64,000 nucleotides of DNA from Ruminococcus sp. (GTDB taxonomy: Bacteria > Bacillota > Clostridia > Oscillospirales > Ruminococcaceae), in assembly GCA_017558505.1 (NCBI GenBank), contig JAFYUM010000013.1, positions 1-64,000 of the forward strand, given 5' to 3'. Shown here one piece after another: positions 1 through 64,000 of this stretch (within the stretch, counting starts at the first letter, position 1; each line of letters starts with the position of its first letter). The position numbers and the translations under genes are program-made. The notes under the pieces are model-generated. The model was not told the DNA's origin. It did no database searches and worked only from the letters and a program-made list of their open reading frames with translations.

Positions 1-1
1 T

Positions 2-148
2 ACTACAATTGGATTTACATTAATTTATGAAATGCTACTTAGCGAAGAAGCGGGAATAGGAAATATTATTTTAGCTTTATTTAAGCTCGCAGAAGAAGCC
101 AAACTATTAGTTCTCAAAAATAGAGGCTCTATAAAAAAATCTCTGTAA
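2..148 (+). CDS. C-terminal fragment of an unknown protein
   Basis: An open frame enters from the left edge and stops with TAA at 146-148, giving 48 codons. The visible tail is mostly helical-looking, with an acidic stretch followed by a basic Lys/Arg-rich end. No family is recognised from so short a piece. It is followed 35 bases later by a strong intrinsic terminator, which supports it being the true 3' end of a transcription unit. Confidence 0.5.
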   Translation, partial: TTIGFTLIYEMLLSEEAGIGNIILALFKLAEEAKLLVLKNRGSIKKSL

Positions 149-182
149 ATTAATCAACTGTAATATAAACGATTATATTTTA

Positions 183-210
183 AGAGCAGCAATGAAGCTG
201 CTCTTTTTTT
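183..210 (+). terminator. Intrinsic terminator after the first gene
   Basis: An 8-bp perfect stem AGAGCAGC/GCTGCTCT with a 6-nt loop is followed by a run of T. Between here and the next promoter (about 211-390) I see only AT-rich sequence and no gene. Confidence 0.9.
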
Positions 211-390
211 CGGCATATATAGCCATCAGAACTCATATTACTCAAACATTGCATGGGTAGAACATTTTAATTGTTGCGTACGTCAAATACAATCAAGAGT
301 TAATTTTGAAAGCAATAATTGCAGCTCATAATTATCAACCTTCCATTTACAATGTAAACCCATTGTTGTATTTTATAAAAAAATCATTGG

Positions 391-419
391 TTGCATACAA
401 CGGAAAATTGTGATATAAT
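391..419 (+). promoter_or_regulatory. Promoter of the XRE regulator-GH44 operon
   Basis: TTGCAT at 391-396 and TATAAT at 414-419 with a 17-bp spacer form a good sigma-A promoter. The start codon of the regulator lies 70 bases downstream, leaving a leader of about 60 nt with no obvious strong hairpin. Confidence 0.75.
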
Positions 420-488
420 GTAAACAACGAAAGAAATCCGGATTCTTTCATTCAAAAACAATCACAAGTTGATTTTTGAGGTGCTAAT

Positions 489-1394
489 ATGGAATTGCAA
501 TTCAGTAAAAACTTAACTAAATACAGAAAATCCTGCGGAATGACGCAGGGACAGCTTGCGACAAAGCTGAATGTCACACCACAGGCTGTTTCAAAATGGG
601 AAAACGGAAGTCTGCCTGATTCGGAGCTTCTGCTAAAAATATCAGGTATATTAGGTGTTTCAATCGATGTACTGTTCGGAATCAAAGAAGAACGGCATGA
701 ACAGAATATCGAGGAGCTGATTGCCCAAAAAATCAGGCAGACACCGGAAAAAGAACGTGCCAATTTAATTATGAAATTTTATTATGCAGCTATATCAGCC
801 TATAACGATTACACGTTGTCTGCTGCAAACTATCCTGAAAATCTTGAACTTGAAACCTATGCTGAACTCAGAACTGATAATGAATTTGCATTGGCAAGAC
901 TCAATGATGATTTGAAATACTGCTGTTTCCTCAAAATCCCTCAGAACGGCGTAGATTCATATACAGAAGTATGCGATAATATGATTCATCTGTTTCAGAC
1001 TCTTGCAAGCAAAGATGCTATATCGATTATTCATTATCTTGGCAGCTGTTATCGTAACAGGATGCAGTCCCTTGATTTTATTTCAAAACAGGTTAACATA
1101 CCTGTTAAACGAGTTCAACCAATAATGGATAACCTTGACAGGCTTGGGATAGTATGGCGTGTATCCGCTGATATCAGTGACACACCCACAATTATTTATG
1201 GTTACAGTTATAATGCAGCTCTTACTCTTCTGCTTGTCATTGCAAAAACAATTTCAAGATATATAAGATTTCATGATTTAAATATTGACACATACTCCCG
1301 TGGTCCTTTCAGATGTAAAACGACAGATAACTCAACTCCCGTTCCGCAAGCAGATTTTTGGGATAATAATTCAACTATTTCTGAGGAGGAATAA
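489..1394 (+). CDS. XRE-family helix-turn-helix regulator with C-terminal winged-helix-like region
   Basis: Residues 7-62 form a Cro/C1-type helix-turn-helix (motif GMTQGQLATKLNVTPQAVSKW), so this is a DNA-binding transcription regulator. The C-terminal part (about 165-260) has a pattern like a MarR/ArsR winged helix: a helix, an LDFISKQVNIPVKRVQ recognition-type segment and a following strand. No membrane segment is seen. The start at 489 is supported by GAGGTG at 478-483. The stop is only 3 bases before the GH44 start, and the GH44 ribosome binding site GAGGAGG lies inside this gene's last codons, so the two are co-transcribed and probably translationally coupled. It may regulate the cellulase it precedes, but its ligand and operator are unknown. 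Confidence 0.75.
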   Translation: MELQFSKNLTKYRKSCGMTQGQLATKLNVTPQAVSKWENGSLPDSELLLKISGILGVSIDVLFGIKEERHEQNIEELIAQKIRQTPEKERANLIMKFYYAAISAYNDYTLSAANYPENLELETYAELRTDNEFALARLNDDLKYCCFLKIPQNGVDSYTEVCDNMIHLFQTLASKDAISIIHYLGSCYRNRMQSLDFISKQVNIPVKRVQPIMDNLDRLGIVWRVSADISDTPTIIYGYSYNAALTLLLVIAKTISRYIRFHDLNIDTYSRGPFRCKTTDNSTPVPQADFWDNNSTISEEE

Positions 1395-1397
1395 TCT

Positions 1398-3794
1398 ATG
1401 AAGAAATGTAAGTCTATCATTGCAGCTGTCATGGTAATGGCAACTGCACTTACTGCTCCTTTTTCAGCTGTAAATGCTGCTGAAAACAAAATGAATATCA
1501 ATATTGACCTTGCAGGTGAAAAAAAGGAAATCAGCCCATATATTTACGGTATAAATCAGTATGGTATTGATGTAAATAAGATTACCGCTACTGCATATCG
1601 TCAGGGCGGCAACAGAATGACTGCCTACAACTGGGAGAATAACGCTTCTAATGCTGGTTCTGACTGGAAGCACAGCTCCGATAACAACCTTTCAAATTCT
1701 GACGAGCCCGCTGACTGCGTAAAGGTTCTTTCAGAAACAGCTGCAAAAAATAATGTAAGCTATAAATTGACTACATTACAAATGGCTGGTTATGTATCCG
1801 CCGATAAGGACGGTACTGTTACCGAAGAAGAAGCTGCTCCCTCTGACCGCTGGAATGAGGTGCTGTTCACCAAAAATGCACCTTTTGACGAAACTCCTGA
1901 CCTTACAGACGGCAAGGTATATATGGACGAATACGTTAATTATATCATAAATATGCTTGGTGATTCCACATCTCCTACAGGTATTCAGGGTTACAGCCTT
2001 GATAATGAGCCTGCTCTCTGGGATCACACTCACAGCAGAATCCACCCAAACAACCTTACTCACGAGGAGCTTTCTTCAAAGTCAATTGAGCTTGCAAAGT
2101 CTGTAAAAAAACTTGATCCAAAGGCTGAAATTTTCGGACCTGCTCTTTACGGATACACAGCATTTGACCACCTCGATGATGATGAAACAAGTAACGAATG
2201 GGAGAATTTACAGGCTGAAAACAATTATCACTGGTATCTTGACTGTTATCTCGATACAATGAAAAAAGCATCAGATGAAGCTGGTATAAGACTCCTTGAT
2301 GTCCTCGACATCCATTACTATACAGAAATGACTGGCGATTGCCGTGTAAATCAATGTAACGATTCTTCTCACGTAGCCTGTGCTGAAGCAAGAATGCAGT
2401 CTGTTCGTTCCCTTTATGAGGAAGGATTTATCGAAAACAGCTGGATAGGCGAATGGTGTCAGCATAACCTGCCAATTCTGCCCACTGTTCAGGAGTCTAT
2501 TGATAAGTATTACCCAGGTACAAAGCTTGCCATTACTGAATATGATTTCGGCGGCGATAACATAAGCGGAACAATTGCACAGGCAGAGGCTCTCGGTTGT
2601 TTTGCCGACGCTGAAGTTTATCTCGCCACAAAGTGGGGCTGCAACAATTATCAGGCTTCCGCTATTAACCTCTACACAAACTACGACGGCAACGGCAGTT
2701 CATTCGGTGATATGCTTCTTCCTACAAAAACTGATGATGTTGCACTTTCAAGCGCTTACGCTTCAATCAAGGGCAATGATCAGGGAACTGTAACTGCTAT
2801 GATAACAAATAAGGATATGGAAAATACCGAAAATGCTGTAATTAACCTTAAAAACGCGGATACAACCTATGAAGCTGCGGCTGTATATGCTATTTATGGC
2901 GATTCTGCTGAAATCAAGCTTATCAAAATATTGGATGATGTAAAGGATAACGTAGTAAATGTTGAACTTCCTGCTTATTCTGCTGCTATGGTAGTAATTA
3001 CAGATGATGCATCTGATTTTGAAGGACTTGAACTCTATAATCCCGATAAATTCACATACAAAACAGAAACTTTTGAAGATATAGAAAACATGATTAATAA
3101 TAACGGCTATGTTGAAGTACCAATTACTGACCCCGAACATCTTGTAAGAATTGACATTACAGGCGATGTAACATCAAGTGCAGGTTCAAGCTGGGCAACA
3201 GCAGGCTGTGCTGTATGTATCAACGCAGTTGATGAAGACGGCAATGATTTCTGGACTTCAAAGAGCTATAATTTGCCTCTTGGCAAAAACTCATTTGCTT
3301 CCGTTGAATTTGACGGCACACTTACAAAAACTGTTGACGATGAAAGTGAAATCGTAAACGGTGTTGTTGCAGACGGAAAAATTGAGATGCAAAAATGGTG
3401 GGACGCATCTGAAAAGGCTGAGGAAGATGTCGAAGATGTAATTGCTGTAGAGTATAAAAAGATAGAAGTTGTTTACGAATACGAAAACACAGGTGAGCAG
3501 GATAAAACAGAACCTACAACAGAGCCAACTGAGTCTTCTGAGAATCCTGAGGTAACCCTCTATGGCGATGCAAACAATGACGGTGTTGTTACAATTGCAG
3601 ACGCTACAGCTGTTCTTCAGTCAATCGGTAATCCTGACAAATATTCACTTTCCGAACAGGGTGCACTTAATGCTGATGTAAACGGTGAAGCAGGTATTAC
3701 AGCTGATGATGCACTTGTAATCCAGAAAGTTGATGCCGGATTGGTTGAATTGAATGAGCTTCCTATAAAAAATAAGTTATTGAGAAAAATATAG
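1398..3794 (+). CDS. Secreted GH44 endoglucanase/xyloglucanase with CBM and dockerin
   Basis: A signal peptide covers residues 1-28. Residues 35-540 match glycoside hydrolase family 44: the GGNRMTAYNWENN block at 70-82, the acid/base Glu204 in SLDNEP and the nucleophile Glu381 in ITEYDF. Family 44 enzymes cut internal beta-1,4 bonds in cellulose and xyloglucan. Residues 555-695 form a beta-rich module like the CBM76 that accompanies GH44 in R. flavefaciens (inferred from position and pattern). An acidic Thr/Glu/Pro linker leads to a type I-like dockerin at 719-790 with two Ca-binding repeats (GDANNDGVVTIADA and NADVNGEAGITADDA), which should plug the enzyme into a cellulosome. It is the second gene of an operon with an XRE regulator. 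Length 798 aa and complete. Confidence 0.93.
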   Translation: MKKCKSIIAAVMVMATALTAPFSAVNAAENKMNINIDLAGEKKEISPYIYGINQYGIDVNKITATAYRQGGNRMTAYNWENNASNAGSDWKHSSDNNLSNSDEPADCVKVLSETAAKNNVSYKLTTLQMAGYVSADKDGTVTEEEAAPSDRWNEVLFTKNAPFDETPDLTDGKVYMDEYVNYIINMLGDSTSPTGIQGYSLDNEPALWDHTHSRIHPNNLTHEELSSKSIELAKSVKKLDPKAEIFGPALYGYTAFDHLDDDETSNEWENLQAENNYHWYLDCYLDTMKKASDEAGIRLLDVLDIHYYTEMTGDCRVNQCNDSSHVACAEARMQSVRSLYEEGFIENSWIGEWCQHNLPILPTVQESIDKYYPGTKLAITEYDFGGDNISGTIAQAEALGCFADAEVYLATKWGCNNYQASAINLYTNYDGNGSSFGDMLLPTKTDDVALSSAYASIKGNDQGTVTAMITNKDMENTENAVINLKNADTTYEAAAVYAIYGDSAEIKLIKILDDVKDNVVNVELPAYSAAMVVITDDASDFEGLELYNPDKFTYKTETFEDIENMINNNGYVEVPITDPEHLVRIDITGDVTSSAGSSWATAGCAVCINAVDEDGNDFWTSKSYNLPLGKNSFASVEFDGTLTKTVDDESEIVNGVVADGKIEMQKWWDASEKAEEDVEDVIAVEYKKIEVVYEYENTGEQDKTEPTTEPTESSENPEVTLYGDANNDGVVTIADATAVLQSIGNPDKYSLSEQGALNADVNGEAGITADDALVIQKVDAGLVELNELPIKNKLLRKI

Positions 3795-3807
3795 GTTCCC
3801 TATACAA

Positions 3808-3862
3808 AATGCAGCAAACACACTAACGGAATTTCCTGTAAAGTGGTTTGCTGCATTTTTTT
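3808..3862 (+). terminator. Terminator after GH44
   Basis: A 12-bp stem (AATGCAGCAAAC paired with GTTTGCTGCATT) with a long loop is followed by seven T. The following stretch to 4118 is AT-rich and I see no convincing gene in it. Confidence 0.85.
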
Positions 3863-4118
3863 AACATACAAGCATCAAAACATATCCAAACCAATCAGGT
3901 CCTTCCACCTTTGAAAAGTCAGATCTATCATGATTAGTCATAGATAAGCCTATTCCGGTATAATCCTAAAATAGCAGAAAAGAAAACTCCACAATATAGT
4001 ATTGTTTTCAAAGTTATAACTGAATTATTGCTTATAATCATATTTTGCGATAAAACCTTCGCGATTCTTATTTGTTGCTGTTTTGTATAAGATTTGTATT
4101 TTTTTGTTGAAAGATTTA

Positions 4119-4147
4119 TTGACATCTTCATATTGAGATGATATAAT
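4119..4147 (+). promoter_or_regulatory. Consensus promoter of the GH11-like pseudogene
   Basis: TTGACA at 4119-4124 and TATAAT at 4142-4147 with exactly 17 bp between them: a perfect sigma-A consensus. The gene it drives is broken, so the promoter outlives an intact reading frame. Confidence 0.85.
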
Positions 4148-4204
4148 AAAAATATATAAAAATATAAACCTCTTACAAATCAATAATATAAAGGAGTGTT
4201 GGGT

Positions 4205-5664
4205 ATGAAAAAAGGGATATTGAAAAAACTGTTTGCTTGTATGTTATCTGCTACGGTTGCTACAGTTTCATTTCCTGCAGAAACCGGATTTGAAACAAAA
4301 GCTGCTGAATTCAGTGAACAGGGCTATCAGGATGGTCTTGACTGGGAATTATGGTATAGTTACGACGGTCAGGGAACAGGCGAAATGGAACTGACGGGAA
4401 ATGGCGGATTTATTGCTGAATGGAACGATGTTCAGGAATATATGGCAAGAACAGGCATAAAATGGGATCTTAAAGCTGATACTCCAAGTTATGCTAATAA
4501 ATATTATGAATGGGAAGAAAATGGTAATATTATAGTCAATTATGACGTGGATTATCGGCCTGAGGGCTGTTCAACCCTTTGTGCTTTCGGCTATGGTGGT
4601 TACCAAGTTGATTTTCAGTTTTATATTGTGGAAAATTACAGTGACTGGGATCCTGCTGAAACAATTGAATATGTTGACGACATTGAAGTTGACGGAATTA
4701 CATATGACGTTTATAAAAGCGGATTTCACGATATAAGCGGTATAACCTACAAAACCTACTACAGCGTACGCCGTGATGATGATAAAAGTTCAAGTGGAGC
4801 TATTAATGTAACAGGTCATTTTGATGAATGGAAAAAGCTTGAACTAACTGTACCTGATTCAATTCAAGAGGTATCTTTACTTGTATATGGATTTGATTCT
4901 ACAGGCTATGCAGAGGTAAAGAAGAACTATATTACAATTGACGGCAAACCTGTTAATAAAAATCGGAAGAATCTGACGAACCAGAAATAATAAGCGGTGA
5001 ATGTGGCGAAAATGCAAGCTTCACATTAGACGAAAAAGGCACGTTAACCGTCAGCGGCACAGGCGATATTTCCTTTGGTTGTGGTACAGGAGAATCTATC
5101 CGATGGGATGGATACATTGATAGCATAAAAAAAGTAATTATTCAGGACGGTATAACGTCCGTCGGTGATAATGCTTTTTCGGAATCCACTTCTTTGTATA
5201 GTGTCACAATTCCGAAAAGCGTTCTGGAAATATGAGAATTTGCTTTTAACAGTTGTACAATGTTGAATTCAGTAATTATTGAAAATCCCGATTGTATAAT
5301 TCCTATGTCTGATGATACCATAAATAACGGTATAGAATCAGATTCATCTGGAAGCAAACAATATGACTTAACAATATATGGTTATGCTGGCTCAACAGCT
5401 GAAAAATATGCATTAGAAAATGATATACCGTTTAAAGCGTTGGACGAAACTTCCGCAGCAAGAAATATAAAAGGCGACGCTAACTGTGACGGAACATTGT
5501 CAATAGCAGACGTAGCTTCAATTTATCAGGCGTTGGGAAATTCAGACAAGTATTCATTATCAGAACAGGGTTTGGTTAATGCGGATATAGCTGATAATGG
5601 CAACGGTATCACCGTCAATGATGCTATTATGATACAAAGACTTATCACAGATGAGGCTCTATAA
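4205..5664 (+). pseudogene. Broken secreted GH11-like / BspA leucine-rich / dockerin protein
   Basis: ATG at 4205 is preceded by AAGGAG at 4191-4196. The first frame (261 codons to 4990) has a signal peptide and a full GH11 beta-jelly-roll pattern: GTGEMEL and RTGIKW blocks, VNYDVDYRPEG, FYIVENY and YYSVRR. Both catalytic glutamates are replaced: Gln138 stands at the nucleophile and Tyr228 at the acid/base position. Near 4962-4972 the frame must shift by one base to continue into a BspA-type region (CGENASFTLDEKGTLTVSGTG, then IPKSVLEI). A TGA at 5233-5235 (probably from GGA) then interrupts a leucine-rich repeat. The frame resumes to a dockerin (GDANCDGTLSIADV and NADIADNGNGITVNDA) ending at 5664. 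With two lesions it is most likely a pseudogene; the first ORF could still make a secreted GH11-fold domain. Sequencing error remains possible. Confidence 0.85.
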
Positions 5665-5713
5665 ATCATTTTATATCTGATGAATTTCCAAAGATTTAAA
5701 TCAAATTTCAAAA

Positions 5714-5746
5714 AAACACGAAACTTTACTGTTTCGTGTTTTTTTT
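5714..5746 (+). terminator. Terminator after the GH11-like pseudogene
   Basis: AACACGAAAC pairs with GTTTCGTGTT across a 6-nt loop and is followed by a T tract. Confidence 0.88.
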
Positions 5747-5819
5747 GAAATCAGAATATTATATCCAAAAACATTTGAAAAATATATTCATTTTATCCAC
5801 CAAATATTCATATTCTCCA

Positions 5820-5848
5820 TTGACATAAATAATGTTATTTGATAAAAT
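5820..5848 (+). promoter_or_regulatory. Promoter of the GH43-CE1 gene
   Basis: TTGACA at 5820-5825, a 17-bp spacer and TAAAAT at 5843-5848. The transcript would begin near 5855 and have a leader of about 70 nt. Confidence 0.8.
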
Positions 5849-5864
5849 ATAAATATAAAGTCAC

Positions 5865-5897
5865 GGCAACACTGTACAACCTCTGTGCAGTATTGCC
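5865..5897 (+). promoter_or_regulatory. Leader hairpin upstream of GH43-CE1
   Basis: GGCAACACTG pairs with CAGTATTGCC with one mismatch and a 13-nt loop, ending 12 bases before the Shine-Dalgarno AGGGGG at 5910-5915. No T tract follows, so it is not a terminator. It may be a 5' stabilising or regulatory hairpin. Confidence 0.45.
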
Positions 5898-5923
5898 ATA
5901 ATTAATTCAAGGGGGAATTTTAA

Positions 5924-8902
5924 ATGAAGAAATTACTCAAATCCACTGTAGCAGTTGCTTCGGCTTTATCAATGTTATGTGGCGCAATGCCGATTGTAAC
6001 AAGCGCAGAAAATCCACTTGCACAGAGTCTTTACACTGCTGATCCTGCACCTATGGTACATGACGGTGTTCTCTATTTATACACAAGTCATGATAGAGAT
6101 AATTCCGACTATTTCTATATGCCCGACTGGCAGTGCTATTCCACAACAGATATGAAAAACTGGACTCATCACGGTACAGTTTTATCTGATACGGATTTTT
6201 CCTACGCTGAAAAAGATACTGCATGGGCTGCACAGTGTATTGAAAGGAACGGAAAATTCTATATGTACTGTCCTCTCAATAATGCGGCAGGTGGCGGTCG
6301 TGTAATTAGCGTTGCCGTTTCGGACAGCCCTACCGGACCTTTTAAAGACGCTCTGGGCAAGCCTCTTGTAGGTCCTAACTGGGATTTCATCGATCCGACA
6401 GTTTATATCGACGATGACGGACAGGCTTATCTCTACTGGGGCAATCCACAGCTTTATTATGTAAAGCTTAACGAAGATATGATTTCATATTCCGGAGATG
6501 TTCAGAAGGTTGATATGAGTTCTGGTTTTGGCAAAAGCAACGATCCCGAGAGCCGCACAGGTGCTCTTTATACAGAAGGGCCATGGTTCTATAAAAGAGA
6601 CGATTTGTACTATATGCTCTACGCCGCAAATGGTATTCCCGAAAATGTAAGCTACTCAACAAGCACATCTCCCACAGGTCCCTGGACATATCGTGGTGTT
6701 ATTATGCCCAACGGCGAGGATGGTGCAGCTTTCACAAATCACCCCGGTGTAGTTGATTACAAAGGTCACTCATACTTCTTCTATCACAATCAACGTCTGC
6801 CCGGCGGTGGTGGATTTAACCGTTCTGTTGCCGTGGAGGAATTTACCTACAACAGCGACGGCACCTTCCCCACAATTCATATGAGCGAGGACGGTCCTAC
6901 ACAGCTTGAATCCGTAAACCCATACGAAAAAAATGAGGCTGAAAAAATGAGTTACGGCTCAGGAATTGAAACAGAAGTCTGTGGTGACGGCGGTATGGAT
7001 GTTGCAAATATTGAAAGCGGCGACTATGTAAAGATCAGCGGCGTTGACTTTGGTGAAGGTGCAGCTTCCTTTACAGCAAGCGTTGCTTCTGCTACAGATG
7101 GCGGAACAATCGAAATCCACCTTGATAGCGCAACAGGTCCCATTATCGGAACAGTTGACGTTACCTCAACAGGCGGCTGGCAGGATTATACAAGGGTAAC
7201 AACAAACATAATGGGAGCAAAGGGCGAACACGACCTGTTCCTGAGATTTTCGGGCGGTGAGGGTTATCTCTTTAATGTTGACTGGTGGCAGTTTACAAAG
7301 TCAGGTACATCAGCAGAGCAGACTACAACAAAACCGACCGGAAATACAGATGATACCAATACAAGCACAAGCGGAAAGGAATATTTCCGTGATACTTTTG
7401 AAAGCGGCGAGGGCGACTGGACAGGGCGTGGTTCTGCTACAGTTTCAGCAAGCGGAGATGCAAAATATCAGGGAAGCAAAGCACTCTTTGTAGATGACCG
7501 TGAAGCTTCATGGAACGGTGCAACAAAAGCATTGAGCACTGATACTTTCATTCCCGGACAGGAATTTTCTTTCAGCGTCAATGTAATGTGCCCCACAGAG
7601 AACAAAAGAAGCTTATTCTATCTCACACTCCAGTATACAGGTGCTGACGATGAGACATATTATGACAAGATTGCAAGAGGCGTTGCAATGAATGGCAACT
7701 GGATTCAGCTTTCAAATCCAAATTATAAAATTCCCGAAGGTGCAGCTGATTTACAGCTTTATGTAGAAACAAGTACAGGTCAGAATGATTTCTACATTGA
7801 TGATGTAGTTGCTGCTTCAAAGGGCACAAAAATTTCAGGTGCAGGTCTTAAAAACGCTATTATAAGAGGAGATATCAACTGCGACGGCAAAGTTGATGTA
7901 TATGACGTAATTGAAGCAAGAATCAGCTATATAAACGGATTTAAAAATGAGCAGGTTGCTAAAAATGCTGATGCCGACAACAGCGGTGAAGCAGCAATCA
8001 ATGACCTTGTTCTTATTCATCAGTTTGTAATGGGCGAAATTGATGACTTCCCGCAGGGTGAGCTCGTAGTTCCGGATGAACCTGTAAAAGAGCCTTTTGA
8101 ATACAACGCTAATCTCCAGTACCATGCCGCTCCCGACAAATATGTCAATGAGCCCGCAAGCCAACAGGGTAAAGTAATCAACGAAACATATACAGGTATT
8201 CACGGACAGAAGAAGCTCAATGTATACCTGCCTTATGGATATGATGAAAACAAGAAGTACAATATTTTCTACCTCATGCACGGCGGCGGAGAAAATGAAA
8301 ATACAATATTCAGCGACGATGTAAAATTCAACAATATGCTTGACCATATGATTCAGAATGGCGAAATAGAGCCTATGATTGTTGTAACGCCCACATTCAA
8401 CAACGGTGGATGTTCAGCTGAAACAGTATACAAAGAAATGAAAGAAAGCATCGTTCCATTTGTCGAAGGAAAATATTCAACATATGCTGAGTCAACTTCG
8501 CCTGCTGACCTTGAAGCTTCAAGAATGCACAGAGCATACGGTGGTTTCTCCATGGGCGGCGGCTCTACATGGAATGTACTCATAAACGATATCGACTACT
8601 TTGCATATGTAATGCCTCTCAGCGGTCATTGCTGGGGTGGAGCAGATGCCGTAGGTCAGGCTGTTGCAAATTCCAAGTATAAGGATTCAACATATATTCT
8701 TGCAGCTACAGGTACAGAAGATATTGCATACGGCAATATGGTTCCACAGATTAACGCCATGAAGAATATGTCTGTATTTACATATACATCAGATTTCTCA
8801 AAGGGTAATTTCTACTTCCTTGAAGCTCCCGGTCTTACACACTGGTGGGGTTTTGTAAGACACTATGTATACGATGCACTCCCCTATTTCTTCCATGAAT
8901 AA
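5924..8902 (+). CDS. Secreted multienzyme GH43-CBM6-CBM22-dockerin-CE1
   Basis: 992 aa with a signal peptide (1-28). Residues 30-330 are a five-blade GH43 module with Asp40 (base), Asp157 (FIDPT) and Glu218 (TEGPW, acid), expected to act as arabinofuranosidase or xylosidase. Residues 334-458 match CBM6 (ending DWWQF) and 487-632 resemble CBM22/CBM4_9. A dockerin at 645-710 (GDINCDGKVDVYD, NADADNSGEAAINDL) sits internally. Residues 725-992 are a CE1 esterase with the nucleophile Ser876 (GFSMGG), probably Asp933 and His973 (LTHWW), of the kind that removes ferulate or acetate from xylan. The enzyme would therefore debranch arabinoxylan sugars and esters from one cellulosomal subunit. It has its own promoter and terminator. 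The dockerin differs in type from those of GH44 and GH9 in this window. Confidence 0.93.
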   Translation: MKKLLKSTVAVASALSMLCGAMPIVTSAENPLAQSLYTADPAPMVHDGVLYLYTSHDRDNSDYFYMPDWQCYSTTDMKNWTHHGTVLSDTDFSYAEKDTAWAAQCIERNGKFYMYCPLNNAAGGGRVISVAVSDSPTGPFKDALGKPLVGPNWDFIDPTVYIDDDGQAYLYWGNPQLYYVKLNEDMISYSGDVQKVDMSSGFGKSNDPESRTGALYTEGPWFYKRDDLYYMLYAANGIPENVSYSTSTSPTGPWTYRGVIMPNGEDGAAFTNHPGVVDYKGHSYFFYHNQRLPGGGGFNRSVAVEEFTYNSDGTFPTIHMSEDGPTQLESVNPYEKNEAEKMSYGSGIETEVCGDGGMDVANIESGDYVKISGVDFGEGAASFTASVASATDGGTIEIHLDSATGPIIGTVDVTSTGGWQDYTRVTTNIMGAKGEHDLFLRFSGGEGYLFNVDWWQFTKSGTSAEQTTTKPTGNTDDTNTSTSGKEYFRDTFESGEGDWTGRGSATVSASGDAKYQGSKALFVDDREASWNGATKALSTDTFIPGQEFSFSVNVMCPTENKRSLFYLTLQYTGADDETYYDKIARGVAMNGNWIQLSNPNYKIPEGAADLQLYVETSTGQNDFYIDDVVAASKGTKISGAGLKNAIIRGDINCDGKVDVYDVIEARISYINGFKNEQVAKNADADNSGEAAINDLVLIHQFVMGEIDDFPQGELVVPDEPVKEPFEYNANLQYHAAPDKYVNEPASQQGKVINETYTGIHGQKKLNVYLPYGYDENKKYNIFYLMHGGGENENTIFSDDVKFNNMLDHMIQNGEIEPMIVVTPTFNNGGCSAETVYKEMKESIVPFVEGKYSTYAESTSPADLEASRMHRAYGGFSMGGGSTWNVLINDIDYFAYVMPLSGHCWGGADAVGQAVANSKYKDSTYILAATGTEDIAYGNMVPQINAMKNMSVFTYTSDFSKGNFYFLEAPGLTHWWGFVRHYVYDALPYFFHE

Positions 8903-8944
8903 TTCAGTGGAAACCCAGAAGCAAAAGTAGAATAAAAAGAAAAA

Positions 8945-8990
8945 AGCAATACCGTACAAAAGCTTACTCTTGTACGGTATTGCTGATTTT
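8945..8990. terminator. Bidirectional terminator between GH43-CE1 and hisE
   Basis: A perfect 15-bp stem (8945-8959 with 8970-8984) and a 10-nt loop. T-rich sequence follows on the + side and, read on the minus strand, a long T-rich tract also follows, so it can end both converging transcripts. Confidence 0.88.
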
Positions 8991-9328
8991 TATGAATTTT
9001 TATCAACTGTGTGGAACTTTTTAAGGTTGCCAATTTTTTCATTACGCTCATCAAGAATTCTCTCAACATCTGTCCATTCGAGTCCCTGATTTACACAAAG
9101 TACCATAATGTGGTATAAAAGGTCATTGATTTCATTCATAAGCTCGTCATTGTCGTTATTTTTAGCGGCAATAACAGTTTCAGTAGCTTCCTCACCGATT
9201 TTCTTGCAGATTTTATCTACACCCTTGTCAAAAAGGTAGCAGGTATAGGAATTTTCAGCAGCACATCCGTTATCATACTGTTTTTTTCTCTCTTTGATTA
9301 CTTCAAAAATTTCGTGATATACGTTCAT
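8990..9328 (-). CDS. hisE: Phosphoribosyl-ATP pyrophosphatase
   Basis: 112 aa. Removes pyrophosphate from phosphoribosyl-ATP in step 2 of histidine synthesis. The MazG-like alpha-helical fold is recognisable from KKIGEEATETVIAAKNND followed by EINDLLYHIMVL, the metal-binding glutamate region. It is a stand-alone gene 3 bases after hisI, whereas in many bacteria the two are fused as HisIE. It is the last gene of the his operon, ending at the bidirectional terminator. Confidence 0.95.
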   Translation of the reverse strand: MNVYHEIFEVIKERKKQYDNGCAAENSYTCYLFDKGVDKICKKIGEEATETVIAAKNNDNDELMNEINDLLYHIMVLCVNQGLEWTDVERILDERNEKIGNLKKFHTVDKNS

Positions 9329-9331
9329 TTT

Positions 9332-9676
9332 TTATTCCTCCGTATTATATAATTCATTAAAGAAACAGCTGTAGCTTCCTGTATGACAGGCAACTCCCGT
9401 CTGCTCCACATTTACAAGCAGGGTATCATTATCGCAGTCACCATAAATTGACACGACTTTCTGTAAATGTCCCGATGTTGCACCCTTATTCCAATACTCC
9501 TGACGGGAACGGCTCCAGAACCATGTGTAACCCGTTTCAAGAGTTTTTTTCAGGCTTTCCTTGTTCATATACGCAAGCATAAGAACTGTTTTTGTGTTGA
9601 CCTCGTAACAAATAGCAGGGATAAGCTCTCCCTTTTCAAAGAATTTGTCAAGGTCGTTTAAATCTATTTTTATCAT
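9332..9676 (-). CDS. hisI: Phosphoribosyl-AMP cyclohydrolase
   Basis: 114 aa. Opens the purine ring of phosphoribosyl-AMP in step 3 of histidine synthesis. The conserved blocks [28 protein letters not shown] and [11 protein letters not shown] carry the metal-binding Asp and Cys residues of the family. It is separate from hisE rather than fused. Eight bases separate it from hisF upstream. Confidence 0.95.
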
Positions 9677-9684
9677 ATCTTACC

Positions 9685-10440
9685 TTACCTCACAATTACT
9701 CCACGTTCTCTGCAATAATCCTTAACCTCGCCTACAGTAAGCTCTCTGAAATGGAACAGAGAAGCCGCAAGAGCCGCAGTTGCTCCTGTTTTTTCGAAAA
9801 CCTCATAGAAATCGTTGATTTTTCCCGCACCGCCGCTGGCAATTACAGGAATTGAGCAGTTGTCGCATACGGCTTTCAGCATTTCAATGTCAAAGCCCTC
9901 TTTTGTGCCGTCAGCGTCAATGGAGTTCAGACATATCTCACCTGCACCCAGCTTTTCAATTGTATGCACCCAGTCGATAAGGTCAATTCCCATATCAACT
10001 CGTCCGCCATTGATGTAAACCGTCCACTTGTGGTCGGCTATTTTTTTAGCGTCAATTCCCACGCATATACATTGACTGCCGAATATATCTGCTCCGTCCT
10101 TGATAAGCTGCGGATTTTTTACAGCTTGTGAGTTTACAGAAACCTTGTCCGCACCTGCACGGAGAGTTTCACGTATATCGTCAACTGTCTTTATTCCGCC
10201 GCCAACTGTCAGAGGAACGAATACTTTTTTTGCAGTTTCTCTTACAACATCAAGGAACACTCCACGTCCCTCAAATGACGCTGTTATATCATAGAATACA
10301 ATTTCATCTGCACCCTGCTTGTTGTACTCTGCCGCACATTCAACGGGATCGCCTACATCTCGTATTCCCTCAAAATTTACTCCCTTTACTACCTTGCCGT
10401 TTCGCACGTCAAGACAGGGAATTATTCTTTTTGCAAGCAT
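9685..10440 (-). CDS. hisF: Imidazole glycerol phosphate synthase, cyclase subunit
   Basis: 251 aa TIM barrel. With HisH it makes imidazole glycerol phosphate and AICAR from PRFAR using ammonia from glutamine. The N-terminal [14 protein letters not shown] contains the catalytic Asp of the family, and VGIDAKK with VYINGGR and ASGGAG phosphate-binding loops are present. Start supported by AAAGGAG just upstream. It is separated from hisA by one copy of the 167-bp repeat. Confidence 0.96.
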
Positions 10441-10473
10441 TATTTCACGCTCCTTTGTTTATTTAATTCGTGT

Positions 10474-10682
10474 TTGATAGTAAATACAACACTTTATTGA
10501 GGGAGACCCTTTTGAAAAAGGGTCATCCCTCAAACTCCCTCCCTAAAACTTTTATCTTAATTTTCTATACAGGGATTTATCCCTGTATAGAAAATTTAAA
10601 ACTGAAAGTCTTTGGAAAGGGGGCTGGGGAAGAACCTTTCTTCAGAAAGGTTTTCCCCAGTAAGCGTTGCACTTACTATCAA
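10474..10682. repeat. Structured intergenic repeat, copy 1 (between hisF and hisA)
   Basis: A 167-bp core (10494-10660) is 98 percent identical (3 differences by eye) to 11462-11628. It holds three hairpins: one starting GAGGGAGACCC, a perfect palindrome TTTTCTATACAGGGAT with its complement, and CTGGGGAA with TTCCCCAG. The core is flanked by 17-nt inverted arms (10474-10490 and 10666-10682) unlike those of copy 2. The two mismatches in the arms become G-U pairs in the minus-strand (his mRNA) RNA. The right arm overlaps the hisA stop codon. No ORF or transposase is present; it resembles a MITE or a structured RNA element. Confidence 0.88.
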
Positions 10683-11407
10683 CCCTGAGTTGCATAATCA
10701 ATGGCATCTTTGAGATTTAAAGTGCCTTTATAAATGGATTTTCCACAGATTGTGCCGTAAAGTCCCATTTCCTTGCAGGCTATAATATCCGCCATTGTGT
10801 GAACTCCGCCGCTTGCCACGATGTTAGCACGTCCCTCCGTAGCGTCAGCGAGAGCCTTTAACTGCTCCACATTTACGCCGCTAAGTGTACCGTCTTTGGA
10901 AATATCAGTGAAAATAAAGTATTTCACACCAACCTCAATCATCTTATTTGCAAGGTCGATATAGTTCACATCGGAGCTTTCAAGCCAACCCTCAGTTGCA
11001 ACCATACCATTCATTGCGTCAATCCCAACAACGATTTTTTCGCTGCCGAATTTCTCAACGGCATCGCTTACAAGCTTAGGATTTTTCAAAGCTACAGAGC
11101 CGAGAATTACCCTTGTTATGCCCATTTTGAGATATTCGTCAATTGTTTCAAGGGAGCGAATACCGCCGCCCAGTTCTACTTTCAAATTAGTCTTTTCGGC
11201 AACATCTGTGTAAATCTTTGTGTTTACAGGTCTGCCCTCTTTCGCTCCGTCAAGGTCAACCATGTGAATCCATTCACTGCCTGCCGCCTCAAAGCCTTTT
11301 GCAGTTTCAAGGTAATCGCTTGCTACCTTTTCAACTGTGGAAAAATCGCCCTTGAATAAGCGTACACAGTTGCCGTCTTTTATATCAATTGCAGGTAAAA
11401 TAATCAT
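10679..11407 (-). CDS. hisA: 1-(5-phosphoribosyl)-5-((phosphoribosylamino)methylideneamino)imidazole-4-carboxamide isomerase
   Basis: 242 aa TIM barrel that isomerises ProFAR to PRFAR in step 4 of histidine synthesis. LPAIDIKDGNCVRL at the N-terminus, VELGGGIRS, VGIDAMNG and DISKDGTLSG are the family blocks with the catalytic Asp pair. The start at 11407 is chosen because GGAGGA lies 6 bases upstream and the protein then begins directly with the first barrel strand; a longer frame to 11458 adds an unlikely 17-residue extension that runs into the repeat. It is flanked on both sides by nearly identical repeats. Confidence 0.95.
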   Translation of the reverse strand: MIILPAIDIKDGNCVRLFKGDFSTVEKVASDYLETAKGFEAAGSEWIHMVDLDGAKEGRPVNTKIYTDVAEKTNLKVELGGGIRSLETIDEYLKMGITRVILGSVALKNPKLVSDAVEKFGSEKIVVGIDAMNGMVATEGWLESSDVNYIDLANKMIEVGVKYFIFTDISKDGTLSGVNVEQLKALADATEGRANIVASGGVHTMADIIACKEMGLYGTICGKSIYKGTLNLKDAIDYATQG

Positions 11408-11440
11408 ACAAATCCTCCGTTTGTTGATGTAAATCCCTTG

Positions 11441-11652
11441 CTCTTGTAGTGTTTTCATAGCTTATTGAGGGAGACCCTTTTGAAAAAGGGTCCTCCCTCA
11501 AACTCCCTCCCTAAAACTTTTATCTTAATTTTCTATACAGAGATTTATCCCTGTATAGAAAATTTAAAACTGAAAGTCTTTGGAAAGGGGTCTGGGGAAG
11601 AACCTTTCTTCAGAAAGGTTTTCCCCAGCAGGCTATGAAATTACCACAAGAG
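11441..11652. repeat. Structured intergenic repeat, copy 2 (upstream of hisA)
   Basis: The core 11462-11628 repeats 10494-10660 in the same orientation with three base differences. Its flanks, 11441-11461 and 11632-11652, form a 21-nt inverted pair with 18 matches and one possible G-U pair in the minus RNA. These flanks have no resemblance to the arms of copy 1. So the outer stem is kept while its sequence changes. The element lies in the gap between the lipoprotein gene and hisA and contains no coding frame. Confidence 0.88.
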
Positions 11653-11662
11653 AAAGGATTTA

Positions 11663-12316
11663 TTATTCTTCTGAATTTACACTTCTATACTTTTCTGTGC
11701 TTATACCGCCCTCAGCTATCATTTTTTCATATGCTGCGTCTGCTTCTTTTGCAGATGTAAAAATATAACCATCATCGCCCAAAACGTTGCAATTTTTCAA
11801 TGAACTTACATTTGTAAATTCTTCAGAAGTAAATGGTTGAATTAATGAAAAAACTTTCTCGCTATTTTCTTCAGAGATAAAACTCCACCCTCTGATTTCA
11901 TCGAAAGTATCCCAGGGATTTTTATATAATAAATAAACATCGCTACCGTCATATATACCATTATCATGAGCATTTTTCAAATCCATACCATATAAAGTAA
12001 ACCCAAAATAAATATTATCTTGATAATCGGTCTGTTCACCTAAATAAAAATGAATACTTTTAGTATCAGAGTCAGACAATATATTTTCCTCGCCACAAGA
12101 TAATTTTCCTGCAAGAAGGTACACTTCATCTTTTTTATATTGATCCAAGAATCTGTAATCCTCATCATTTAAAGCATATTTACTTCCGCAACCATATTCG
12201 CTTTTTTTACTATCTTTACTTCCACCATTATCACTATTCGAATCAGCCGAATTACAAGCAACCATACTTGTGCAAGCTAAAACACTTGCTAAAATTACAG
12301 ATATAATTTTTTTCAT
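11663..12316 (-). CDS. Unknown lipoprotein embedded in the his operon
   Basis: 217 aa. A lipoprotein signal peptide ends in the lipobox SMVAC with Cys21, so the mature protein should be lipid-anchored outside the membrane. The next 20 residues are a Ser/Asp/Lys-rich spacer. The remainder is a mixed alpha/beta domain with YGCGSKYALNDEDYRFLDQY near its start and no family I recognise. It starts 20 bases after hisH and is more AT-rich than the neighbouring his genes, which suggests later insertion into the operon. Confidence 0.75.
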   Translation of the reverse strand: MKKIISVILASVLACTSMVACNSADSNSDNGGSKDSKKSEYGCGSKYALNDEDYRFLDQYKKDEVYLLAGKLSCGEENILSDSDTKSIHFYLGEQTDYQDNIYFGFTLYGMDLKNAHDNGIYDGSDVYLLYKNPWDTFDEIRGWSFISEENSEKVFSLIQPFTSEEFTNVSSLKNCNVLGDDGYIFTSAKEADAAYEKMIAEGGISTEKYRSVNSEE

Positions 12317-12336
12317 TTAAATTCCTCCGCTATTAA

Positions 12337-12939
12337 TTAAATTAATTCTCCAAAGTTTTTCAGTATCTTCAAACCTGTATCTCCGCTCTTTTCCGGGTGG
12401 AACTGAGCACCGTAGACGAATTTTCCGTCAAAAACAAGAGCAGGAACTCGTCCGCCGTATTCGCTGTATGCGGCTATATTTTCATCTGCACACTCTGCCT
12501 TATAAGAGTGAACGAAATACACATATTCATCGTCCCCGATATTTTCAAGGAGTTTGCAATCGTTAAGCTTTTCAAGCTTGTTCCAACCCATATGTGGAAT
12601 AATCAGGTCAGGCTCGTCCATATATCTGACGCTGCCCTTTATAAGTCCAAGACCGTCACATTCCTCAAATTCATAGCCTTTTTCAAAAAGCATCTGCATA
12701 CCAAGACAAATTCCCAAAAGAGGCTTTTTTGCGGCTTCTTCCTTGATAGTGTCAATAAGTCCGCTTTTTTCAAGCATAGCCATAGCGGCAGGAAATGCAC
12801 CAACTCCAGGGAGAATAACAGCGTCAGCCGCTTTTATTTCGTCCTTGTCAGCTGTAAGCTTGCAGTCAAGTCCCAGATAGTCAAGGGCATTTTTTACGCT
12901 GAAAATATTACCAGCACCGTAATCAATAATTGCAATCAT
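12337..12939 (-). CDS. hisH: Imidazole glycerol phosphate synthase, glutamine amidotransferase subunit
   Basis: 200 aa class I glutamine amidotransferase that feeds ammonia to HisF. IIDYGAGN at the N-terminus, the nucleophile Cys in LLGICLGMQML and the His-Glu pair in QFHPEKSG complete the triad. The start codon follows the hisB stop directly (TAAATG), so translation is coupled. hisH and hisF are here separated by the lipoprotein gene, two repeats and hisA. Confidence 0.96.
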   Translation of the reverse strand: MIAIIDYGAGNIFSVKNALDYLGLDCKLTADKDEIKAADAVILPGVGAFPAAMAMLEKSGLIDTIKEEAAKKPLLGICLGMQMLFEKGYEFEECDGLGLIKGSVRYMDEPDLIIPHMGWNKLEKLNDCKLLENIGDDEYVYFVHSYKAECADENIAAYSEYGGRVPALVFDGKFVYGAQFHPEKSGDTGLKILKNFGELI

Positions 12940-13530
12940 TTACAGTACCCCCTTTGTGGAAAGTGTAGTTCCGTCGGCATTATAAGCCACAGCCGCCTTT
13001 AAAGCGTGAGCAACAGCCTTATAAACTGCCTCTGCTTTATGGTGGTCGTTAGTGCCGTACATGAGGTTTATGTGCATTGTAATTCCTGCATTGAAAGCAA
13101 ATGCACGGAAAAATTCTTCAGTCATGCAAAGGTCATAACCGCCGCATGACTGATTTGTAAAATCGCAGTTGAACACGAGGAATGGTCTGTTGCTCAGGTC
13201 AAGACTGCACATTGCAAGCGCTTCATCCATAGGGATATAAGCTGTGCCATAGCGGACAATTCCCGATTTACCGCCTAATGCGATATAAAGTGCCTGACCG
13301 AGAGCAATTCCCGTATCTTCAATTGTGTGGTGGCAGTCAACCTCCAAATCGCCCTTAACTTTAATAGTCATACTTATTCCGCTGTGCTTTGAAAGGGCAG
13401 TGAGCATATGGTCGAAAAATCCCACACCTGTATCAATGTCGGAATTTCCCTTTCCGTCAAGCTCTGTGACAATATAAATATCGGTTTCACGGGTTTTTCT
13501 CGTGATTTCACCTCGTCTGATATTATCCAT
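12940..13530 (-). CDS. hisB: Imidazoleglycerol-phosphate dehydratase
   Basis: 196 aa. Dehydrates imidazole glycerol phosphate to imidazole acetol phosphate. The metal-binding histidine motifs GFFDHML, DCHHTIEDTGIALG and NDHHKAEAVYKA are present. It is the single-domain form without the phosphatase domain of enteric HisB, so histidinol-phosphatase must be encoded elsewhere. It overlaps hisC by 8 bases. Confidence 0.96.
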   Translation of the reverse strand: MDNIRRGEITRKTRETDIYIVTELDGKGNSDIDTGVGFFDHMLTALSKHSGISMTIKVKGDLEVDCHHTIEDTGIALGQALYIALGGKSGIVRYGTAYIPMDEALAMCSLDLSNRPFLVFNCDFTNQSCGGYDLCMTEEFFRAFAFNAGITMHINLMYGTNDHHKAEAVYKAVAHALKAAVAYNADGTTLSTKGVL

Positions 13531-14584
13531 TTATGATTTCCTCCAATGCATTGAATAATCTGTCCATTTCCTCATCTGTGCCTATGGATATGCGGAGATA
13601 ATCACAAATTATGGGCTTATTCCAGTAACGGACAAAAATATTGCGTTTTTTCAGTTCCTCAAATATAAACTGTGCGGATACTTTCTGGGGACTTGCAAAA
13701 ATAAAGTTTGTCTTTGAATCGGGGAATACAAATCCCAACTCTGTAAGACGTGCCTTTGAACGTTCTCTTGTGGCAATAATTCTGTCAACGGTTTCACGGA
13801 AATATTCCTCGTCAGCCATTGATGCCGCACCGCAAAGCTGTGTAATTGGATTCATTGTATATGAATTTATAGAAAATTTCACATCGTTCATATACTTTAT
13901 AAGCTTTTCGCTTCCAATTGCAAAACCGATACGCATACCGGCCATTGAACGTGATTTTGAATAAGTCTGCACAACAAGGAGATTTTCGTATTTTTCCACA
14001 AGGGGCAGACAGCTTTCACCGCCGAAATCCACATAAGCTTCGTCAATGATAACTACGCTGTCGGGATTGTTTTTAACGATATATTCAATGTTTTCAATTG
14101 TTTCCATAACTCCCGTGGGAGCGTTTGGATTGGCGATAACTATACCGCCGTTTTCTGTGATGTAATCCTCTCTGTTGATTGTAAAATCGCTGTTGAGAGG
14201 AATCTGCTTGTATGGAATACGGTAAACGTCAGCCCATACATCATAAAAAGAATATGTTATATTTGGGAAAATCACAGGCTTTTCATAGCCGAAAAATGTC
14301 ATAAAGGCTATGGCTAAAACATCGTCAGAGCCTACTCCTGCAAATACCTGTGAGGACTTTACATTGTATCTCTTTGCAATTGCGTCAACCAGTACCGATG
14401 AATCGGGGTCGGGGTAAAGACGCATTCTGCCGTATTCAAAATCCTCCAGTATCGCCCTTACAGAGGGTGACGGAGGGTATGGATTTTCGTTTGTGTTGAG
14501 CTTTACAACGTCCGTTACCTGTGGCTGTTCGCCTGGGGTATATGGTACAACCTTACGGACATAGCTCTCCCAATTGTTACTCAT
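13523..14584 (-). CDS. hisC: Histidinol-phosphate aminotransferase
   Basis: 353 aa, fold type I PLP enzyme. Converts imidazole acetol phosphate and glutamate to histidinol phosphate. KLNTNENPYPPSP at the N-terminus, ANPNAPTG and VVIIDEAYVDF are the substrate and cofactor blocks, and the PLP lysine is in the TYSKSRSMAGMRIG segment. Length and blocks are typical. Its 3' end overlaps hisB by 8 bases and its start follows the membrane-protein gene by 16 bases. Confidence 0.96.
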   Translation of the reverse strand: MSNNWESYVRKVVPYTPGEQPQVTDVVKLNTNENPYPPSPSVRAILEDFEYGRMRLYPDPDSSVLVDAIAKRYNVKSSQVFAGVGSDDVLAIAFMTFFGYEKPVIFPNITYSFYDVWADVYRIPYKQIPLNSDFTINREDYITENGGIVIANPNAPTGVMETIENIEYIVKNNPDSVVIIDEAYVDFGGESCLPLVEKYENLLVVQTYSKSRSMAGMRIGFAIGSEKLIKYMNDVKFSINSYTMNPITQLCGAASMADEEYFRETVDRIIATRERSKARLTELGFVFPDSKTNFIFASPQKVSAQFIFEELKKRNIFVRYWNKPIICDYLRISIGTDEEMDRLFNALEEIING

Positions 14585-14600
14585 AATATATCACTCCAAA

Positions 14601-15365
14601 TTATCCTAACTGAGCAAATTCTATCATATTTTTTTCGCTGTCGATTATTACAGCTGTGCTGTGAGGGTGATTCCAGTTATGTACTGCTGAAGTTACATAA
14701 ACTGTTGCTGTGGCATTGCCTTTCCAGAAATCAGTATCTCTGTAAACCAAAAGAGATTTATCATCTTTTATTCCTATATCTGCTTTTGGACTGACTTGTT
14801 CAACATCGATGCTTCCATCTTGAAACACGCTTAGAGGATATGTATATATAGCCTTTGCTGAATACTCCTCCTCGTAAGCTTTTATTACATCCTGTGAAGC
14901 CTTGAAACGCACACTGGAATGTCCAGTCCCCTGAAGCACACTGGGCATATAATCCAATCTGTAATCATTCATTTCATCAGGAAACTCATCAGGCATATTT
15001 GCCAAAGCATTATGATTATAAAATTCAATATATTTACGCTGGAAATCATACTTCCAAGCTGACTTGGACTTGATTCCTGGTGCAAACAAACTTGAATACG
15101 CAATTACAGGAATAACAATCACACACCATTTTATGCTCTTGAAAAAATGATTTTCTTCTGCTCCTTTTTTAACACATATCAGATTACGAATAAACCATAT
15201 CCCGCTTATAATAAAGCGGAAATTCCCTTTATTAGTGAAAATAAACAGCAGAAGAAATAATAAGGATAATAAAGCAGATATAATCAATGAAACTATAATA
15301 AATGCCTTGTTCAGCCTTGGAGATTTTATCTGCTTTATATCCGTTGTCATTATATTTCGACTCAT
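14601..15365 (-). CDS. Unknown membrane protein embedded in the his operon
   Basis: 254 aa. Hydrophobic segments lie at about 20-43, 50-62 and 76-92, followed by a hydrophilic C-terminal domain of about 150 residues with no motif I recognise. Its ATG overlaps the hisD stop as ATGA (15362-15365), so it is translationally coupled to hisD and is a genuine operon member. It has no evident part in histidine synthesis. Lower GC than hisD or hisC suggests an acquired gene. Confidence 0.75.
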   Translation of the reverse strand: MSRNIMTTDIKQIKSPRLNKAFIIVSLIISALLSLLFLLLFIFTNKGNFRFIISGIWFIRNLICVKKGAEENHFFKSIKWCVIVIPVIAYSSLFAPGIKSKSAWKYDFQRKYIEFYNHNALANMPDEFPDEMNDYRLDYMPSVLQGTGHSSVRFKASQDVIKAYEEEYSAKAIYTYPLSVFQDGSIDVEQVSPKADIGIKDDKSLLVYRDTDFWKGNATATVYVTSAVHNWNHPHSTAVIIDSEKNMIEFAQLG

Positions 15366-16645
15366 TCAAATCTTACCTTAATAGCGTTTGCGTGAGCTGT
15401 AAGTCCCTCTTTTTCTGCAATGAGAACAATATCATCGTGTGCCTCTGCAAGCGCCTCTCTTGTGTAGTATGTGTAGCTGATACGCTTTGTAAAGCTTGCA
15501 ACTCCGAGAGGTGAGAAGAAACGTGCTGTTCCGCTGGTGGGAAGTACGTGGTTGGGGCCTGCATAGTAGTCACCGAGAGGCTCTGACGCATAATTTCCAA
15601 GGAAGATTGAGCCTGCATTGTCAAGGCTTCCCAGAAGCTCCATAGGATTTTCCATAAGAACTTCAAGGTGTTCGGGAGCAATTTCATTTGCAAGTTCTAC
15701 GCACTTTTCACGGCTGTCAGCAATGATGATTGCACCGTAATCTTCAAGGGATTTCTCGATAATTTCCTTACGTGAAAGGTATTCTTTCTGACGGTTAATT
15801 TCAGCAATTGTTTCATCTGCAAGCTTTTCGCTTGTTGTTACCATAATTGAAGATGCAAGAACATCGTGTTCAGCCTGTGACATAAGGTCAGCCGCAGCAA
15901 ATTTAGGGTCAGCAGTTTCATCGGCAATTACAAGAATTTCACTTGGACCTGCAATCATATCAATATCAACAACACCATAAAGAAGCTTCTTTGCTGTTGC
16001 TACATAGATATTTCCGGGGCCTACGATTTTATCGCACTTTGGAATTTCCTCTGTACCGTATGCAAGAGCCGCAATTGCCTGAGCTCCGCCTGACATAAAT
16101 ACTCTGTCAACTCCGCAGATAGCAGCAGCAACAAGAATATCCTTGTTGGGTGTACCGTCCTTTAAGGGAGGTGTAACCATTACGATTTCCTGTACTCCTG
16201 CAATTTTTGCGGGAATTGCATTCATAAGAACACTGGATGGATATGCAGCTGTACCGCCTGGAACATAAAGACCAACACGTGAAAGTCCACGTACTCTCTG
16301 ACCAAGAATTACGCCATTTTCCTTGGGATTGATAAATCCCTGCTCTTTCTGGCGGTTGTGGAAATCAGCAATATTTTCCTGTGCATTGAGAAGTGCTGTT
16401 ACAAATTCAGGATCAGCCTCTGTGAGAGCGTCATTGATAACCTCACGGGGAACTTCATAATACTGTGGAAGATTTCCGTCAAATTTAAGAGTATAATTCT
16501 TTACAGCCTCATCGCCGTTTTCACGGACATCATCAATAATTGCGGAAACTGTTTCAGTTACCTTTTTATTTGTTTCACCTGCTCGCTTGTTAAGCTCTGC
16601 AAGAAATGCTTTTTCGTCTGTGCCGTTTGCGTATATCTTTTTCAT
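15362..16645 (-). CDS. hisD: Histidinol dehydrogenase
   Basis: 427 aa, Zn enzyme catalysing the last two NAD-dependent oxidations from histidinol to histidine. Recognised from GLYVPGGTAAYPSSVLMN, GGAQAIAALAYGTE, KIVGPGNIYVATAKK and GPSEILVIAD, with the later DLMSQAEHD and NHVLPTSGTARF blocks carrying catalytic and Zn-binding His and Asp/Glu residues. The start abuts the hisG stop. Full length. Confidence 0.97.
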   Translation of the reverse strand: MKKIYANGTDEKAFLAELNKRAGETNKKVTETVSAIIDDVRENGDEAVKNYTLKFDGNLPQYYEVPREVINDALTEADPEFVTALLNAQENIADFHNRQKEQGFINPKENGVILGQRVRGLSRVGLYVPGGTAAYPSSVLMNAIPAKIAGVQEIVMVTPPLKDGTPNKDILVAAAICGVDRVFMSGGAQAIAALAYGTEEIPKCDKIVGPGNIYVATAKKLLYGVVDIDMIAGPSEILVIADETADPKFAAADLMSQAEHDVLASSIMVTTSEKLADETIAEINRQKEYLSRKEIIEKSLEDYGAIIIADSREKCVELANEIAPEHLEVLMENPMELLGSLDNAGSIFLGNYASEPLGDYYAGPNHVLPTSGTARFFSPLGVASFTKRISYTYYTREALAEAHDDIVLIAEKEGLTAHANAIKVRFE

Positions 16646-17275
16646 TTATAAATTCTCCTCAATAAGTGTAATAAGTCTTTCAATTTCAGCCTGCCGCATT
16701 TTAAGGCTTACTGTATTTACAATAAGTCTTGCAGAAATAGGTGCAACGTCCTCGATTACTTCAAGTCCGTTTTCCTTTAAAGTTGTACCTGTTTCCACAA
16801 TATCAACGATACCGTCAGCAAGGTTGAGAATTGGTGCAAGTTCCACAGAACCCTCAATCTTGATAATATCTGTATCCATGCCCTTTTTCTCAAAAAAGCT
16901 TCTTGCCACATTGGGATACTTTGTAGCAATTGTTTTTACACCGTAACCGCTGTAAAAATCAAATCCCTTTTTAGTTGCAAGGGCAAATTTACATCTGCCG
17001 AAACCAAGGTCAACAAGCTCAAAGAACTTGCCTTTCATCTCCATAATTGTATCCTTGCCTACAACGCCCATATCACATACGCCGTGTTCAACATATGTAA
17101 TAACATCGTTTGCCTTTGCAAGTACAACTTCAAGATTTGCATCGGGAACAGGAAGTATAAGCTTTCTGCCCTTTTCACGTACTGCTGTACAGTCAAATCC
17201 AAGCTTTTCAAGAAGTCCAACTGTATCTTTTTCAAGTCTGCCCTTTGTAAGTGCTATTCTTATAGGTTTGCTCAT
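16646..17275 (-). CDS. hisG: ATP phosphoribosyltransferase, short form
   Basis: 209 aa. Joins ATP and PRPP in the first, committed step of histidine synthesis. The N-terminal IALTKGRL and the PRPP-binding segment IVDIVETGTTLKENGL are present. It is the short HisG without the C-terminal histidine-binding regulatory domain, so it needs HisZ for activity and feedback. This fits the upstream hisZ, whose stop it overlaps by 4 bases (17272-17275). Confidence 0.96.
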   Translation of the reverse strand: MSKPIRIALTKGRLEKDTVGLLEKLGFDCTAVREKGRKLILPVPDANLEVVLAKANDVITYVEHGVCDMGVVGKDTIMEMKGKFFELVDLGFGRCKFALATKKGFDFYSGYGVKTIATKYPNVARSFFEKKGMDTDIIKIEGSVELAPILNLADGIVDIVETGTTLKENGLEVIEDVAPISARLIVNTVSLKMRQAEIERLITLIEENL

Positions 17276-18468
17276 ATCTCGTCCTCCACGCTGTCGCAGT
17301 CAACTACAACAACCTTGCAAATTTTCTTTTCCTTAGCGTACTCACGTACTGATTCAATATCGGTAAACAGTGCATTCTCTACGATAAAGCCCTGTTCACG
17401 AAGTTCTCTTGCTTGCTTGATAGCAGCAGCCTCAAAGCCTTCCTCAGCAAATACAATAACATCTGGAGCAGGCTCAGAGGGAAGAATTCCGTTTTTCTCA
17501 ATTACCTTTGAAATGGCATTTACATTTACAGCAAAACCGATAGCAGGAATATCATAGCCGAAATCAGCAATAAGCTTATCGTATCTTCCGCCTGTAACAA
17601 CCTCGTCACCGTGACCTTTAAGGTAGCCCTTAATAATAAGACCGGTGTAGTAGTCGGTTTTGTTTACAAGTCCAAGGTCAACTGTAATATTGCCCTCGCT
17701 GCCGTAAACCTCAGCAATATCGCAGTAGATTTCACGGAGTTCATCAAGTATACGCTTTACATTTTCATCGGGAATAAGTTCCTCAGCCTTTTCAAATACC
17801 TCAACTCCGCCGAAAAGTGTGGGGAGTTTCTTCAAAGCGGCTGTAATGCTGTTGTTTCCGAATGTATCAAGGAAATCATTGAGTGCAGGGAAATTCTTAT
17901 TCTGAATAAGCTTTCTGATGTAATTCTTATCCTTCTCATCAGCTTCAAGGCGGTCAACAAGGCACTTGAATACACCGATATGACCAAGTTCAAGTGAAAA
18001 TTCCAGACCGAATGCGTTAAGCGCATCAACAGCGGCAGAAATTACTTCAAGGTCAGCCATTTTCATTTCAGAACCGATAAGCTCAATACCAGCCTGAACA
18101 GTTTCGTCGCTTCTGCCCTTTAACAGGGATTCGTTGCGGTAAATTGTCTGATTGTAGCAAAGCTTCAATGGCAATTCAGCATCACGAAGTCTTGTAGCCA
18201 CAACTCTCGCAATAGGCATTGTAGATTCGGGACGCATTACAATAAGTCTGCCCTTGCTGTCAGTCAGCTTATAGAGGTTTTCCTGTGGAAAATAGCGGGA
18301 TTTCATATTGAATACATCGAAAAATTCAAGTCCGGGGGTAATAATTTCGCTGTATCCTCTGCTCTTGAAAAGCTTTAACAGCGTATCTTCAATTGTTCTT
18401 CTGACAACGCTCTCACCGAAAAGCAGATCCTTTGTGCCCTCGGGAGTTATAAGATCATAGTTTTTCAT
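17272..18468 (-). CDS. hisZ: ATP phosphoribosyltransferase regulatory subunit
   Basis: 398 aa paralog of histidyl-tRNA synthetase that binds short HisG and gives it activity and histidine control. The class II synthetase core is seen (TPEGTKDLL, motif 2-like FKLCYNQTIYRN region and GGRYDKLIADFG). Context next to short hisG and first place in the his operon argue for HisZ rather than HisS. Promoter at 18521-18549 and an AAGGAG just upstream of the start support this 5' end. Confidence 0.93.
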   Translation of the reverse strand: MKNYDLITPEGTKDLLFGESVVRRTIEDTLLKLFKSRGYSEIITPGLEFFDVFNMKSRYFPQENLYKLTDSKGRLIVMRPESTMPIARVVATRLRDAELPLKLCYNQTIYRNESLLKGRSDETVQAGIELIGSEMKMADLEVISAAVDALNAFGLEFSLELGHIGVFKCLVDRLEADEKDKNYIRKLIQNKNFPALNDFLDTFGNNSITAALKKLPTLFGGVEVFEKAEELIPDENVKRILDELREIYCDIAEVYGSEGNITVDLGLVNKTDYYTGLIIKGYLKGHGDEVVTGGRYDKLIADFGYDIPAIGFAVNVNAISKVIEKNGILPSEPAPDVIVFAEEGFEAAAIKQARELREQGFIVENALFTDIESVREYAKEKKICKVVVVDCDSVEDEI

Positions 18469-18520
18469 AAAAAACTCCTTCTATATCAGTTTGTTTACTT
18501 TAGTGTGCTAACATGATAAT

Positions 18521-18549
18521 ATGATACCACAATATTATAATAAAGTCAA
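18521..18549 (-). promoter_or_regulatory. Promoter of the his operon
   Basis: On the minus strand TTGACT (18544-18549) and TATCAT (18521-18526) are separated by 17 bp. It sits immediately after the polC stop codon at 18551, with no terminator between polC and this promoter, so some read-through from the pyrH-polC operon is expected. The leader is only about 45 nt, too short for a T-box. Confidence 0.75.
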
Positions 18550-18550
18550 G

Positions 18551-21500
18551 TTAAAAGAAACTCATTTGTGTAGATTCGGGTAAATCACCAAAAGCTCCTA
18601 TACTTTTGAGCATATCTATTGTGGTCTTTGACACACCGCTCATCTGCTGGAACTCCTCAATAGAGATAAACCCGCCTGCCTGTGCCGCTTCATAAAGTCC
18701 ACGTGCGGCATTTTCACCGACTCCCGACATTGCAGCAAAGGGAATACGCAGTTTTCCGTCCTCTATGAGATAGTCAACAGCGTGGGATTTGAAAAGATTT
18801 ATAGGCAGGAATTCATACCCTCTTGACATCATTTCATTTGTAATCAACAGAATATCGTATAAGTCGCTTTCCTTTTTTGAACGGTCATTACCAAGTTCTT
18901 TCAATTCCACAATCCTTGCACGCACAGCGTCAATGCCCTTTGTGGCAAGTTCAGCGTCGAAGTCCTCTCCACGTACAGAGAAATAGGTGGAATAGTACTC
19001 CAAGGGCTTATAAAGCTTGAACCAGCCCAGCTTCATTGCGGCTATAACGTATGCAGCAGCGTGAGCCTTAGGGAACATATACTTGATTTTCAGACAGCTT
19101 TCAATGTACCATTCGGGAACATTGTGACTTTTCAGCATTTCTATAATTTCAGGGGTAAACTGCTTTGAAGCCTTACCCTTTCGAGTCCACTCCATAATCT
19201 GGAAAGCCATTTTCGGCTCAACATCCTTATAAAGCAGATATGTCATAATACTGTCACGGGTACCGATAACCTCGGAAATTGTACAGGTACCGTTTTCAAT
19301 TAAATCCTTTGCATTTCCAAGCCATACGTCTGTACCGTGAGAAAGTCCCGAAATCTGCAAAAAGTCGCTGAATCGTGACGGTTTGGCATCAAGAAGCATA
19401 CCGATTGTGAAATTCGTACCCATTTCGGGTATGCCAAGACTTCCTGTCTTGCAGTAAATTTCTTCCTCTGTAACTCCGAGAACGGAGCAGTCGGTACACA
19501 TCTGAATTACCTTTTCGTCATATGCAGGGATATTTTTTATTTCAAGTCCTGTCAAGTCCTCTAAATGCTTGTACAGAGTCGGTACAACGTGGCCAAGCTC
19601 GTCGAGTTTCAGAATTGTATCGTGGAGTGAGTTGAAGTCAAAGTGAGTTGTAATAACCTCGGAGTCAGCAGAATCCGCAGGGTGCTGGACTGGTGTGAAA
19701 TCGTACACCTCATAATCAGATGGCACAACAACCATTCCGCCCGGATGCTGTCCTGTGGTACGCTTAATTCCTGTACAGCCGATAGAAAGTCGTGTAAGCT
19801 CCGAGTTATTGAGGTTTATGCCGTTTTCCTCGCAGTATTTCTTTACATAGCCGAATGCCGTCTTATCTGCAACGGCTGAAATTGTTCCCGCCTTGAACAC
19901 ATTTGACTTACCGAACAGCTTTTCCGTGTATCTGTGGGCATAGAACTGATATTCACCGGAGAAATTAAGGTCAATATCGGGAGCTTTATCACCGTCAAAG
20001 CCAAGGAATGTTTCAAAGGGGATATCATGTCCCTCACGAAGCATATCAGTTCCGCATTTGGGGCATTTTTTCGCAGGCAGGTCAAATCCCGAACCGCATT
20101 TACCGTCAAGGATAAATTCGCTGAATTTACAATCTGCATTTGGGCAGATGTAATGGGGGGGCAAAGGGTTAACCTCGGAAATTCCAGCCATAGAGGCAAC
20201 AAATGACGAACCGACAGAGCCTCGTGAGCCTACGAGATAGCCGTTTTCAACAGAGTTCCACACAAGTTTCTGAGCAATGATATAAAGCACCGAGAAACCG
20301 TGCTTTATAATTGAGGACAGCTCTCTGTCAAGTCGCTTTTCAACAAGTTCAGGCAAGGGATTGCCGTAAATTTCATATGCCTTTTCATGAGTAATTCGTA
20401 CAAGGTCTTCCTCCGCACCGTCAATGGTAGGGGTAAAAGTTCCCTTTGGAATCGGGCGGACAACTTCAACCATATCCGCAATGGCATTTGTGTTTGTGAT
20501 TACAACCTCTTTCGCTTTATCTTCGCCAAGATACGCAAACTCTTTCATCATTTCCTCTGTTGTGCGGAAATAGAGCATTGCCTGATTTTCAGCATCCTTG
20601 AAGCCCATGCTTGCAAGGATAATTTTACGGTAAATTGCGTCCTTGCGGTCAATGAAATGAACATCGCAGGTAGCACATACGGGGATATTCAGCTTTTCGC
20701 CCAAGTCGATTATATAGCGGTTGAAATCACGCAAATCCTCCTCATCGGAGGCAACTCCCTCACGTACCATAAACTCGTTATTGCACAGGGGTTGGATTTC
20801 AAGATAATCGTAAAATCTTGCCAGTTCCTCGATTTTCTCCTGCGGCTTTTTTTCAAGCATAGCCTGAAAAAGTTCTCCTGCTTCACAGGCACTTCCGAAA
20901 ATAAGTCCCTCACGATGTTCCATAAGTACTGATTTCGGAATAAGCGGCTTTTTGTAGAAATATTCGAGGTTGCTTATGGAAACAAGGCGGTAGAGATTTT
21001 TCAAGCCTGCCTGATTTCGCACAAGAATAATCTGGTGATACGATTTCAGCTTTTTAACGTCAATTTCGCTGACAATTTCATTAATTTGCCCTAAATTTGT
21101 AAATCCCTTTTTAGTTTTAAGGCGATTTATGAGTTCAATATAAATCTTTGACAGAATAAGTGCATCTTCATCTGCACGATGATGCTCAAAGCTGCCAAGC
21201 TTCAAAGCCTTTGCCACGTTATTCAGCCTGTGTCGTCCAAGTTCGGGCAGCATAGCCTGACAGAAAATCAGCGTATCAAGCCAGTTATATTCAAAGTTTA
21301 TATTATGCCTTTGCAGAACTTCATTTATCATCGTAATATCGAAGTTTGCATTATGGGCAACAAGTATGGGATTGTCACCGCAGAATTCCATAAATTTCCG
21401 TACTGCCTCATCCTCTGTGGGAGCATTGGCAACGGTTTCATCGGTAATTCCTGTCAGTTCAGTTATATTTTCGGGAATGTGCATACCCGGATTTACATAG

Positions 21501-22885
21501 GTTTCAAAGGTATCCACATTCTGCAAATTCTTGACCTTAACAGCGGCAATGCTTGTCAATCTGTCATTTTTAAAGCTCAATCCCGTTGTTTCAACATCAA
21601 AAATAATTATTTCATCGTTGAAATCACGGTTATCTGGCTTTTTCAGAATAAGCTGACGGTCAATATCATTTACTACATATGCCTCCATACCGTAAATGAC
21701 CTTGAAATTCTTGGGCATATTATACATACAGTCGGGGAATGCCTGTACACAGCCGTGGTCGGTAATCGCCATAGCCTGATGTCCCCATTCCGCTGCCCTT
21801 GAAATAAGCTTTACAGGGTCGGTTACAGCGTCCATTGCCGACATATTGCTGTGGCAATGAAGTTCAACACGCTTTTCGGGGTAGTTATCCATTTCGGGAA
21901 TTCTCTTGACCTTTATAATGGAATTTGCAAGAATACATATATCCCTTGCGTATTCGTCATAGTCGATTTTTCCCGATACAAGGAGGGTTACTCCCGATTT
22001 TATACCGCTGAGAGTATCAAGATACTCTTTTTCCTCCGCCTTGATAAAGCATTTTATAAGCAATGAACCGCTATAATCGGTAATGCTGAATGTTGCAACA
22101 TTCTTGCCGTTTCTCAGTTCCTTGATTTCCTTTGCAAATACGTCACCGACTACTGTAACCTTTGTTCCAAGGCTCTGTACAGCCTCGCCTATCGGTCGTG
22201 GAGTTTCACGTATTGCTTTACCGTAAAGAATTGAAGCGGATTCACGATCAAAAACAAGATCGGCAATTGTGTTGTCTATACACTGACTCGGAACAGCAGC
22301 CGCAGCCGCTTCGGAATGAAGCTCCTCCGCCGTTTTTTCTGGTATAAGCTGCTCGCTGTAATCGGGCAGTTCAGCCGCAGCTTTTTCTATTATTTCATCA
22401 TATTCATCAGTAGTAACAGCATCTGCACCGTCAAGATTTACGTTCATACTCAATCCGAACTGATTGTATATCAGCTGGGAAAGCTCACGTTTAAAGCCAC
22501 ATTTTGCAAGTATATCATTTCCGCCATGTTTCAGGGTAATGTTTATTTCATTTTCCTTTACATCAATGTCTGCGTCATTGAGAAATCCGTTTACAACAGA
22601 TACCTGTCGTTTCAGCCGTTCTATCAGATCGGGCATACAGGACGGTGCAAAAAGTTCCTTTGGATAACGTGGGTTGAGACTTGCGGATTCAAGCTCCAGA
22701 GCCTTTGTAACAGACGCATTAAATGCCGATATATCGGAATAAGGCACAATACAGCCATATTCCGCAAAGAAGCTGAAATTTTTCAGGTCATCGGAATATG
22801 TCAGCTTGTAAATCCGTCCCGCCCGCACACTATCAGGAATATCGGGACAGAATTCCTTTAAAAATTCAGATAGATTTATATCCAT
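18551..22885 (-). CDS. polC: DNA polymerase III alpha subunit, PolC type
   Basis: 1444 aa, the Gram-positive replicative polymerase with built-in proofreading. After an N-terminal region, an OB-fold lies near 240-325, a PHP domain begins at about 339 (ELHCHSNMSAMD) and is split by an epsilon-like 3'-5' exonuclease from about 425 (IIIFDVETTGL). The palm has PDIDLNFSG near 970, and the C-terminal GIKRTTGQHPGG and thumb/finger segments follow. Length agrees with the family (about 1440). Its start overlaps the ispG stop by one base. It is the last gene of the pyrH-polC operon. Confidence 0.97.
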   Translation of the reverse strand: MDINLSEFLKEFCPDIPDSVRAGRIYKLTYSDDLKNFSFFAEYGCIVPYSDISAFNASVTKALELESASLNPRYPKELFAPSCMPDLIERLKRQVSVVNGFLNDADIDVKENEINITLKHGGNDILAKCGFKRELSQLIYNQFGLSMNVNLDGADAVTTDEYDEIIEKAAAELPDYSEQLIPEKTAEELHSEAAAAAVPSQCIDNTIADLVFDRESASILYGKAIRETPRPIGEAVQSLGTKVTVVGDVFAKEIKELRNGKNVATFSITDYSGSLLIKCFIKAEEKEYLDTLSGIKSGVTLLVSGKIDYDEYARDICILANSIIKVKRIPEMDNYPEKRVELHCHSNMSAMDAVTDPVKLISRAAEWGHQAMAITDHGCVQAFPDCMYNMPKNFKVIYGMEAYVVNDIDRQLILKKPDNRDFNDEIIIFDVETTGLSFKNDRLTSIAAVKVKNLQNVDTFETYVNPGMHIPENITELTGITDETVANAPTEDEAVRKFMEFCGDNPILVAHNANFDITMINEVLQRHNINFEYNWLDTLIFCQAMLPELGRHRLNNVAKALKLGSFEHHRADEDALILSKIYIELINRLKTKKGFTNLGQINEIVSEIDVKKLKSYHQIILVRNQAGLKNLYRLVSISNLEYFYKKPLIPKSVLMEHREGLIFGSACEAGELFQAMLEKKPQEKIEELARFYDYLEIQPLCNNEFMVREGVASDEEDLRDFNRYIIDLGEKLNIPVCATCDVHFIDRKDAIYRKIILASMGFKDAENQAMLYFRTTEEMMKEFAYLGEDKAKEVVITNTNAIADMVEVVRPIPKGTFTPTIDGAEEDLVRITHEKAYEIYGNPLPELVEKRLDRELSSIIKHGFSVLYIIAQKLVWNSVENGYLVGSRGSVGSSFVASMAGISEVNPLPPHYICPNADCKFSEFILDGKCGSGFDLPAKKCPKCGTDMLREGHDIPFETFLGFDGDKAPDIDLNFSGEYQFYAHRYTEKLFGKSNVFKAGTISAVADKTAFGYVKKYCEENGINLNNSELTRLSIGCTGIKRTTGQHPGGMVVVPSDYEVYDFTPVQHPADSADSEVITTHFDFNSLHDTILKLDELGHVVPTLYKHLEDLTGLEIKNIPAYDEKVIQMCTDCSVLGVTEEEIYCKTGSLGIPEMGTNFTIGMLLDAKPSRFSDFLQISGLSHGTDVWLGNAKDLIENGTCTISEVIGTRDSIMTYLLYKDVEPKMAFQIMEWTRKGKASKQFTPEIIEMLKSHNVPEWYIESCLKIKYMFPKAHAAAYVIAAMKLGWFKLYKPLEYYSTYFSVRGEDFDAELATKGIDAVRARIVELKELGNDRSKKESDLYDILLITNEMMSRGYEFLPINLFKSHAVDYLIEDGKLRIPFAAMSGVGENAARGLYEAAQAGGFISIEEFQQMSGVSKTTIDMLKSIGAFGDLPESTQMSFF

Positions 22886-23922
22886 TAAAGTTTTTCAACC
22901 TCCGCAAGAAGTTCGGAAACGATTTCCTCCTCCCTGATTTTACGCTGTGTACCGTCTTTTTTGAAGATTACAGCACAGCCGTCACCACCTGCAATTCCTA
23001 TGTCAGCTTCACGTGCTTCACCAGGGCCATTTACAACACAGCCCATAACGGCTACTGTTATATCTTTTTCTGAATCTGCAAGTGCCGCTTCAACCTTTTT
23101 AGCCGTTCCGATAAGGTCAATTCTCGTTCTGCCGCAGGTGGGACAGCTTACAATTGTAACACCCTTACGCTTTCCGATACATTTGAGAATATCCTTTGCC
23201 GCCGCAATTTCCTTCACAGGCTCATCGGTAAGTGATACACGGATTGTTTCACCGATTCCGTCACAGAGAAGTGAACCGATGCCGATTGCGGATTTTATAA
23301 GTCCCATTCGCTCTGTTCCAGCTTCGGTAACTCCAAGATGAAGGGGATAACAGCACTTCTCAGCGGCTAAACGGTATGAAGCAAGCATACGGTTTACATC
23401 AGAGGATTTTATGGAAATTACAATATCATCAAAGTCAAAACGCTCTAAAAGTGCGGCATGGTTCAGCGCACTTTCAACAAGGGCTTCGGGTGTAGGAGAG
23501 CCGTATTTCGCTAAAAGCTCCTTTTCAAGAGAGCCTGAATTAACGCCTATACGGATTGGCAGATTTCTTGCACGGCAAGCGTCAACAACTGCCTTTACTC
23601 TGTCAAGTCCGCCGATATTTCCTGGATTTATACGGATTTTATCGACGCCTGCCGCCGCTGCTTCAATTGCAAGGCGATAATCGAAATGAATATCGGCTAC
23701 AAGGGGAATATTCACCGCTTCCTTAATGGCAGGAATAAGCTTTACCGCCTCCATATCGGGAATTGCGGCACGTACTATTTCACATCCTGCCTTTTCAAGC
23801 TCCACAGCCTGTTTTACGCTGCCCTCAATATCGTCTGAACGGACATTGAGCATTGACTGTATGTAGATATGATTTCCATCAAGAACACAGTTCCCGACTT
23901 TTACAGCTTTGACATTTCTCAT
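22885..23922 (-). CDS. ispG: 4-hydroxy-3-methylbut-2-enyl diphosphate synthase
   Basis: 345 aa [4Fe-4S] enzyme of the MEP isoprenoid pathway. IQSMLNVRSDDIE, LVADIHFDYRLA, INPGNIG and the cluster-binding CPTCGRTRIDL plus VMGCVVNGPGEA are the family blocks. The start at 23922 has AAGGAG upstream; the frame remains open for 18 more codons but these are not expected. It lies two genes from dxr, an earlier step of the same pathway. Confidence 0.96.
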   Translation of the reverse strand: MRNVKAVKVGNCVLDGNHIYIQSMLNVRSDDIEGSVKQAVELEKAGCEIVRAAIPDMEAVKLIPAIKEAVNIPLVADIHFDYRLAIEAAAAGVDKIRINPGNIGGLDRVKAVVDACRARNLPIRIGVNSGSLEKELLAKYGSPTPEALVESALNHAALLERFDFDDIVISIKSSDVNRMLASYRLAAEKCCYPLHLGVTEAGTERMGLIKSAIGIGSLLCDGIGETIRVSLTDEPVKEIAAAKDILKCIGKRKGVTIVSCPTCGRTRIDLIGTAKKVEAALADSEKDITVAVMGCVVNGPGEAREADIGIAGGDGCAVIFKKDGTQRKIREEEIVSELLAEVEKL

Positions 23923-23985
23923 AAAATCTACTCCTTTTTTCAGATATGCCGCACAAAGCATTGCTCTGTACGGCATAAATTTGTG

Positions 23986-25044
23986 TTATTTCTCAAATAA
24001 ACGCATAATATCGTTGAATGTGGCAAATATCATTATACCAAACAGGAGAACCATTCCTGCAAGATGTACATATCCCTCATGTTCAGGCTTTATGGGCTTT
24101 CGTCTGATAAGCTCTATAAAGCAGAACAGCAGACGACCACCGTCAAGTCCGGGAACGGGAAGAAGATTAAATATACCAAGATTTATTGTTATAAGGGACA
24201 TCATATAAAACAGATTGAATATTGCATCCTCAGTGGATTCCGCCTGTTCCGTTGTTTCACTTATTGTTGAAACAACTCCCACAGGACCTGAAACCTGATC
24301 CTTGCTTACCTGCCCTGTAACAAGATATTTCAGCGATAATCCCACAATATGACTCATAGAAGCGAATGTCTGTCCCGAATATTTAAGAACACTGACGGGA
24401 GTTTTGTCAAGGTAGACAAGTCCGAAATCCATTTTATCCCCTGTCTGGGTATTTGTAAACTTCACTCCGTCAAGTCTGATTTTTTCCCCGTTACGCTTTA
24501 CAACAAGGTCGTGGTCAGTATCTGTTGCATCGAGCATAAGCATAAAATTCAAATCAAGAACGCTGTATATTTTTGTATTATCAACCTCAACTATTATATC
24601 ATCGTGGCGGAGTCCCGAATGATAGCTTTCTGCATAATATGTCTTTGAACCGTCGTCATTCTTTACACCTGCAAAACCAAGTATCTGCGTTGTGGGAATG
24701 TCAGTCATCATACATACCATTATTACAATTGAAATAATGCCAAGTACGAAATTCATTGTCGCACCTGCGACAAGAACAATCATTCTTTTCCAGAGTTTTG
24801 CGTTGCGGAAGCTTCTCGGATCATCTCCCGATGTGTCCTCACCCTCCATAGCACAATATCCGCCTACGGGAAGAAGCCGCAGTGAATACATGGTTTCACC
24901 TATCTGCTTCTGAACGATTTTTGGGCCCATTCCTACAGCAAACTCAAGTACCTTTATACCGCTGAGCTTTGCACATATAAAATGACCGAATTCGTGAACT
25001 GTTACAATAAGTCCGAATATCAATAATGCGATTACTATACCCAT
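23986..25044 (-). CDS. rseP: Site-2 protease family RIP metalloprotease
   Basis: 352 aa intramembrane zinc protease. The first helix carries HEFGH at 17-21 (Zn ligands and catalytic Glu), and near 310 NLLPVPGLDGGRL provides the third Zn ligand. A PDZ domain lies between the second and third membrane segments. Such proteases release membrane-bound anti-sigma factors or clear signal peptides. It sits in the usual Firmicute cluster with dxr, cdsA and uppS. Confidence 0.95.
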   Translation of the reverse strand: MGIVIALLIFGLIVTVHEFGHFICAKLSGIKVLEFAVGMGPKIVQKQIGETMYSLRLLPVGGYCAMEGEDTSGDDPRSFRNAKLWKRMIVLVAGATMNFVLGIISIVIMVCMMTDIPTTQILGFAGVKNDDGSKTYYAESYHSGLRHDDIIVEVDNTKIYSVLDLNFMLMLDATDTDHDLVVKRNGEKIRLDGVKFTNTQTGDKMDFGLVYLDKTPVSVLKYSGQTFASMSHIVGLSLKYLVTGQVSKDQVSGPVGVVSTISETTEQAESTEDAIFNLFYMMSLITINLGIFNLLPVPGLDGGRLLFCFIELIRRKPIKPEHEGYVHLAGMVLLFGIMIFATFNDIMRLFEK

Positions 25045-25067
25045 ATTTATCCTTTCAATTTACCTCG

Positions 25068-26210
25068 TTATCCGATAATATCTCTTACATATTCTCTTGC
25101 AGCCTTATCAGCGGCAGTAACATCTTCGTAGCATTTTATTTCGGTATAAGGGAATTTATCAAGCACAGAAGAAACTATCTCACCTATCTGCACAAACTGA
25201 ATTTCATCGTTGAGGAATGCTTTTACAGCCTCCTCATTGGCTGAATTCACAAGGCAGGGATATGCTCCTCCTCTTGAAATAGCTTCAATTGCGGCACTGA
25301 GGCACTTGAATGTCTTGTAGTCAGGCTCTGCAAATGTAAGCGTTCCGTAATCCGTGAGGGAAAGCTGTTTTGTAGGACATTCTACTCTTTCGGGATAAAG
25401 TAGAGAATACTGTATGGGGATTTTCATATCAGGTACGCCAAGCTGTGCAATTACCGCAAAATCCTTGTATTCAACAGCAGAATGTATAACACTCTGACGA
25501 TGAACAACAATATCAATCTGCTCCGGTTCAAGGTCAAATAGCCACTTCGCTTCAATAAATTCAAGTCCCTTATTCATAAGGGTTGCGGAATCAATTGTAA
25601 TCTTGTTTCCCATATCCCAGTTCGGATGCTTCAGAGCGTCAGCCTTTGTGACATTTTTCAGCTGTTCGTAGGAATAGCCGTAAAAAGGTCCTCCCGAAGC
25701 TGTCAGGATAATCTTGTTTACCTGCTGAGGATTATTACCTTGCAAACACTGGAATATAGCTGAATGCTCGCTATCAACGGGATAGATCTTTACTCCCTTT
25801 TCCTTTGCAAGGGAGGTTACAAGAGCACCTCCTGCAACAAGTGTTTCCTTGTTGGCAAGAGCAACGTCCTTACCCGCATTAATTGCGGTAAGAGTCGGCA
25901 GAAGTCCGACCATTCCCACAACGGAATTGAGAACAATGTCGTTTTCTTCAAGAGAAGCAATATGACACAAGCCCTCCATTCCGCAAAGTACGGTAATATC
26001 TGTATCTGCAAGACGGCTTTTAAGCTCCTCATATTTATCTTCTCTGAAAATTCCAACATATTTCGGGCGATATTTCCTCGCCTGTTCCTCCAGCATATCA
26101 ATACTGCTGTGGGCAGCTATGGCTATAATTTCAAGTCCATGCTTTTCACAGACCTCAATTGACTGCGTGCCGATAGAACCTGTTGAACCTAAAATCGAAA
26201 CCCTTTTCAT
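25068..26210 (-). CDS. dxr: 1-deoxy-D-xylulose 5-phosphate reductoisomerase
   Basis: 380 aa. First committed step of the MEP pathway: DXP to MEP with NADPH. SILGSTGSIGTQ is the NADPH-binding loop, ANKETLVAGG and PVDSEHSAIFQC hold the metal and substrate ligands, and LTASGGPF with HPNWDMGNKITIDSATLMNKG are signature blocks. Full length. Confidence 0.97.
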   Translation of the reverse strand: MKRVSILGSTGSIGTQSIEVCEKHGLEIIAIAAHSSIDMLEEQARKYRPKYVGIFREDKYEELKSRLADTDITVLCGMEGLCHIASLEENDIVLNSVVGMVGLLPTLTAINAGKDVALANKETLVAGGALVTSLAKEKGVKIYPVDSEHSAIFQCLQGNNPQQVNKIILTASGGPFYGYSYEQLKNVTKADALKHPNWDMGNKITIDSATLMNKGLEFIEAKWLFDLEPEQIDIVVHRQSVIHSAVEYKDFAVIAQLGVPDMKIPIQYSLLYPERVECPTKQLSLTDYGTLTFAEPDYKTFKCLSAAIEAISRGGAYPCLVNSANEEAVKAFLNDEIQFVQIGEIVSSVLDKFPYTEIKCYEDVTAADKAAREYVRDIIG

Positions 26211-26286
26211 TATATATTATTACTCCTTTGTATAGAGATAAACAATTCATACAGAAAACTATATGAAAATTTATTCCATAAAATAC

Positions 26287-26310
26287 GAAAGGCAACCATA
26301 GTCGCCTTTC
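26287..26310 (-). other. Hairpin between cdsA and dxr
   Basis: GAAAGGC pairs with GCCTTTC across a 10-nt loop in the 109-base gap. On the minus strand it is followed by a short T-containing stretch rather than a proper T run, so at most it is a weak attenuator or processing site. Confidence 0.35.
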
Positions 26311-26319
26311 ATACATTCT

Positions 26320-27216
26320 TTATAATATGTTTAAATTATTAGCTATGGTTATAAGACAATAGAATGTAGGCAGAACAAAAAGTACGCTGTCGAAACGATC
26401 CATAAGTCCGCCATGTCCGGGCATAATCTTTCCGTAATCCTTGAAGCCTATCTGACGCTTTATCATAGAAGCGGAAAGATCGCCTACAGTACCGATAACT
26501 GCACAGAGAAGACCTGTAACGGCTACCGCAATATAACTGCCAATATCGTCTTTCATCGGGTATCTCGCAATCATATTGTTATATACCGCAAAACAAGCAA
26601 CAAAAACAACAGCTGTGGAAATCATACCTCCGATAAAGCCCTCAATAGTCTTTTTCGGACTTATTTCAGGACAAAGCTTATGCTTTCCTATTGCAACTCC
26701 TGTAAAATATGCGCCTGAATCAGCAATCCACGCTCCGCAAAGTCCAAGAACAAGGAAAAATACACCGTGCTGGATATTTTCTCTGTCGATACGCACCATT
26801 GTACTCATAGCATTCGGTACGAAAATCATTGCGGCAAGTGCAAAAAACACCTGTTCATAACGGATTTTTTTATGCTGATTAAGCCAGATTACAAAAATTC
26901 CCATTGAACACAAAAGTGCAACGCCAAAGAGAATCAAACCACGATTTTCTCTGTACTGCGCATATGTGAGAGGCGAATCAATAAAATTGTAATTGAGGCT
27001 GTACACAACAGGAACTGTAATTCCATAAGCCATAACCGAAACAAGTATAGGGATACTCTTTTCAAGTTTTACAGCGCGTAAAAGCTCATACAACATAATT
27101 ACGATAATGCCTGACGTTACAAAAGGCAGAACAAAGGTGTCATGCAGAATCAGCATTGTTATCATTATTACTAATCCCACAGCGGCTGAAATAAGACGAG
27201 TCCGCAAATCAAACAC
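26320..27216 (-). CDS. cdsA: Phosphatidate cytidylyltransferase
   Basis: 298 aa polytopic membrane enzyme making CDP-diacylglycerol for phospholipid synthesis. About seven hydrophobic segments are seen. The C-terminal signature SASMIKRQIGFKDYGKIMPGHGGLMDRFDS includes the metal-binding Asp residues. Its start overlaps the uppS stop by 8 bases, showing coupling. Confidence 0.95.
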   Translation of the reverse strand: MFDLRTRLISAAVGLVIMITMLILHDTFVLPFVTSGIIVIMLYELLRAVKLEKSIPILVSVMAYGITVPVVYSLNYNFIDSPLTYAQYRENRGLILFGVALLCSMGIFVIWLNQHKKIRYEQVFFALAAMIFVPNAMSTMVRIDRENIQHGVFFLVLGLCGAWIADSGAYFTGVAIGKHKLCPEISPKKTIEGFIGGMISTAVVFVACFAVYNNMIARYPMKDDIGSYIAVAVTGLLCAVIGTVGDLSASMIKRQIGFKDYGKIMPGHGGLMDRFDSVLFVLPTFYCLITIANNLNIL

Positions 27217-27943
27217 CTCCGAACCGACGATTACGTCTGCCGAACTCTATTAATGCCTTGTCAAGCTCAGCAGGTGTGAAATCAGGCCATAAAATGTCTG
27301 TGAAATAATATTCTGCATATGCACACTGCCAGATGAGGTAATTTGACAGACGCATTTCTCCCGACGGACGAATTACAAGGTCAACATCGGGTATACCCTT
27401 GGTGTAAAGTTCATCAGAAATTGACTGCTCTGTTATATCCTCAGGCTTTATTTCACCGTTCACAGCCTTTTGTGCAAGTATTCTCGCAGCGTGGGCAAGC
27501 TCATCCCTGCCGCCGTAGTTTACAGCCATCATAAGAGTCATTTCTGTATAATGTGCCGTATCTTCCTCCAACTTAATCATCTTCTGCTGCAAATCCTCAT
27601 CAAAAGCTGATTTATCGCCGAGGAAAATCATACGTGTGTTTTCACTTAAGAAATTACGTACATCAACTATGTACTCACGGAAAAGCTCCATAATGGTGTT
27701 TACTTCATCATCAGGGCGCTGCCAGTTCTCCGTCGAAAAGGCATAGAATGAGATGTTTTTCAAGCCGATATCCTTACAGTAACGGACAATCTTCTTGAAA
27801 TTCTTCGCACCCTCTTTATGACCAAAAGGACGTGGCAGACCTCTTTTTTTAGCCCATCTGCCGTTGCCGTCCATAATAAAGCCTACATGCTGCGGAAGCT
27901 GTTCAGGCAGAACTGCAATTTCTTTTTTATTGAATATTGCCAT
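27209..27943 (-). CDS. uppS: Isoprenyl (undecaprenyl) diphosphate synthase
   Basis: 244 aa cis-prenyltransferase that makes the lipid carrier for peptidoglycan precursors. HVGFIMDGNGRWAKKRGLPR carries the catalytic Asp and the diphosphate-binding loop, YAFSTENWQRP follows, and the C-terminal DLVIRPSGEMRLSNYLIWQ and FTDILWPDF are signature blocks. Confidence 0.97.
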   Translation of the reverse strand: MAIFNKKEIAVLPEQLPQHVGFIMDGNGRWAKKRGLPRPFGHKEGAKNFKKIVRYCKDIGLKNISFYAFSTENWQRPDDEVNTIMELFREYIVDVRNFLSENTRMIFLGDKSAFDEDLQQKMIKLEEDTAHYTEMTLMMAVNYGGRDELAHAARILAQKAVNGEIKPEDITEQSISDELYTKGIPDVDLVIRPSGEMRLSNYLIWQCAYAEYYFTDILWPDFTPAELDKALIEFGRRNRRFGGV

Positions 27944-27952
27944 ACGCCACCA

Positions 27953-28507
27953 TTAAACCGTCATGATTTCCTTTTCCTTATCAGCTACAGCCTTATCAGC
28001 GTCAGCACAGAACTTATCTGTAAGATCCTGTACCTTCTTCTCGCAATCCTTGAGATCGTCCTCTGTGATTTCAGAATTCTTCTTCATAGCCTTGAGCTTA
28101 TCCATTGTATCACGGCGGATTGAACGGATTGCAACCTTACAATCCTCACCATACTTCTTGATGCTCTTGCAGAGTTCCTTACGTCTTTCCTCTGTAAGCT
28201 GTGGGAAAGCAAGACGGAGAACATTACCGTCGTTAGTAGGATTGATACCGATATCAGAAGCCTGAATAGCCTTTTCAATAAGCTTCAGTGAAGACTTATC
28301 CCATGGCTGAATAACGAGAATTCTTGCCTCTGAAACAGAGATTGCTGCCATCTGGTTTACAGGTGTGGGAGCTCCGTAGTAATCAACCATTACCTTATCA
28401 AGTACAGCAGGATTTGCACGGCCTGCACGTACAGCTGCAAACTCCTTATCAAGAGCGTTAAGGCTCTTTGTCATTTTTTCCTTTGCGAGATTGATTGTTT
28501 CTTTCAT
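27953..28507 (-). CDS. frr: Ribosome recycling factor
   Basis: 184 aa. Works with EF-G to split terminated ribosomes. RAGRANPAVLDKVMVDYYG and the C-terminal RRDTMDKLKAMKKN with VQDLTDKF are typical. Length is exactly that of the family. It lies between pyrH and uppS as in many bacteria. Confidence 0.97.
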   Translation of the reverse strand: MKETINLAKEKMTKSLNALDKEFAAVRAGRANPAVLDKVMVDYYGAPTPVNQMAAISVSEARILVIQPWDKSSLKLIEKAIQASDIGINPTNDGNVLRLAFPQLTEERRKELCKSIKKYGEDCKVAIRSIRRDTMDKLKAMKKNSEITEDDLKDCEKKVQDLTDKFCADADKAVADKEKEIMTV

Positions 28508-28550
28508 TTCAAATCATTCCTTTCAGTAATTATATTATTAAATTTATAAA

Positions 28551-29261
28551 TCAGTCTTCTGAAACAACTGTTCCGATATTTTCACCCATGACAGCATCAA
28601 GGATATTATCGGGACGGCTGAGATCGAATACAAGCATTTTCTTCTTGTTATCACGGCACATTGCAGCAGCTGTGGAATCCATAACAGCAAGACCGTCAGC
28701 AATAACCTGTGAGAATGTGAGAGTATCATACTTCTTTGCATCATCATACTTGTGAGGATCCTTGTCATATACACCGTCTACAAGAGTAGCTTTAAGGAAG
28801 ATATCAGCCTCTATTTCACTTGCACGGAGAGCAGCTGCTGTATCTGTTGAGAAGAAGGGGTTACCTGTTCCACAGCCGAAAATAACAACTCTGCCCTTTT
28901 CCATATGACGTACAGCGCGGTTACGGATATATGGTTCTGCAACAGCCTGCATAGCTATAGCAGTCTGTACACGTACTTCACAGCCCAGTGATTCAAGAAC
29001 ATCGGCAACAGCAAGAGCATTCATTGCAGTTGCAAGCATACCTATATGGTCGGCACGTGTTCTGTCCATAGCGCCACTTGAACGGCCTCTCCAGAAATTT
29101 CCGCCGCCGACAACGATTGCAACCTGTGCACCTGCGTCAACAACCTTTTTTATACTTGTACAGATATCTGTAATAACGTCATAGTTCAAACCGCTTTTTT
29201 TATCACCGGCAAGAGCCTCACCGCTGAGCTTCAACAATACTCTTTTGTACTTTGGTTCCAT
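28551..29261 (-). CDS. pyrH: Uridylate kinase
   Basis: 236 aa. Phosphorylates UMP to [28 protein letters not shown] and the [14 protein letters not shown] block are signatures of the amino-acid kinase fold. The start at 29261 has GAGGTG just upstream; a longer frame to 29309 is less likely. It is the first gene of an eight-gene operon that runs to polC. Confidence 0.96.
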
Positions 29262-29293
29262 AATTTGCACCTCATTAGATTTATAATTCTTAC

Positions 29294-29333
29294 ATATAGT
29301 AAGCTTCAATTTACAAGCAGACGCTTACTATAT
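29294..29333 (-). promoter_or_regulatory. Inverted repeat at the start of the pyrH transcript
   Basis: An 11-bp perfect inverted repeat (ATATAGTAAGC / GCTTACTATAT) with an 18-nt gap lies directly downstream of the -10 box of the pyrH promoter. It would form a hairpin at the very 5' end of the mRNA or serve as a repressor site. Confidence 0.5.
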
Positions 29334-29335
29334 AT

Positions 29336-29364
29336 ATTTTACACTAAAATTCCATTTATGTAAA
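29336..29364 (-). promoter_or_regulatory. Promoter of the pyrH-polC operon
   Basis: On the minus strand TTTACA (29359-29364) and TAAAAT (29336-29341) are 17 bp apart, the only good promoter upstream of pyrH. Confidence 0.65.
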
Positions 29365-29512
29365 GTCTATTTTTTTATTTTTATTTAATTTTATTCTTTT
29401 AACTTTGTTCATATTCCGACAATACCGCGGTAATTATACTCTTTAAGTGTTGTTTGGTTATAGTGTACAAATTTGTTGAATTTTCTTTGTGCAGTATTTT
29501 TTTATTTTTTTG

Positions 29513-29541
29513 TTGACAAACCTGAAAATTCGTGGTATAAT
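29513..29541 (+). promoter_or_regulatory. Promoter of the tRNA-Ser pair
   Basis: TTGACA (29513-29518), 17 bp, TATAAT (29536-29541): perfect consensus as expected for stable RNA. It fires about 40 bases before the first tRNA. Confidence 0.88.
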
Positions 29542-29586
29542 AATAAAGCTGAAACACGAGAGTGAAAAAACAGCAATGATAAAAAT

Positions 29587-29675
29587 GGAGAGGTATCGAA
29601 GCGGTCATAACGAGGCGGTCTTGAAAACCGTTTGACTTAACGGTCACGTGGGTTCGAATCCCACCCTCTCCGCCA
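29587..29675 (+). tRNA. tRNA-Ser (anticodon UGA)
   Basis: The 7-bp acceptor stem GGAGAGG/CCTCTCC, a long variable arm typical of serine tRNAs, the TTCGAAT T-loop and an encoded CCA end are all seen. The anticodon loop CTTGAAA gives TGA, reading UCA-type codons. Confidence 0.95.
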
Positions 29676-29705
29676 ATTTTATTTAACGGCGATTTTCGTC
29701 GGTTT

Positions 29706-29795
29706 GCGGATTTACCCAAGTGGTGAAGGGGCTCCCCTGCTAAGGGAGTAGGTCGGGAAACCGGCGCGAGAGTTCAAATCTCTCAATCCGCGCCA
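29706..29795 (+). tRNA. tRNA-Ser (anticodon GCU)
   Basis: Acceptor stem GCGGATT/AATCCGC, long variable arm, TTCAAAT T-loop and encoded CCA. The anticodon loop CTGCTAA gives GCT, reading AGC/AGU. Only 30 bases separate it from the first tRNA-Ser, so both share one promoter. Confidence 0.95.
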
Positions 29796-29813
29796 TCTAA
29801 TTAAAGATGAATT

Positions 29814-29847
29814 GATAACCCTTGAATTATTCAAGGGTTATCTTTTT
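29814..29847 (+). terminator. Terminator after the tRNA-Ser genes
   Basis: A perfect 13-bp stem with a 3-nt loop (GATAACCCTTGAA and its complement) followed by five T. It lies between the tRNAs and ribonuclease Z. Confidence 0.85.
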
Positions 29848-29871
29848 ATTATTTTCGAAAGCAGGTGGAAT

Positions 29872-30774
29872 ATGGTAAACGTAACACTTATCGGAACAGG
29901 CGGAATGCTCCCCCTCCCCGACCGCTGGCTTACAAGCCTGTGGCTGGAATATAATGGTAAAGCATGTCTCATCGACTGCGGCGAGGGTACCCAGATAGCC
30001 ATAGCACAGCACAAACTGAAACTCAGTCACCTTGACACTATATTAATAACCCACACTCATGCCGACCACATATCCGGACTTGCAGGACTTCTCCTCTCAC
30101 TCGGCAACTGCGGAAAAACAGATACACTGAAAATTTACGGTTATACCGGAATAACGGAAATTATCCGACAGCTTCTTTGTATATGTCCCGTACTACCCTT
30201 TCGTATAGAAATTGTAGAGCTTCCGATAAATACAAAATCAAGTTTTATGTGGAATGATATAGTTATATCTTCTCTCCCACTTGACCACAGTATCGATTGT
30301 CTCGGATACTCTTTTGTGCTTAACAGAAAGGCTGTATTTGCCCCCGAAAAGGCAAAAGCTCTTGGAATTGATGTTAAGTACTGGAAAACACTGCACAGCG
30401 GAAAGAGCATTGATATAAACGCCAAAACAATCACCCCCGATATGGTTACAGCTGAAAGCCGCAGCCCTATAAAAGTAAGCTACATTACCGACACACGATA
30501 TTTTGGCGGTCTTGAAGAATTTGCCGCAAACTCCGACCTGCTCATATGTGAAGGTATGTACGGTGATGATGAATACATCATAAAAATGCGCGAAAAAGGT
30601 CATATGGTATTTTCTCAAAGCGGGAAGCTTGCGATTAATTCACACTCAAAAAGACTGTGGCTTACTCATTACAGCCCTGCACTTACAAATCCTTATGATT
30701 ATGAGGAATTTATGAAAAAACTTTTTCCTGAAACAATTATAAGTTCTGACAGTCAATCAATAACGCTGAAATAA
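29872..30774 (+). CDS. rnz: Ribonuclease Z
   Basis: 300 aa metallo-beta-lactamase fold nuclease that trims tRNA 3' ends. THTHADHISG is the Zn-binding core; LIGTGG at the start, LPLDHSIDCLGYSF, YITDTRYFGG and WLTHYSPAL supply further ligands. Start at 29872 is chosen for GCAGGTGG upstream; the longer frame would begin inside the tRNA terminator. It lies right after two tRNA genes that already encode CCA. Short form (bacterial) length is normal. Confidence 0.9.
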   Translation: MVNVTLIGTGGMLPLPDRWLTSLWLEYNGKACLIDCGEGTQIAIAQHKLKLSHLDTILITHTHADHISGLAGLLLSLGNCGKTDTLKIYGYTGITEIIRQLLCICPVLPFRIEIVELPINTKSSFMWNDIVISSLPLDHSIDCLGYSFVLNRKAVFAPEKAKALGIDVKYWKTLHSGKSIDINAKTITPDMVTAESRSPIKVSYITDTRYFGGLEEFAANSDLLICEGMYGDDEYIIKMREKGHMVFSQSGKLAINSHSKRLWLTHYSPALTNPYDYEEFMKKLFPETIISSDSQSITLK

Positions 30775-30777
30775 TAC

Positions 30778-30806
30778 TTGACAAATCTTCATATTAATGA
30801 TATAAT
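30778..30806 (+). promoter_or_regulatory. Promoter of the cobalamin-regulated operon
   Basis: TTGACA (30778-30783), 17 bp, TATAAT (30801-30806). Transcription would start a few bases before the riboswitch aptamer. Confidence 0.88.
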
Positions 30807-30820
30807 TCAAATGTAAAAAT

Positions 30821-30945
30821 AAGGGAAGTCGGGTGAGAATCCCGCGCAGTCACGCTACCGTGTTGCGAATTTATTCGCTGAGTCGGATCGCTTCATTGAT
30901 TACAGTTTACGAGCGATGAACTGTAATACGTTAGTTATGCAAAAT
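30821..30945 (+). promoter_or_regulatory. Cobalamin riboswitch aptamer
   Basis: The conserved core is seen as GGGAAGTCGGGTGAGAATCC at 30823, then GCGCAGTCACGCTACCGTG and GAGTCGGAT, matching the B12 (AdoCbl-type) aptamer consensus of GGGAA..GGTGaaAaTCC..GCaG..CCGCtACtGT..aGTCgGAt. The 3' part holds an 8-bp hairpin (TTACAGTT/AACTGTAA). A terminator follows at 30949 and B12-uptake-like genes lie downstream. The exact 3' edge is uncertain. Confidence 0.88.
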
Positions 30946-30948
30946 CGT

Positions 30949-30983
30949 TCTCCGTGTACACCTGTATCACGGAGAGTTTTTTT
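30949..30983 (+). terminator. Riboswitch-controlled terminator
   Basis: TCTCCGTG pairs with CACGGAGA over an 11-nt loop, followed by G and seven T. It lies between the aptamer and the first gene, so cobalamin binding probably promotes termination here. Confidence 0.88.
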
Positions 30984-31001
30984 GTGATGCCTGTGCGATT
31001 T

Positions 31002-31019
31002 ATTCGCACCCGACTTCCC
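31002..31019 (+). promoter_or_regulatory. Anti-aptamer segment in the read-through leader
   Basis: These 18 bases are complementary, with one mismatch, to the 5' conserved core of the riboswitch at 30823-30840. They lie after the terminator and 22 bases before the DUF4430 start codon. Pairing would be mutually exclusive with the folded aptamer. Confidence 0.7.
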
Positions 31020-31040
31020 GTAATTGAAAGGAATTTTACA

Positions 31041-31457
31041 ATGAAAAAGAAGTCAGGCACAAAAAAAATCGTCATTGGCATTGCAGGAATACTTATTCTC
31101 GCTATTCTCTGCGCTGGAATGTGGTTCATCAGCCAATCTGCTAAAAAGGATACTGTCAGCGGTGACAAGTCAATTACCGTGCAGATAGTTTCTGAAAGAG
31201 ATAACTATAATTTCAAGCAGCAATATACCACAGATGAAGAATATCTCGGTAACTTTCTTGAAAAAGAAAATCTCATAGGTTTCGAAACATCGACCTACGG
31301 CAGATTCATCAAATCCGCACATGGCTTCGAGGCCAACGACTCAGACCAGTCATGGTGGTGCATTATGGTTAATGGTGAATCTTCTGTAACAGGCGTTGAT
31401 GAAATCGTTATTCAGGACGGCGACGTATATCAACTTGAACTGAAAATCGGATGGTAA
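31041..31457 (+). CDS. Membrane-anchored DUF4430 (transcobalamin-like) protein
   Basis: 138 aa. Residues 9-31 are a hydrophobic anchor after a basic N-terminus and no lipobox is seen, so it should be tethered with its C-terminal domain outside. Residues 43-138 match DUF4430, a small beta domain related to the C-terminal domain of transcobalamin/intrinsic factor; the SWWCIMVNG block and the terminal QLELKIGW are typical. The start at 31041 has GAAAGGAA upstream; the longer frame begins within the terminator. Location behind a cobalamin riboswitch and before an ECF S component suggests it captures corrinoids for uptake. This is inference; direct binding is not shown. Confidence 0.8.
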   Translation: MKKKSGTKKIVIGIAGILILAILCAGMWFISQSAKKDTVSGDKSITVQIVSERDNYNFKQQYTTDEEYLGNFLEKENLIGFETSTYGRFIKSAHGFEANDSDQSWWCIMVNGESSVTGVDEIVIQDGDVYQLELKIGW

Positions 31458-31954
31458 CACACGAAAAAATTTTCCGGATGACACGTATCGCCATAATGGG
31501 TACCGTCCTTTACGCAGCACAAGCCGTATTCGCCTTTCTACCGAATATAGAAATAGTAACACTGCTTATTGTTATTTTCACAAAACACACAGGCAAGGAT
31601 GGAATTACAGCATGTTTTGTGTACGTAACATTAAACGCAATATTTGCCGGAGTCGGACTATGGTGGGCGACATATATCATTGTATGGCCTTTATTCGCTC
31701 TGCTGGCATACAAGCTGCGAAATATCAACAGCTGGATCATCTGGGCAATTATAAACGGAGCATTCGGCTTATGCTTTGGCGCTATTTTTGCCCTGCCTTA
31801 TATTGTTGTATCTCCCACATACGCACTATCCTACTGGATTTCAGGAATACAGTACGATATACTTCACTGTGCAGGAAACTTCACAGCCGCCTTATTGCTT
31901 GGGAAACCAATAGACACAGCTTTTAAACGGATAATCGCAGATAATAAAATATAG
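31451..31954 (+). CDS. ECF transporter S component, probable cobalamin/corrinoid uptake
   Basis: 167 aa with five to six membrane helices (hydrophobic segments spread from about 13 to 150), the size and style of energy-coupling-factor substrate-binding (S) components. The start overlaps the DUF4430 stop by 7 bases, so translation is coupled; ATG at 31478 is an alternative start. No EcfA or EcfT genes are nearby, so it probably shares a housekeeping ECF module. The cobalamin riboswitch points to a corrinoid substrate, as for CbrT-type S components. Confidence 0.75.
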   Translation: MVTHEKIFRMTRIAIMGTVLYAAQAVFAFLPNIEIVTLLIVIFTKHTGKDGITACFVYVTLNAIFAGVGLWWATYIIVWPLFALLAYKLRNINSWIIWAIINGAFGLCFGAIFALPYIVVSPTYALSYWISGIQYDILHCAGNFTAALLLGKPIDTAFKRIIADNKI

Positions 31955-31959
31955 TAGAT

Positions 31960-31992
31960 TACCCCGATTTAAATAATCGGGGTTATATTTTC
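31960..31992 (+). terminator. Terminator of the cobalamin operon
   Basis: ACCCCGAT pairs with ATCGGGGT over a short AT loop, followed by TATATTTTC. The T tract is interrupted, so strength is moderate. Confidence 0.7.
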
Positions 31993-32028
31993 AAATAATA
32001 CAATTTGAATACAAAACATCGGAAACTA

Positions 32029-32057
32029 TTGCCAAAAAAATCAAAACATGATATAAT
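32029..32057 (+). promoter_or_regulatory. Promoter of the SGNH hydrolase gene
   Basis: TTGCCA (32029-32034), 17 bp, TATAAT (32052-32057). Confidence 0.7.
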
Positions 32058-32087
32058 ATCATTATATTATTATATGTAAGGATTGTT

Positions 32088-33059
32088 ATGAAAAATTTCT
32101 TTTTAAGTTTAATCAGGTCTTTTTACGGAAATCCCGTATTCTGGGCTTCTGTCGTCTTATGTTCTGTTTTTGCAGTATTTTTTACCGCTGATAATCTTGT
32201 CAGACCACAAAAAACAGCTCCTGCTGTTTCACAAAGAATTGAAGCTATCAGATACGCCGCCCTCACAACTACCACCACAACTACGACTACCACAACTACT
32301 TAAACTACCACCACTACTACCACCACCACAACAACTACTACTACGACTACTACAACTTCAGCAGAAATAAACGAGGATGTATCCGATGATACAGAATACA
32401 CCACACCGTCATACAACTATATACCCGCAGGCGATTCTCCAAACAGTTCGTTTTATCAGGACAGACTCGTTATCATAGGCGATTCAATTGCATATGGTTT
32501 CAACGCATATGGCTATATACCATATCAGCATAACATTGCCGCTGAATCCCTCGCCGTATGGAATATCAATAATTACAGCTTTGATCTTGGCGGAGGTTCA
32601 ATGGGTGTTTATGATGCCGCAGGGTATGTCTACTCCCCTCTCTATTATATAAGTATAGGTATGAATGATATCTACACATATTCAGCCGACGATTATGCTT
32701 GGAAGATACGGGGAATTGCAGAGGAAATTCTCGCAAGAGTTCCCACAGCCACTATAGTAGTAAGCAGTATCACACCCGTTTCAGACGGAAATTACTATAC
32801 CACAAACGACAGAATAAGAGAATTCAACAGTTCTCTTGAATGGGTTATAAATGATATGCAGTCTCCTCAGGCAATTTATTTCAACAATCACGATGTTCTC
32901 TGCGACTGGAACACAGGCTCTATCGGCTGGGAATACGCAGGGGCAGATGGACTTCATCTCAACAGCTCCGCATATTCCGCTATGCTCAATTATCTGTTCA
33001 ACTATCTTGATACTACTTCAGCATACGAGCAGATTGTCGCACACGAAAGTACATACTGA
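32088..33059 (+). pseudogene. Membrane-anchored SGNH/GDSL hydrolase with an in-frame TAA
   Basis: One continuous frame of 323 codons has a single TAA at 32301-32303. Residues 1-71 give an N-terminal membrane anchor (about 17-35) and the start of a threonine run; after the stop, about 20 more mostly Thr codons continue the same linker. The C-terminal domain is a complete SGNH hydrolase: VIIGDSIAYG with nucleophile Ser, IGMND and DGLHLN with the catalytic Asp/His. Such enzymes deacylate polysaccharides or other esters at the cell surface. No start codon lies near the beginning of the second half. Apart from the stop the gene is intact, so this may be a recent nonsense mutation, read-through or an error in a low-complexity tract. 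Confidence 0.75.
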
Positions 33060-33064
33060 CCATT

Positions 33065-33097
33065 ACACCATTGCATTTCTGCGATGGTGTTTCATTT
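33065..33097 (+). terminator. Terminator after the SGNH gene
   Basis: ACACCAT pairs with ATGGTGT, with partial extension inside, followed by TTCATTTT. A weaker partial copy ACACCATTG recurs at 33118. Confidence 0.6.
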
Positions 33098-33144
33098 TCA
33101 AAATTAGACAAAATTATACACCATTGATTGTTTAAAATGCCATA

Positions 33145-33173
33145 GTGACAAAATTTATAAAATGTGATATAAT
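33145..33173 (+). promoter_or_regulatory. Promoter of the dnaD-like/dnaI-like pair
   Basis: GTGACA (33145-33150), 17 bp, TATAAT (33168-33173). Confidence 0.6.
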
Positions 33174-33230
33174 AATTATTGCTATACTTAATATTAATGT
33201 AAGGAGCACTTTTATAAAGGAGGTTTTTTC

Positions 33231-34223
33231 GTGGAATATAAAGTCAACAGCGGCATATGGGGCACAATGTTTGGTGTGCCGTGTATTGTTGCTGATAATC
33301 TTCTTAAACTGGCAGACGAAAGTCAGATAAAGGTTCTTTTGTATCTTCTACGATACAGCGAAATAAAGCTTACAGCAGAAGAAATTTCCTTAAATACCGG
33401 CGTCAGCACCGATAAAGTAACAGATGCCGTCTTATTCTGGCAGCAGGTCAATGTGCTCTCACAGGAAATTACAACCACTGTACCCTCCGCACCGGTAAAA
33501 CATGAAATAAAACAGAAACTCCAGCCCGCAGTTCCCGCTGTCAATCCACAGCCCGAACAGATGGCCCCTCCCCTTGGAAATACACCGCTGAAAACTACAC
33601 AGCTTCATCCGTCGGAAATAGCTGAAATTGTATGCAGCGACGAAAACATTGCAGAGCTTTTCAAAATATCCGAAACACTTCTCGGACCTCTCAACCCTTC
33701 AATGCAGAATACACTTATCTGGATGTATAACTACCTGAACCTCAAAAAGGAAGTTATACTTATATTAATAAGCTTCTGCGTTGAATCAAACAAAACAAAT
33801 CCGAAGATTATTGAAAAAATAGCCTCCGACTGGGCTGAAAAAGAAATCAACACTCTTGAAACAGCAACAGCAGAGGTAGAGCATCTGAACAGCGCACGCA
33901 ATTTCTCAAACGAAATAAAAAGCATTTTCGAATTAAGACAGAACCCTACAACAAATCAGCAGAAATTGATTTTCAAATGGCAGAATGACGGTTTCCCTAT
34001 TGACATGATACATCTGGCATATGAAAAAACCGTCGAACAGATAAACAAGGTTTCTTTTGAATACATAAATAAAATTCTTGATTCATGGAAAGCTTCCGGA
34101 TATACAAGCGTCAGCGACGTAAAAAAAGCCGAAGACGATTTCAGAAAGAAAAAAACAAGCGAATCCGTTGCTTCTGACGGATATGACCCTGATAAATATA
34201 AGATACTTATTAATAATGTGTAG
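33231..34223 (+). CDS. DnaD-domain primosomal protein
   Basis: 330 aa. Starts with GTG at 33231 behind a strong AAAGGAGG (33216-33223). The N-terminal 80 residues look like a winged helix as in DnaD/DnaB loaders. A Pro/Gln-rich linker follows, then a helical domain, and near 250-290 the DnaD C-terminal signature YEKTVEQINKVSFEYINKIL followed by SWKASG. Such proteins help load the replicative helicase at origins or restart sites. It is followed after 25 bases by a DnaI/DnaC-type ATPase, its usual partner. Confidence 0.85.
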   Translation: MEYKVNSGIWGTMFGVPCIVADNLLKLADESQIKVLLYLLRYSEIKLTAEEISLNTGVSTDKVTDAVLFWQQVNVLSQEITTTVPSAPVKHEIKQKLQPAVPAVNPQPEQMAPPLGNTPLKTTQLHPSEIAEIVCSDENIAELFKISETLLGPLNPSMQNTLIWMYNYLNLKKEVILILISFCVESNKTNPKIIEKIASDWAEKEINTLETATAEVEHLNSARNFSNEIKSIFELRQNPTTNQQKLIFKWQNDGFPIDMIHLAYEKTVEQINKVSFEYINKILDSWKASGYTSVSDVKKAEDDFRKKKTSESVASDGYDPDKYKILINNV

Positions 34224-34248
34224 GGATAAACTGTAAGGAGTTGATTTT

Positions 34249-35220
34249 TTGGACAGCGAAATCTTCGATATGGCACATGCCATTCTTTCACAGCGTCGTG
34301 CAAAAGCTATTGCTGAAAATGACAGACGTATAAAGGAAATAAATGATAAAATTCCCGAAGTCAGAGAAATAAACGACGCACTGTATAACACAGGCAGACA
34401 GCTTATTCAGATTATTACATCAGCAAAAGGTGCCGATGTTTCCGATAAAATAGAACAAATCAAGAGAAATAACCTCGGAGCACAGCAGGTTGCAGAACAG
34501 CTTCTTTCCGCACACGGATACCCCACCGATTATCTCGATATAAAATACAGCTGTCAGAAATGTGGCGATACAGGCTATATCGGCGGAAAATTCTGTGAAT
34601 GTTTCAACCGTCTTACTGCAAAGCTTACTACAGCCGCCCTTAATGAAAAGGCTCAGCTTACACTGTCCAATTTCAGTACTTTCAGCCTTGATTACTACAA
34701 AGGCAGCGATTATCAGGCTATGGAACGGATACTCAACTTCACACGCGCATATGCTGCTGATTTCAGCAGAAATTCCGATAGTATCCTGATTTTCGGCAAT
34801 ACAGGACTGGGAAAGACTCATATTTCCCTCGCAATTGCAAACGAAGTTCTAAAGAAGGGGTTCAGCGTTATATACGATTCAACAATGAACATTCTCCGAG
34901 ATATCGAAAAGGAACATTTCAGCCATGACAAATCAACAGAAATGCTCGACCTTGTATGCGATACCGACCTGCTTATTCTTGATGACCTTGGCACTGAATT
35001 TGAATCAAAATTCTATAATTCAGCTATTTACAACATTATAAACAGCCGACTTGTAAAAGGACTTCCTACTATAATTAATACAAATATGGATTTTTCAGCA
35101 CTTTCACTTCGATACGGAGGTAAGGTTGCCTCACGAATAACAACAATTTATAACTGCCTTGAGTTCAAAGGCGATGATGTCAGACTGCAGAAAAAAGCCA
35201 GAGGAGCATCATTAAAATAA
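34249..35220 (+). CDS. DnaI/DnaC-type helicase loader ATPase
   Basis: 323 aa. TTG start at 34249 with AAGGAG at 34235-34240. The N-terminal 80 residues are a helical helicase-binding region; a Zn-finger-like Cys set (C102, C105, C116, C118) follows. The AAA+ domain has Walker A GNTGLGKTH at 183-191 and Walker B LLILDDLG at 241-248, then a sensor/arginine region (GGKVASRITTIYN). It should load the DnaB/DnaC replicative helicase together with the DnaD-like protein encoded just upstream. Confidence 0.88.
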   Translation: MDSEIFDMAHAILSQRRAKAIAENDRRIKEINDKIPEVREINDALYNTGRQLIQIITSAKGADVSDKIEQIKRNNLGAQQVAEQLLSAHGYPTDYLDIKYSCQKCGDTGYIGGKFCECFNRLTAKLTTAALNEKAQLTLSNFSTFSLDYYKGSDYQAMERILNFTRAYAADFSRNSDSILIFGNTGLGKTHISLAIANEVLKKGFSVIYDSTMNILRDIEKEHFSHDKSTEMLDLVCDTDLLILDDLGTEFESKFYNSAIYNIINSRLVKGLPTIINTNMDFSALSLRYGGKVASRITTIYNCLEFKGDDVRLQKKARGASLK

Positions 35221-35227
35221 AAGAATT

Positions 35228-35264
35228 AACTGCTGTAACACCAATTTTACAGCAGTTGTTTTTA
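35228..35264 (+). terminator. Terminator after the helicase loader genes
   Basis: A perfect 11-bp stem AACTGCTGTAA/TTACAGCAGTT with 8-nt loop, then G and a T tract. Confidence 0.9.
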
Positions 35265-35685
35265 TTTTCGTAACAATTTCCGCTGTATTTTGCGAAAAAA
35301 CCTCTCATTTATTAAAAATTACCAATAAAAAATCAAATTCGACACTTTGACCGTTACCACATGGTTACAAATTGTTACCTGACGTTGCTATACACACAAT
35401 ACATTCCGTATTCATACAAACAAATAAATATACGTATTACAGAGGTTTGTTTTATATATAAGTTTTTTATACCCGTTAAACCGAACTAAAAAATACGATT
35501 AGTATTATTTCGACATTTTCGCTTGTTACCGATTTGCAACATTTACAATCGGTATTTCTTCAAATTCGTGTTAATTTATATTCTGTATTCATTTTCAGTT
35601 CATATAATTTATAGGCAATATGACTAAAAACAAAAAAATACCGTTCTTCTTATTTGGTTTAAAAATGGAAATGTTTTAAAAAGTG
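35265..35685. other. AT-rich intergenic region without a gene
   Basis: No reading frame with a ribosome binding site is seen. It holds an 8-bp inverted repeat TACCGATT/AATCGGTA (35527-35534 and 35547-35554, followed by TTTCTT) and scattered short palindromes. It may contain distal control sites for the wall hydrolase, but nothing can be named. Confidence 0.5.
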
Positions 35686-35714
35686 TTGCTATTTTTTTCA
35701 AGATGTGGTAGTAT
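35686..35714 (+). promoter_or_regulatory. Promoter of the SleB-like hydrolase
   Basis: TTGCTA (35686-35691), 17 bp, TAGTAT (35709-35714); a TATTAT three bases on could serve instead. Confidence 0.55.
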
Positions 35715-35721
35715 TATCACA

Positions 35722-35779
35722 GTTGATTGAGAGGCAGTTTATGCCGCAGTCAACCATATAGTCCCCTTCGGATTATATG
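35722..35779 (+). promoter_or_regulatory. Structured leader of the SleB-like hydrolase
   Basis: Two adjacent hairpins lie at the start of the transcript: GTTGATTG with CAGTCAAC (inner GGCA/TGCC), and CATATAGTCC with GGATTATATG closing a 5-nt loop. Neither is followed by T. The order and loops do not match the c-di-AMP or c-di-GMP riboswitch consensus as I know them. Confidence 0.5.
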
Positions 35780-35813
35780 TAATACGAATGCTTTTCGAGG
35801 AAAGGATGAGTTG

Positions 35814-36812
35814 ATGAGAAAAGCTAAAGTTGCAGCACTAGTTATCGGAGGAGTTTCCGCATGCATCTTCGGCGGTACTTTCGGTGTAATTGCTACTTCA
35901 CCGATTGTCAGATCCGTTACTCCGAATGACGACGTACAAAACATTTATGAAGTCCAAAGCGAAGAATTGGCTAATGTAGCTGCAGTAACTTCTATCAGAA
36001 CAACACCCAGAACCACAACAAGCAAAAACTTTTATACGGTTACTACAAGTACCGTAACAACATCAGAAATGAATGGTTCGTCCGCACTTAAGGATTTACC
36101 TACAATCAGTGTATCCTTTAACGGTGCAATGGCAAAACCCAATTACAAGGAAAATAAAAACGAAGGCACTACAGAGCCTTCAACACAGGCTGCTACTACA
36201 GCACCTGCCACAACTGTAACTGTGACATCTACAGTTACCACCACAACAGCAGCAGCTACTACTGCTACTACAGCAGCAACAACCACTACAACGACAGCTT
36301 CTACAACACTTGCAACAACTGTTACAACTCCTGTCGTAACAGAAATAGTCACAACAACAGCTACAGAAACTACCACAGAGGCTCCTACATATACAGAGCC
36401 TGTTACTGAGGAAATCGTTCCTCCTACAGAATCCACTGAAACTGTAACCCCGGTAATTCCCGAAGATTCAGAGGATTCACTCCCCATCACAGATGAGGAA
36501 TTTATCATTTTATGTAATGCAGTTGCTCACGAAGCTGGATGCAACTGGATAAGCACTTACGATAAGGCTCTTGTAGTCGAGGTTATTATGAACAGGGTTG
36601 AAAGTAATCTTTTCCCCAATACAATTCTCGGCGTTCTCACACAGCCCTATCAGTTCACAGGATCTTCAAGCTATGTTTACCTTGGAGGTTTTTCAAAACA
36701 CGTGACTCAGGACGTTAAGGATGCGGTTACACTTTACTTTACGGAGAAGGAATCATTCGGACATGGATATTTCTACTTCTACGGTGACGGATATCGCAAT
36801 TACTTTTATTAA
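35814..36812 (+). CDS. Surface cell wall hydrolase (SleB/Hydrolase_2 type) with Thr-rich linker
   Basis: 332 aa. An N-terminal hydrophobic anchor (6-28) is followed by a long low-complexity Thr/Val/Ala linker (about 60-215) and a Hydrolase_2 domain at 225-332. The domain starts EEFIILCNAVAHEAG with the likely catalytic Glu240 and continues VVEVIMNRVESNLFP and GGFSKHVTQDV. Members are lytic enzymes that cut peptidoglycan, first known from spore cortex lysis. Start at 35814 is chosen for AGGATGAG just upstream. The linker may be glycosylated. Own promoter and terminator. Confidence 0.88.
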   Translation: MRKAKVAALVIGGVSACIFGGTFGVIATSPIVRSVTPNDDVQNIYEVQSEELANVAAVTSIRTTPRTTTSKNFYTVTTSTVTTSEMNGSSALKDLPTISVSFNGAMAKPNYKENKNEGTTEPSTQAATTAPATTVTVTSTVTTTTAAATTATTAATTTTTTASTTLATTVTTPVVTEIVTTTATETTTEAPTYTEPVTEEIVPPTESTETVTPVIPEDSEDSLPITDEEFIILCNAVAHEAGCNWISTYDKALVVEVIMNRVESNLFPNTILGVLTQPYQFTGSSSYVYLGGFSKHVTQDVKDAVTLYFTEKESFGHGYFYFYGDGYRNYFY

Positions 36813-36865
36813 TCCTGATTTTCACTCAAATCATTAGTTAATAATTAATCTGTTAGAAAGTTACT

Positions 36866-36897
36866 TGCTCCCGATCACTCTCGGGAGCATTTTATTT
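36866..36897 (+). terminator. Terminator after the SleB-like hydrolase
   Basis: TGCTCCCGA pairs perfectly with TCGGGAGCA over 6 nt, followed by TTTTATTT. Confidence 0.9.
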
Positions 36898-36946
36898 GCA
36901 ATAAATTACATTTCACCAGACTGTCATAAATATCACAATTTTCCTG

Positions 36947-36975
36947 TTGAAATTTCTGAAAAAGTATGTTATAAT
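36947..36975 (+). promoter_or_regulatory. Promoter of ftsH
   Basis: TTGAAA (36947-36952), 17 bp, TATAAT (36970-36975). Confidence 0.75.
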
Positions 36976-37004
36976 TTTATCAGATGATATTAAGGAGGAT
37001 TATC

Positions 37005-38825
37005 ATGAATAATGAAAAAAACTTCACAAAACATATAATCGGTTTTATTATTTCAAGTATTCTGCTTACAGTTATTTTTAATATGCTGATTATGCCGCAA
37101 CTTACCAAGCCAAATATAAAAGAAACAAATTACAGCTTCTTCCTCGATAAACTGGAAGAAGGCAGCATAACAATGGTCAAGGTTGAAAACAACGAAATAC
37201 AGTTCAAAGTGGAATCTGAAGATAAAAAGCAGATATATTCAACAGGAAGAATGAATGACCCCGAACTTGTCAACAGGCTCCACAAAGATAAAAATGTTGT
37301 GTTTACTGAAAATTTCCAGGAAAGCAACATATTTATGGAATTTCTCGTCGGCTGGATTCTGCCGCTTGTATTCTTCATTATCCTATGGAATATAGTTATA
37401 AAGGGCATGTCAAAGCGTATGGGCGGCAACGCTATGTCCTTCGGCAAAAGTAATGCTAAAATTTACGTAAAGGCACAGACAGGCAAGACATTCGCTGACG
37501 TTGCAGGACAGGATGAAGCAAAAGAAGCCCTCGTGGAAATCGTTGACTTTCTCCATAATCCGGAAAAGTATGCTGAAATCGGCGCAAATCTGCCCAAGGG
37601 TGCACTTCTTGTAGGCCCTCCCGGTACAGGTAAGACTCTCCTTGCACAAGCTGTTGCAGGTGAGGCAGAAGTACCATTCTTTTCAATATCAGGCTCCGAA
37701 TTTGTTGAGATGTTCGTTGGTATGGGTGCGGCTAAAGTACGCGACCTTTTCAAGCAGGCTGCTGAAAAGGCTCCCTGTATCGTTTTCATCGACGAAATTG
37801 ATACTATCGGAAAAAAACGTGACGGCAATTTCAGCGGCAACGATGAACGTGAACAGACACTCAACCAGCTGCTTACTGAAATGGACGGTTTTGACGGTAC
37901 AAAAGGAGTTGTAATCCTTGCAGCTACAAACCGTCCTGAATCTCTTGATCCCGCCCTCCTCCGTCCAGGACGCTTCGACAGGCGTATACCTGCTGAACTG
38001 CCCGACCTCAACGGACGTGAGGCTATATTGAAAGTTCACGCAAAGAAAATCAAGACAGAGGAAAGTATCGACTATAACGCCATAGCCCGTGCTACAGCTG
38101 GTGCATCAGGCGCTGAACTTGCCAACATTATCAATGAGGCAGCTCTCCGTGCTGTCAGAAACAATCGAAAGATTGTAAATCAGTCAGACCTTGAAGAAAG
38201 CGTTGAAGTTGTAATCGCAGGCTATCAGCGTAAGAATGCCGTTATTTCACAAAAGGAAAAGGAAATAATTGCTTATCACGAAATCGGTCACGCCCTTGTT
38301 GCGGCTATGCAGAAATCCTCTGCCCCCGTACATAAGATAACTATAGTTCCCCGTACAAGCGGAGCACTGGGATATACAATGCAGGTTGACGAGGACGAAA
38401 AGTTCCTTATGACAAAAGAGGAAGCCCTTGCACGTATCGCCACATTCACAGGCGGACGTTCCGCGGAGGAACTGGTGTTCAATACCTGTACAAGCGGCGC
38501 GTCAAATGATATTGAACAGGCAACAAAAATTGCAAGAGCTATGGTTACCCGCTTCGGTATGAGCAACACATTTGATATGGTCGCCCTTGAAACTGTTACC
38601 AATCAGTATCTGGGCGGAGATACCTCCCTCGCCTGCTCTGCAGAAACAGCAGCTAAAGTCGATGCAGAGGTAAATGACATCATCCGCAAGTCACATCAAA
38701 AAGCTATGCAGATACTTAAGGACAACGTAGAAAAACTTCACGAACTTTCAGCATTTCTCCTTGAACGGGAAACTATCACAGGCGAGGAATTTATGGCTAT
38801 TCTCAACAAAGAAAGTAACAACTAA
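37005..38825 (+). CDS. ftsH: ATP-dependent zinc metalloprotease FtsH
   Basis: 606 aa membrane AAA+ protease that degrades misfolded membrane and regulatory proteins. Membrane helices lie at about 9-31 and 113-132, with the extracytoplasmic domain between. Walker A GPPGTGKT is at 204-211, Walker B CIVFIDEID and the SRH NRPESLDPALLRPGRFDR follow, and the Zn site HEIGH is at 425-429 with the third ligand Asp in SGASNDIEQAT. Start at 37005 follows AAGGAGG. HEIGH instead of the usual HEAGH keeps all ligands. Confidence 0.96.
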   Translation: MNNEKNFTKHIIGFIISSILLTVIFNMLIMPQLTKPNIKETNYSFFLDKLEEGSITMVKVENNEIQFKVESEDKKQIYSTGRMNDPELVNRLHKDKNVVFTENFQESNIFMEFLVGWILPLVFFIILWNIVIKGMSKRMGGNAMSFGKSNAKIYVKAQTGKTFADVAGQDEAKEALVEIVDFLHNPEKYAEIGANLPKGALLVGPPGTGKTLLAQAVAGEAEVPFFSISGSEFVEMFVGMGAAKVRDLFKQAAEKAPCIVFIDEIDTIGKKRDGNFSGNDEREQTLNQLLTEMDGFDGTKGVVILAATNRPESLDPALLRPGRFDRRIPAELPDLNGREAILKVHAKKIKTEESIDYNAIARATAGASGAELANIINEAALRAVRNNRKIVNQSDLEESVEVVIAGYQRKNAVISQKEKEIIAYHEIGHALVAAMQKSSAPVHKITIVPRTSGALGYTMQVDEDEKFLMTKEEALARIATFTGGRSAEELVFNTCTSGASNDIEQATKIARAMVTRFGMSNTFDMVALETVTNQYLGGDTSLACSAETAAKVDAEVNDIIRKSHQKAMQILKDNVEKLHELSAFLLERETITGEEFMAILNKESNN

Positions 38826-38876
38826 ATGTAAAATTCATAATAAAAAGCGAACATTTCTGAAAATTTCTGAAAAATC

Positions 38877-38905
38877 TTGACTATTCTTCGGAAATATGCA
38901 ATAAT
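38877..38905 (+). promoter_or_regulatory. Promoter of the small exporter gene
   Basis: TTGACT (38877-38882), 17 bp, AATAAT (38900-38905). Confidence 0.6.
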
Positions 38906-38939
38906 TACTTTAATCTGTATTTTGAAAGGAATAATTAAT

Positions 38940-39458
38940 ATGAGTGAAATCACAGAATCAATGACAACATGGCTGGCGGAACATGGTATCCCTGAATGGC
39001 TCATACCTTTTCTTGTATCTATTCTGCCTATTATCGAGCTGAGAGGCGGTATAGTTGCCGCACGTGTTCTTGACATGGAGCTTATACAGGCAATATGGGT
39101 ATGTATGCTGGGAAACATCCTCCCTATCCCTTTCATTCTGCTGTTTATTGACAAAATCTTTGATTTTCTCAAAAAACATAAAGTTCCACTGCTCACCAAA
39201 ATGGTTGTATATCTTGAAGAAAAGGCGTTGAATAAAAGTTCTTCTATGGAAAAGGGTGAATTCTGGTTCCTTATGTTCTTCGTAGGCATCCCCCTTCCGG
39301 GAACAGGTGCATGGACAGGCTCGCTTATTGCAGCACTCCGTAAAATTCCACTAAAAAAAGCTGTACCTGCTATTTTCCTTGGATTGTGCCTTGCAGCTGC
39401 AATTATGTGTACTCTCTGCTATGGTTTCCCCGAGGTATTCGCTAAAATGTTTGCATAA
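38940..39458 (+). CDS. Small multidrug export-like membrane protein (COG2426)
   Basis: 172 aa integral membrane protein of the Sm_multidrug_ex family. Hydrophobic helices at about 19-38, 50-72, 105-125 and 140-165. The signature ILPIIELRGGIVAA and the later GIPLPGTGAWTGSLIAA are typical. The true transport substrate of this family is not established. The start at 38940 has GAAAGGA upstream; the longer frame begins within the promoter. Confidence 0.85.
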   Translation: MSEITESMTTWLAEHGIPEWLIPFLVSILPIIELRGGIVAARVLDMELIQAIWVCMLGNILPIPFILLFIDKIFDFLKKHKVPLLTKMVVYLEEKALNKSSSMEKGEFWFLMFFVGIPLPGTGAWTGSLIAALRKIPLKKAVPAIFLGLCLAAAIMCTLCYGFPEVFAKMFA

Positions 39459-39462
39459 AATC

Positions 39463-39503
39463 AACTCCTCACAGCGATTAATAAGACGCTGTGAGGAGTT
39501 TTT
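39463..39503. terminator. Bidirectional terminator between the exporter and GGDEF genes
   Basis: A perfect 14-bp stem (39463-39476 with 39487-39500) flanked by A-rich and T-rich sides serves both converging genes. Confidence 0.85.
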
Positions 39504-39510
39504 CAATTTA

Positions 39511-41277
39511 TCAGATAAATGCCTGTTTTTTCAGAATTGAAGCAACCAATCTTCCAAGAATAGCAAAATAATTCATATCAGAAACAGACCATTTCTTGAA
39601 TCTGCCTATGTAACAGAATGAAATCACGCCTTTAATCATACTTTCATCAGTTATGAGATACTGAACAGCTCCCCCAATATTTTCGGAGGTAAGCTGTGAA
39701 AAAGCATTATCATCACGTCCTTCAAGCTCATTTACATTGTCAATTGCAAATATACCGTCACCTGAAAAACGCTCCGTATAATTGTTTTCAAGGAGATACG
39801 ACGCATTTCTGCTTGAAGCATTTCCACAGCTTAAAATAAGACTCATGTCATTTCCCGCAAATACGCATATGTCGTCAATTCCGAAGGCAGAGCGTATCTG
39901 CTCCAACAAAACTGAAACATCGGGAATTCGTCCATACACAAGACTTTCCGAAAGATTTGCCGCAAAGGTCAGCTTATCATTTGAATCCTTATTTCCGCCC
40001 AGATACGCAATTTTATTTTCAACGTCACGTTCAACAACTCCATGCTTTTCAATGTCGTATATAACATATCTGTTCTGTCCCTTCTGCTGTGCTATATACA
40101 ATGCCTTATCCGCCTGCATAAAAAGCTCGTCGTAGTCAGAGCTATCTTTCGGATAAGTTGATATGCCCATAGAACAAGTCAGACGCAGATTTTCAAACCT
40201 GCCGTTAAATGCAATTTCCGTATTTGTACGTATGGCACGCAGAACACCTCGCAAATCCTCCTCATCACGTGTATTTTCAAGGACAATAAGAAATCCGCCA
40301 CCGCTTATTCTGCCTGCAATTCCTCTTATACCAAGTTCTTTTTTTATAATTCCCGCAATGGTATAAACAACCTCATCGCCGAACAAATGGCCGTAATTTG
40401 CATTTACATCAGTAAAATTGTCAATGTCAACAATGACAAGATTGACGTTGCAGGAAGGCTTTTCCGCAAGAAGTTCCGTAGCATATGAAGTAACTGCACG
40501 TTTGCTAAGAAGTCCTGACAGAGAATCCCTGTTAGCCTCAATGGCAAGATTTATATCCTTGGATTTCTGGCGTGAGTTAACAACGGAAATCAGTCCGCTT
40601 ACCTTTCTCTGTTTCGGATCGATAAACCGTGTAATACCTCTGAAAAGGCACATTTCTCTTGTTTTTCCATGTGTCAGCACAGAACATTCAAGCTCATAAT
40701 CGAAGCGGTATACACCGTTTTTAATATCACGGCACAGGGTATTGAATATATCTGTATATCGTGATAATACCCAGCCATTTCCAACAGATTCAGCCTGCCA
40801 CTTGTCAAGCTCCTCATCAACAATAACAATTTCACGACAGCAATCCTGTATGTATATACGGATATGACGGGTTTCAAAGCTGTATTCAAAGGCTATATCA
40901 GATGAAAGACTCATTATATAACGGTATTCCGATACAAGACGTTCCTTTTCCGTTGATATACGATTCAACGATAAAATATCACTGAAATCCACAATGTACA
41001 TTGGCTCTCCGTTGTCATCCATGAGCCGTACTGATGCCAGTACCCACCGAAGCAGTCCGCTGACTCCCCTCATACGTATAACCGTAGTCTGCACTGTCCC
41101 CTGCTGTGCGTTTTCTATGCACTCAATAAATCGTGGATAGTCTTCATCGCTTATTGTACGGCGAATAGAATAAGTTACATCATTTCCGAAATAACTGAAA
41201 AAGCGTTCATTTCCGCTTTGAGTATGCAGGCTTTTGTCTACGATTACTCTGCCTATTCTGTATACTTCTGTCTCCAT
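39511..41277 (-). CDS. PAS-GGDEF-GAF protein with degenerate GGDEF motif
   Basis: 588 aa, cytoplasmic (no membrane segment). Residues 1-105 and about 115-235 look like two PAS-type sensor domains, 250-408 is a diguanylate-cyclase (GGDEF) fold and 445-585 a GAF-like domain. Much of the GGDEF domain is well kept (DIDNFTDVNANYGHLFGD with the metal-binding Asp, TCSMGISTYP, QADKALYIAQQKGQNR), but the active-site motif at 325-329 is SGGGF instead of GGDEF/GGEEF, with both acidic residues lost. It is therefore probably not a c-di-GMP synthase and may act as a nucleotide-binding sensor. Divergent from the AI-2E permease gene. Confidence 0.88.
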   Translation of the reverse strand: METEVYRIGRVIVDKSLHTQSGNERFFSYFGNDVTYSIRRTISDEDYPRFIECIENAQQGTVQTTVIRMRGVSGLLRWVLASVRLMDDNGEPMYIVDFSDILSLNRISTEKERLVSEYRYIMSLSSDIAFEYSFETRHIRIYIQDCCREIVIVDEELDKWQAESVGNGWVLSRYTDIFNTLCRDIKNGVYRFDYELECSVLTHGKTREMCLFRGITRFIDPKQRKVSGLISVVNSRQKSKDINLAIEANRDSLSGLLSKRAVTSYATELLAEKPSCNVNLVIVDIDNFTDVNANYGHLFGDEVVYTIAGIIKKELGIRGIAGRISGGGFLIVLENTRDEEDLRGVLRAIRTNTEIAFNGRFENLRLTCSMGISTYPKDSSDYDELFMQADKALYIAQQKGQNRYVIYDIEKHGVVERDVENKIAYLGGNKDSNDKLTFAANLSESLVYGRIPDVSVLLEQIRSAFGIDDICVFAGNDMSLILSCGNASSRNASYLLENNYTERFSGDGIFAIDNVNELEGRDDNAFSQLTSENIGGAVQYLITDESMIKGVISFCYIGRFKKWSVSDMNYFAILGRLVASILKKQAFI

Positions 41278-41313
41278 ATCTTTCCTCCATTTATACTGTA
41301 ATATTATGTTATT

Positions 41314-41342
41314 ATTATATCATCAAAGGCACAAAAGGTCAA
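41314..41342 (-). promoter_or_regulatory. Promoter of the degenerate GGDEF gene
   Basis: On the minus strand TTGACC (41337-41342), 17 bp, TATAAT (41314-41319). Confidence 0.75.
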
Positions 41343-41457
41343 TAAATAACAGGATTTTAACATATTATTTTTGTTCATATTTTATTTACATTATCAACAC
41401 CTTAAATACACAATAATAGCTTATAATAATTTCGTATAATTTTTATTGGAGGATTTT

Positions 41458-42717
41458 ATGGAAAAAAAGGAAATCAAACGCTATGCAGTTATATCGCTGT
41501 TTGTTATCGGCATTTGTCTTGCCGTAAAAAACTTCGGTATATTTGCAAAATTCATCGGGGTAATCTATTCCGCTGTATATCCACTTATTTTAGGTTCAAT
41601 CATTGCATATATCTTCAACATAATTTTAAGCGGACTTGAAAAAAGATACTTTCCCAACACCAAATCAGTCGGTATACAAAAAGCCCGAAGGCCTGTATGT
41701 ATTATACTGTCATTTCTCATAGTTCTCGCCATTATAGCACTTATTCTGAAAATTGTAATTCCAGAATTGTTCGGTGCATTCAAACTCATATTTGAAGAAA
41801 TACCACCGCTTATTGAAAATATCAGCAATTATGCTTTCAAAATGCTTGAAGAATATCCTGATATACAGAAAGAAGCAATAGCACTTTACAGCGAATTTGA
41901 TGTAAAATCCCTTGACTGGGCTAATATTACTGAAAAGGCAGCTGGTTTCCTCAAAACAGGCGTAATGGGTATTATTACATCTGCCGTAGGAATTGTCGGA
42001 GCTGTTGCAGGAACTACAACAAATGTTGTTATCGCTTTAATTTTTGCTATATATCTGCTTGCACGCAAGGATAAACTTCACAGCGATGTAAACCGTTTCC
42101 AGAACGTACTTTTCAAGGATACCACAAATCAGAAGGTCAATAAAGTTTTTAAAACGGCAGATGATACATTCAAAAGCTTTTTTGTAGGACAGTTTATTGA
42201 AGCCATTTTACTCGGCTGCCTCTGCTTCATCGGTATGAAAATTTTACAGCTCCCCTATGCCGCTATGAGCTCTGTTCTTGTGGGTGTTACAGCGCTTATT
42301 CCAGTAATCGGCGGTTTTATCGGCGCAGGTATCAGTGCATTTATCATCTGTACCGAAAATCCGATGCAGGCACTCATATTCGTTGTATTTCTCCTTATTC
42401 TTCAGCAGCTTGAAGGAAACATTGTTTATCCGAAGGTTGTGGGAAATTCCGTCGGCCTCCCAGGCATATGGGTATTGGCAGCAGTAACTGTAGGTGCAGG
42501 ATTAGGCGGAATTATCGGAATGCTCATAGGCGTCCCGTTGACCGCTACCACTTATAAGCTTATATTTGAATATCTCCGTAACAAGGAGAAATCAATGGGG
42601 ATAAAGCCAATTGAAGAAAAAACTGAAAAAAAGGAAAGTAAAAAGAAACTTAACATTACTAAGAAGCAAGATAATAAAAAAAGAAAAAAATCAACAAATA
42701 CCAAAACAAAAAAATAA
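41458..42717 (+). CDS. AI-2E family transporter (PerM/YdiK-like permease)
   Basis: 419 aa with seven to eight membrane helices. Typical family blocks are YPLILGSIIAYIFN near the N-terminus and, near 290-370, a GGFIGAGISAF loop, LLILQQLEGNIVYPKVVG and GLPGIWVLAAVTVGAGLGG. The start at 41458 has GGAGGA 5 bases upstream. The protein ends in an unusual strongly basic tail of about 35 residues, mostly Lys, after the last helix, which may contact membrane lipids or nucleic acid. Substrates of this family include AI-2 and Na+/H+ in some members; here it is unknown. Confidence 0.88.
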   Translation: MEKKEIKRYAVISLFVIGICLAVKNFGIFAKFIGVIYSAVYPLILGSIIAYIFNIILSGLEKRYFPNTKSVGIQKARRPVCIILSFLIVLAIIALILKIVIPELFGAFKLIFEEIPPLIENISNYAFKMLEEYPDIQKEAIALYSEFDVKSLDWANITEKAAGFLKTGVMGIITSAVGIVGAVAGTTTNVVIALIFAIYLLARKDKLHSDVNRFQNVLFKDTTNQKVNKVFKTADDTFKSFFVGQFIEAILLGCLCFIGMKILQLPYAAMSSVLVGVTALIPVIGGFIGAGISAFIICTENPMQALIFVVFLLILQQLEGNIVYPKVVGNSVGLPGIWVLAAVTVGAGLGGIIGMLIGVPLTATTYKLIFEYLRNKEKSMGIKPIEEKTEKKESKKKLNITKKQDNKKRKKSTNTKTKK

Positions 42718-42722
42718 AATCT

Positions 42723-42752
42723 ATACCGCACTAAAAAAAGTGCGGTATTTTT
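42723..42752 (+). terminator. Terminator after the AI-2E permease
   Basis: ATACCGCAC pairs with GTGCGGTAT over an 8-nt loop, followed by TTTTTG. Confidence 0.9.
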
Positions 42753-42808
42753 GTATATTTTCTAACCAGTACATATAATATCATAATAAAAAAAGATGTG
42801 TTTTCAGA

Positions 42809-42837
42809 TTGACATATTATAAGGGATATGTTATAAT
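42809..42837 (+). promoter_or_regulatory. Promoter of the split pyruvate formate-lyase operon
   Basis: TTGACA (42809-42814), 17 bp, TATAAT (42832-42837): full consensus, suggesting strong expression of a central fermentation enzyme. Confidence 0.88.
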
Positions 42838-42895
42838 TTAATAAAGATGAATGATGATATACAATGAATATACAGGAAAAAGGAGAACTGATGCT

Positions 42896-44965
42896 ATGCT
42901 TAATTTAGTAGACAAATATCCGATAGAATGGGACGGATTTAATCAGGGACGCTGGTCATCCAATATAAATGTCCGTGATTTCATCAAAAAGAATTATACC
43001 CCATATGACGGCGACGAAAGCTTCCTTGCTCCTCCCACCGACGCTACAAATAAGCTCTGGGCACAGATTATGGAGCTTACACGTCTTGAACGTGAAAAAG
43101 GCGGCGTCCTCGATATGGATACTGATATAGTATCAACTATAACCTCACACGACGCAGGTTATCTCAACAAAGACCTTGAGCAGATTGTCGGTCTCCAGAC
43201 AGACAAGCCCTTCAAGCGTTCACTTCAGCCCTTCGGCGGTATACGTATGGCACAAAATTCCTGCTCACAGTATGGATATGAGGTAAACCCTGAAATCGTT
43301 AAGATTTTTACGAAATATAGAAAAACTCATAATCAGGGCGTATTCGACGCTTACACTCCCGAAATGCGTCTTGCAAGAAAATCCGCTATTATTACAGGAC
43401 TTCCCGACGCCTACGGCAGAGGGCGTATAATCGGCGATTACAGACGAGTTGCTCTCTATGGCATAGATATGCTTATCAACGACAAGAAGCACCAGATTGA
43501 TACTTCCCTTGTTCGTATGACTTCCAAGAACATCAGACTCCGTGAAGAGCTTGCAGAACAGGTACGTGCACTGGAAGAACTGAAAGAACTGGGAAAAATC
43601 TACGGATTTGATATTTCAAAGCCTGCCGCAAATGCAAAAGAAGCTGTACAGTGGCTTTATTTCGGCTATCTTGCAGCTGTAAAGGAACAGAACGGCGCTG
43701 CAATGTCACTTGGACGTACTTCAACATTCCTTGATATATATATTCAGCGCGACCTTGACAACGGTGTCATCACAGAAGAACAGGCACAGGAGCTTATTGA
43801 CCATTTCATTATGAAGCTCCGTATTGTCAAGTTTGCACGTACTCCTGAATATAATGAACTTTTCTCAGGCGATCCTACATGGATTACAGAATCAATAGGC
43901 GGTGTCGATGTTGACGGTCATCATCTCGTAACGAAGAATAGTTTCCGTTATCTCCACACCCTGGATAACCTCGGTACAGCTCCCGAACCCAATATGACCG
44001 TTCTCTGGTCACAGAAGCTCCCCAGAAAGTTCAAGGAATACTGCGCTAAAATGTCTATCAGAACATCATCAATTCAGTATGAAAATGATGATATGATGCG
44101 TGTTATCCACGGTGACGACTACGCAATTGCCTGCTGTGTATCCTCTATGAGAGTGGGCAAGGAAATGCAGTTCTTCGGCGCAAGAGCAAATCTTGCAAAG
44201 TGTCTGCTTTACGCTATAAACGGTGGTATTGACGAGCGAATAAAAGTACAGGTAGGTCCTAAATTCCGTCCCGTTGAAGGTGATTACCTCGACTATGATG
44301 ACGTATGGGACAAGTACGTGGCAATGATGGAATGGCTTGCAGGTCTTTATGTAAATACACTTAATGTAATTCACTTCATGCACGATAAATACAGCTATGA
44401 AAGAATCCAGATGGCTCTCCACGACAGAGATGTAAAGCGCTATTTTGCTACGGGAATTGCAGGACTTTCAGTTGTTGCCGACTCCCTTTCAGCTATAAAA
44501 TACGCAAAGGTCAAGGTTATCCGTGACGAAAACGGCATTGTTACCGATTACGAGGTTGAGGGAGATTTCCCGAAATACGGCAATAACGATGACCGTGTTG
44601 ATGAAATCGCAGTTAGCGTTGTACGCAAGTTCATGGACTGCATCAGAAAGCACCACACATACCGTGACGGTGTACCTACAATGTCAATTCTTACTATTAC
44701 TTCAAATGTTGTATACGGCAAGAAAACAGGAAATACCCCTGACGGAAGAAAAATGGGTATCCCCCTTGCCCCCGGTGCTAATCCAATGCACGGCAGAGAT
44801 ACTCACGGTGCGGCAGCTTCACTTGCGTCTGTTGCAAAGCTTCCTTTCAAGCAGGCACAGGACGGTATATCCAACACATTCTCAATCATTCCCGATGCAC
44901 TGGGTAAGGATTCACAGATTTTTGTGGGAGATATTGACCTTGACAAGCTGAGAAATGAGGAATAA
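42896..44965 (+). CDS. pflB: Pyruvate formate-lyase catalytic body lacking the glycyl-radical domain
   Basis: 689 aa. Pyruvate formate-lyase converts pyruvate and CoA to acetyl-CoA and formate in anaerobic fermentation. The catalytic Cys pair is present at 413-414 ([12 protein letters not shown]), as are the [18 protein letters not shown] and [11 protein letters not shown] blocks. The protein stops at [13 protein letters not shown] plus 13 residues, whereas the usual enzyme (about 750-760 aa) continues about 65 more residues into the radical domain with RVSGYAV. That domain is encoded by the second gene downstream (45167). AAAGGAG at 42879-42885 supports the start. No activase gene (pflA) is in the window. 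Confidence 0.95.
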
Positions 44966-44966
44966 T

Positions 44967-45164
44967 ATGAACAATCCAAACAATCCGCAGGAGCTTGCAG
45001 AGCTTATAGATTCTCTTATGTTAGAGGGCAGCGGTCATATCAATGTAATTGTCAACGACGAGGAGGATATGACATTGAATGTTATCAGAAGCAAGGAATA
45101 TTGCGGAAAAGGTGCTTGCTGTCAGCCTACAGAAAACGCAATCGACAATGAACAGGAGGAATAA
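44967..45164 (+). CDS. Small protein resembling a truncated, glycine-less PFL radical domain
   Basis: 65 aa, starting 1 base after the pflB stop with GAGG upstream. The segment [21 protein letters not shown] lines up with [24 protein letters not shown] of the next gene, that is, the part just before the glycyl-radical loop. The radical loop RVSGYAV itself is missing; in its place is a Cys-rich tail CGKGACC followed by an acidic end. It cannot carry the radical by itself. It may be a structural, metal-binding or redox-protective partner of the split enzyme, or a decayed duplicate. I know of no named family. Confidence 0.7.
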
Positions 45165-45166
45165 TT

Positions 45167-45406
45167 ATGGAAAATCAGAAGCAGATTGATAATCTTATTG
45201 ATTTACTTGACGGATACGTTGAAAAAGGCGGTCACCACCTCAACGTCAATGTCTTTACAAAAGAAACTCTCCTTGACGCACAGGCTCACCCCGAAAGATA
45301 CCCACAGCTTACTGTAAGAGTTTCGGGATATGCTGTAAACTTTGTAAAGCTTACAAAAGAACAGCAGGATGATGTTATTTCAAGAACATTCCATGATAAA
45401 TTATAA
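45167..45406 (+). CDS. Stand-alone glycyl-radical domain of pyruvate formate-lyase
   Basis: 79 aa with its own AGGAGG. It matches the C-terminal end of pyruvate formate-lyase: [36 protein letters not shown] and [18 protein letters not shown], with the radical glycine at Gly54. It resembles GrcA (YfiD), the spare-part domain that repairs oxygen-cleaved PFL in enterics. Here the large subunit has no radical domain of its own, so this protein should be an obligatory subunit. It ends just before a terminator, so the three genes form one operon. Confidence 0.93.
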
Positions 45407-45410
45407 AGCG

Positions 45411-45441
45411 AAAGGCGGACGATTTGTCCGCCTTTTGTTTT
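45411..45441. terminator. Terminator shared by the PFL operon and the ferritin-like gene
   Basis: AAAGGCGGAC pairs perfectly with GTCCGCCTTT over 5 nt and is followed by TGTTTT. It overlaps the 3' end of the converging gene at 45440. Confidence 0.88.
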
Positions 45442-45874
45442 ATAAAAACTGCCGCATATTCTGTGACAGTTTTTCCTCCGCTTTGATAAGCCGCTTTGCA
45501 ATATCCTTTGAACGCTCATCTGCCGCCTTGTACTGATTCATATAACGGCTGATGGATTTGATTCCCATATTGCAGCCGTCTGTCATAAGCTCAGCAATCG
45601 TTGCGTCGGATTCGTCCATTTTGAGCTTCATATTTGTCTTTATCCAGGACATACCAGAAGCAATGGGATTAGGCTCCTTACCGTTGTCGTGATAATCTGC
45701 AAGAACTTTCTGTAAATCGTTTTTCAAAGCTTCATTTTCCTCTGTGCTCTCACGCAGATACTTCCTCATATCCGTACTGTGTGCGTACTCCGTTACTTCA
45801 TCAAGGGCGGAAATACCCATTTTAATACCTGCATCGCACTCACGAAGCAGCTTTATAGTATCCTGTTCTACCAT
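45440..45874 (-). CDS. Four-helix (ferritin-like, DUF2383-type) protein
   Basis: 144 aa, predicted nearly all alpha helical, with no signal peptide. Two similar helix pairs start DAGIKMGISALDEV and DGCNMGIKSISRYM, and the pattern LRESTEENEALKNDLQ between them fits the DUF2383 ferritin-like group, though clear di-iron ligands are not evident. Function unknown; possibly stress related. Its start codon directly follows a terminator-like hairpin whose 3' arm contains its own Shine-Dalgarno. Confidence 0.6.
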   Translation of the reverse strand: MVEQDTIKLLRECDAGIKMGISALDEVTEYAHSTDMRKYLRESTEENEALKNDLQKVLADYHDNGKEPNPIASGMSWIKTNMKLKMDESDATIAELMTDGCNMGIKSISRYMNQYKAADERSKDIAKRLIKAEEKLSQNMRQFL

Positions 45875-45922
45875 AAAAAATCACATCCTTTCACCATTAT
45901 TATTAGCTGAAAAGATGTGATT
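45875..45922 (-). terminator. Terminator-like hairpin that holds the next gene's ribosome binding site
   Basis: On the minus strand a 14-bp stem (45922-45909 with 45892-45879, one G-U) with a 16-nt loop is followed by six T that run straight into the ATG at 45874. The 3' arm contains GAAAGGATGTG, the Shine-Dalgarno of the ferritin-like gene. It can end the dap operon and at the same time hide the ribosome site. Confidence 0.75.
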
Positions 45923-45928
45923 ATTCTT

Positions 45929-46180
45929 TTATTTACTTTTATTTTTCTTTATGCCAATTGCGGATATAATAATAATTGCAATTCCTACCACAAGGGCGGC
46001 TATTGGAAAAATTCCCAACCTTGAAATTAAAAAAATCGCTGTAGGTCCGTCAGCACCGCCGATTATTCCGATACTTTCGCTTGAAGTTCCACCAAAAGCT
46101 ATTCCCGAAATGATCACACCGCCGACAGCTGCAATTAAAATTCCCACAATAAGAAATACAACACTCAGTATCTTTTTCAT
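45929..46180 (-). CDS. Small membrane protein with OadB-like signature
   Basis: 83 aa with two hydrophobic segments (about 5-30 and 52-75) and a short basic tail. Between them is GIIGGADGPTAIFL, the hallmark loop of the beta subunit of Na+-pumping decarboxylases (OadB/GcdB), but the remaining ten or so helices are absent. It starts 16 bases after ddh and ends before the hairpin at 45922, so it is the last gene of the lysine-riboswitch operon. Function unknown. Annotation as a decarboxylase subunit would be misleading. Confidence 0.65.
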   Translation of the reverse strand: MKKILSVVFLIVGILIAAVGGVIISGIAFGGTSSESIGIIGGADGPTAIFLISRLGIFPIAALVVGIAIIIISAIGIKKNKSK

Positions 46181-46196
46181 AATTCCACCTTTTCAA

Positions 46197-47183
46197 TTAA
46201 AGGAGAGTAGCACGGAGTTCCTCTGCGCTGAGAGGTGAAAGATAAGCAGGAGCAATATCAAATGCAGTTTTACAGCCAGTTGCACCCTCTGCACTAAGTC
46301 TTGAAATTGCTCTTGCATAGCATACGAGAACGCTTGCTGTAAATTCGGGATTTGATTCAAGCTTGAGAGAATACTCTATCATCTGATGTGTTTTCTCGCC
46401 ATTGCCTGTAAGTCCGCTTCTCATAACAAATCCACCGTGAGGCATTTTGTTGTGAACAGCGTCAAATTCCTCCTCTGTAATGAAATTTACAGTTGTATCA
46501 TATTCGTCAAAGTAATTCTTCATTGTCTTGATTGATTCCTCAATCTTTGCAAGGTCAGCACCCTCCTCAGCAACTACCCAGCACTCACGGAGATGCTTCT
46601 GACGAGTTGTAAGCTCGGGCTGACTTCCGCTTCTTACTGCATCCATAGCAACCTCAATGGGCACAGTGTACTGAATACCACGCTTTACACCCTCAACACG
46701 GCGGATAGCGTCAGAATGTCCCTGACTTACGCCCTTTCCCCAGAAAGTATATGTCTTGCCCTTTGGAAGTATTGCCTCTGCATAGAGTCTGTTAAGAGAG
46801 AAAAGACCGGGATCCCAACCGAGGGAAATAAATGCAAGCTTTCCGCTTTCCTTTGCCGCTTTGTCAACATATGCAAAATGCTCCGGAATACGTGCATGAG
46901 TGTCAAAGCTGTCAATTACATTGAAAACCTTTGCAAGTTCAGGAGTCTGCTTGGGAAGATCAGTAGCGCTGCCGCCGCAGATAATCATTACATCTATAGC
47001 GTCAGCCATATTCATTGCATCATCCATGCTGTAAGCCTTAACGCCTGTAACAGTTGAAACAGTTGCAGGATCACGTCTTGTGAAAACACCTACAAGTTCC
47101 ATATCATCATTCTGTGCAACAGCCAGCTCAACACCCTTGCCAAGATTACCATAGCCTGCGATACCAATTCTGATTCTGCTCAT
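46197..47183 (-). CDS. ddh: meso-Diaminopimelate D-dehydrogenase
   Basis: 328 aa. NADPH-dependent one-step conversion of tetrahydrodipicolinate and ammonia to meso-diaminopimelate, bypassing the acylated branch. RIGIAGYGNLGKGVE is the Rossmann motif, and SLGWDPGLFSLNR with WGKGVSQGHSDAIRRVEGV match the family. It sits directly after dapB, which supplies its substrate, and feeds peptidoglycan and lysine. Confidence 0.95.
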   Translation of the reverse strand: MSRIRIGIAGYGNLGKGVELAVAQNDDMELVGVFTRRDPATVSTVTGVKAYSMDDAMNMADAIDVMIICGGSATDLPKQTPELAKVFNVIDSFDTHARIPEHFAYVDKAAKESGKLAFISLGWDPGLFSLNRLYAEAILPKGKTYTFWGKGVSQGHSDAIRRVEGVKRGIQYTVPIEVAMDAVRSGSQPELTTRQKHLRECWVVAEEGADLAKIEESIKTMKNYFDEYDTTVNFITEEEFDAVHNKMPHGGFVMRSGLTGNGEKTHQMIEYSLKLESNPEFTASVLVCYARAISRLSAEGATGCKTAFDIAPAYLSPLSAEELRATLL

Positions 47184-47213
47184 TTCAAATCAATCCTTTC
47201 ATCTCTTTTGCGA

Positions 47214-47963
47214 TTATATAAGTCCCTGCATATCGTAAAGTCCTGCCGGCTTATCCTTGAGAAATATTGCCGCTTTAACTGAACCCTCCGCAAAAACTGT
47301 CTTTGAAGATGCAGAGTGAGATAATGTTATAACTTCGTCATTTCCTGCAAAAATTACATCGTGCTCGCCTACGATAGTGCCGCCTCTAATAGCGTGCATT
47401 CCAATTTCTGACTTTTCACGCTTCTGACGGCGTGAATGGCGGTCATATACGTACTGCTTTGAATTGTCAAAAGTTTCATTTATGGCATTGGCAAGCATAA
47501 TAGCCGTACCGCTGGGAGCGTCTATTTTTAAATTATGGTGCTTTTCAACGATTTCAATATCAAATCTGTCACCAAGAACCTCTGCAGCCTTTTTGGCAAG
47601 ATTTACAAGAAGATTTATACCAAGCGACATATTGAATGTAAAGAATACAGCAATATGCTCTGCGGCAGCCTTAATCTTTGCAATCTGCTCATCACTGTAG
47701 CCTGTTGAAGCAACAACAATAGGTGTTCCTGTTGAAAGACAGTATTCAAGCAATGCATCAAGTGAAGCAGGATTTGAGAAATCAATTATAACATCGGGCT
47801 TCACGGGAAGCTTTGAAGGAGCGTCAACTATAGGGAAATCCGCATACTGCTCTGTGTACAGGTCAATACCTGCAACTACACTGCAATCCTCTCTGTCCTT
47901 GATACAGTTGTAAATGGTCTTGCCCATTTTACCGTTTGCACCGCATATTGCCACATTTGTCAT
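47214..47963 (-). CDS. dapB: 4-hydroxy-tetrahydrodipicolinate reductase
   Basis: 249 aa. Reduces the DapA product to tetrahydrodipicolinate. ICGANGKMGKTI is the NAD(P)H loop; VEKHHNLKIDAPSGTA carries the catalytic His-Lys region; GGTIVGEHDVIFAG is the last signature. Between dapA and ddh in the operon. Confidence 0.97.
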   Translation of the reverse strand: MTNVAICGANGKMGKTIYNCIKDREDCSVVAGIDLYTEQYADFPIVDAPSKLPVKPDVIIDFSNPASLDALLEYCLSTGTPIVVASTGYSDEQIAKIKAAAEHIAVFFTFNMSLGINLLVNLAKKAAEVLGDRFDIEIVEKHHNLKIDAPSGTAIMLANAINETFDNSKQYVYDRHSRRQKREKSEIGMHAIRGGTIVGEHDVIFAGNDEVITLSHSASSKTVFAEGSVKAAIFLKDKPAGLYDMQGLI

Positions 47964-47983
47964 AATTCCACATCCTTTGGATT

Positions 47984-48871
47984 TTATATAAGATTATGTT
48001 TTTCAAGTGAAGTACGGAGAGCAGCTCTGTGCTCATCTGTCATATCAACAAGGGGAAGTCTGCACTTACCTGCATTCCAGCCCATCATATTCATAGCTTC
48101 CTTTACAGGAATAGGGTTAACCTCGATGAAAAGATTATTGATGAGGTCAAGATAATCAATCTGAAGCTTTGTAGCCTCAGCAAAATTGTTATCAAGACAA
48201 TACTGTGTCATCATATGTGTTTCCTTTGGAATAACATGGGAAAGAACAGAAATAACGCCCTTTGCACCAAGTGACATAAGAGGAACGATCATATCATCAT
48301 TTCCACTGTACACGTCAATCATATCCCCGCATTCGGCAATAAGCTGTGCGGCATAGCTGATATTTCCGCTTGCTTCCTTGACAGCAACAATATTCTTATG
48401 ACTGGCAAGCGCCTTGATTGTTGAGATCTCCATATTCATACCTGTTCTGCCAGGGATATTATAAAGTACTATCGGGATATTTACTGCGTCAGCAATAGCT
48501 GTGAAATGTGCAATAAGCCCCTTCTGTGTTGTCTTGTTATAGTAGGGAGTAACAAGAAGAAGTCCGTCTGCACCGAGTTCCTCTGCCTCCTTGGAAAGCT
48601 TTATGGCATATGATGTGTCATTGCTTCCTGTTCCTGCAATAACGGGAACTCTCTTTGCTGTTTTTTCAACTGCAAATCTGATACATTCGAGATGCTCCTC
48701 ATCAGACATTGTAGAAGCCTCGCCTGTAGTACCGCAGATAACGATAGCATCTGTGCCGTTGGCAATCTGGTCATCTATCATCTCTCCGAGAACGTCAAAA
48801 TTAATAGTGCCGTCCTCGTTCATAGGTGTAATAATAGCAATAGCCGCACCTGTAAAAATAGTGTTCTTCAT
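47984..48871 (-). CDS. dapA: 4-hydroxy-tetrahydrodipicolinate synthase
   Basis: 295 aa TIM barrel condensing pyruvate and aspartate semialdehyde. CGTTGEASTM binds pyruvate, LVTPYYNKTTQKG supplies the catalytic Tyr, YNIPGRTG follows, and the Schiff-base Lys is in IVAVKEASGN. Start of the DAP branch. Confidence 0.97.
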   Translation of the reverse strand: MKNTIFTGAAIAIITPMNEDGTINFDVLGEMIDDQIANGTDAIVICGTTGEASTMSDEEHLECIRFAVEKTAKRVPVIAGTGSNDTSYAIKLSKEAEELGADGLLLVTPYYNKTTQKGLIAHFTAIADAVNIPIVLYNIPGRTGMNMEISTIKALASHKNIVAVKEASGNISYAAQLIAECGDMIDVYSGNDDMIVPLMSLGAKGVISVLSHVIPKETHMMTQYCLDNNFAEATKLQIDYLDLINNLFIEVNPIPVKEAMNMMGWNAGKCRLPLVDMTDEHRAALRTSLEKHNLI

Positions 48872-48890
48872 ACACTCAACCCCTTTCGTT

Positions 48891-48970
48891 TAATGCGTAA
48901 TTCATAATGCGTAATTATTTTGAAATGCGGGCGGATAATATCCGCCCCTACATATTCGCATTACGAATTA
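48891..48970. repeat. Short palindromic repeat between asd and dapA
   Basis: Two direct AATGCGTAATT units at the left, a central GGGCGGATAATATCCGCCC palindrome and at the right CGCATTACGAATTA, which is complementary to the left unit. The 80-bp element fills the asd-dapA gap and abuts the asd stop. No coding potential; MITE-like. In the mRNA it forms strong hairpins that could stabilise or attenuate the downstream message. Confidence 0.65.
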
Positions 48971-50047
48971 ATCAAAGTAGCCCTTAGCTGCAAGAAGCTC
49001 TGCGAGAAGAACTGCACCGCCTGCTGCGCCTCTTAATGTATTGTGTGAAAGGCATACAAACTTGTAATCGTACTGTGTATCTTCTCTTAATCTGCCAGCT
49101 GAAACAGCCATACCGCCTTCAAGATTTCTGTCAAGCTTAGCCTGTGGACGGTTATCCTCCTCAAAGTAGTGAATGAACTGCTTTGGAGCAGATGGAAGTT
49201 CAAGTTCCTGTGGAACGCCCTTGAAATCAGCCCAGAGCTGGAGGATTTCTTCCTTGGAAGGCTTGTTCTCAAAGCTTACAAATACAGCAGCTGTGTGACC
49301 ATCAGAAACAGGTACACGGAGACACTGTGTTGTAATTGAAGGTGTGGAAGCCTTTACAATCTCACCGTTCTCAATTGTACCCCATACCTTGAGTGGCTCC
49401 TGCTCGGACTTTTCTTCCTCGCCGCCGATGAAAGGAATAAGATTATCAACCATTTCAGGCCATGTGTCAAAATTCTTTCCTGCGCCTGAAATTGCCTGAT
49501 ATGTACAAGCAAGAACATTCTTGATACCAAACTTTCTTAAGGGGTGGAGTGCAGGAACATAGCTCTGGATTGAGCAGTTGGACTTAACTGCGATAAATCC
49601 TCTCTTTGTACCAAGACGCTCTCTCTGTGAAGCGATGATTTCAATATGCTCAGGGTTAATCTCCGGCACTACCATAGGAACGTCAGCTGTAAATCTGTGT
49701 GCGGAGTTGTTGGAAACGATAGGACACTCAGCCTTTGCATATGCTTCTTCAAGAGCCTTGATTTCGTCCTTCTTCATATCAACAGCACAGAAACAGAAGT
49801 CAACCATAGACGCGATTTTCTCGATATCAGCCGTTGCGTCCATGAGAATCATATTCTTCATAGCCTCAGGCATGGAAACTGCCATCTTCCAACGCTCACC
49901 TGCAACTTCCTCATATGTCTTGCCTGCGCTTCTTGGTGAAGCTGCAAGAACCTTTACATTGAACCAAGGGTGATTTTCGAGAAGTGTTGCAAATCTCTGT
50001 CCAACCATACCTGTAGCTCCGATTATACCTACATTAAACTGCTTCAT
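48968..50047 (-). CDS. asd: Aspartate-semialdehyde dehydrogenase
   Basis: 359 aa. Makes aspartate semialdehyde for lysine, threonine and methionine. VGIIGATGMVGQRFA is the NADP loop, VKSNCSIQSYVPAL contains the catalytic Cys, and the later RVPVSDGHTAAVFV block has the substrate residues. It is the first gene under the lysine riboswitch. Confidence 0.96.
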   Translation of the reverse strand: MKQFNVGIIGATGMVGQRFATLLENHPWFNVKVLAASPRSAGKTYEEVAGERWKMAVSMPEAMKNMILMDATADIEKIASMVDFCFCAVDMKKDEIKALEEAYAKAECPIVSNNSAHRFTADVPMVVPEINPEHIEIIASQRERLGTKRGFIAVKSNCSIQSYVPALHPLRKFGIKNVLACTYQAISGAGKNFDTWPEMVDNLIPFIGGEEEKSEQEPLKVWGTIENGEIVKASTPSITTQCLRVPVSDGHTAAVFVSFENKPSKEEILQLWADFKGVPQELELPSAPKQFIHYFEEDNRPQAKLDRNLEGGMAVSAGRLREDTQYDYKFVCLSHNTLRGAAGGAVLLAELLAAKGYFD

Positions 50048-50084
50048 AAATAATCTCCTTTTAAAAAAATTTTTTAAATAATAA

Positions 50085-50106
50085 GAAAACCGGTTGCAAA
50101 CCGGTC
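50085..50106 (-). terminator. Riboswitch terminator upstream of asd
   Basis: On the minus strand ACCGGTT/AACCGGT closes a 3-nt loop and is followed by TTTTC. It lies between the lysine aptamer and asd, where lysine-bound RNA should stop transcription. Confidence 0.8.
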
Positions 50107-50152
50107 CATCATGAGTTATAATAGAAGTATTGGCATTGATAATTTTTTATGC

Positions 50153-50318
50153 CGATAGCACTCCACCATAAACATGATGACAGCCGCAAGCCTGTTAAAC
50201 TTACAGCCGGAATGATACTTACCAGATATCATACCTCGGCGGCATTGCCTTTCATCTCATTTCACGGGATATGGTCATCCTCCATGAGGTTACTGATCTC
50301 AGCCGCGCCTCTACCTAA
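50153..50318 (-). promoter_or_regulatory. Lysine riboswitch (L box)
   Basis: Read on the minus strand the transcript begins AGGTAGAGGCGCGGC, followed by a GAGATCAGTAA turn, GAAAGGCAATGCCGCCGAGGT and ATCTGG, GGCTTGCGGCTGTC and the closing GGAGTGCTATC. These are the conserved lysine-riboswitch blocks in order, with P1 formed by GGTAG and CTATC. It controls asd-dapA-dapB-ddh by premature termination. Confidence 0.93.
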
Positions 50319-50323
50319 TATCT

Positions 50324-50352
50324 ATAATATCACTTTCTTTGTGATATGTCAA
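50324..50352 (-). promoter_or_regulatory. Promoter of the asd-dap-ddh operon
   Basis: On the minus strand TTGACA (50347-50352), 17 bp, TATTAT (50324-50329), placing the start at the riboswitch's first base. Confidence 0.85.
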
Positions 50353-50452
50353 TATCTTTATAAAAAAAATATTTTTGAATTATATTGGCGAAAACTATGT
50401 AAAATGTCGCAAAAAATCATATAATTCATAACAGATAAGGAGCTTTTACAAT

Positions 50453-51484
50453 ATGCAGCTTTTAAAATCAGATTTTTACTACGATCTTCCTGAGGATCTT
50501 ATCGCACAGACTCCCATAGAACCCAGAAACGCTTCACGTATGATGTGCATTGACAGAAACACAGGCAACATCACCCACGACCACTTCTATAATTTATGCA
50601 GCCGCATGAAAAAAGGTGATTTGCTTGTTATGAATGATTCAAGAGTTATTCCTGCAAGGCTTTACGGTGAAAAAATCGGAAACGATACATTCATCGAATT
50701 CCTGCTTCTTGAACAAAAGGGCGATAAGCTGTGGGAAATCATATGCCGCCCTGGTAAAAAGGCAAAAGTCGGCACAAAATTCTCATTCGGAAACGGCAGA
50801 CTGATTGCAGAGGTTGTGGAAGTGAAGGACGACGGCAACAGAATTGTTCAGTTTGAATGTGAGGGCAACTTCTTTACTGCCCTTGAAGATGTGGGACAAA
50901 TGCCTCTGCCGCCCTATATCACGGAAAAACTTGAAGATAAGGAGCGTTATCAGACGGTTTATTCCAACGAGGCAGGCTCTGCAGCAGCTCCTACAGCAGG
51001 ACTTCATTTCACAGAGGAAATGCTTGATGAGCTTCGTGCAAAGGGTATTAAAACGGCATTTGTAACGCTTCACGTGGGACTCGGCACATTCCGCCCCGTT
51101 AAGGAGGATAACGTCCTCGACCATAAAATGCACAGCGAACACTACTATCTCCCGAAAGAAACCGCCGATTTAATAAATCAGACAAAAGCTGAGGGCGGAC
51201 GTGTTATTGCTGTAGGCACAACTACCTGCCGTACTCTTGAAAGTGTGGCAAGCTTTTTCGGGGATATTTCCGAGCGTGAGGGCTACACTGATATTTTCAT
51301 TTACCCAGGCTATGAATTCAAGTGTATTGACGGACTTATCACTAATTTCCACCTGCCCGAAAGTACGCTTATTATGCTTGTATCCGCATTTACAGGCTAT
51401 GATAACACAATGAACGCTTACAAAACTGCCGTTGAAGAAAAATACAGATTTTTCAGCTTCGGTGATTCTATGTGTATTTTATAA
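50453..51484 (+). CDS. queA: tRNA preQ1(34) S-adenosylmethionine ribosyltransferase-isomerase
   Basis: 343 aa. Transfers a ribosyl unit from SAM to preQ1 in tRNA, the step after Tgt in queuosine synthesis. LPEDLIAQTP at the start, DLLVMNDSRVIPARL, AAPTAGLHFT and the C-terminal NFHLPESTLIMLVSAF are signature blocks. AAGGAGC lies upstream of the start. It is divergent from the lysine operon and followed by tgt. Confidence 0.97.
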   Translation: MQLLKSDFYYDLPEDLIAQTPIEPRNASRMMCIDRNTGNITHDHFYNLCSRMKKGDLLVMNDSRVIPARLYGEKIGNDTFIEFLLLEQKGDKLWEIICRPGKKAKVGTKFSFGNGRLIAEVVEVKDDGNRIVQFECEGNFFTALEDVGQMPLPPYITEKLEDKERYQTVYSNEAGSAAAPTAGLHFTEEMLDELRAKGIKTAFVTLHVGLGTFRPVKEDNVLDHKMHSEHYYLPKETADLINQTKAEGGRVIAVGTTTCRTLESVASFFGDISEREGYTDIFIYPGYEFKCIDGLITNFHLPESTLIMLVSAFTGYDNTMNAYKTAVEEKYRFFSFGDSMCIL

Positions 51485-51490
51485 CCCCTC

Positions 51491-51519
51491 TTGACATATT
51501 CCTCTTTTAAAGTTACAAT
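51491..51519 (+). promoter_or_regulatory. Promoter of tgt
   Basis: TTGACA (51491-51496), 17 bp, TACAAT (51514-51519), in the short queA-tgt gap. tgt and the genes after it can thus be transcribed separately from queA. Confidence 0.8.
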
Positions 51520-51551
51520 TAAACAGAAAAATACATCTCAAAGGAGAATTT

Positions 51552-52682
51552 ATGTATACATTACTTAAAACAGAAAACAAAGCCCGTCGTGGACAGGTAG
51601 AAACAGTTCACGGAACATTCCAGACTCCCTGCTTTATGAACGTGGGAACTTCTGCCGCTATAAAGGGCGGTATATCCTCAATTGACCTTAAAGGACTGAA
51701 AACACAGGTTGAACTGTGCAACACGTACCACCTTCACCTCCGTCCAGGCGATAAAATCGTAAAGGAAATGGGCGGACTTCACAAGTTTATGAACTGGGAT
51801 AAGCCCATTCTCACAGACAGCGGCGGATTCCAGGTATTTTCCCTTGCTAAATTACGCAAAATAAAGGAGGAGGGCGTATACTTTGCCTCACACATCGACG
51901 GTCACAGGATTTTTATGGGACCTGAGGAGAGTATGCAGATTCAGTCAAATCTCGGCTCAACAATTGCCATGGCTTTTGATGAATGTATTGAAAATCCCTC
52001 CACATACAAATACACAGCGGATTCAATTGAGCGTACAACACGCTGGCTTTATCGCTGTAAGGAGGAAATGGAACGTCTTAACAGCCTCCCCGATACAATC
52101 AACAAAAAGCAGATGCTTTTCGGAATAAATCAGGGTTCAACATATGACGATCTCCGTATAAAGCATATGGAGGATATTGCAAAGCTTGACCTTGACGGCT
52201 ACGCTATAGGCGGACTTGCCGTAGGTGAATCCACCGAGGAAATGTACAGAGTAATCGACGTCGTAGAGCCCTTTATGCCTGTTAATAAGCCACGTTACCT
52301 TATGGGTGTAGGTACTCCCTCAAATATTATTGAAGCCGTTGCAAGGGGTATTGATATGTTTGACTGCGTAATGCCCAGCAGAAACGCACGTCACGCTACT
52401 GTATTCACATGGAGCGGTATAATGCACCTCGGCAATAAGTGCTACGAAACCGATCCACGTCCCGTTGATGAACAGTGCGATTGCCCTACCTGCCGCAATT
52501 TCAGCCGTGCATATGTACGCCACCTTTTCAAGGCAAATGAACAGCTTGCAGGCAGACTTGCAGTACAGCACAATCTCTATTTCTACAACACTCTCACAGA
52601 AAAAATACGCGAAGCTATTGACGAGGGACGCTTTGAGCAGTTCCGTCAGAAATACTCCGTACTTCTCGCAACAAGAATTTAA
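51552..52682 (+). CDS. tgt: Queuine tRNA-ribosyltransferase
   Basis: 376 aa TIM barrel that swaps guanine 34 of tRNA for preQ1. TDSGGFQVFSL contains the base-binding Asp, GGLAVGE and DCVMPSRNARHATVFT the nucleophile region, and CDCPTCRNF with a distal His the Zn site. Full length. Confidence 0.97.
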   Translation: MYTLLKTENKARRGQVETVHGTFQTPCFMNVGTSAAIKGGISSIDLKGLKTQVELCNTYHLHLRPGDKIVKEMGGLHKFMNWDKPILTDSGGFQVFSLAKLRKIKEEGVYFASHIDGHRIFMGPEESMQIQSNLGSTIAMAFDECIENPSTYKYTADSIERTTRWLYRCKEEMERLNSLPDTINKKQMLFGINQGSTYDDLRIKHMEDIAKLDLDGYAIGGLAVGESTEEMYRVIDVVEPFMPVNKPRYLMGVGTPSNIIEAVARGIDMFDCVMPSRNARHATVFTWSGIMHLGNKCYETDPRPVDEQCDCPTCRNFSRAYVRHLFKANEQLAGRLAVQHNLYFYNTLTEKIREAIDEGRFEQFRQKYSVLLATRI

Positions 52683-52691
52683 GGTGATATA

Positions 52692-53333
52692 ATGATAACA
52701 GCAATATTTGACCTTGACGGTACTATTGCCGATACTATTGAAGATTTAGCCGACGCTGTCAATTACGGACTCCGACAGCTTGACTGCCCCGAACACGACA
52801 TTGAAAGCTATAAGCAATTTGTGGGAAACGGTGCGATGAAGCTGTGTATCCGTGCCTTGCCCGATGACAAAAAGGATATGGCTGAAACTCTGCTCAATCT
52901 TTTTCACAAATATTACGACGTCCACTACCTTGACAAAACAAGGGTGTACGAGGGAATAAAAGACGTTCTGTACACTCTTTCTGCAGAGGATGTTACTCTT
53001 GCGGTCGCCACAAATAAGCCGCAGGATGTTGCAAGGAAAGTCGTTGAAAAGCTTCTTCCCGATGTGAACTTCACAAAAGTTCTCGGTGGATGTGATGAAC
53101 GTCCGAAAAAACCTGATTCAACTATAATAAAAGAAATACTCTGTGGACTCCCCGAAGACAACACCGTCTATATGATAGGCGACAGCAATGTTGACATTCA
53201 GACGGCTAAAAACTGCGGACTTATTTCAATCGGCTGTTTATGGGGCTTCCGTGGCAAAGATGAGCTTTTATCTGCCGGAGCTGATTTTATAGCAGAAAAA
53301 ACAGAGGATATATCAAAAATTATTTTGAGGTGA
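52692..53333 (+). CDS. HAD hydrolase, phosphoglycolate phosphatase-like
   Basis: 213 aa. HAD motif I is FDLDGTIADT, motif II lies in VAVATNKP, motif III in RPKKPDST and motif IV in IGDSNVDIQTA; a small helical cap is between I and II. Such enzymes hydrolyse small phosphate esters. It starts 10 bases after tgt. The substrate cannot be told from sequence. Confidence 0.88.
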   Translation: MITAIFDLDGTIADTIEDLADAVNYGLRQLDCPEHDIESYKQFVGNGAMKLCIRALPDDKKDMAETLLNLFHKYYDVHYLDKTRVYEGIKDVLYTLSAEDVTLAVATNKPQDVARKVVEKLLPDVNFTKVLGGCDERPKKPDSTIIKEILCGLPEDNTVYMIGDSNVDIQTAKNCGLISIGCLWGFRGKDELLSAGADFIAEKTEDISKIILR

Positions 53334-53337
53334 CAAA

Positions 53338-53970
53338 ATGGTATACGATTCAGATTCATTCATAAGAAACATAATTGAACATTCCCAGAGAATTACAGCT
53401 ATTATTGAAGCCACGGATTTCAGTAATCATTCTCTCAATCCCAATATTATACTCATCCCCTCCTTGTGGAATAATATTAATGACGCTCTTGTTGTATGGG
53501 CAATGGATACAAGGCCTGCATATGAGGAGGAATGCCGTAAAATGGCTGAAATAATACTCCGCCGTGCTGGAAAACTTAACGATGACGCTGAAACCTATCT
53601 TGCTTCAATGAAAAGTCTGCGCACTGTATATACATCGGATTTCCCTGAAATGGAGTTCAGTCAGAAGGATTGTATGGTTTTCCTCAATGCCTACGACAAT
53701 TTCATGTATATCTTTTACACATCATGTCCACGTGTTCAGCGTACTCTTGACCACTTCGGCGCTGATTACAAGGTAATATGCTCCATGCGTGAAAACTTCC
53801 TCAAAAACATTTCAGGCGGAAATCCTGCTCCAACAGTTGTAGATTACCCCGTGGAAAAGTCAATTCCCGCTGAACTCCCACAGACTGACGACACAGCAGA
53901 ACTTCTCCGTCAGATACTTGCTGAAACAAAAAAAACAAATGAGCTTCTTACACAGCTTCTAAACAGATAG
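53338..53970 (+). CDS. Unknown cytoplasmic protein
   Basis: 210 aa, 4 bases after the HAD gene, so likely co-translated. Mainly helical in the first 160 residues, with no signal peptide or membrane segment. A Pro-rich linker (about 165-185) leads to a short C-terminal amphipathic helix rich in Leu, Lys and Thr that could oligomerise. I do not recognise the family. Confidence 0.65.
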   Translation: MVYDSDSFIRNIIEHSQRITAIIEATDFSNHSLNPNIILIPSLWNNINDALVVWAMDTRPAYEEECRKMAEIILRRAGKLNDDAETYLASMKSLRTVYTSDFPEMEFSQKDCMVFLNAYDNFMYIFYTSCPRVQRTLDHFGADYKVICSMRENFLKNISGGNPAPTVVDYPVEKSIPAELPQTDDTAELLRQILAETKKTNELLTQLLNR

Positions 53971-53980
53971 GAGATATCAC

Positions 53981-55129
53981 ATGGCAAGAAAAAAGAAAAC
54001 TGAAATAAGCGAACCGACTGTTTACACATACGAACAGCTGCAAAAAATCGAGGATCACATAGAAAAACACTTCGGACAGATTGAAAATTATTTGCAGGAG
54101 TCCGATACAGACGATATAAAACTTAATATATACGCACTCCCTCCCACTGTAAATAACCGTTGTCTTACCCTCGTTACAGCAGGTATGGGTGCACTTGAAA
54201 TGAAAGTTCCCGATGAACTTGAGGACAACAAACTGAGTCGCTGTGAGCTGGTTATGACGCTTCCACCCGACTGGGATATTCATGGTGAGGAACTGGAAAA
54301 TGTCTGGCCCCTGCATCTGCTTAAACTCATTTCAAGACTTCCCATAAAGGAAAAATCATGGCTGGGCCCTTACCACACAATTGACTATGGCACCTGCTTT
54401 GCTTCAAATACTGAATTTACCTCAATAATGATTATGCCTGTTTCAGAAGATATGGACGTTTGCAGATGTGAACTTCCCGACGGTGAAATTATAAATTTCT
54501 ACCGTGTTTTCCCTCTCTACAACAGCGAGCTTGAATTCAAATGCCTTAATGGCTCGGGAGCGCTTCTTGACAAATTTGATGCAGATTACGACTTTATGGC
54601 TGACATTGAACGTTCACCTGTTGTCACAAAGGATTTCCTGAATATCATTGATACCGTTGAGTCCCATTCTTCTAAAATAGAACAGAAACAGCTTGATACA
54701 CCTATGATAAACGGCGCAAATCATATTTCAGCTTACTTCCGCTGGATTATGGAGCATAATATGCTCAATGACGAGTTTATTGACTTTTTCGAAGAAGAAA
54801 TCGCCGCTATAAAACAGGGAAAAGCGGATATACGAAAGTTTATAATCAACTCCCTCGGCGGCGAATTTCTTATGGATATGCTCAATGACGAGGGTGCGGC
54901 ATTTGCCGATTATTACTACAATTTCTATCACGGTGAGGACGAGCCTTGCTTCCCCGGCGACGTAGACAACGTGGCTATGGATTTCTTCGGAGAGGAAAAA
55001 TACAACTGCGAGGAATTTGGCAATGAAGCATATCTTTTTGTTCCCTATGATGAAAGTTACTACAAGGCAATGTGCAGATATATCAACAGGAATTATAAGA
55101 AATTTCTTAAAGAAAAGGAGCAGAAATAA
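53981..55129 (+). CDS. Suppressor-of-fused (SUFU)-domain protein
   Basis: 382 aa. Residues 20-185 follow the bacterial SUFU pattern: LVTAGMGALEMKVPDE, ELVMTLPPDWD, WPLHLLKLISRLP and SWLGPYHTIDYG. The C-terminal half (about 225-382) is a separate acidic helical region. SUFU-family proteins in bacteria are often immunity proteins of polymorphic toxins, but no toxin gene is next to it and it lies in a housekeeping-like operon, so the role is open. Its stop overlaps the next start by one base. Confidence 0.65.
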   Translation: MARKKKTEISEPTVYTYEQLQKIEDHIEKHFGQIENYLQESDTDDIKLNIYALPPTVNNRCLTLVTAGMGALEMKVPDELEDNKLSRCELVMTLPPDWDIHGEELENVWPLHLLKLISRLPIKEKSWLGPYHTIDYGTCFASNTEFTSIMIMPVSEDMDVCRCELPDGEIINFYRVFPLYNSELEFKCLNGSGALLDKFDADYDFMADIERSPVVTKDFLNIIDTVESHSSKIEQKQLDTPMINGANHISAYFRWIMEHNMLNDEFIDFFEEEIAAIKQGKADIRKFIINSLGGEFLMDMLNDEGAAFADYYYNFYHGEDEPCFPGDVDNVAMDFFGEEKYNCEEFGNEAYLFVPYDESYYKAMCRYINRNYKKFLKEKEQK

Positions 55130-56097
55130 TGTATAACATCGGTATTTTAGGTGCAGGCATAATTGCAGGAGTTATGGCTGAAACCGTAGCAAAAATGGAA
55201 AATGCACAAATTCTTGCAATTGGTTCAAGGTCTGATGAAAAGGCACGTCAGTTTGCGAAAAAGTATGATATTCCCACATATTACGGCAGCTATGAGGAGC
55301 TTGCCGCTGATGACCGTCTTGACCTGATTTATATTGCCACTCCCCACTCACACCACTACGAGCATTGTATGCTCTGCATTGAAAAGGGCAGAAATATCCT
55401 GTGCGAAAAGGCTTTTACAGCAAATAAAAAACAGGCAGAGGAGCTTTTCAAAGCCGCACAGGAGAAAAATGTATTTATTACCGAGGCTATCTGGACAAGA
55501 TATATCCCAATGAGAAAAACTCTTGACGATATTATCGAAAGCGGAGTTATCGGCGATATTATGTCGCTTACTGCAAATCTTGGCTATCCCATTGCTCATA
55601 TGGACAGACTTGTAAAGCCTGAACTTGCAGGAGGTGCATTGCTCGACCTTGGTGTATACGCTCTGAATTTCGCTGTTATGGCTTTCGGAGAGGATATTGT
55701 TGATATTAAATCCCACTGTACCAAAAACGAATACGGTGTTGATATGCACAACTCAATTATCCTGACTTATGCCGACGGAAAATCCGCTGTACTTCACAGC
55801 AATTGCTATTGTCCTCTTGACAGAAAGGGAATAATCTACGGCACGAAGGGCAGAATTGAATTCCACAACATCAATAACTGCGAGGGAATTGATGTAATTC
55901 TCCACGACGGCACACAGAAACATTATCCTACTCCCCCACAGATAAGTGGCTATGAGTACGAGGTAATTGCATCACTTAAAGCAATTTCCGAGGGCAAAAA
56001 GGAATGTTCAGAAATGACTCACAGGGAAACTCTTTTCATTATGGAGCTTATGGACAGACTCCGCAATGATTGGGGCATAGTTTACCCATTTGAATAA
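55129..56097 (+). CDS. Gfo/Idh/MocA family NAD(P)-dependent oxidoreductase
   Basis: 322 aa. The N-terminal Rossmann motif is IGILGAGIIAGVMAET; IATPHSHHYEHCMLCIEKGRNILCEKAF with the conserved EKA lysine; then a C-terminal GFO/IDH/MocA beta-sheet domain from about 130. Acts on sugars or trans-dihydrodiols; the substrate is unknown. Last gene of the tgt-led cluster. Confidence 0.9.
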   Translation: MYNIGILGAGIIAGVMAETVAKMENAQILAIGSRSDEKARQFAKKYDIPTYYGSYEELAADDRLDLIYIATPHSHHYEHCMLCIEKGRNILCEKAFTANKKQAEELFKAAQEKNVFITEAIWTRYIPMRKTLDDIIESGVIGDIMSLTANLGYPIAHMDRLVKPELAGGALLDLGVYALNFAVMAFGEDIVDIKSHCTKNEYGVDMHNSIILTYADGKSAVLHSNCYCPLDRKGIIYGTKGRIEFHNINNCEGIDVILHDGTQKHYPTPPQISGYEYEVIASLKAISEGKKECSEMTHRETLFIMELMDRLRNDWGIVYPFE

Positions 56098-56101
56098 AGT
56101 A

Positions 56102-56130
56102 AATGGCGGTCATATGACCGCCATTTCTTA
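56102..56130. terminator. Bidirectional terminator between the oxidoreductase and dCMP deaminase genes
   Basis: AATGGCGGTCAT is followed directly by its complement, giving a 10-12 bp stem with minimal loop. The T tract on the + side is short. Confidence 0.75.
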
Positions 56131-56610
56131 TAATTCAAGTATAATGTTTTTCGTTGTCGGTACATATTCCTCACATTCAACACCGCATTTTCTGAATAAA
56201 AACGCTGACGCTTTTGTGCTTTCGGAATCGGCATATTTATTGCTCTTGTACACAACTTTTTTTATTCCCGACTGAATTATTGCTTTTGCACATTCGTTAC
56301 AGGGGAAAAGCGTTACATAAAGTGTACAGCCCTTTAAATTAGCGGAATTCCTGTTGAGAATTGCGTTAAGCTCCGCATGGCACACAAAGGGATATTTTGT
56401 ATCAAGAGTGGTTTCGCCATCTCTCTCCCACGGCATATCGTCATCATTACAGCCTGTGGGCATTCCGTTATATCCCACCGCTACAATTTTTCTCTCGTCA
56501 TTGACAATACAAGCACCGACCTGCGTGTTGTTGTCCTTACTTCGCTGTGCCGAAAACATGGCAATTCCCATAAAATATTCGTCCCAGCCTATATAATCTG
56601 TTCTTTTCAT
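56128..56610 (-). CDS. dCMP/cytidine deaminase family protein
   Basis: 160 aa Zn-dependent deaminase. CHAELNAI gives the first Zn ligand His and the catalytic Glu, and [11 protein letters not shown] gives the two Cys ligands. The [27 protein letters not shown] block is typical of dCMP deaminase (and of ComEB). It would make dUMP for dTMP synthesis. Start at 56610 is chosen for GGAGG upstream; the frame is open for 18 more codons. Confidence 0.92.
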
Positions 56611-56701
56611 TATCTCGCCTCCGAAGTTTTTTATAATTATATCACATATTTTTTGCACAGTCAACTATTTTTTTATTCCATAAATATTTTTTCATCACAT
56701 A

Positions 56702-56730
56702 TTGACAAATTTCTACAACTGTGGTATAAT
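56702..56730 (+). promoter_or_regulatory. Promoter of the zinc-ribbon/TM2 gene
   Basis: TTGACA (56702-56707), 17 bp, TATAAT (56725-56730). Confidence 0.88.
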
Positions 56731-56805
56731 AATCCCAAGGGTTAAGTTAATGGGGATTTTTACTAACCTGAATTTTCATTTATTTATATACGGAGGTACA
56801 TTGTT

Positions 56806-57201
56806 ATGTATTGTAAAAATTGTGGTAATGCAGTAGATTCACAGGCTGCTGTTTGCGTTAACTGTGGTACTCCTGTAGGACAGGGAACAAAATTCTGCGG
56901 AAACTGCGGAAATGAACTCACTCCCGGTGCTGCTGTATGTATGTCTTGTGGTTTTGCTGTAAACAACAAGCCCGTTGCTGCTCCCGGTGCAAAGTCAAAA
57001 ATGGCTGCCGGACTTCTTGGTATTTTCCTTGGTGGTTTTGGTGTTCACAACTTCTATCTTGGCTACACAAAGAAGGCTGTTATTCAGCTCGTTTTAACAC
57101 TTTTAACAGGTGTAGCTGGATTATGGGGTTTTATCGAGGGAATTTTAATTCTCTGCGGTAAGTATATCACAACAGATGCACAGGGTAACGAACTCGTTTA
57201 A
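56806..57201 (+). CDS. Zinc-ribbon and TM2-domain membrane protein
   Basis: 131 aa. Two short zinc ribbons (YCKNCGNAVD...CVNCGTPVG and FCGNCGNELT...CMSCGFAV) are followed from residue 62 by a TM2 domain with two hydrophobic segments and the motif FLGGFGVHNFYLGYTKKAV. Function of this arrangement is not established. Single-gene unit with a consensus promoter and a strong terminator. Confidence 0.9.
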   Translation: MYCKNCGNAVDSQAAVCVNCGTPVGQGTKFCGNCGNELTPGAAVCMSCGFAVNNKPVAAPGAKSKMAAGLLGIFLGGFGVHNFYLGYTKKAVIQLVLTLLTGVAGLWGFIEGILILCGKYITTDAQGNELV

Positions 57202-57211
57202 TCAAATTTAC

Positions 57212-57242
57212 ATAAGCTGCCTTTCGGGGCAGCTTATTTTTG
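57212..57242 (+). terminator. Terminator after the zinc-ribbon/TM2 gene
   Basis: ATAAGCTGCC pairs with GGCAGCTTAT over 6 nt, followed by TTTTTG. Confidence 0.9.
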
Positions 57243-57406
57243 TTTATATTTATATTTTTATTTTATCTTATTTTTATTTTATTAACAAATACCTTGAAAC
57301 AATCTTAAACCAACCTTAAAGCAATGTAATTCTGCACATATTTATTTGACTGTATTTGTTTATAACCACGTTTTTTTATTTTTACTGAATAAAAGCATTT
57401 TTTGAA

Positions 57407-57435
57407 TTGATTTTTCATTTTTATAAGATTATAAT
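57407..57435 (+). promoter_or_regulatory. Promoter of the CotH-dockerin gene
   Basis: TTGATT (57407-57412), 17 bp, TATAAT (57430-57435), within a very AT-rich 250-base gap where no gene is seen. Confidence 0.65.
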
Positions 57436-57499
57436 AAATATATATATAAAGAACTATTTTCTGGGGATTATCCAAATATTATTATATGGAGTGATTTTT

Positions 57500-60232
57500 A
57501 TGAAATCAAAAAAAAGAAAATGTCTTTCCGCCCTTTCACTGACGATTGCGGCAGCACTTACAATCCCCTTTGCCCCTGTGCCGACTTTTAATGCGTCAGC
57601 TGCAGGCGAGGGCTTGTGCATTAACGAAATATGTGCAAAAAACAGCACTCATACTGCCCCAGACGGTCAATGCTACGACTGGATTGAGCTTTACAACGGG
57701 GGCTCATCAGCTGTTAATTTAAGCGGATATGGTTTATCCGACAAGGAAACTGAATTATTCAAATTCACTTTCCCTTCGGGTGCTTCAATAGGTGCAGGTC
57801 AGCGACTTGTCATTTATTGCGATTCCGTTATGCCTGAAATCAGCGGAAGCTATACAGCATCATTCGGTCTTTCAACAAGCGGCGAAACCGTATACCTTAC
57901 AGCTCCCGATTCATCAACAGTAGACATCGTAGAATTTCCAGCTCTTGCAAGTGACCAGTCCTACGGAAGATACCCTGACGGCTCCGACTCATTCGCTACA
58001 ATGAGTGTTTCCCCCAACAAGGCAAACAGTGAGGGCGGAGTGCTGAAAAAGGATGTTGCAGAACCGATTCTTTCAAAAGAGGGCGGTTTCTACGACAGCG
58101 GTTTCAGCCTGAATATAACCGTCCCCGAAGGTACAACCGTCTATTATACAACTGACGGAAGTGTTCCTGACAGCAGTTCGCAGCGATACAGCTCCCCTAT
58201 TGCAATTTCCGATATTACATCACAGCCCAATTATCTCAGCGCAAGAACTGATATCAGAGGCGGCACAGTTACAGCTCCCACGGAGCCTGTTGATAAGGCT
58301 ATGGTTATCAACGCTGTTGCCATTGACCAGAGCGGCAATGTCAGCGATACAGTTTCTGCCGCATATTTCATCGGCTACGGCAACCGTGCTTCATATTATC
58401 AGAATGTAAAGATAATTTCCCTTACAACTGATGAGGACAACCTTTTCGACCATGACAAGGGAATTTATGTACTCGGTGCCACATATGACGAATGGTTAAG
58501 CACCAATGGCAACGGTGCATTTGCTCAGGACTGGCAGATTCCGGGAAACTACTCCAATAAGGGAAGAGAATGGGAACGTCCAGCTACTATACAGATTTAC
58601 GAGGACGGACAGGTAAAGCATACACAAAGCGTCGGCATCCGTATTCACGGCGGTGCTTCAAGAAGTCATATGCAAAAAAGCTTCAACATTTATGCCCGTG
58701 CTGATTATGGCGTGTCAAAATTCGATTTCAACCTATTTGACGGTGATTTAAAAAGTGAATACACAGGCAAGAAAATCAAGGAATTTGACAGCTTTATGAT
58801 TAGAAACGGCGGTAATGACGCAAGTGCTACCCGTTTCCGTGATAAGCTCAATCAGGCGCTTGTTTCTGACCGTGATATGCTCTCACAGGCTATGAAACCC
58901 TGCATTGTATTCATCAACGGCGAATACTGGGGACATTATGAAATCACCGAAAAATTAAGCGATGACTACGTTGAGGCTCACTACGGCATTGACAAAAACG
59001 ATGTTTGCTTAATCAAAAACGGCGAACTTGAAGAAGGTACAGAGGCTGATTTTGCAGAGTGGGAAAGCTTGCAGAACTGGTTCAACTCCAACGATTTATC
59101 ACAGGAGTCAAATTATAATCAGCTTTGTGAAAAGGTTGATATGCAGTCATTTATCGACTATATGTGTGCTGAAATCTACTATGCAAATATGGACTTCTCA
59201 CCCAACAATACCGCTATCTGGAAAGCTACATCTGTTTACCCCGACAACGAATGGGGCGACGGAAAATGGCGTTTTATCCTCTTTGATACAGAATACAGTA
59301 CAGGTCTTTACGGCTTCTCCGGACCTACAGCTTCACATAATACGTTCAATATGGTGCTTCAGAATAAGGGATTTTTCTCAGAGCTTTTCAAAAATGCCCT
59401 GAAAAACAATACTTTCAAGCGTCAGTTTGCAACTACATTTATGGATATGGCAAACGAGAATTTCAATTCTGACAGAGTTATGGCAATGATTGAAGAACTT
59501 ACAAATGAGTACCGTGAAATGACAATTGATACTCTTGACCGCTTTGAGCCTAAGAATGTAACTCAGACAGAAACTCCGAACGATCAGCAGAATCCACAGA
59601 ATCCACAAAACCCACAGAATCCAGGTGGTATTCCGGGCTTTGGCGGTAACTGGGGCGGCAACTGGGGTGGAAATACAACTCAGCAGGATAACACTACAAT
59701 TTTCAACAACGAGGTTGACGCTGTTAAGTCATTCTATCGTGACAGAAATCAGAATGTTACACAGCAGCTCCGTAATACCTGCGGATTAACGGGAAATAAG
59801 GTAAATGTGACTCTCAGCAACAATTCCGCACAGGGTACAGTAATTCTCAACACAATTACTCCCACATTCAAGGATAACAAGTGGACAGGTGCGTATTACA
59901 CGGATTATCCAATTACTGTTACAGCAAAGCCCGAAGCAGGCTACCGTTTCTCTCATTGGGAAACATCTGACGGCAAGACGATCAACTCCGCAACAGCTGA
60001 AATCACCCTTACTTCCGATATGACAATTACAGCTGTTTACAGCCAGTCAGAGGGCGGAACTATAGGCGATGTCAACTCTGACGGAAATGTTTCTGCCGCT
60101 GACCTTGTACTTCTTTCAAAATTCCTCCTTGGAACTGAAAAGAATATTAACAGCAGTCAGGCTGATTTATACCCCGACAACAGAATTGATGTCTACGACA
60201 TGATATTATTAAGAAAGCTTCTAACTGAATAA
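57500..60232 (+). CDS. Secreted CotH-kinase-domain protein with LTD, InlB-like repeat and dockerin
   Basis: 910 aa with signal peptide (1-35). Residues 38-150 form a lamin-tail domain (LCINEICAKN, YDWIELYNGG); 190-240 a chitobiase-type beta domain (TTVYYTTDGSVPDSSS); about 302-680 a CotH kinase-like domain with GIRIHGGASRSHMQKSFNIY, DFSPNNTAIW and WRFILFDTEYS. A Pro/Asn/Gly-rich linker follows (repeats of NPQ), then a repeat of the InlB type (EAGYRFSHWET) and a dockerin at 855-910 (GDVNSDGNVSAADL, DNRIDVYDMI). CotH proteins phosphorylate spore coat proteins in Bacillus; in cellulosomes the target is unknown. The start at 57500 is preceded by GGAGTG. Confidence 0.9.
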   Translation: MKSKKRKCLSALSLTIAAALTIPFAPVPTFNASAAGEGLCINEICAKNSTHTAPDGQCYDWIELYNGGSSAVNLSGYGLSDKETELFKFTFPSGASIGAGQRLVIYCDSVMPEISGSYTASFGLSTSGETVYLTAPDSSTVDIVEFPALASDQSYGRYPDGSDSFATMSVSPNKANSEGGVLKKDVAEPILSKEGGFYDSGFSLNITVPEGTTVYYTTDGSVPDSSSQRYSSPIAISDITSQPNYLSARTDIRGGTVTAPTEPVDKAMVINAVAIDQSGNVSDTVSAAYFIGYGNRASYYQNVKIISLTTDEDNLFDHDKGIYVLGATYDEWLSTNGNGAFAQDWQIPGNYSNKGREWERPATIQIYEDGQVKHTQSVGIRIHGGASRSHMQKSFNIYARADYGVSKFDFNLFDGDLKSEYTGKKIKEFDSFMIRNGGNDASATRFRDKLNQALVSDRDMLSQAMKPCIVFINGEYWGHYEITEKLSDDYVEAHYGIDKNDVCLIKNGELEEGTEADFAEWESLQNWFNSNDLSQESNYNQLCEKVDMQSFIDYMCAEIYYANMDFSPNNTAIWKATSVYPDNEWGDGKWRFILFDTEYSTGLYGFSGPTASHNTFNMVLQNKGFFSELFKNALKNNTFKRQFATTFMDMANENFNSDRVMAMIEELTNEYREMTIDTLDRFEPKNVTQTETPNDQQNPQNPQNPQNPGGIPGFGGNWGGNWGGNTTQQDNTTIFNNEVDAVKSFYRDRNQNVTQQLRNTCGLTGNKVNVTLSNNSAQGTVILNTITPTFKDNKWTGAYYTDYPITVTAKPEAGYRFSHWETSDGKTINSATAEITLTSDMTITAVYSQSEGGTIGDVNSDGNVSAADLVLLSKFLLGTEKNINSSQADLYPDNRIDVYDMILLRKLLTE

Positions 60233-60239
60233 TCCTGTT

Positions 60240-60272
60240 GGCTGTGTACACTATCGTACACAGCCACTTTTA
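60240..60272 (+). terminator. Terminator after the CotH-dockerin gene
   Basis: GGCTGTGTAC pairs with GTACACAGCC over 6 nt, followed by ACTTTTATT. Confidence 0.8.
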
Positions 60273-60302
60273 TTGACATTATCATTTTCAATATGTTATA
60301 AT
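60273..60302 (+). promoter_or_regulatory. Promoter of the GNAT gene
   Basis: TTGACA (60273-60278), 18 bp, TATAAT (60297-60302), directly after the terminator stem. Confidence 0.75.
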
Positions 60303-60347
60303 GTCTTTGAGGGTTTCCTTACAAAATTCTGAAATCAGGTGATATTT

Positions 60348-60779
60348 ATGAAACTAAACTATAAAGTGTTCAATACTATGAACTCTCCCGATTTTTCAGC
60401 CGCTTCACAAGTGCGGAAAATCGTTTTCATTGACGAACAGAAATTTTCATACGACCTTGACGATATAGACAAAATTGCATTTCACGCCCTTGTCTGTGAC
60501 GGTGATAAGCCCATTGCCGCAGGACGTTTTTTCTTTGATAAGAATAATATTCCTCACATCGGACGTGTTGCCGTACTGAAAGAATACCGTAAATCAGGCG
60601 TGGGAAGATATCTCATGGAAATTCTTGAAAAAACTGCTGCAGAACAAGGAGCTGAATACATCACTTTAGGTGCACAGATGCGTGCTGCCGATTTTTACAG
60701 CCGTCTCGGCTACACCCCGTACGGTGAACCATACTTTGAAGAATACTGCGAGCATATCAACATGAAAAAATATTTGTGA
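60348..60779 (+). CDS. GNAT family N-acetyltransferase
   Basis: 143 aa. GRVAVLKEYRKSGVGRYLME is the acetyl-CoA-binding motif A, and ITLGAQMRAADFYSRLGYTPYGEPYFE is motif B with a pattern like ElaA/YjcF proteins. ATG at 60348 is chosen with AGGTG upstream; a GTG at 60339 is the other possibility. The acetylated substrate is unknown. Confidence 0.88.
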   Translation: MKLNYKVFNTMNSPDFSAASQVRKIVFIDEQKFSYDLDDIDKIAFHALVCDGDKPIAAGRFFFDKNNIPHIGRVAVLKEYRKSGVGRYLMEILEKTAAEQGAEYITLGAQMRAADFYSRLGYTPYGEPYFEEYCEHINMKKYL

Positions 60780-60806
60780 AAATTATCAGATATTGCACTT
60801 TTTGAC

Positions 60807-60835
60807 TTGACGTTCTGTTAATAATATGTTAAAAT
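60807..60835 (+). promoter_or_regulatory. Promoter of the GH9 cellulase gene
   Basis: TTGACG (60807-60812), 17 bp, TAAAAT (60830-60835). Confidence 0.65.
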
Positions 60836-60889
60836 TAGATGATAGTAAAATGTGGAGATATATCCAAAAATTATGAGAGGAGTTTTACT

Positions 60890-63241
60890 ATGTTAAAGAA
60901 ATTTATTTCAGGTGCTATGTCGGCTGTTATGCTTGCTGCATCTATCGGAAGTAATGTAGTTCCGACAGTAACAGCTGCCGACAATCCAAACTATGCTGAA
61001 GCATTGCAGAAATCCCTTTTCTTCTACGAATGCCAGCAGGCTGGCCCACTTCCCGACTGGAACAGAGTTGAGTGGCGTGCCGATTCAACTATGATTGACG
61101 AAATCAAAGGCGGCTGGTACGATGCCGGTGACCACGTAAAATTCAATATGCCTATGGCATATACCGCATCTGTTCTTGCATGGGGACTTTATCAGTATCC
61201 CGACGGCATTGAAAGCTGCGGTGAAATGCAGAATTACGTAAACAACCTTGAATTTGTTATGGATTACTTCGCTGACTGCGACCTTGGCGACGAGGTAGTT
61301 TTCCAGGTCGGTAACGGTACAATTGACCATACATGGTGGGGACCTGTTGAAGTATACCAGTATGGCATGGAGGATGCAGGTACTTCCTATGAGGAAGCTC
61401 GTCAGACATATAAAGCTTCTAAGGGTTGTTCCGCTGTATTTGGCGGAATGGCTGCTGCTCTTGCCGCAGGTTACTGTGCTCTTGACGGCAGAGTTGACGA
61501 CAGCAAACGTGCTGAATACCTTGAACACGCTGAAAATATCTTCAAGATTGCAGCTACAAATCCCGGAAATGATACATATAACGATAGTAACGCATCAGGC
61601 TTCTACCGTTCAAGCCATTTCTACGACGAGCTTTTCTATGCTGCAAACTGGCTCTACATTGCTACTGGCGACAAGGCATATCTTGACAAGGCTACAAACT
61701 ATATCCCAAATCTCGACAAAGAGCTTGGTCAGGATGTTCTGAAATATACATGGTGTATGTGCTGGGATGACGTAATGCAGGGTGCTATGCTCCTTTACGC
61801 TATCAATACAGGAGATTCTACATACGTAAACCACGTTAAAAAGCACGTTGATTACCTTACATATGATTCAAAGAAGGTTGAAGGAAAGCTTGCTTATATC
61901 GACAGCTGGGGCTGTGCAAGATACGCTCAGGCTGCTGCGTTTATCACAGCTGTTGCTTCTGATACTGTTCTTGCTGATACGGATACATCTGATTACGTTG
62001 AATTCTATGAGGATCAGATTAACTTTGTTCTCGGCGATAACTCCACAGGTCAGAGTTACGTTGTAGGCTACGGCGACAAGCCTGCCCACAATGCTCACCA
62101 CAGAACTGCTCATGCTTCATGGAAAAATGACATCTATATGCCTGTTCAGAACAGACACGTCCTCTACGGTGCTCTCGTAGGCGGTCCCACAGAGGGCGGC
62201 GACTATGAGGACGACAGAAACAACTACATCAACAACGAGGTTGCTACCGACTATAACGCAGGATTTACAGCTATTCTCTGTAAGATGATTGACAAGTATG
62301 GCGGTAAATCCGATCCTACCTTCCCTCAGCCTGAACAGCACGACGGTCCTGAGTTTTTCGTAGAGTGTCTTACAAAGGGCGGCGACTCATCAGGTGTTAC
62401 AATCAGCTTCAAGATTACTAACCATTCCGCTTGGCCTGCAAGAGTACAGGATAACATCTCTTTCAGATACTTTATGGATATGAGCGAAGTAATTGCAGCA
62501 GGATATAATCCCGAAAATCTCGTTATACGCTGCGACCGTGACCAGTCCGCCATGTATGCTTCAAAGGGTGTTAAGAGCGCTGAAATCTCAAAGCCTATCC
62601 AGTATGACGGAGATATTTATTATATTGAAGTAAATCTCCCCGACGGTCGTGCAGTTATGCCTGTTTCCGAGGGTATGCAGAAATGTGAAATTCTTCTTGC
62701 TCTCGTAATGCCAGACTATGCAAGCGGATGGGATTCTTCAAACGATCCTTCATACAAGGAGCTTGCAAATGCTAAGGGTACAACTGATGCAGCAGGAACT
62801 GTATCAGGAATTGTTACAAAATATGTTCCTACTTATATCAACGGCGAGCTTTACTACGGCGAAGAACCCGACGGCACTTCTGCTGACGGAAATGTATCTA
62901 TCGTTACAAAGCCCGTTACAACAACTGTTACTACTACTAAAACTACAACAACTACCACTACTACAAAGCCTGTTACAACAACTACTGCTCCTGACGTAAC
63001 AGTTCCAAGCGACAGCGGTAATGTAGTTTACGGTGACGCTAACCTTGACGGTACAGTTACTATAGCTGATGCTGCTGCAATTTATCAGGCTATCGGTAAC
63101 ACTGATAAGTATTCATTATCCGAGCAGGGTTCTCTTAATGCAGACTGCTTTGAACCCGGAAGCGGTATTACAGCTGCTGACGCTCTTTCAATCCAGAAAT
63201 TCGACGCAAAACTTATTTCTGAACTTCCCGAAATTGAATAA
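60890..63241 (+). CDS. Secreted GH9 cellulase with CBM3c and dockerin
   Basis: 783 aa. Signal peptide 1-30. Residues 33-465 are a GH9 (alpha/alpha)6 barrel with GGWYDAGDHVKF (catalytic base Asp81, with Asp78), HHRTAHAS and the acid Glu450 in NNEVATDYNAGF. Residues 483-625 form a CBM3c (DGPEFFVECL, RVQDNISFRYFMDMSE), which in theme B GH9 enzymes feeds a single cellulose chain to the active site and makes the enzyme processive. A Thr-rich linker (about 675-705) joins a dockerin at 710-780 (GDANLDGTVTIADA, SLSEQG, GSGITAADA) of the same type as GH44's. AGAGGAG precedes the start at 60890. Confidence 0.95.
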   Translation: MLKKFISGAMSAVMLAASIGSNVVPTVTAADNPNYAEALQKSLFFYECQQAGPLPDWNRVEWRADSTMIDEIKGGWYDAGDHVKFNMPMAYTASVLAWGLYQYPDGIESCGEMQNYVNNLEFVMDYFADCDLGDEVVFQVGNGTIDHTWWGPVEVYQYGMEDAGTSYEEARQTYKASKGCSAVFGGMAAALAAGYCALDGRVDDSKRAEYLEHAENIFKIAATNPGNDTYNDSNASGFYRSSHFYDELFYAANWLYIATGDKAYLDKATNYIPNLDKELGQDVLKYTWCMCWDDVMQGAMLLYAINTGDSTYVNHVKKHVDYLTYDSKKVEGKLAYIDSWGCARYAQAAAFITAVASDTVLADTDTSDYVEFYEDQINFVLGDNSTGQSYVVGYGDKPAHNAHHRTAHASWKNDIYMPVQNRHVLYGALVGGPTEGGDYEDDRNNYINNEVATDYNAGFTAILCKMIDKYGGKSDPTFPQPEQHDGPEFFVECLTKGGDSSGVTISFKITNHSAWPARVQDNISFRYFMDMSEVIAAGYNPENLVIRCDRDQSAMYASKGVKSAEISKPIQYDGDIYYIEVNLPDGRAVMPVSEGMQKCEILLALVMPDYASGWDSSNDPSYKELANAKGTTDAAGTVSGIVTKYVPTYINGELYYGEEPDGTSADGNVSIVTKPVTTTVTTTKTTTTTTTTKPVTTTTAPDVTVPSDSGNVVYGDANLDGTVTIADAAAIYQAIGNTDKYSLSEQGSLNADCFEPGSGITAADALSIQKFDAKLISELPEIE

Positions 63242-63250
63242 TTAAAAAAC

Positions 63251-63286
63251 GCCGCATAAAGTCTCGTGCTTTATGCGGCATTTTTG
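63251..63286 (+). terminator. Terminator after the GH9 gene
   Basis: GCCGCATAAAG pairs perfectly with CTTTATGCGGC over 7 nt, followed by ATTTTTG. Confidence 0.92.
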
Positions 63287-63370
63287 TTACCTCGTATGTC
63301 CATATGTAATTTTTCTAACACTATATTATTACATTTAATTTACATATCTGTTAAAATACAACATTTTATA

Positions 63371-63399
63371 TTGACTTTGTCGACTCAATATGTTATTAT
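63371..63399 (+). promoter_or_regulatory. Promoter of the DUF4349 lipoprotein gene
   Basis: TTGACT (63371-63376), 17 bp, TATTAT (63394-63399). Confidence 0.7.
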
Positions 63400-63433
63400 A
63401 TATATAAAATACAACTCACAGGAGGGAGCACTT

Positions 63434-64000
63434 ATGAAAAACAAATCAAAATTACTTATACCTATACTTATAAGCTCAATTCTTTTCACAGGCTGTGGTG
63501 CAAACGAAAAAGCCTCTGTAAATGAAAGTATAAGATATGACAATGCGGCAGAGGACTATTACGAATCTCCTCAGGAAAATTACGATAATTCCGAATTAGC
63601 CCAGAGCGAATCTGCGGAGATTTCCGATGATTCCGCAAGTAGCGATGAAAAAAACGTCAACACTTCAAAAAAAGTAATCCGCAAGGAAATGCTCGTCTAT
63701 TCCTGCAATATGACAGTTGATGTTCTCGACTTCGACGCTGCTATAGATGACCTGAGAGAAAGCCTTGATACCTATGGCGCATTCCCCGAAAATGAAAACT
63801 ACACCGACGGAAAATCCTCTGATAAATGGGTTTATGACGATGTTAAAAGCTGGAAAACATATAGTGCAACTCTCCGTGTTCCCAGTGAGGATTATGATGA
63901 ATTCTGCGATTATATCGCTAATCTCGGCGATTTAAGAAGTAAAAAAGCAAGCGTGGATAACCTTACAAGAGAATACAACGACTTATCCACTACTCTTGAA
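63434..64000 (+). CDS. DUF4349-type lipoprotein, cut by the window end
   Basis: 189 codons are visible and the frame is still open at 64000. The signal peptide ends with lipobox LFTGC (Cys21). A Ser/Glu/Asp-rich spacer of about 60 residues is followed by KVIRKEMLVYSCNMTVDVLDFDAAIDDL and ATLRVPSEDYDEFCDYIANLGDLRSKKASVDNLTREYNDL, the pattern of DUF4349, a surface domain that usually continues into a coiled coil and a C-terminal membrane helix. GGAGGGAG precedes the start. Function unknown. Confidence 0.85.
   Translation, partial: MKNKSKLLIPILISSILFTGCGANEKASVNESIRYDNAAEDYYESPQENYDNSELAQSESAEISDDSASSDEKNVNTSKKVIRKEMLVYSCNMTVDVLDFDAAIDDLRESLDTYGAFPENENYTDGKSSDKWVYDDVKSWKTYSATLRVPSEDYDEFCDYIANLGDLRSKKASVDNLTREYNDLSTTLE

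Follow-up and report, generated by a model that had tools for sequence, protein, structure and literature searches.

A gene in the 64-kb Ruminococcus sp. window analysed here (the whole stretch of 64,000 nucleotides) carries what is probably a GH11-derived pseudoenzyme, most likely a non-catalytic cellulosomal module before the gene was broken. According to this explanation, an ancestral copy of a cellulosomal xylanase would have been stripped of its nucleophile and acid/base, along with the greater part of the substrate cleft. Selection would have retained its jelly-roll fold and secretion signal and, up to a recent time, also a leucine-rich (LRR) part and a dockerin.

All elements of the gene lie on the forward strand. 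A consensus scan identified a sigma-70-type promoter (TTGACA-17-TATAAT, positions 4119-4147) that matches at 12/12 positions and presents a TG before the -10 element, and an AGGAG ribosome-binding site is seen in the sequence just upstream of the present open reading frame (4205-4990, stop TAA 4988-4990). This frame comprises the signal peptide and the GH11-like domain, encoded together by 4205-4957, and a 10-codon out-of-frame tail. Its termination at 4990 results from a 1-nt shift in an A5 run (4958-4962), detected by three-frame translation, that displaces it relative to the BspA-type LRR part (4966-5469). The latter scores 26.5 bits (E 6.5e-6) against the LRR_5 model, just below the cut-off of 27.7, and has LRR-dockerin relatives within the genus that are about 35-51% identical; translation and comparison with these relatives revealed an in-frame TGA stop at 5233-5235. 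A type I dockerin of the divergent Ruminococcus type follows (5470-5640), in a frame that is open to the TAA at 5662-5664. Its Dockerin_1 Pfam score of 10.8 bits falls below the cut-off, but the segment aligns clearly with the dockerins of LRR-dockerin proteins and of the neighboring GH44 protein. The 3' side of the gene is marked by a terminator-like hairpin (5705-5752; fold -21.7 kcal/mol, z -6.3) presenting a stem with an A/T tract. The ancestral protein is hence of the signal-GH11like-LRR-dockerin type, and its gene is now broken twice, with both lesions located 3' of the GH11 domain and cutting the gene after it. The attached LRR and dockerin parts described in the first-pass annotation are indeed recognizable downstream, but not in the same frame. 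Programmed frameshifting or readthrough was ruled out, given the shortness of the A5 run and the second, independent TGA downstream. Signal peptide and dockerin, which mark a cellulosomal protein when they share one open frame, no longer do so, and attachment to the scaffoldin would now be lost. Its promoter suggests that transcription of the broken gene may continue; if expressed, the gene would yield a soluble secreted GH11-like protein of 261 aa, devoid of LRR or dockerin.

The GH11 fold proposed for the 4205-4990 frame was borne out by database searches. Residues 45-238 of the frame score 82.6 bits against PF00457, for which the cut-off is 27, placing the domain within the GH11 family, and a phmmer search against the PDB retrieved the GH11 structure 1h4g (E=1.6e-28). 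An AlphaFold model built from two sequences reached a pLDDT of 48 and is too poor for active-site geometry; Foldseek searches with this low-confidence model returned eight matches below E=0.001, all of them GH11. The Pfam, PDB and Foldseek matches support a GH11 (PF00457) domain, presumably non-catalytic, at 4337-4918.

In the alignment with 1h4g, which is ungapped around both catalytic motifs, Gln138 (codon 4616-4618) occupies the nucleophile position (FQFYIVEN versus VEYYIVDS in the family) and Tyr228 (codon 4886-4888) the acid/base position (VYGFDSTG versus VEGYQSSG); the family alignment places both codons identically. The two glutamates that define an active GH11 enzyme are thus replaced, as had been proposed from the sequence, but the loss extends beyond the catalytic pair to other cleft residues and to the thumb, which is shortened and has lost its PSI motif. 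Using Bacillus circulans xylanase numbering, 12 cleft positions were scored (W9, N35, V37, Y69, W71, Y80, P116, F125, Q127, Y166 and both Glu), following a list that was checked against PMC5569632 and to which the acid/base was added. Ten of these 12 positions are changed in the window domain, with N35->E, V37eq->M, Y69->F, W71->Y, P116->S, F125->Y, Q127->T and Y166->Q accompanying the two catalytic replacements, and only Trp9eq and Tyr80eq are kept. In a sample of 189 distinct aligned GH11 domains from the genus and family, Glu is present at the covered catalytic positions in 186. The three exceptions (given as nucleophile/acid-base) are the window domain (Q/Y), locus L037 of species G062 (E/Q) and locus L011 of species G009 (Q/E), in which only 3/58 conserved columns are changed; a further search of the lowest-scoring matches added one K/E and one E/D case. 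Among 186 scored domains, 182 present zero or one cleft change, two present three or four, and the window domain and L037 present ten each. The window domain would therefore be expected to lack hydrolytic activity.

These changes could have arisen through ordinary pseudogene decay, with an active xylanase gene being broken and its catalytic residues then drifting with everything else. The gene is truly broken by two lesions, its nearest homologs are E/E and sister species lack it at this site, all of which favor such decay, but the distribution of changes makes it improbable. Among alignment columns with at least 90% conservation, the window domain is changed in 9/11 cleft columns versus 10/47 others (p=3.2e-4); among columns with 98% conservation, in 8/10 versus 1/25 (p=1.6e-5), leaving intact 24/25 near-invariant columns outside the cleft, whereas drift should affect cleft and fold to the same degree. 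Much the same contrast between cleft and core is seen in L037. The phylogenetic tree places the window gene at the tip of a long branch within the G062/G042 clade. Of a divergence of 50%, about two thirds fall on this branch, from which about 80 amino-acid changes were estimated and used as input for a neutral simulation. Under this simulation about 5 stops are expected and the probability of observing none is about 0.005; no stop is present in the 251 codons counted, and the domain contains no frameshift, every indel that distinguishes it from its relatives preserving the frame. The LRR and dockerin parts carry, besides the shift, one stop only, whereas a truly decayed GH11 gene of the same class (G875:C2) presents several stops within the match. 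The dN/dS of the window gene versus the G062 copies is saturated, and the claim of selection on the window branch therefore rests on the cleft/core contrast and the stop counts. Neutral decay is contradicted by these data, since the cleft changed far more than the fold, the domain lacks stops and its indels are in frame. Catalytic residues are lost and the fold appears to be under selection, the latter being a statistical result from one sequence, and we conclude that the domain is likely to be a GH11 pseudoenzyme in which selection kept the fold while the site was dismantled, rather than a product of simple decay, and that the frameshift and the TGA arose after active-site loss.

Homologs carrying both glutamates had been put forward as a sign of decay. 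The nearest homologs (G062, about 50% identical) do mostly carry both, yet they are the wrong test, since the distribution of changes inside the domain itself contradicts neutral decay. A search for intact homologs with the same Gln/Tyr changes, in a comparison set of one genome per species, found none that carries the pair, and the exact Q/Y form has been seen in a single genome. A scan of genome contigs gave a single match, at 31%, and no relatives were found among viral contigs. GH11 is otherwise widespread, being present in 98/125 genomes of the genus, some of which harbor over 20 copies. The genus is taken to be Ruminococcus from a relative found in a Ruminococcus sp. MAG and from the architectures of the dockerin and GH11 proteins.

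What the search for intact relatives did recover are other dismantled GH11 sites in dockerin-bearing proteins of related species. L037 (G062:C40) encodes a complete 432-aa signal-GH11like-linker-dockerin protein, 42% identical to the window domain, with 10/12 cleft positions lost and changes that include an acid/base Gln, Y69->T, W71->F, P116->I and Q127->R. On the question of one loss shared by L037 and the window gene, the full tree gave values of 80/44 and the tree without the cleft columns 64/26, and alternatives were not rejected (AU p 0.55 and 0.33). Three tandem GH11 genes are found in G041:C13, from a close sister species with 100% identical HisF. One of them (L252:1297-2853) encodes an intact, secreted 519-aa GH11like-CBM4_9-dockerin protein with Lys at the nucleophile position (K/E) and 6/12 cleft positions lost; it otherwise aligns clearly with 2c1f (E=3.7e-91). 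The GH11-like domain of this protein shows a dN/dS of 0.22-0.25 at a dS of about 1 versus the active tandem neighbors, a value that is supportive rather than proof because part of the path belongs to the active copies. A second (L257:1249-2886) is a 546-aa GH11-CBM4_9-dockerin copy that retains both Glu in a cleft eroded at 6/12 positions, and their tandem neighbor is an active-looking 814-aa GH11 gene. Likewise, the second tandem GH11-CBM4_9-dockerin copy in G062:C35 (L034:5354-6913, reverse strand) has both Glu and a cleft eroded at 4/12 positions (W9->L, N35->Y, V37eq->H, Y80->F); it is missing the esterase present in the adjacent gene and, from its sequence, looks like a pseudoenzyme in the making. 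In G026:C252, a 1062-aa open frame (L260:118-3300, reverse strand) joins four tandem, highly divergent GH11-like units to CBM4_9 and a dockerin, with mixed catalytic pairs: E/D, a lost nucleophile with E, and an acid/base His. A GH11-GH10-dockerin-GH10 gene of G009 (L040:3510-6854, reverse strand) was also observed, in which the nucleophile alone is Gln and the remaining GH11 cleft is intact. On the basis of the window gene, G062 C40, G041 C13 and the tandem units of G026 C252, cellulosome-forming Ruminococcus species may repeatedly have converted duplicate copies of GH11 xylanases to dockerin-borne pseudoenzymes with a dismantled cleft and a conserved non-catalytic job in fiber degradation, a generalization that we advance tentatively and put at slightly less than an even chance.

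The window gene is flanked by a GH44-dockerin gene and a GH43-CBM6-CBM4_9-dockerin-esterase gene. Its GC content is not unusual for the window and gives no sign of a recent horizontal origin. In six sister species (G045, G046, G061, G056, G050 and G057), drawn from those with HisF 99-100% identical to that of the window species, the XRE-GH44 pair is kept and the gene beside it is absent, which would fit a gain as well as a loss; among the matches listed for the window domain, those from these six species all fall well short of the G062 copies. The gene is hence patchy. Across 3795-8902, only the window species, among those examined, has the GH11-like and GH43 genes at this site, and the sister species carry other genes downstream of XRE-GH44. 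Two further GH11 genes, L001 and L003, were observed in the same genome (C32 and C45). The C32 copy has both catalytic Glu and the C45 copy, cut by the contig end, has the acid/base Glu; the species should therefore keep GH11 xylanase activity.

As regards its function, the simplest reading is a cellulosomal non-catalytic role, because dockerin and signal peptide were part of the protein. The dockerin would have placed the protein on the scaffoldin, with the GH11 shape and the LRR serving in binding or positioning rather than hydrolysis; candidate partners are polymers of the plant cell wall, or else further proteins of the cellulosome or the cell surface. The earlier suggestion of a former secreted, dockerin-bearing protein with an already non-catalytic GH11 domain is upheld by the cleft-specific loss, the kept fold and the intact relatives. 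Its extension to xylan binding is doubtful if the old cleft is meant, since most sugar contacts and the PSI thumb motif are gone and the two residues kept out of 12 make that cleft a poor candidate binding site. The domain may have had a binding role, but binding via another surface, or via the LRR, would be as likely.

Other explanations bear on the lesions or on the remodeled cleft. The gene could be intact in nature, with one or both lesions being assembly errors or a recent strain-specific mutation and the full pseudoenzyme working in the cellulosome. Just two point lesions in about 1460 bp, the unremarkable GC content and the well-kept promoter, signal peptide, dockerin and terminator-like hairpin agree with this proposal, which is compatible with the preferred explanation as regards the domain; two errors in one gene would nonetheless be odd given how tightly long open frames fill the rest of the 64 kb, and we deem this proposal unlikely. 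A decoy for plant xylanase inhibitors of the XIP/TAXI types, coming from the diet and shielding active paralogs, is very unlikely. This is an idea only, suggested by the kept general fold, the many active GH11 paralogs in the genus and an inactive GH12 paralog of Phytophthora that reportedly binds a plant inhibitor, but XIP/TAXI-type inhibitors contact the GH11 cleft and thumb, precisely the parts that are remodeled in the window domain. Least probable of all, and hardly to be expected, is an enzyme with a changed mechanism, in which Glu78 (equivalent to N35) and Asp136 (located two residues ahead of the old nucleophile) would form a new acid pair acting on another substrate. Residue 35, in contact with the acid/base in GH11, is Glu in the window domain and Asp in L037, whose acid/base is Gln, but Asp is also found there in ordinary acidophilic GH11, the other inactive copies do not share a conserved new carboxylate pair with the window domain, and the thumb has gone together with most contacts of the -1 subsite.

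To our knowledge, GH11 is usually treated as purely catalytic, and genome surveys count every PF00457 match as a xylanase. Gut bacteria of the Ruminococcus group seem to retain inactive forms of the xylanase fold among the components of their fiber-degrading machinery. If so, counts based on PF00457 overestimate xylanase capacity, and a class of directly testable non-catalytic GH11-fold parts exists in the cellulosome. On its own the broken window gene is of modest value; its value lies in the intact GH11-fold pseudoenzymes of cellulosomal ruminococci to which it leads. The open-access literature searched, a scope that does not cover subscription papers, yielded no description of GH11 pseudoenzymes.

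Compared with known systems, the window gene shares with active GH11 endo-1,4-beta-xylanases (1h4g; Ruminococcus GH11-CBM22-dockerin proteins) the sequence of the whole fold, a signal peptide and a former dockerin, and differs from them in the Gln/Tyr catalytic pair, the extensively changed cleft and the shortened thumb. Its partner is an LRR, in contrast to the CBM22, GH10 or esterase partners of cellulosomal Ruminococcus GH11, and no GH11 domain was found beside LRR-dockerin parts in the relatives examined. The signal-LRR-dockerin layout is common to the LRR-dockerin proteins of R. flavefaciens FD-1, non-catalytic cellulosomal parts (PMC2930009) to which the window gene adds GH11. Chi-lectins, GH18-derived lectins without chitinase activity and with demonstrated binding (PMC3662789), likewise keep a glycosidase fold with possible binding, but they belong to GH18, and the cleft of the window domain is mostly gone. 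A parallel in mode of action would be offered by leaf-beetle GH28 pseudoenzymes, which have lost activity, belong to a plant-cell-wall-degrading family that has expanded, and are kept in the same digestive pathway (PMC6549527); they have another fold and come from another kingdom, and their function was revealed by gene silencing, whereas that of the window domain is inferred.
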